A DNA stretch of 13,869 nucleotides, taken from NCBI GenBank assembly GCA_946886255.1, contig CAMPIG010000076.1, forward strand, positions 1-13,869, given 5' to 3'. The DNA is from an uncultured Cellvibrio sp. (GTDB taxonomy: Bacteria; Pseudomonadota; Gammaproteobacteria; Pseudomonadales; Cellvibrionaceae). Numbering within the stretch: position 1 is the stretch's first letter; each line of letters begins with the position of its first letter. The translations under genes and the position numbers were made by a program. Shown one piece after another: positions 1 through 13,869 of the stretch. Under the pieces are notes generated by a model. That model was not told where the DNA came from. It saw only the letters and a list, made by a program, of their open reading frames with translations, and did not search any database.

Positions 1-438
1 CTGCAACCGGAGATGAGCGCCCCGGAAGTGACCGATAAGTTGGTGGCTGCCATCGAGTCCGGCAAGTACGACGCCATCATCTGCAACTACGCCAACGGCG
101 ATATGGTCGGCCACTCGGGCATCTTCGAAGCGGCGGTGAAAGCGGTGGAAGCTCTGGATATTTGTCTGGGCCGCGTGCTGGGTGCGCTGGAAAAAGTGGG
201 CGGAGAAGCCCTGGTTACCGCCGACCACGGCAACGTGGAGGAGATGTTCGACGCAGAGTCAGGCCAGGTCAGCACGCAACATTCCACTTTGCCGGTACCC
301 TTTGTCTATTGCGGTAAGCGCCAGGTGAGCATTAGCAACGGCGGTTCTCTGGCTGATGTGGCGCCCACCATGCTGCACTTGATGGGTCTGCCGCAACCCG
401 CCGAGATGACTGGACACAACCTCATCACGGTAAAATAA
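1..438 (+). CDS. gpmI: 2,3-bisphosphoglycerate-independent phosphoglycerate mutase, C-terminal part
   Basis: The reading frame is open from the first base, so this is the last 145 residues of a protein that is about 510 aa in E. coli. The enzyme interconverts 3- and 2-phosphoglycerate in glycolysis and gluconeogenesis in the cytoplasm, using two Mn ions. The visible part is the end of the alkaline-phosphatase-like domain. It carries the family's metal-binding motifs: [12 protein letters not shown] (the Asp and His ligands), TADHGN (Asp-His) and the later QHSTLPVPF (His). The ATG at 13 is internal and not a start. The gene is followed by envC, ctpA and a YibQ-like gene on the same strand, a neighbourhood known from Pseudomonas. 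The identification is secure; only the upstream part is missing because the window starts inside the gene. Confidence 0.96.
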
Positions 439-446
439 TCCTTTGT

Positions 447-475
447 TTGCCGGTGTGAATGACTGTTAATAAAAA
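447..475 (+). promoter_or_regulatory. Possible sigma70 promoter for envC
   Basis: TTGCCG (447-452) and TAAAAA (470-475) each match four of six consensus bases and are separated by an ideal 17 bp. Transcription would begin near 482, downstream of the ATG at 459 and 55 bases ahead of the preferred envC start. The match is weak, and read-through from gpmI is also possible. Confidence 0.3.
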
Positions 476-536
476 CAACTGCTATGCCACCCGGGCCGTT
501 ACGCGGTCCGTGATTCTCTCCGCAGGAACTGGTCCC

Positions 537-1694
537 ATGAGCAGGTACTCATCAATTTCTATCTTCTTCACCTTACGCGTTTACGCCATCACGCTCTTGT
601 GCTGTTTGACCTCCCTCAGCTTCGCTGACCAACAGGAAGACATGAAAGCATTGCAGGAAAATATCCAGCAATTGCAGAAGGAATTGAAGTCTATTCAAGG
701 TGAGCGCAGCGATTTGCAAAAAAACCTGCAAAAGTCCGAAACCGAAGTCGGCGAGTTGTTGAAGAAAATTGAACAGATCAATCGCGACCTGAAAGACCAG
801 AACAACCAGCTCAAGGAACTGCAACAGGAGCGCGAAACCCTGCAAGGCGCCAAGCGGTCGCAACAGGCAGAGGTCGCGACGCAAGTCGCTTCCGCTTATC
901 AGCTCGGCCAGCAAAGCCAGATTAAATTATTACTCAACCAGGAATCGCCGGAACGCGTGAGCCGTATGCTCAAGTATCACCAGTATTTTCTCGCGGCGCG
1001 CGCTGAAAAACTGGCCGCTTACATGGCCACCCTGGAACAACTGGATGAATTAGAGCCACGCATCGCTGCCAAAACCGTCGTGCTGGGTAATAGCCAGAAA
1101 GCTTTACAAGCGCGCCACGCCGAATTGAAGCAACGCCAGAAAGATCGGCAACAAGCCCTGACGAAAATCAACAGCACCCTGAAAAACAAAGATCAAGAGT
1201 TGCGCCAACTGGAAGAAGACCGCGAACGTCTCCAAGCGTTGTTGCAACAGGTCACTCACACTGTCGGTTCAGTGCCCTTACCCACCGGCAATGAAAAATT
1301 CAGCAGTCGCAAAGGCCAATTGCCCTGGCCTACCGAAGGCAAGGTGATCCATCGCTTCGGTAGCCCGCGCGTGAGCGGCCAGATGCAATGGAGCGGTCTG
1401 ATGATCCGCGCGGCTGAAGGCAAACCCGTGATTGCCGTACATCACGGTCGTGTGGTCTTTGCTGATTATTTTCGTGGCCATGGGTTGTTATTGATTGTCG
1501 ATCACGGTGAAGGTTATTTAAGTCTGTATGCGCACAACCAGAGTCTGTTTAAAACGACGGGCGATTGGGTGCGCGCCGGCGATGCCATCGCCAATGTGGG
1601 CAACAGCGGTGGTCAGGCTGAAACCGGTCTGTATTTCGAGATCCGCCAAAATGGCAAGCCTACCAACCCGGCCACCTGGCTGGCGCGCGCTTGA
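537..1694 (+). CDS. envC: EnvC-like murein hydrolase activator (coiled coil plus degenerate LytM/M23 domain)
   Basis: A 385-aa periplasmic protein. In E. coli, EnvC uses its LytM domain to activate the amidases AmiA and AmiB at the division septum. From the chosen start there is a signal peptide ending near SLSFA (residue 30). A long Gln/Glu/Lys-rich coiled coil follows to about residue 245, and the LytM domain covers about 259-384. The catalytic zinc ligands are largely lost. The usual HxxxD region reads WSGLM, and HLHFE is replaced by GLYFE (364-368), as in E. coli EnvC; YAH (331-333) keeps one His. It should therefore be an activator rather than an enzyme. I chose the ATG at 537 because AGGAA lies 8 bases upstream and the signal peptide then starts properly. 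The frame is open back to an ATG at 459, which would add 26 residues ahead of the signal. CtpA and YibQ-like genes follow. Confidence 0.9.
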   Translation: MSRYSSISIFFTLRVYAITLLCCLTSLSFADQQEDMKALQENIQQLQKELKSIQGERSDLQKNLQKSETEVGELLKKIEQINRDLKDQNNQLKELQQERETLQGAKRSQQAEVATQVASAYQLGQQSQIKLLLNQESPERVSRMLKYHQYFLAARAEKLAAYMATLEQLDELEPRIAAKTVVLGNSQKALQARHAELKQRQKDRQQALTKINSTLKNKDQELRQLEEDRERLQALLQQVTHTVGSVPLPTGNEKFSSRKGQLPWPTEGKVIHRFGSPRVSGQMQWSGLMIRAAEGKPVIAVHHGRVVFADYFRGHGLLLIVDHGEGYLSLYAHNQSLFKTTGDWVRAGDAIANVGNSGGQAETGLYFEIRQNGKPTNPATWLARA

Positions 1695-1770
1695 CCGATT
1701 CTGCGGCGGTTTATTGTTAGTTGGGCCAGTTTTTTACTGATCGGGCTGATATATAACGCAAAGTGTGCAC

Positions 1771-1790
1771 CTGCTGCTGGCCAGCAGCAG
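1771..1790. repeat. Perfect 20-bp palindrome between envC and ctpA
   Basis: CTGCTGCTGGCCAGCAGCAG is fully self-complementary. As RNA it could form an 8-bp GC-rich hairpin with a GGCC loop. The T-rich stretch (TTGTTTT) starts only a few bases after the stem, so it is at best a weak terminator for envC. It also lies just upstream of the candidate ctpA promoter, where a dimeric repressor could bind. Confidence 0.5.
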
Positions 1791-1804
1791 CAACTTGTTT
1801 TAGA

Positions 1805-1832
1805 TTGACCCTCTCTTTACCCGATACATAAG
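1805..1832 (+). promoter_or_regulatory. Candidate sigma70 promoter of ctpA
   Basis: TTGACC (1805-1810) matches five of six -35 bases and CATAAG (1827-1832) four of six -10 bases, with a 16-bp spacer. Transcription would start about 25 bases before the ctpA ATG, leaving just room for the AGGAG ribosome binding site at 1853-1857. Confidence 0.45.
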
Positions 1833-1863
1833 AATGCGGAGCTGAATACCGCAGGAGATTCCG

Positions 1864-3261
1864 ATGTTCTACGCTCACCGCAAACGCTCATTCGTGCTGC
1901 TGGCTTTATTCAGCCTCGCATTACCGATCCAGGCTGAGGATGCAAAGGCACCCAGGCAGGATGAGGGTTTGTTGCCCCTGGAAGACTTGCGCACTTTCAC
2001 CCGCGTTTATGACCATATTCGCAGTGGTTATGTGGAGGAAGTCAGCGACGCCAAATTATTGGAATATGCCATCAAAGGCATGCTTGCCGAACTGGATCCG
2101 CATTCCAGTTATCTCGACAAAAAAGCGTTTGAAGACTTGCAGGAAAACACTACTGGTGAGTTCGGTGGGGTAGGCGTTGAAGTGGGTATGGAAAACGGTT
2201 TTATCAAAGTCATCGCTCCCATCGATGACACGCCCGCACAGAAAGCCGGCATTGAGGCGGGGGACCTGATTATTCGTCTGGATGACAAACCGGTTAAAGG
2301 TATGAACCAGAACGATGCCATCCAGATGATGCGCGGCCCCAAGGGCAGCAAGTTAAAGATGACCATCGTGCGCAAGGGCGTGGAGCAGCCTTTCGATGTT
2401 GAGATCGAGCGTGACATCATCCGCACCCAGAGTGTGCGTACCCGCCTGCTGGAAAACGATTATCTCTATATACGGATCGCTCAATTCCAGCTCAACAGCG
2501 GCAAGGATATGACGCGCAAAATCCGTGATCATCAGGAAAAAAATCCGGAGCTGCGCGGTGTCGTGCTGGATCTACGCAATAACCCCGGCGGCGTGTTGCA
2601 ATCTTCCGTCGAAGTAGCGGATGCTTTCCTCGACAGCGGCCTGGTGGTGTATACCGAAGGCCGTCTGGAAAACAGTGATGTTAACTATCACGCTACACCT
2701 GGCGATATTGCCAAGGGTTTGCCCATGGTGGTACTGATCAACGATGGTTCTGCCTCAGCCTCAGAAATTGTGGCGGGCGCCTTACAGGATCACAAGCGCG
2801 CCGTGTTATTGGGTACGCGTAGTTTCGGCAAAGGCTCCGTTCAATCCATCATCACCATCAACGAAGAACGGGCGGTAAAACTTACCACCGCGCTTTATTA
2901 CACCCCCAGCGGCCGTTCTATCCAGGCTCAAGGCATCGAACCCGACGTGATTGTTGAACGCGCCCAGGTCACCGCACTCAAGCCTGCCGGCAACACCACG
3001 GAAGCCGACCTTGCCGGTCACCTGAGCAATACCCGCGGCGGCGACGAAAGTACCAGTCAAAAACGCGAGAAAGATCGCGTTGCCACCCAGGAATTGTTGA
3101 CCAAGGACAACCAGCTTCATGAGGCCCTGAACCTGCTCAAGGGCTTACATATCTTCCGCCAGCAGCAGTCCATCATGCTCCACGCTGCACTGGACGCGGA
3201 AGTTGAAACAACAGAGCCCACCGCCGATACACCGACACTGAATACTGATCCTCAGGATTGA
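1864..3261 (+). CDS. ctpA: CtpA-type carboxy-terminal processing protease (PDZ-S41)
   Basis: A 465-aa periplasmic serine protease of family S41. In Pseudomonas aeruginosa, CtpA works with the lipoprotein LbcA to degrade peptidoglycan hydrolases. The sequence has a signal peptide (cleavage near residue 24, PIQA), an N-terminal helical part, a PDZ domain (about 98-175, with GGVGVEV and the GIEAGD loop) and the protease core (about 190-365). The Ser-Lys pair is S298 in GSASASEI and K323 in SFGKGSVQ, 25 residues apart as in Prc and D1P. Q327 completes the triad described for P. aeruginosa CtpA. The C-terminal 100 residues are charged and end in an acidic, Thr-rich tail. AGGAG lies 6 bases before the ATG. 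The stop overlaps the spacer leading to the next gene by only 7 bases, so the two are probably cotranscribed. Confidence 0.95.
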   Translation: MFYAHRKRSFVLLALFSLALPIQAEDAKAPRQDEGLLPLEDLRTFTRVYDHIRSGYVEEVSDAKLLEYAIKGMLAELDPHSSYLDKKAFEDLQENTTGEFGGVGVEVGMENGFIKVIAPIDDTPAQKAGIEAGDLIIRLDDKPVKGMNQNDAIQMMRGPKGSKLKMTIVRKGVEQPFDVEIERDIIRTQSVRTRLLENDYLYIRIAQFQLNSGKDMTRKIRDHQEKNPELRGVVLDLRNNPGGVLQSSVEVADAFLDSGLVVYTEGRLENSDVNYHATPGDIAKGLPMVVLINDGSASASEIVAGALQDHKRAVLLGTRSFGKGSVQSIITINEERAVKLTTALYYTPSGRSIQAQGIEPDVIVERAQVTALKPAGNTTEADLAGHLSNTRGGDESTSQKREKDRVATQELLTKDNQLHEALNLLKGLHIFRQQQSIMLHAALDAEVETTEPTADTPTLNTDPQD

Positions 3262-3268
3262 TGTCGGA

Positions 3269-4120
3269 GTGAATTGGCGGTTAAGTATCGCTATCCTGCT
3301 GTGGTGCTTTGCCCAGCCCGCCTTAGGCGCCCGACTCGCCATTATCATCGATGATATCGGCTACAACGGACCCCTCGGTAGACGCGCCGTCGATTTGGAC
3401 GGCGCGTTCACCCTCGCCGTCTTACCCTTCACACCCCATACCCTGGAACTTGCCCAACGGGCTCACAAGCAAGGCAAGGAAATTATCTTGCATGCCCCCA
3501 TGAGCAATACCCGGCACATGCCGCTGGGCAAGGGCGGACTGGACAGCAGTATGGATTACGATGAATTCATGGACATCCTTCGTGCTAATCTGGCCGACGT
3601 TCCTCACCTCGCAGGTGTTAACAACCATATGGGCAGCCAACTTACTCAGGAGCCGGAGCCCATGGGATGGGTGATGGATGAACTGGTTCGCCGCGGCCTG
3701 TATTTTGTTGACAGTCGAACCAGCGCCGCCAGCCAGGCCTTCGCAGTCGCATTGGCCTATGGCGTTCCGGCGTTAAAGCGGGATGTATTCCTGGACAATA
3801 TCCGCACCCGGGAACATATCAGTGAGCAGCTATTAAAAGCCGTGCAACTGGCCAAAAGACGGGGCAGCGCTGTGGCCATCGGTCATCCTTATCCGCAAAC
3901 GCTAAACGTGCTGGAACACGCGCCCAGATTGTTGGCAAAACATGGCGTCGAATTGGTTTTTGCATCAGATTTAATGAGAGCGCCATCACAGCTTATCGCG
4001 GTGACTGGAACCTCGTGCCTGGCGCCACCTCAAAAATTGTGGAAACGGCCATCCGCCCAACCAGAACCTGTAACCATCCACAGCTTGCTCGAAGGTGTCG
4101 TGGAATTTGGTTATCAGTAG
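3269..4120 (+). CDS. yibQ: Divergent polysaccharide deacetylase family protein (DUF610/YibQ-like)
   Basis: A 283-aa protein with a short signal peptide (cleavage after about residue 20, PALG) and one domain with a NodB-like fold. Family signatures are IIIDDIGYN (D28-D29), the NNHMGS motif (118-123), DSRTS (148-152) and IGHPYPQ (H206). The family is related to polysaccharide deacetylases, but its substrate is not established. The Asp pair and His residues suggest that metal binding is possible. The start is GTG at 3269, 7 bases after the ctpA stop; AGGA at 3254-3257 is a rather distant ribosome binding site. In E. coli yibQ also follows envC directly, and here ctpA lies between them. This supports a role in cell-wall maintenance, which is inference. 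The last 50 residues are Pro/Ser/Thr-rich and poorly conserved in appearance. Confidence 0.9.
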   Translation: MNWRLSIAILLWCFAQPALGARLAIIIDDIGYNGPLGRRAVDLDGAFTLAVLPFTPHTLELAQRAHKQGKEIILHAPMSNTRHMPLGKGGLDSSMDYDEFMDILRANLADVPHLAGVNNHMGSQLTQEPEPMGWVMDELVRRGLYFVDSRTSAASQAFAVALAYGVPALKRDVFLDNIRTREHISEQLLKAVQLAKRRGSAVAIGHPYPQTLNVLEHAPRLLAKHGVELVFASDLMRAPSQLIAVTGTSCLAPPQKLWKRPSAQPEPVTIHSLLEGVVEFGYQ

Positions 4121-4169
4121 TAAGAGATGACAGATCAACTCGATATATCCATTTTCAAGGACGCAGGTT

Positions 4170-4203
4170 TATAATCTTTTAGTGGTGATTTTTATCTAAA
4201 AGA
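4170..4203 (+). promoter_or_regulatory. Perfect -10 hexamer and 8-bp inverted repeat upstream of the DUF6316-type gene
   Basis: TATAAT at 4170-4175 is a perfect -10 element; the best -35 candidate (TATCCA, 4146-4151) is weak. Overlapping its end is TCTTTTAG (4175-4182), repeated in inverted form as CTAAAAGA (4196-4203) with a 13-base spacer. The repeat falls at the expected transcription start, so it could be an operator or a small leader hairpin. The leader to the ATG at 4298 would be about 115 bases. Confidence 0.4.
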
Positions 4204-4297
4204 CCTTACTTAATTATCAAGGACGGCCTTGGATGGCTACCACAACTGGCTGTGTATTCAGTCGTATCAAGCCAATCGCAATTACAGGAACCAGACT

Positions 4298-4516
4298 ATG
4301 AGCAATCGAGCAGGCGAACAAGGCAAGGTCCCCACCCGTAGTGGCCGCTTCTTGAAAAAAGAAGGCTACTGGTATTACAGCACGCGCGAAGGGGTAGATA
4401 TCGGCCCATTCGACAACCGTGAGGATGCAGAAGTAGGTGTGGGTGAATTTATTGATTTCATCTGTGCGTCCGAACCAAAGGTCCTGGCGGCCCTTAAACA
4501 GTACCGCGCCGCGTGA
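4298..4516 (+). CDS. DUF6316-type small conserved protein
   Basis: A 72-aa cytoplasmic protein without a signal peptide or membrane segment. It has the pattern I associate with DUF6316 in pseudomonads: an N-terminal VPTRSGRF, a central GYWYYSTREG, then IGPFDNREDAEVGV and a helical C-terminus. The aromatic WYYSTREG-IGPF core looks like a small beta-sheet. Its function is unknown. The frame is open back to an ATG at 4229, but the ATG at 4298 has AGGAA 7 bases upstream and gives the length usual for the family, so I prefer it. The gene stands alone between the envelope genes and the convergent hisF, with its own candidate promoter and a shared terminator. Confidence 0.75.
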   Translation: MSNRAGEQGKVPTRSGRFLKKEGYWYYSTREGVDIGPFDNREDAEVGVGEFIDFICASEPKVLAALKQYRAA

Positions 4517-4551
4517 TTCAGTAGTACCACAGATTACCCAAACATCCTGAT

Positions 4552-4578
4552 AAAAGGGCGCTTAAGAAGCGCCCTTTT
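4552..4578. terminator. Bidirectional rho-independent terminator
   Basis: A perfect 12-bp stem (AAAAGGGCGCTT paired with AAGCGCCCTTTT) encloses the 3-base loop AAG. It has a T-run on the right for + transcripts and an A-run on the left that becomes a U-tract for - transcripts. It lies between the convergent stops of the DUF6316-type gene (4516) and hisF (4606), so it can end both. Confidence 0.93.
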
Positions 4579-4605
4579 TATTTGTCTTTGCCCCAACACA
4601 TTGAA

Positions 4606-5379
4606 TTAAAGACGCACTTCGATACCTCTTTCCTGCATATATGCTTTGGCTTGAGGAACCGTGTATTCGCGGAAGTGGAAGATACTTGCGGCAAGCACAG
4701 CATCTGCGCGACCTTGCGTAACCCCCTCCACCAGATGCTGCAGGTTGCCGACACCGCCCGAGGCGATTACCGGCACTGGCACCGCATCGCTGATCGCGCG
4801 CGTCACACCGAGATCAAAACCGTTTTTGGTTCCGTCGCGATCCATACTGGTTAACAATATTTCCCCCGCACCATAACGCGCCATGCGCGCAGCCCACTCC
4901 ACCGCATCAATACCCGTTGGCTTGCGTCCGCCGTGGGTGAAGATTTCCCAACGTGGTATTTCACCTTCTGCACTGACTCGCTTGGCATCAATGGCGACGA
5001 CAATACATTGCGCACCAAAGCGGTCCGATGCCGCTTTCACAAAATCCGGATTAAACACGGCAGCAGAGTTGATGCTGACTTTATCGGCACCGGCATTGAG
5101 CATGCGGCGAATATCATCCACGGTGCGAATGCCACCGCCGACGGTGAGCGGAATAAAGACTTCACTGGCAATTTTTTCTACCGTGTGAACCGTGGTGTCC
5201 CGCTCCTGATGGCTGGCGGTGATGTCGAGGAAGGTAATCTCGTCGGCACCTTCCTGATTGTAGCGCTTGGCAATTTCTACCGGATCGCCAGCATCGCGGA
5301 TATCGAGAAACTGCACGCCTTTAACGACGCGACCGTTGTCGACGTCGAGGCAGGGAATAATGCGTTTTGCGAGGGGCAT
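4606..5379 (-). CDS. hisF: Imidazole glycerol phosphate synthase, cyclase subunit
   Basis: A 257-aa (beta/alpha)8-barrel, the usual length. With HisH it turns the PRFAR intermediate plus ammonia from glutamine into imidazole glycerol phosphate and AICAR, in histidine synthesis in the cytoplasm. The N-terminus [18 protein letters not shown] is typical, and the catalytic acids are D12 and D131 (VVAIDAKR). The phosphate-binding loops GGGIR (81-85) and ASGGVG near the end are present. It is the last gene of the hisB-hisH-hisA-hisF operon, starts 26 bases after the hisA stop, and its stop faces the shared terminator. Upstream of the ATG the ribosome binding site reads ACAGG, which is modest. No defect is seen. 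Confidence 0.98.
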
Positions 5380-5405
5380 GGTTTACCTGTCAAAGATGAT
5401 TCAGA

Positions 5406-6137
5406 TTAATTGGCATCACACCAGGCTTGCGCTTCAGCCATCGTGAGTGTGCCTTCGTAGATAGCACGCCCGGTAATGGCGCCGCAGATACCTTGGTGGG
5501 CTTCGGCTTTGAGCGCTTTGATATCGTTCATGTCAGTGATGCCGCCGGAGGCAATCACCGGAATGCTTGACGCCTGGGCCATGGCTACGGTGGCTTGGAC
5601 ATTCACGCCTTGCATCATGCCATCGCGGGCGATGTCGGTGTAGACAATGCTGCTCACGCCGTCCTGTTCAAAGCGTTTAGCCAGTTCGCTGGCCTGGATA
5701 TTGGACACTTCGGCCCAGCCGTCAGTGGCGACCCAGCCGTCTTTGGCATCGAGGCCGACGATAATGTGGCCGGGGAATTGTTTGCACATGTCGGTGACGA
5801 ACTGCGGTTCTTTTACGGCTTTGGTGCCGATGATGACGTATTGCACTCCGGCCTGGAGGTAGTGTTCGATAGTTTCGGCGCTGCGAATGCCGCCGCCGAT
5901 CTGGATCGGCAGTGTGGGGTAGGCTTTGGCGATGGCGGTGACAACGCTACCGTTGATGGGTTTGCCTTCGAAGGCGCCGTTGAGGTCGACCAAGTGGAGG
6001 CGGCGGCAGCCTTGGTCGACCCATTGTTTGGCCATGGCGACGGGGTCGTCGGAGAAGACGGTGGAGTCGTCCATAAGGCCTTGGCGGAGTCGGACGCATT
6101 GACCGTTTTTTAAGTCTATGGCGGGGATAATCAGCAT
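5406..6137 (-). CDS. hisA: Phosphoribosylformimino-5-aminoimidazole carboxamide ribotide isomerase
   Basis: A 243-aa (beta/alpha)8-barrel that isomerises ProFAR to PRFAR, the step just before HisH/HisF. It starts [18 protein letters not shown] with the catalytic D8, and the second catalytic acid is D130 in [10 protein letters not shown]. The phosphate-binding loops GGGIR (81-85) and ASGGI in the C-terminal half are intact, and the length matches the family. The ribosome binding site is weak (GAGAT, about 6 bases ahead). The gene is separated from hisH by about 155 bases that contain a palindromic repeat element, much wider than the other operon gaps. Its translation and message level may therefore be set partly by that structure, which is inference. 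Confidence 0.98.
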
Positions 6138-6174
6138 GAATTTATCTCGTCGTTTGGTTTGGTGATGGTGCGTC

Positions 6175-6276
6175 GGTAATGGGGATAGAGGCCTGAAACA
6201 TGCCGTGAATCCATCCCTGGAGGCTCATCGTCGACGTCCCTGTCTCCGATGGTTTCAGGCCTCTATCCCCATTACC
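6175..6276 (+). repeat. Palindromic repeat element with perfect 25-bp terminal inverted repeats, inside the his operon
   Basis: The left arm (6175-6199, starting GGTAATGGGGATAG) and right arm (6252-6276, ending CTATCCCCATTACC) are perfect reverse complements of 25 bases. The 52-base centre contains GTGAATCCATCCCTGGAGG. It also contains a smaller hairpin (CATCG 6226-6230 with CGATG 6247-6251, and GAC with GTC inside) whose apical loop contains GTCCCT. No open reading frame is carried. It lies wholly between hisH and hisA and would be transcribed as one long stem-loop. The centre matches that of the element at 12055-12214, so I treat both as one repeat family. Confidence 0.9.
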
Positions 6277-6292
6277 TCTGGCTGGCTTTTCA

Positions 6293-6937
6293 TCAAGCTT
6301 TGCCATCCCAATGTAAAAAATTCTCTAACAATTGCAGGCCGGCGGTGTGGCTTTTTTCCGGGTGGAATTGCACGGCGAACAGGTTGTCGCGCGCCAGGGC
6401 GGCGTCGAAGCGTACGCCGTAGTCGCAGGTGGCGGCGACCAGTTGGCGGTCCTGGGCGTGCACGTAGTATGAGTGCACAAAGTAAAACCGGCTGAACTGG
6501 GGGATGTCGGCCCATAGGGGGTGGGGCTTTTGTTCGACCTGGTTCCAGCCCATGTGGGGGACCTTCAGCGGTATGCCGTCGTGTTGGTGTTCGCCGAAGA
6601 ATTTGACCTGGCCAGGCAAAATGCCGATGCAGTCTACGCCGTTGTTCTCTTCGCTGTATTCCATGATTGCTTGCATGCCGACACAAATACCCAGTACCGG
6701 TTTGCCGGTGGCGATTTGTTCGCGCAGGAGTTGGCCGAAGCCGAGGCGATTGATTTCGGCCATGCAGTCGCGGATGGCGCCGACGCCGGGGAAGATGACG
6801 CGGTGGGCGTCGGCGACCTGTGCGGGGGCGTCAGTGACGATGACGCGCATGTCGGGCGCGACGTGGCTGAGCGCGCTGGCAACGGAGTGGAGGTTGCCCA
6901 TGCCGTAGTCGATGACGGCAACTGTTTGTCTGGTCAT
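6293..6937 (-). CDS. hisH: Imidazole glycerol phosphate synthase, glutamine amidotransferase subunit
   Basis: A 214-aa class I glutamine amidotransferase that supplies ammonia to HisF. The opening [11 protein letters not shown] and the oxyanion-region motif PGVGA are typical. The nucleophile is C85 in GICVGMQ (usually GICLGMQ), and the other triad residues are H192 and E194 in VQFHPEKS. The frame could also start at a TTG at 6949, four codons earlier; I prefer the ATG at 6937, although neither has a clear ribosome binding site. The gene lies 55 bases after hisB in the same operon. The downstream spacer to hisA carries the palindromic repeat, so hisH and hisF, which form one enzyme, are separated by that element and by hisA. 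Confidence 0.97.
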
Positions 6938-6992
6938 AGGTTTAATCAAAAAAATTCGGGTTGAGTGCGGCAGACGTGCCGATTTACTTTAC

Positions 6993-7586
6993 TTACAAGG
7001 TACCTTTGGTGGACGGCATCATGCCGGCCATACGCGGGTCGAGTTCCAGCGCCATGCGCAGGGCGCGACCGAAGGCTTTGAATACCGTTTCGATCTGGTG
7101 GTGGGCGTTGTGGCCGCGCAGGTTGTCGACATGCAGGGTGACGCCGGCATGATTGACGAAGCCCTGGAAAAACTCCCAGAACAACTCGGTATCGAATTGG
7201 CCAATACGCTTTTGGGTAAAGGGAATCTGCATCACCAGACCGGGACGCCCGGAGAAATCGATCACTACGCGCGATAAAGCTTCATCCAGCGGCACATAGG
7301 CATGGCCATAACGACGGATGCCTTTTTTATCGCCCACCGCTTTGGCAATGGCTTGGCCGATGGTGATACCGATGTCTTCTACCGAGTGGTGGTCATCAAT
7401 GTGAGTATCGCCGTCGCAGGTGACATCCAGGTCGATCATGCCATGGCGAGCGATCTGGTCCATCATGTGTTCGAGGAAGGGTACCCCGGTGTTGAACACG
7501 CCTTTGCCGGTACCGTCCAGATTGAGACTGACGCTGATTTTGGTTTCAAGAGTGTTGCGGATAACTTGGGCGATACGGTCAGACAT
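6993..7586 (-). CDS. hisB: Imidazoleglycerol-phosphate dehydratase
   Basis: A 197-aa Mn-dependent enzyme that dehydrates imidazole glycerol phosphate to imidazole acetol phosphate in histidine synthesis. It is the monofunctional form, without the HisB phosphatase domain found in E. coli. The metal-binding His clusters are visible: [11 protein letters not shown] (39-49), [10 protein letters not shown] (62-71) and GHNAHHQIE (158-166). The C-terminus ends in the typical PSTKGTL. The frame extends to an ATG at 7607, but the ATG at 7586 has GGAG 8 bases upstream and gives the family length. This is the first gene of the operon; a candidate promoter lies about 60 bases upstream. Confidence 0.98.
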
Positions 7587-7646
7587 AAATGACTCCAGCA
7601 TGCGCACACCGACCTAAGGATGATGTGTCGCGACAGATGTGCGCGA

Positions 7647-7675
7647 ATTATATAGATAAGCGCTGCTGAATTCAC
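7647..7675 (-). promoter_or_regulatory. Candidate sigma70 promoter of the his operon
   Basis: On the - strand a perfect TATAAT (7652 to 7647) is preceded, 17 bp away, by GTGAAT (7675 to 7670), which matches the -35 consensus at three central bases. Transcription would start near 7640, leaving a leader of about 54 bases before hisB. I see no leader peptide with a His-codon run, so no classical attenuator. Confidence 0.5.
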
Positions 7676-7790
7676 CGCTGGCAGTTTAATCGGTGTCATT
7701 GCCTGCGTGAATCAACGAAAATCCGTTAAGCTTGGGTACAGGTTTCTCGCTCTAGTATCCCGTTCAATAACAGGCGCCAAAGGAGTCCTT

Positions 7791-8423
7791 ATGCCTACAC
7801 TGTTCCGTTTAGCCCGTCTTGCTTCCCTGCCATTGCTGTTCGCTGCCGCACCCGTTCTGGCCCAGGATGTGTATGAAAGCCGCACCTACGCCCCTACTAG
7901 CGGCTGGAGCTGGTCGGCCCATGTGGATCACATCAATATCGATGATGAAGCAGCAGCCGAACAAGGCGTTGAAGATCACTTCACTGCCGTCGGCGGCGCT
8001 GCCGAGTATTACACCAACGACAGCGATATGACCCTGTCGATCGGGTTGAGCATCATGCTGTACGAGGATAACGCCGAGTTCAGTCAGTACGTGGAAGACT
8101 GGTGGGGCGATGAATATTACGAGAGTTCCGATGCCACTGGAGGCCAGGCGTTTATTGAATATGGCCCCAAATACAAGTTTGGCGCCAACGACAGCAGCTT
8201 TTTCGTGGTGCGCGGCGGCTTGAGCGGCATCTTCTTTTCCGAGCGTAGCATCAGCAGCTGCGACAACTGTTATTCAGAAGACATTGATATTGATGGCGGG
8301 CTCTATGGCGTTTTGGGCGTAGGTCACAAGCTGGGTTACTTCGATATCGGCCTGCAATTTCACCAATATTTCACTGGTGACCTCGATAACGGCTTCCGTC
8401 TCAAGCTGTCATCTTCTTTCTAG
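7791..8423 (+). CDS. Secreted, probable outer-membrane beta-barrel protein of unknown function
   Basis: A 210-aa protein with a clear signal peptide (about residues 1-24, ending PVLA before QDVYES). The mature part is acidic and rich in Tyr, Trp, Gly and Ser. It alternates in short beta-strand-like stretches such as WSWSAHVDHI, TLSIGLSIML, FFVVRGGLSG and YFDIGLQFHQ. It ends in Phe after FRLKLSS, the C-terminal pattern recognised by the BAM complex. One CxxC pair (C157 and C160, CDNC) sits in an acidic loop and could form a disulfide or bind metal. I do not recognise a named family. The ATG at 7791 has AGGAG 5 bases upstream; an in-frame GTG at 7707 would place 28 residues ahead of the signal and is less likely. 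It is divergent from hisB, and a functional link to histidine synthesis is not indicated. Confidence 0.75.
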   Translation: MPTLFRLARLASLPLLFAAAPVLAQDVYESRTYAPTSGWSWSAHVDHINIDDEAAAEQGVEDHFTAVGGAAEYYTNDSDMTLSIGLSIMLYEDNAEFSQYVEDWWGDEYYESSDATGGQAFIEYGPKYKFGANDSSFFVVRGGLSGIFFSERSISSCDNCYSEDIDIDGGLYGVLGVGHKLGYFDIGLQFHQYFTGDLDNGFRLKLSSSF

Positions 8424-8514
8424 CGGGGCGACCTGCGGGGGAGGCTCATGGACATAAGAATACGCTGCAAGGACGCAGACCTTTAAACCCCTCCATCATC
8501 CATCTGTCCAAGTA

Positions 8515-8528
8515 TTGATCCCGATCAA
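8515..8528. promoter_or_regulatory. Perfect FNR/Anr-type binding site
   Basis: TTGATCCCGATCAA is an exact TTGAT-N4-ATCAA palindrome, the consensus for FNR, Anr and related oxygen-sensing regulators. Its centre (8521.5) would be at -41.5 for a start near 8563, the class II activation geometry. That start would be about 23 bases before the small gene's ATG at 8586. A poor -10 (TACGTT, 8556-8561, or nearby) fits a promoter that needs an activator. Confidence 0.8.
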
Positions 8529-8585
8529 TATCCCTAAGGGTCAACGGCTCCAAGATACGTTAAACGTCATCAATAGGAGGACATC

Positions 8586-8711
8586 ATGGAAATCGCCGGT
8601 ATCATTGCGATTATTTGTCTGGGCGGCAGTCTGGCGCTGCTTGCATTGGGTGGTGCATTGTTAATCCCCATCGACAATCACCTTCACCCGGACAATTCAC
8701 ATCATCATTAA
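8586..8711 (+). CDS. 41-aa membrane protein with His-rich tail
   Basis: A short open frame of 41 codons plus stop. The ribosome binding site is strong: AGGAGG at 8575-8580, 5 bases ahead of the ATG. After MEIAG comes one hydrophobic segment of about 24 residues (roughly 4-28) with Gly-Gly pairs at 13-14 and 22-23, long enough to cross the membrane once. A polar tail, starting IDNHLHPDN, ends in three His; five of the last ten residues are His. The tail could bind a metal or haem, but this is inference. Low-oxygen terminal oxidases commonly have tiny single-helix subunits of about this size (CydX, CcoQ), but I see no sequence motif that ties this protein to them, and no oxidase gene lies in the window. 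The perfect FNR/Anr box upstream predicts induction at low oxygen. I do not recognise the family. Confidence 0.7.
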   Translation: MEIAGIIAIICLGGSLALLALGGALLIPIDNHLHPDNSHHH

Positions 8712-8724
8712 CCTAATAAAGTAG

Positions 8725-8744
8725 CGGTAGCTTAGAAGCTGCCG
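8725..8744 (+). other. Hairpin after the small membrane protein gene
   Basis: CGGTAGCTT and AAGCTGCCG pair over nine positions (one G-U) with almost no loop; opening the inner pair gives a TAGA tetraloop. No T-run follows, so it is not a standard terminator. It may protect the 3' end of the short message or be chance. Confidence 0.3.
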
Positions 8745-8747
8745 GTC

Positions 8748-8776
8748 TGGTCTGCCCGTAGCAGCACACCTATAAT
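8748..8776 (+). promoter_or_regulatory. Candidate sigma70 promoter of the glycosyltransferase operon
   Basis: A perfect TATAAT (8771-8776) stands 17 bp after TGGTCT (8748-8753, three of six). Transcription would start near 8783, about 60 bases ahead of the first gene. Confidence 0.5.
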
Positions 8777-8843
8777 GCCCGCACGCTTTTGATGGGCATA
8801 CGCATTCAGCGGCGCCCCTTGTTAACGGACGCTGCTGTTACTT

Positions 8844-10226
8844 ATGTCCTACCATCCTGTCACGCATGCTGGAGCGCCTGCCGCTCCGCGATCACCCGTC
8901 GATACCCGGCCCGCACACCATGGCCTGCGAATCTGCCTGTTGGGATATCGCAGCCACCCTCATGTCGGAGGGCAGGGAATTTACCTGCATTACCTCAGCA
9001 AAGCCTTGGTTGAACTGGGCCATCAGGTGGATGTTATCTCTGGTCCACCTTATCCCGAACTCGATAGCCGCGTGACACTCATCTGCTTATCCAGCCTCGA
9101 TCTCTATGCCGTGGAAAAACCCTTCCTTGCATTGCGTTGGCACCACCTGCGTTCTTTTACTGACGTGTATGAATGGTGGAGCAAAATCAGCGGCAGCTTT
9201 GCCGAGCCCTATACCTTCGGTCGACGCCTGGTGAATTATTTCCGGCAACAGCCGACGCGGTATGACCTCATCCATGACAATCAAAGCCTGTGTTACGGGT
9301 TGTTAAACTTGCAAGCACAGGGGCTTCCGGTTGTGGCGACGGTCCATCATCCCATCACCCGCGACCTGGAATTGGCTTTAGCCTCCGCAAAAAGTCGCGG
9401 TCATCGTTGGCTGATCAAACGCTGGTATAACTTTTTACCAATGCAGAAAAAGGTGGTGCAGCGATTGCGGCATGTGATTACGGTTTCCGAGCAATCGCGA
9501 CGCGACATTGCAGACGCCTTCGCACGTCCGATACACAAGATCCAGGTCATCCCCAACGGCATTGATGTAGACACCTTCAAACCTCTCCCTGATATTCAAC
9601 GCAACCCCTGGCAGTTGATGACGACGGCATCTTCCGACCAACCTTTGAAAGGACTGTCAGTTTTATTGCGCGCGCTGGCCAAATTGCGCAAAAAAAATCC
9701 CAAGGTATCACTGCTGGTTATCGGTAAATTAAAACCCGACGGCGCCACCGAACGGGAACTGCAAAAGTTGAATTTATATGACTGTGTGCAATTTATTTCC
9801 GGCATTTCTGCTGAGGACATGGTTAAGCATTACGCTGCCTCGTGCATTGCTGTCGTGCCGTCGCTCTATGAAGGCTTCGGGTTGCCCGCCGGCGAAGCTA
9901 TGGCGTGCGGCACCCCCCTCGTGTGCAGCGATGGCGGTGCATTGCCGGAGGTAGTAGGCAATGCGGCCCACCTGGTCAAGGCAGGCGATGTCGAGGACTT
10001 ATATCAGGCGCTCGATTATTTGCTGCAACAACCCGTACAACGTGCACTGTTAGGCCAACGGGGACGCGAACACATATTGCAACAGTTAAGCTGGTCTGTG
10101 GTTGCACAACAAATGACGGCTTACTATCGCCAGATGTTAGGCCAACACTCCACCAGCGAATCGATCACGCCGTTGGCCGAAAAATCTTCCACAGCAGTGG
10201 CCACTGAAGTCTATGTTAACGATTGA
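8844..10226 (+). CDS. GT4-family glycosyltransferase
   Basis: A 460-aa retaining glycosyltransferase with the GT-B fold. It probably transfers a sugar from a nucleotide donor in the cytoplasm; donor and acceptor cannot be read from the sequence. The N-terminal Rossmann domain carries RICLLGY and the HVGGQGIYLHYLSKAL acceptor-side motif (residues 40-55). The linker motif VIPNGIDVDTFKP lies near 235. The C-terminal donor-binding domain has the EX7E motif, E343 and E351 in YEGFGLPAGEAMACGTP, followed by DGGALPEVV. The first 27 residues are Ala/Pro/His-rich and look disordered. No good ribosome binding site is seen before the ATG, but no other in-frame start lies before the core. The gene overlaps the next by 14 bases, which points to translational coupling in a three-gene operon. 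Confidence 0.9.
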   Translation: MSYHPVTHAGAPAAPRSPVDTRPAHHGLRICLLGYRSHPHVGGQGIYLHYLSKALVELGHQVDVISGPPYPELDSRVTLICLSSLDLYAVEKPFLALRWHHLRSFTDVYEWWSKISGSFAEPYTFGRRLVNYFRQQPTRYDLIHDNQSLCYGLLNLQAQGLPVVATVHHPITRDLELALASAKSRGHRWLIKRWYNFLPMQKKVVQRLRHVITVSEQSRRDIADAFARPIHKIQVIPNGIDVDTFKPLPDIQRNPWQLMTTASSDQPLKGLSVLLRALAKLRKKNPKVSLLVIGKLKPDGATERELQKLNLYDCVQFISGISAEDMVKHYAASCIAVVPSLYEGFGLPAGEAMACGTPLVCSDGGALPEVVGNAAHLVKAGDVEDLYQALDYLLQQPVQRALLGQRGREHILQQLSWSVVAQQMTAYYRQMLGQHSTSESITPLAEKSSTAVATEVYVND

Positions 10227-10944
10227 TTTTAATTATTTTCCATTACATGTTGGCGACCGTGTCCTGGATATCGGTTGTGGCGAAGGGCGGCATGTCATCA
10301 ATGCGTATTTGCATGGCGATATCACAGCTATCGGTGTTGACCTGAACCCCTCCGACTTGCGTATCGCACGCGAACGCTTTGCACCTTTTGCGCAACCAGA
10401 AAATACGCAAAAATATTTTTCCCTGCAAGTCGCTGATGCTACGCGCCTTCCCTTCGCTAATCAGAGTTTCGATAAAATTATTTGCAGCGAAGTACTTGAA
10501 CATATTCATGATTACGAAGCAGTGTTGCGGGAAATCCGCCGCGTGTTAAAACCTGACGGCTTATTGGCGATTAGTGTTCCGCGTTATTGGCCCGAAAAAA
10601 TTTGCTGGCAACTCAGTCGCGCTTACCATGAAGTGGAAGGTGGCCATATACGTATCTTCAACGCACGACAGTTGCGTCATACCGTGGAGGCGCACAATAT
10701 GCAGTTCCTCCACCGCCACTGGGCTCATGCATTGCACTCGCCGTTCTGGTGGCTGAAATGTTTGTTGTGGGATAAACAGGATGACTCACGTCTGATAAAA
10801 CTCTACCATCGCCTGCTGGTGTGGGACTTGATGCAACGCCCCTGGCTGACCCGCACACTGGAGAAATGCCTGAACCCACTGCTGGGCAAAAGTGTGGTGA
10901 TGTATTTTCAACAGCGCGCAACGGACAAAGCGACCGAATCATGA
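10213..10944 (+). CDS. Class I SAM-dependent methyltransferase
   Basis: A 243-aa enzyme with a methyltransferase-11-like Rossmann domain in the first two-thirds. Motif I is VLDIGCGEGRH (about 17-27), the ribose-binding acid is D43 in GVDLNP, and the adenine-side acid is D75 in VADATRLPF. SEVLEHIHDYEAVLREIRRVLKPDG (92-116) is the usual post-motif helix and strand. The C-terminal part contains many Trp, His and Arg residues and may bind the acceptor. The target is unknown; the neighbours suggest a sugar hydroxyl or glycolipid. The ATG lies 14 bases inside the end of the glycosyltransferase gene, and its stop overlaps the start of the third gene (ATGA), so the three proteins are made as one coupled unit. 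Confidence 0.9.
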   Translation: MLTIDFNYFPLHVGDRVLDIGCGEGRHVINAYLHGDITAIGVDLNPSDLRIARERFAPFAQPENTQKYFSLQVADATRLPFANQSFDKIICSEVLEHIHDYEAVLREIRRVLKPDGLLAISVPRYWPEKICWQLSRAYHEVEGGHIRIFNARQLRHTVEAHNMQFLHRHWAHALHSPFWWLKCLLWDKQDDSRLIKLYHRLLVWDLMQRPWLTRTLEKCLNPLLGKSVVMYFQQRATDKATES

Positions 10945-12008
10945 ATGAATTATTGCTGAGCAAAGGATTTTTTCCCGAGACACTGTTGCGACCAACAGTG
11001 ACTTACATTCTGCAAGCTCAATTACCCAACGGTTGCATTCCCTGGTTTCATAACGGAAAAGCCGACCCATGGGATCATATTGAAGCCGCCATGGGACTCA
11101 CCATTGGCGGCGAATATACTTCTGCACAACGCGCCTACCGGTGGCTGGCCAGCGAGCAATTAGCGGATGGCAGTTGGTGGGCCAATTATTACGCTAACCA
11201 GCCGGTGGATCGCAACCATCGCGAAACCAATTTTGTTGCGTATATTGCGACGGGACTCTGGCATTATTTTTTAGTCACCGGCGATAAGACGTTTCTGGCT
11301 GAACTCTTTGCCTGCGTTGAGCGAGCCATCGATTTTGTTGTGCGCTATCAATCACCAACTGGCGAAATCTATTGGGCAGTAGCGGAAGACGGCTCACCCA
11401 AAGAAGATGCGTTAGTGACGGCGTGTGCATCCATCTACAAAAGCCTCGACTGCGCCAACGCCATCGCTGTTACCCTCGCTATCGATAAACCGTCCTGGCG
11501 CAAAGCACAGGCTCGATTGGGCAAAACCCTGCGTAAACACCCCGAATGTTTTGACCGTACCTGGGAAAGCAAAGAACGCTTTTCCATGGACTGGTTTTAC
11601 CCGATCCTCACCGGCGTTATCACCGGCAAAGCGGCGCACCAACGCATCGATAGAAAATGGGCTCTATTTGTAGAAAACAATATCGGTTGCCGCTGCGTAA
11701 GCGATGAACCCTGGGTAACCGTAGCGGAATCCTGCGAACTGACTCTGGCATTGCTCGCTGCTGGCGACCACGCGCGTGCGCTGCATTTATTCAGCTGGTT
11801 ACATCAGTTTATGGATGAAGATGGCGGTTATTGGACGGGCTATAATTTCCGTGACAAGTTGATTTGGCCGAAGGAAAAAACTACTTGGACGGCGGGGGCC
11901 ATTTTATTGGCGGCGGATGCGTTGATAGAACACACTGGCGCGGCTCATTTATTTACCCAGGCCGTCGAGATTCCAAATACTATCGAAAATAGTTTTCTGC
12001 ACAAATAA
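10941..12008 (+). CDS. (alpha/alpha)-toroid protein, prenyltransferase/glycosidase-like
   Basis: A 355-aa soluble protein of repeated helical hairpins, the pattern of (alpha/alpha)6-type barrels shared by terpene cyclases, protein prenyltransferases and several glycosidases. Recurrent signatures are GCIPWFHNGKADPWDHIEAA (31-50), LADGSWWANYY (74-84), GEIYWAVAEDG (141-151) and EDGGYWTGYNF (293-303). These repeated D/E-G-x-x-W turns resemble the QW-like repeats of such folds. D43, E48, D76 and E210 are possible acids, but I cannot assign a catalytic pair. I recall similar proteins being annotated 'prenyltransferase', which may reflect the fold only. No signal peptide is seen. The ATG at 10941 overlaps the methyltransferase stop (ATGA); the frame runs open to 10821, but that stretch is inside the methyltransferase gene. 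The context suggests work on the same glycan. Confidence 0.7.
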   Translation: MNELLLSKGFFPETLLRPTVTYILQAQLPNGCIPWFHNGKADPWDHIEAAMGLTIGGEYTSAQRAYRWLASEQLADGSWWANYYANQPVDRNHRETNFVAYIATGLWHYFLVTGDKTFLAELFACVERAIDFVVRYQSPTGEIYWAVAEDGSPKEDALVTACASIYKSLDCANAIAVTLAIDKPSWRKAQARLGKTLRKHPECFDRTWESKERFSMDWFYPILTGVITGKAAHQRIDRKWALFVENNIGCRCVSDEPWVTVAESCELTLALLAAGDHARALHLFSWLHQFMDEDGGYWTGYNFRDKLIWPKEKTTWTAGAILLAADALIEHTGAAHLFTQAVEIPNTIENSFLHK

Positions 12009-12031
12009 ACGCCGTGTTTCACAATTCTAAT

Positions 12032-12048
12032 ACTCGCACGATGCGAGT
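12032..12048 (+). terminator. Short hairpin after the glycan operon
   Basis: ACTCGCA and TGCGAGT form a perfect 7-bp stem with loop CGA, followed by only three T. It starts 24 bases after the toroid gene stop, so a weak rho-independent terminator is possible. Confidence 0.4.
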
Positions 12049-12054
12049 TTGACG

Positions 12055-12214
12055 TTGGGCCTTTTGTTTCGAAACCCTCAAGTCAGGGACGACTTGAGGG
12101 AGCTACAGGGATGATGCATTCGCCACATCCATGTGGCTCACCCTACGGGCAGCTTCGCTGTGCAAATTAGCTTTCCTGCCAATTTGACATGCGTTTTCGA
12201 AACAAAAGGCCCAA
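12055..12214 (-). repeat. Structured repeat element with perfect 20-bp terminal inverted repeats
   Basis: The arms TTGGGCCTTTTGTTTCGAAA (12055-12074) and its exact reverse complement (12195-12214) enclose 120 bases with no gene. Inside are a perfect 10-bp hairpin (CCCTCAAGTC 12075-12084 with GACTTGAGGG 12091-12100) and a smaller palindrome (GCCACAT/ATGTGGC, 12122-12137). Read on the - strand, the centre has GCGAATGCATCATCCCTGTAG and then the hairpin with loop GTCCCT, followed directly by the right arm. This matches the order in the element at 6175-6276. It lies between two convergent operons (stops at 12008 and 12253) and may end both transcripts. Confidence 0.88.
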
Positions 12215-12252
12215 TGACAAACGGACTACGAAGTACATTCCACAAAAACCAA

Positions 12253-12744
12253 TTATTTAACCACTGGCACTCTCGGCGTCTCGTTAACCGCCATAAAACG
12301 AATCGCCATCGGGTAATTGCGAATTACGCCGTCTTTCGCGTTGATTGCACCCATCACTGTGAAGATGATCGAACAGACGATCAACGCCAGCAGCAGGAAA
12401 ACACCGACAACAATTACCATCAGGATGATGCAACCAATAGTGTAGATAAACGCGCTGATGACCCAGTTAAAGATCACCCGCCCCTGTTGGTCAATATAAT
12501 CATCATCCTTCTTGGTCAACCACATAATCAGGGGGACCACCCAACCAAGCACCGGCAGGACAAAACAACAAAACTGCGAGAAGTGCATAATCATGCTGTA
12601 GCTGCGACTGTCCATATTGCCCAAATCCAGGGATTGGACGGGTTTATCTTCCAATGCCTGGGCTTTGCCCTTCTGAAATTCCTCCTCTGTAATGATCCCC
12701 TTTTCCTTCAACTCATTAAGCTTTTCTATTTTATCGAGATCCAT
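12253..12744 (-). CDS. SHOCT and DUF4870 domain membrane protein
   Basis: A 163-aa protein. The N-terminus (about 6-31) has the SHOCT pattern of LNELKEKGIITEEEFQKGKA, a short helical oligomerisation module. A DUF4870-like membrane domain follows, beginning HFSQFCCFVLPVLGWVVPLIMWL (54-76), then a charged loop KKDDDYIDQQGRVIFNW, and a long hydrophobic stretch (about 92-135) that can hold two helices. The N-terminus and the loop are probably cytoplasmic. Its function is unknown. AAGGA about 6 bases upstream supports the start. The gene begins 38 bases after the XRE regulator stop on the same strand, so the two are likely cotranscribed, and the regulator may control it. Confidence 0.85.
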   Translation of the reverse strand: MDLDKIEKLNELKEKGIITEEEFQKGKAQALEDKPVQSLDLGNMDSRSYSMIMHFSQFCCFVLPVLGWVVPLIMWLTKKDDDYIDQQGRVIFNWVISAFIYTIGCIILMVIVVGVFLLLALIVCSIIFTVMGAINAKDGVIRNYPMAIRFMAVNETPRVPVVK

Positions 12745-12782
12745 AATGGTTCCTTGTTGTCGAGAGTAAATCGGTCAGCAGA

Positions 12783-13517
12783 TTACATTCGACGGTATTT
12801 AAACAGCTGTTCATACTGCCAGTTGCGCAAGGCAAGCACCAGAGTGTAACCCTGTCGCTCGGGCAGCGCCAGACCGGCATCGGCATTATTTAGCTGGTCA
12901 AACTCCCGCGCCAGCCGTTCTATTTTTTTCTGTAACTCACCGTTCGATTGCGGCGATAACATGCCGTTGAGTACCACCAGCCGGTGGTCCGGTTTGTCGA
13001 ACTGCGCCTGGAATAATTCCTTCTCGATGGTATTGAGGAAAAATTGTTGGATAGGACCGTTCTTACGCCAACTGAAGTTGGGCGCGACCAATAGTTTGAT
13101 CCGGTTTTTTGGCAACAACTCGATGATCTTCAGGCGATCCAGTCGCGCCAGTTTCTGCACGCATTCGTGTTCGGTAAAGGTGTAGTGGCGCAACATGTCT
13201 TCGAGGGTCCAGCGGTTGAGCACACAGACCGTAATAATCAGAAAACCGGGATCACGCACAATTTCTTCCTCCTGTTCTTCACTCAACTCCTGCAAACGCG
13301 CCTGTCGCTCTACCATCAGTTGCACCAGGTCGGAGATTTCCATCCCCATCATCAGGCATACTTGCTGGATTTGTTGCAGACTAAAAGTGCGGCTGCTGAA
13401 CAGACGTTTGATCGAGGCTTCTGATAAATCCATCGCCTCGGCCACGTCGCGGTATTTGAGGTTATGGGATTTCAGGGCAGATTTGAGGGTCTCCACCAAG
13501 GCGTCGACTTGAGCCAT
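12783..13517 (-). CDS. XRE-family helix-turn-helix transcriptional regulator
   Basis: A 244-aa protein with a Cro/C1-type HTH at residues about 10-65: LKSALKSHNLKYRDVAEAMDLSEASIKRLFSSRTFSLQQI. The rest has no domain I can name. It includes a Glu-rich linker (about 75-88, EEQEEEIV), a region resembling a second winged helix (MLRHYTFTEHECVQKLARLDRLKIIELLPKNRIKLLV in outline), and a C-terminal alpha/beta part. The frame extends to an ATG at 13538, but the ATG at 13517 has GGAG 6 bases upstream. A near-perfect 19-bp palindrome lies 14 bases before this start, which suggests autoregulation. The gene leads a two-gene unit with the DUF4870 protein and is divergent from an MFS-type gene. Its targets are inferred, not shown. 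Confidence 0.85.
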   Translation of the reverse strand: MAQVDALVETLKSALKSHNLKYRDVAEAMDLSEASIKRLFSSRTFSLQQIQQVCLMMGMEISDLVQLMVERQARLQELSEEQEEEIVRDPGFLIITVCVLNRWTLEDMLRHYTFTEHECVQKLARLDRLKIIELLPKNRIKLLVAPNFSWRKNGPIQQFFLNTIEKELFQAQFDKPDHRLVVLNGMLSPQSNGELQKKIERLAREFDQLNNADAGLALPERQGYTLVLALRNWQYEQLFKYRRM

Positions 13518-13530
13518 AAGAAACTCCGTG

Positions 13531-13549
13531 GGTATCATTAAACGATACC
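13531..13549. promoter_or_regulatory. Palindromic candidate operator upstream of the XRE gene
   Basis: GGTATCATTAAACGATACC: the outer six bases on each side are perfectly complementary, the two next to the centre also pair, and one position is mismatched. Such odd-length palindromes are typical for dimeric HTH regulators. It lies between the XRE start (13517) and the divergent gene (13655). Confidence 0.5.
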
Positions 13550-13654
13550 GCTGAGTCTATACAGCGCAACATGGAATGCAAAGGTCGAAGATAAAAATAC
13601 AGTCTGGCAGAGTGCGGCTGTCTCAAAGCCACACCTTCATAAAAAGGAACATGT

Positions 13655-13869
13655 ATGTCACAGCTCGTCAAGATTCGCGGGTTTATCCCTTACCTGCTGG
13701 TGGTTTTCCTCAATGCGTTTGTGGATCTCGGCCACAAGATCGTCATCCAGAACACGGTCTTTAAAGTTTATGACGGCCAACAGCAGATTATCCTCACCGC
13801 CATTGTTAACGCCCTGATCCTGCTGCCGTTTATCCTGCTGTTTTCTCCCGCCGGTTTTTTCTCGGACCG
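13655..13869 (+). CDS. MFS transporter N-terminus, LplT/Aas-like (partial)
   Basis: The window ends inside this gene; 71 codons are visible. The protein begins MSQLVKIRGFIPYLLVVFLN, then AFVDLGHKIVIQNTVFKVYD, a short polar part, and a second hydrophobic helix (about 44-66) ending FSPAGFFSD. This resembles the start of LplT-like lysophospholipid transporters. In many Gammaproteobacteria that MFS module is fused to acyltransferase and acyl-ACP synthetase (Aas) domains for phospholipid repair; whether the fusion is present here lies outside the window. AAGGAA is 5 bases before the ATG at 13655; the ATG at 13651 is too close to it and out of frame. The gene is divergent from the XRE regulator, with a palindromic candidate operator between them. 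Confidence 0.75.
   Translation, partial: MSQLVKIRGFIPYLLVVFLNAFVDLGHKIVIQNTVFKVYDGQQQIILTAIVNALILLPFILLFSPAGFFSD

Follow-up and report, generated by a model that had tools for sequence, protein, structure and literature searches.

A 41-codon gene preceded by an exact FNR/Anr box is found at positions 8586 to 8711 (+ strand) of the window, which is the whole stretch of 13,869 nucleotides of uncultured Cellvibrio sp. DNA that was analyzed. Judged from its homologues, the gene is a member of a conserved protein family. Its predicted product consists of one hydrophobic helix (approximately residues 3 to 28) followed by a histidine-rich tail, IDNHLHPDNSHHH. We consider it reasonably probable that this is a stand-alone gene activated by an FNR/Anr-type regulator, and that its product is an accessory peptide that crosses the membrane once and has a tail for binding metal or haem.

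Annotation often omits small membrane proteins, some of which turned out to be oxidase subunits, such as CydX (PMC4325964, in the portion available) and CcoM (PMC10433244, likewise). The small gene brings with it a testable hypothesis, namely induction at low oxygen together with metal binding by the tail. Among the 12 papers listed by one literature search on Cellvibrio, FNR and oxygen, none names Cellvibrio in its title, so low-oxygen control may be little explored in this genus.

The FNR/Anr box

A sequence-only reading of this DNA had claimed an exact TTGAT-N4-ATCAA site, and the site is indeed present. The palindrome TTGATcccgATCAA occupies positions 8515 to 8528 on the + strand (centre 8521.5), and nothing else in the window comes within one mismatch of the FNR/Anr motif. 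Of 1000 Markov copies of the window, 18 contained an exact site (mean 0.018 per copy), and the mean for the 420-nucleotide intergenic stretch from 8424 to 8843 was 0.0008 in 20000 Markov copies. The box is real and is unlikely to have arisen by chance. From its end to the ATG at 8586 are 57 nucleotides, and the ORF that begins there has a Shine-Dalgarno sequence. The Anr motif is printed as 5'-TTGATNNNNATCAA-3' in the available text of PMC6588701, which assigns genes to the regulon by an intergenic TTGAT-N4-ATCAA site no more than 300 bp from the start codon; TTGATcccgATCAA has both this motif and such a position. An Anr-type regulator is plausible in Cellvibrio because, according to the part of PMC12459779 that is available, this genus has genes that are close relatives of Pseudomonas anr. 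The small gene is probably under FNR/Anr control.

The same reading placed the box at the distance typical of class II activation, a claim that depends on an assumed transcription start at 8563. The hexamer with suitable spacing for that start, CAAGAT (8551 to 8556, + strand), is a weak -10-like element that agrees with TATAAT at three of six positions, counted by eye, and a generic promoter scan called nothing at the corresponding position. The sole match from that scan (8578 to 8605) overlaps the beginning of the frame, and a single match is no more than chance would produce (mean of 0.6 in shuffles). A 12-codon frame behind GGGGGAGG (8448 to 8486, + strand) is located between the upstream outer-membrane protein gene and the box, and it bears no sign of use.

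The weak -10 element is in keeping with an alternative in which the gene is real and is not controlled by oxygen. The palindrome would then be fortuitous or would serve another factor of the Crp/FNR family, for example one of the NO-sensing Dnr type, and Anr and Dnr sites are described as indistinguishable in the available text of PMC6588701. Moreover, many features were inspected beforehand, so a single striking match to a box is less surprising than the raw expectation suggests. A chance palindrome is nevertheless hard to reconcile with the low expectation for the intergenic stretch and with its position 57 nucleotides from the ATG of a conserved ORF that is led by a Shine-Dalgarno sequence. 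We regard this alternative as unlikely, and control by an FNR/Anr-type regulator is the reading that we prefer.

The presumed transcript and neighboring genes

Just 3' of the stop codon is a hairpin (8725 to 8744, + strand), which was read from the sequence and has no T run behind it. Its inner seven pairs are present in the centroid fold and absent from the minimum-energy fold, and a terminator scan did not call it a terminator. It is possible that this hairpin forms the 3' end of the transcript. A terminator-like hairpin at 8634 to 8656 lies inside the 41-codon frame and not behind it, and no intrinsic terminator was found on the + strand 3' of the small ORF.

Such a transcript could resemble PhrS of Pseudomonas aeruginosa, with which it shares an Anr-type box, an inferred short, free-standing RNA and one conserved small ORF. 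If so, the Anr-induced RNA of about 200 nucleotides would have two functions, chiefly regulation by base pairing and in addition the coding of a conserved small peptide. However, the assumed RNA (8563 to 8780) is no more stably folded than its shuffles (z -0.07), and the lack of an intrinsic terminator behind the ORF on the + strand likewise counts against this possibility. In the window, no Rfam family reached its gathering score; the two matches in the stretch, sR20 (E 2.6) and RT-2 (E 5.6), are weak and were judged to be due to chance. A mainly regulatory RNA of this kind therefore seems quite improbable.

The region downstream of the small gene contains a tight cluster of overlapping genes (8844 to 12008, + strand) that encode a GT4 glycosyltransferase and a methyltransferase. 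The cluster also encodes a protein with weak matches to oligosaccharide-amylase and squalene-cyclase families. In a plasmid collection, the best match to the glycosyltransferase was 44% identical and came from Nonomuraea, and the other 59 among the matches listed were at most 29% identical. In the gap that separates the glycosyltransferase gene from the small gene is a TATAAT hexamer (8771 to 8776, + strand), possibly a separate promoter; it is absent from the output of the generic promoter scan.

Because the cluster begins near 8844 on the same strand, with 132 nucleotides between the stop codon of the small gene and the next start, the 41-codon frame might be a leader peptide or an upstream frame for the cluster. 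The conservation of the protein itself argues against this arrangement, as does the TATAAT hexamer, which offers the cluster a promoter of its own although the promoter scan does not list it. Also, a membrane helix with a His tail is not known as a typical form of attenuator. A leader function is thus very unlikely, and we retain the interpretation of a stand-alone gene.

The gene upstream of the box (7791 to 8423, + strand) encodes an outer-membrane protein that matches no Pfam or NCBIfam family and has 168 homologues. Among the best 120 of these 168, eight are named, comprising seven from Cellvibrio and one from a Moraxellaceae MAG (P0125), and this protein thereby points to Cellvibrio or a near relative as the source of the DNA. 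The AlphaFold2 model, with its eight long strands, resembles an 8-stranded barrel (pTM 0.73). Of the 168 sequences, 15 were aligned, and all of these share a pair of cysteines (C157 and C160, within C-x2-C-x-SEDI).

Around this gene, the minus strand carries hisB and hisF, which were assigned by family matches, as well as hisA (5406 to 6137) and hisH (6293 to 6949), which are presumed from their place and sequence. The + strand carries genes for an EnvC-like protein (below its cut-off), a carboxy-terminal processing protease and a divergent polysaccharide deacetylase. The product of a minus-strand gene (12253 to 12744) has a SHOCT motif at its N terminus, and DUF4870 comes after it.

The 41-residue protein and its homologues

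As the sequence-only reading had described, an AGGAGG sequence (8575 to 8580, + strand) precedes the ATG at 8586 by five nucleotides and is followed by a frame of 41 codons. Because an in-frame stop codon, TAG, at 8574 to 8576 closes the frame upstream, a longer protein is excluded. The encoded protein, MEIAGIIAIICLGGSLALLALGGALLIPIDNHLHPDNSHHH, has the hydrophobic segment and the histidine-rich end that were claimed for it: hydropathy is as high as 2.59 over residues 3 to 21, five of the last ten residues are His, and the whole protein is devoid of Lys and Arg. AlphaFold2 predicts a helix at residues 3 to 33 (mean pLDDT 77.9) and a low-confidence tail. The helix has no charged residues and many Gly and Ala residues, and the peptide would be inserted into a membrane.

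Homologues were identified among 5.8 billion predicted proteins. With a single-sequence query, all five candidates that were scored proved to be homologues, and with an alignment as the query, 6 of 13 candidates did. The search admitted lengths of 0.55 to 1.75 times that of the query, and each of the six homologous clusters has exactly 41 residues and is 80 to 95% identical to the protein of the window. Together, the clusters sum to 17 member sequences and 116 contigs. Candidates must have exact short words in common with the query, so the family may also have more distant members. The suggestion that gene callers would miss a frame this short needs qualification, as the relatives are predicted proteins in six public clusters, all of them unnamed.

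All seven aligned proteins, consisting of the six clusters and that of the window, retain five His among the last ten residues and lack Lys and Arg. The His tail, whose conservation the original proposal had put up for checking, is conserved at the protein level, with one position moved in the most divergent member, P0007. This protein carries H39T and N37H; having lost H39 and gained H37, it keeps the His count despite the shifted positions. At residues 3 to 28, all seven distinct substitutions stay within the set AVILMFGCW, compared with 45% of random nonsynonymous single changes; the homologues are close relatives picked by similarity, and such picking favors mild changes. Selection is accordingly inferred from few changes. 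No face of the helix is significantly conserved (P approximately 0.35; for small residues, P 0.80).

In a substitution-only simulation without selection, protein identities of 80 to 93% corresponded to DNA identities of approximately 90 to 97%. At approximately 90% DNA identity, the 41-codon frame was intact in about half of the simulated copies, and approximately 0.3 of the copies retained five tail His residues. With DNA identity only estimated, this modeled decay of the frame lends support to selection and is not proof of it.

Very probably, then, the frame is coding, and the proposal of a real mini membrane protein is upheld by six clusters of the same length that have kept both the His-rich tail and the hydrophobicity. 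The contrary view, that this is a chance reading frame in noncoding DNA, is hardly credible: the frame has only 41 codons, its product is masked by SEG as being of low complexity and its third-position G+C (0.51) is below that of the five window genes compared (0.57 to 0.72), yet the tail and hydrophobicity are preserved in those six clusters, and it is one of just two ATG frames of 30 to 60 codons in the window with a Shine-Dalgarno sequence of at least five letters, the other (9961 to 10053) being inside the glycosyltransferase gene.

Several DNA collections were also searched. Genome contigs yielded 10 stretches with the glycosyltransferase as query and 57 with the peptide alignment A1, and none was confirmed in either case. 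The null result for A1 is a weak one, probably because its first row, P0001, was masked by an assumed low-complexity filter: in a control with such filtering, P0001 matched its own DNA only at residues 30 to 41 (E 2e-4), and P0004 and P0007 matched over their full lengths. Another scan with a peptide alignment would have the same masking weakness (41 stretches, none confirmed). No stretch was confirmed among 47 from viral contigs with P0007 as the first row, or among three from a scan with the outer-membrane protein alignment A3. A scan for the pattern of box plus start returned one virus contig (L002), which reads as an unrelated frame and was judged a chance match. In plasmid and phage collections, neither the stretch nor peptide P0001 found a match, and a weak match of P0007 to Arthrobacter (E 3) was also attributed to chance.

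Possible role and comparison with known systems

The small protein has no significant match to any known family by the profile searches conducted. Pfam gave no match for the protein of the window. Four of the seven family members match DUF2970 (PF11174) weakly, with a best E-value of 0.079 and, for P0004, 11.6 bits against a Pfam cut-off of 27 bits, and this assignment was rejected. NCBIfam and PHROGs gave no match for the three of seven proteins that were scanned, and the PDB gave none with the A2 profile. Matches of P0007 in the PDB to MoaB2 (E 7.3) and to cytochrome b6-f subunit 4 (E 8.8) were judged to be chance. No respiratory, metal or haem gene turned up when 12 genes of the window were scanned for family matches. 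The role originally suggested, that of a respiratory subunit, an assembly factor or a handler of metal or haem, hence receives no direct support from family matches or from neighbors.

A mechanism can nonetheless be proposed. At low oxygen, an FNR/Anr-type regulator would bind TTGATcccgATCAA and start transcription approximately 40 nucleotides downstream. The resulting short mRNA, with its strong Shine-Dalgarno sequence, would be translated into a 41-residue, single-pass inner-membrane peptide. Uncharged, Gly/Ala-rich helices are seen where peptides pack onto larger membrane proteins, and the helix, rich in small residues, may pack against a membrane complex. With its five His, the 13-residue tail may be a binding site for haem or a metal ion, or might form a pH-sensitive contact. 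The most likely partner would be a respiratory complex used at low oxygen or the metal supply of such a complex. Low-oxygen oxidases are the first guess because CydX and CcoM are small proteins that serve oxidases, as described in the available portions of PMC4325964 and PMC10433244. A respiratory or metal role for the protein is nevertheless less likely than not. A broader proposal, which we consider somewhat less likely still, is that of an orphan family of the Cellvibrio lineage: an oxygen-switched, single-pass membrane peptide, encoded by a free-standing gene, whose tail-His count is held constant by compensating gain and loss so as to hold metal or haem for a high-affinity oxidase, and whose transcript is perhaps also an RNA regulator.

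CydX/AppX (PF08173), an accessory subunit of cytochrome bd, is likewise a protein of about 40 residues with a single transmembrane helix, and Cellvibrio japonicus is reported to encode an orphan CydX homologue away from cydAB (PMC4325964, in the portion available). The available text of that paper gives a motif, YxxWxxG-x15-E/D, that is present in 97% of CydX homologues. This motif is missing here, and Tyr and Trp are absent from all seven of the small proteins. None of the seven matches PF08173 at E-values up to 10, and E. coli CydX, the positive control, scored 53.9 bits (E 1.8e-14). A profile comparison with E. coli CydX aligned one column with a probability of 0.5%, which is not a meaningful alignment. 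By these sequence comparisons, the 41-residue protein is not CydX.

CcoM, CcoQ and CcoS are small subunits and an assembly factor of cbb3 oxidase, which resemble the protein described here in being very small membrane proteins and are associated with a low-oxygen oxidase. CcoQ and CcoS are very small membrane proteins tied to cbb3 oxidase, and profile libraries would contain models for all three. Identity with a cbb3 small subunit was rejected, given that Pfam (seven of seven proteins) and NCBIfam (three of seven) gave no significant match, that the A2 profile matched nothing in the PDB and that none of the 12 window genes examined for families is a cco gene. CcoM has 36 residues (PMC10433244, in the portion available).

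PhrS of P. aeruginosa is an Anr-dependent RNA of 213 nucleotides that carries a conserved 37-residue peptide of unknown function, according to the available text of PMC8395346 and PMC9308961. In the part of PMC6700203 that is available, the CRISPR function of PhrS in P. aeruginosa is described as unaffected by the ORF. The peptide of the present gene differs in its length of 41 residues and its His-rich tail, and its presumed transcript differs in showing no unusual folding and no Rfam match at gathering score. The likeness lies in the Anr-type box, the presumed short transcript and the conserved small ORF, and by this analogy the Anr-dependent PhrS transcript with its 37-residue peptide is the closest parallel in logic to the small gene of Cellvibrio.
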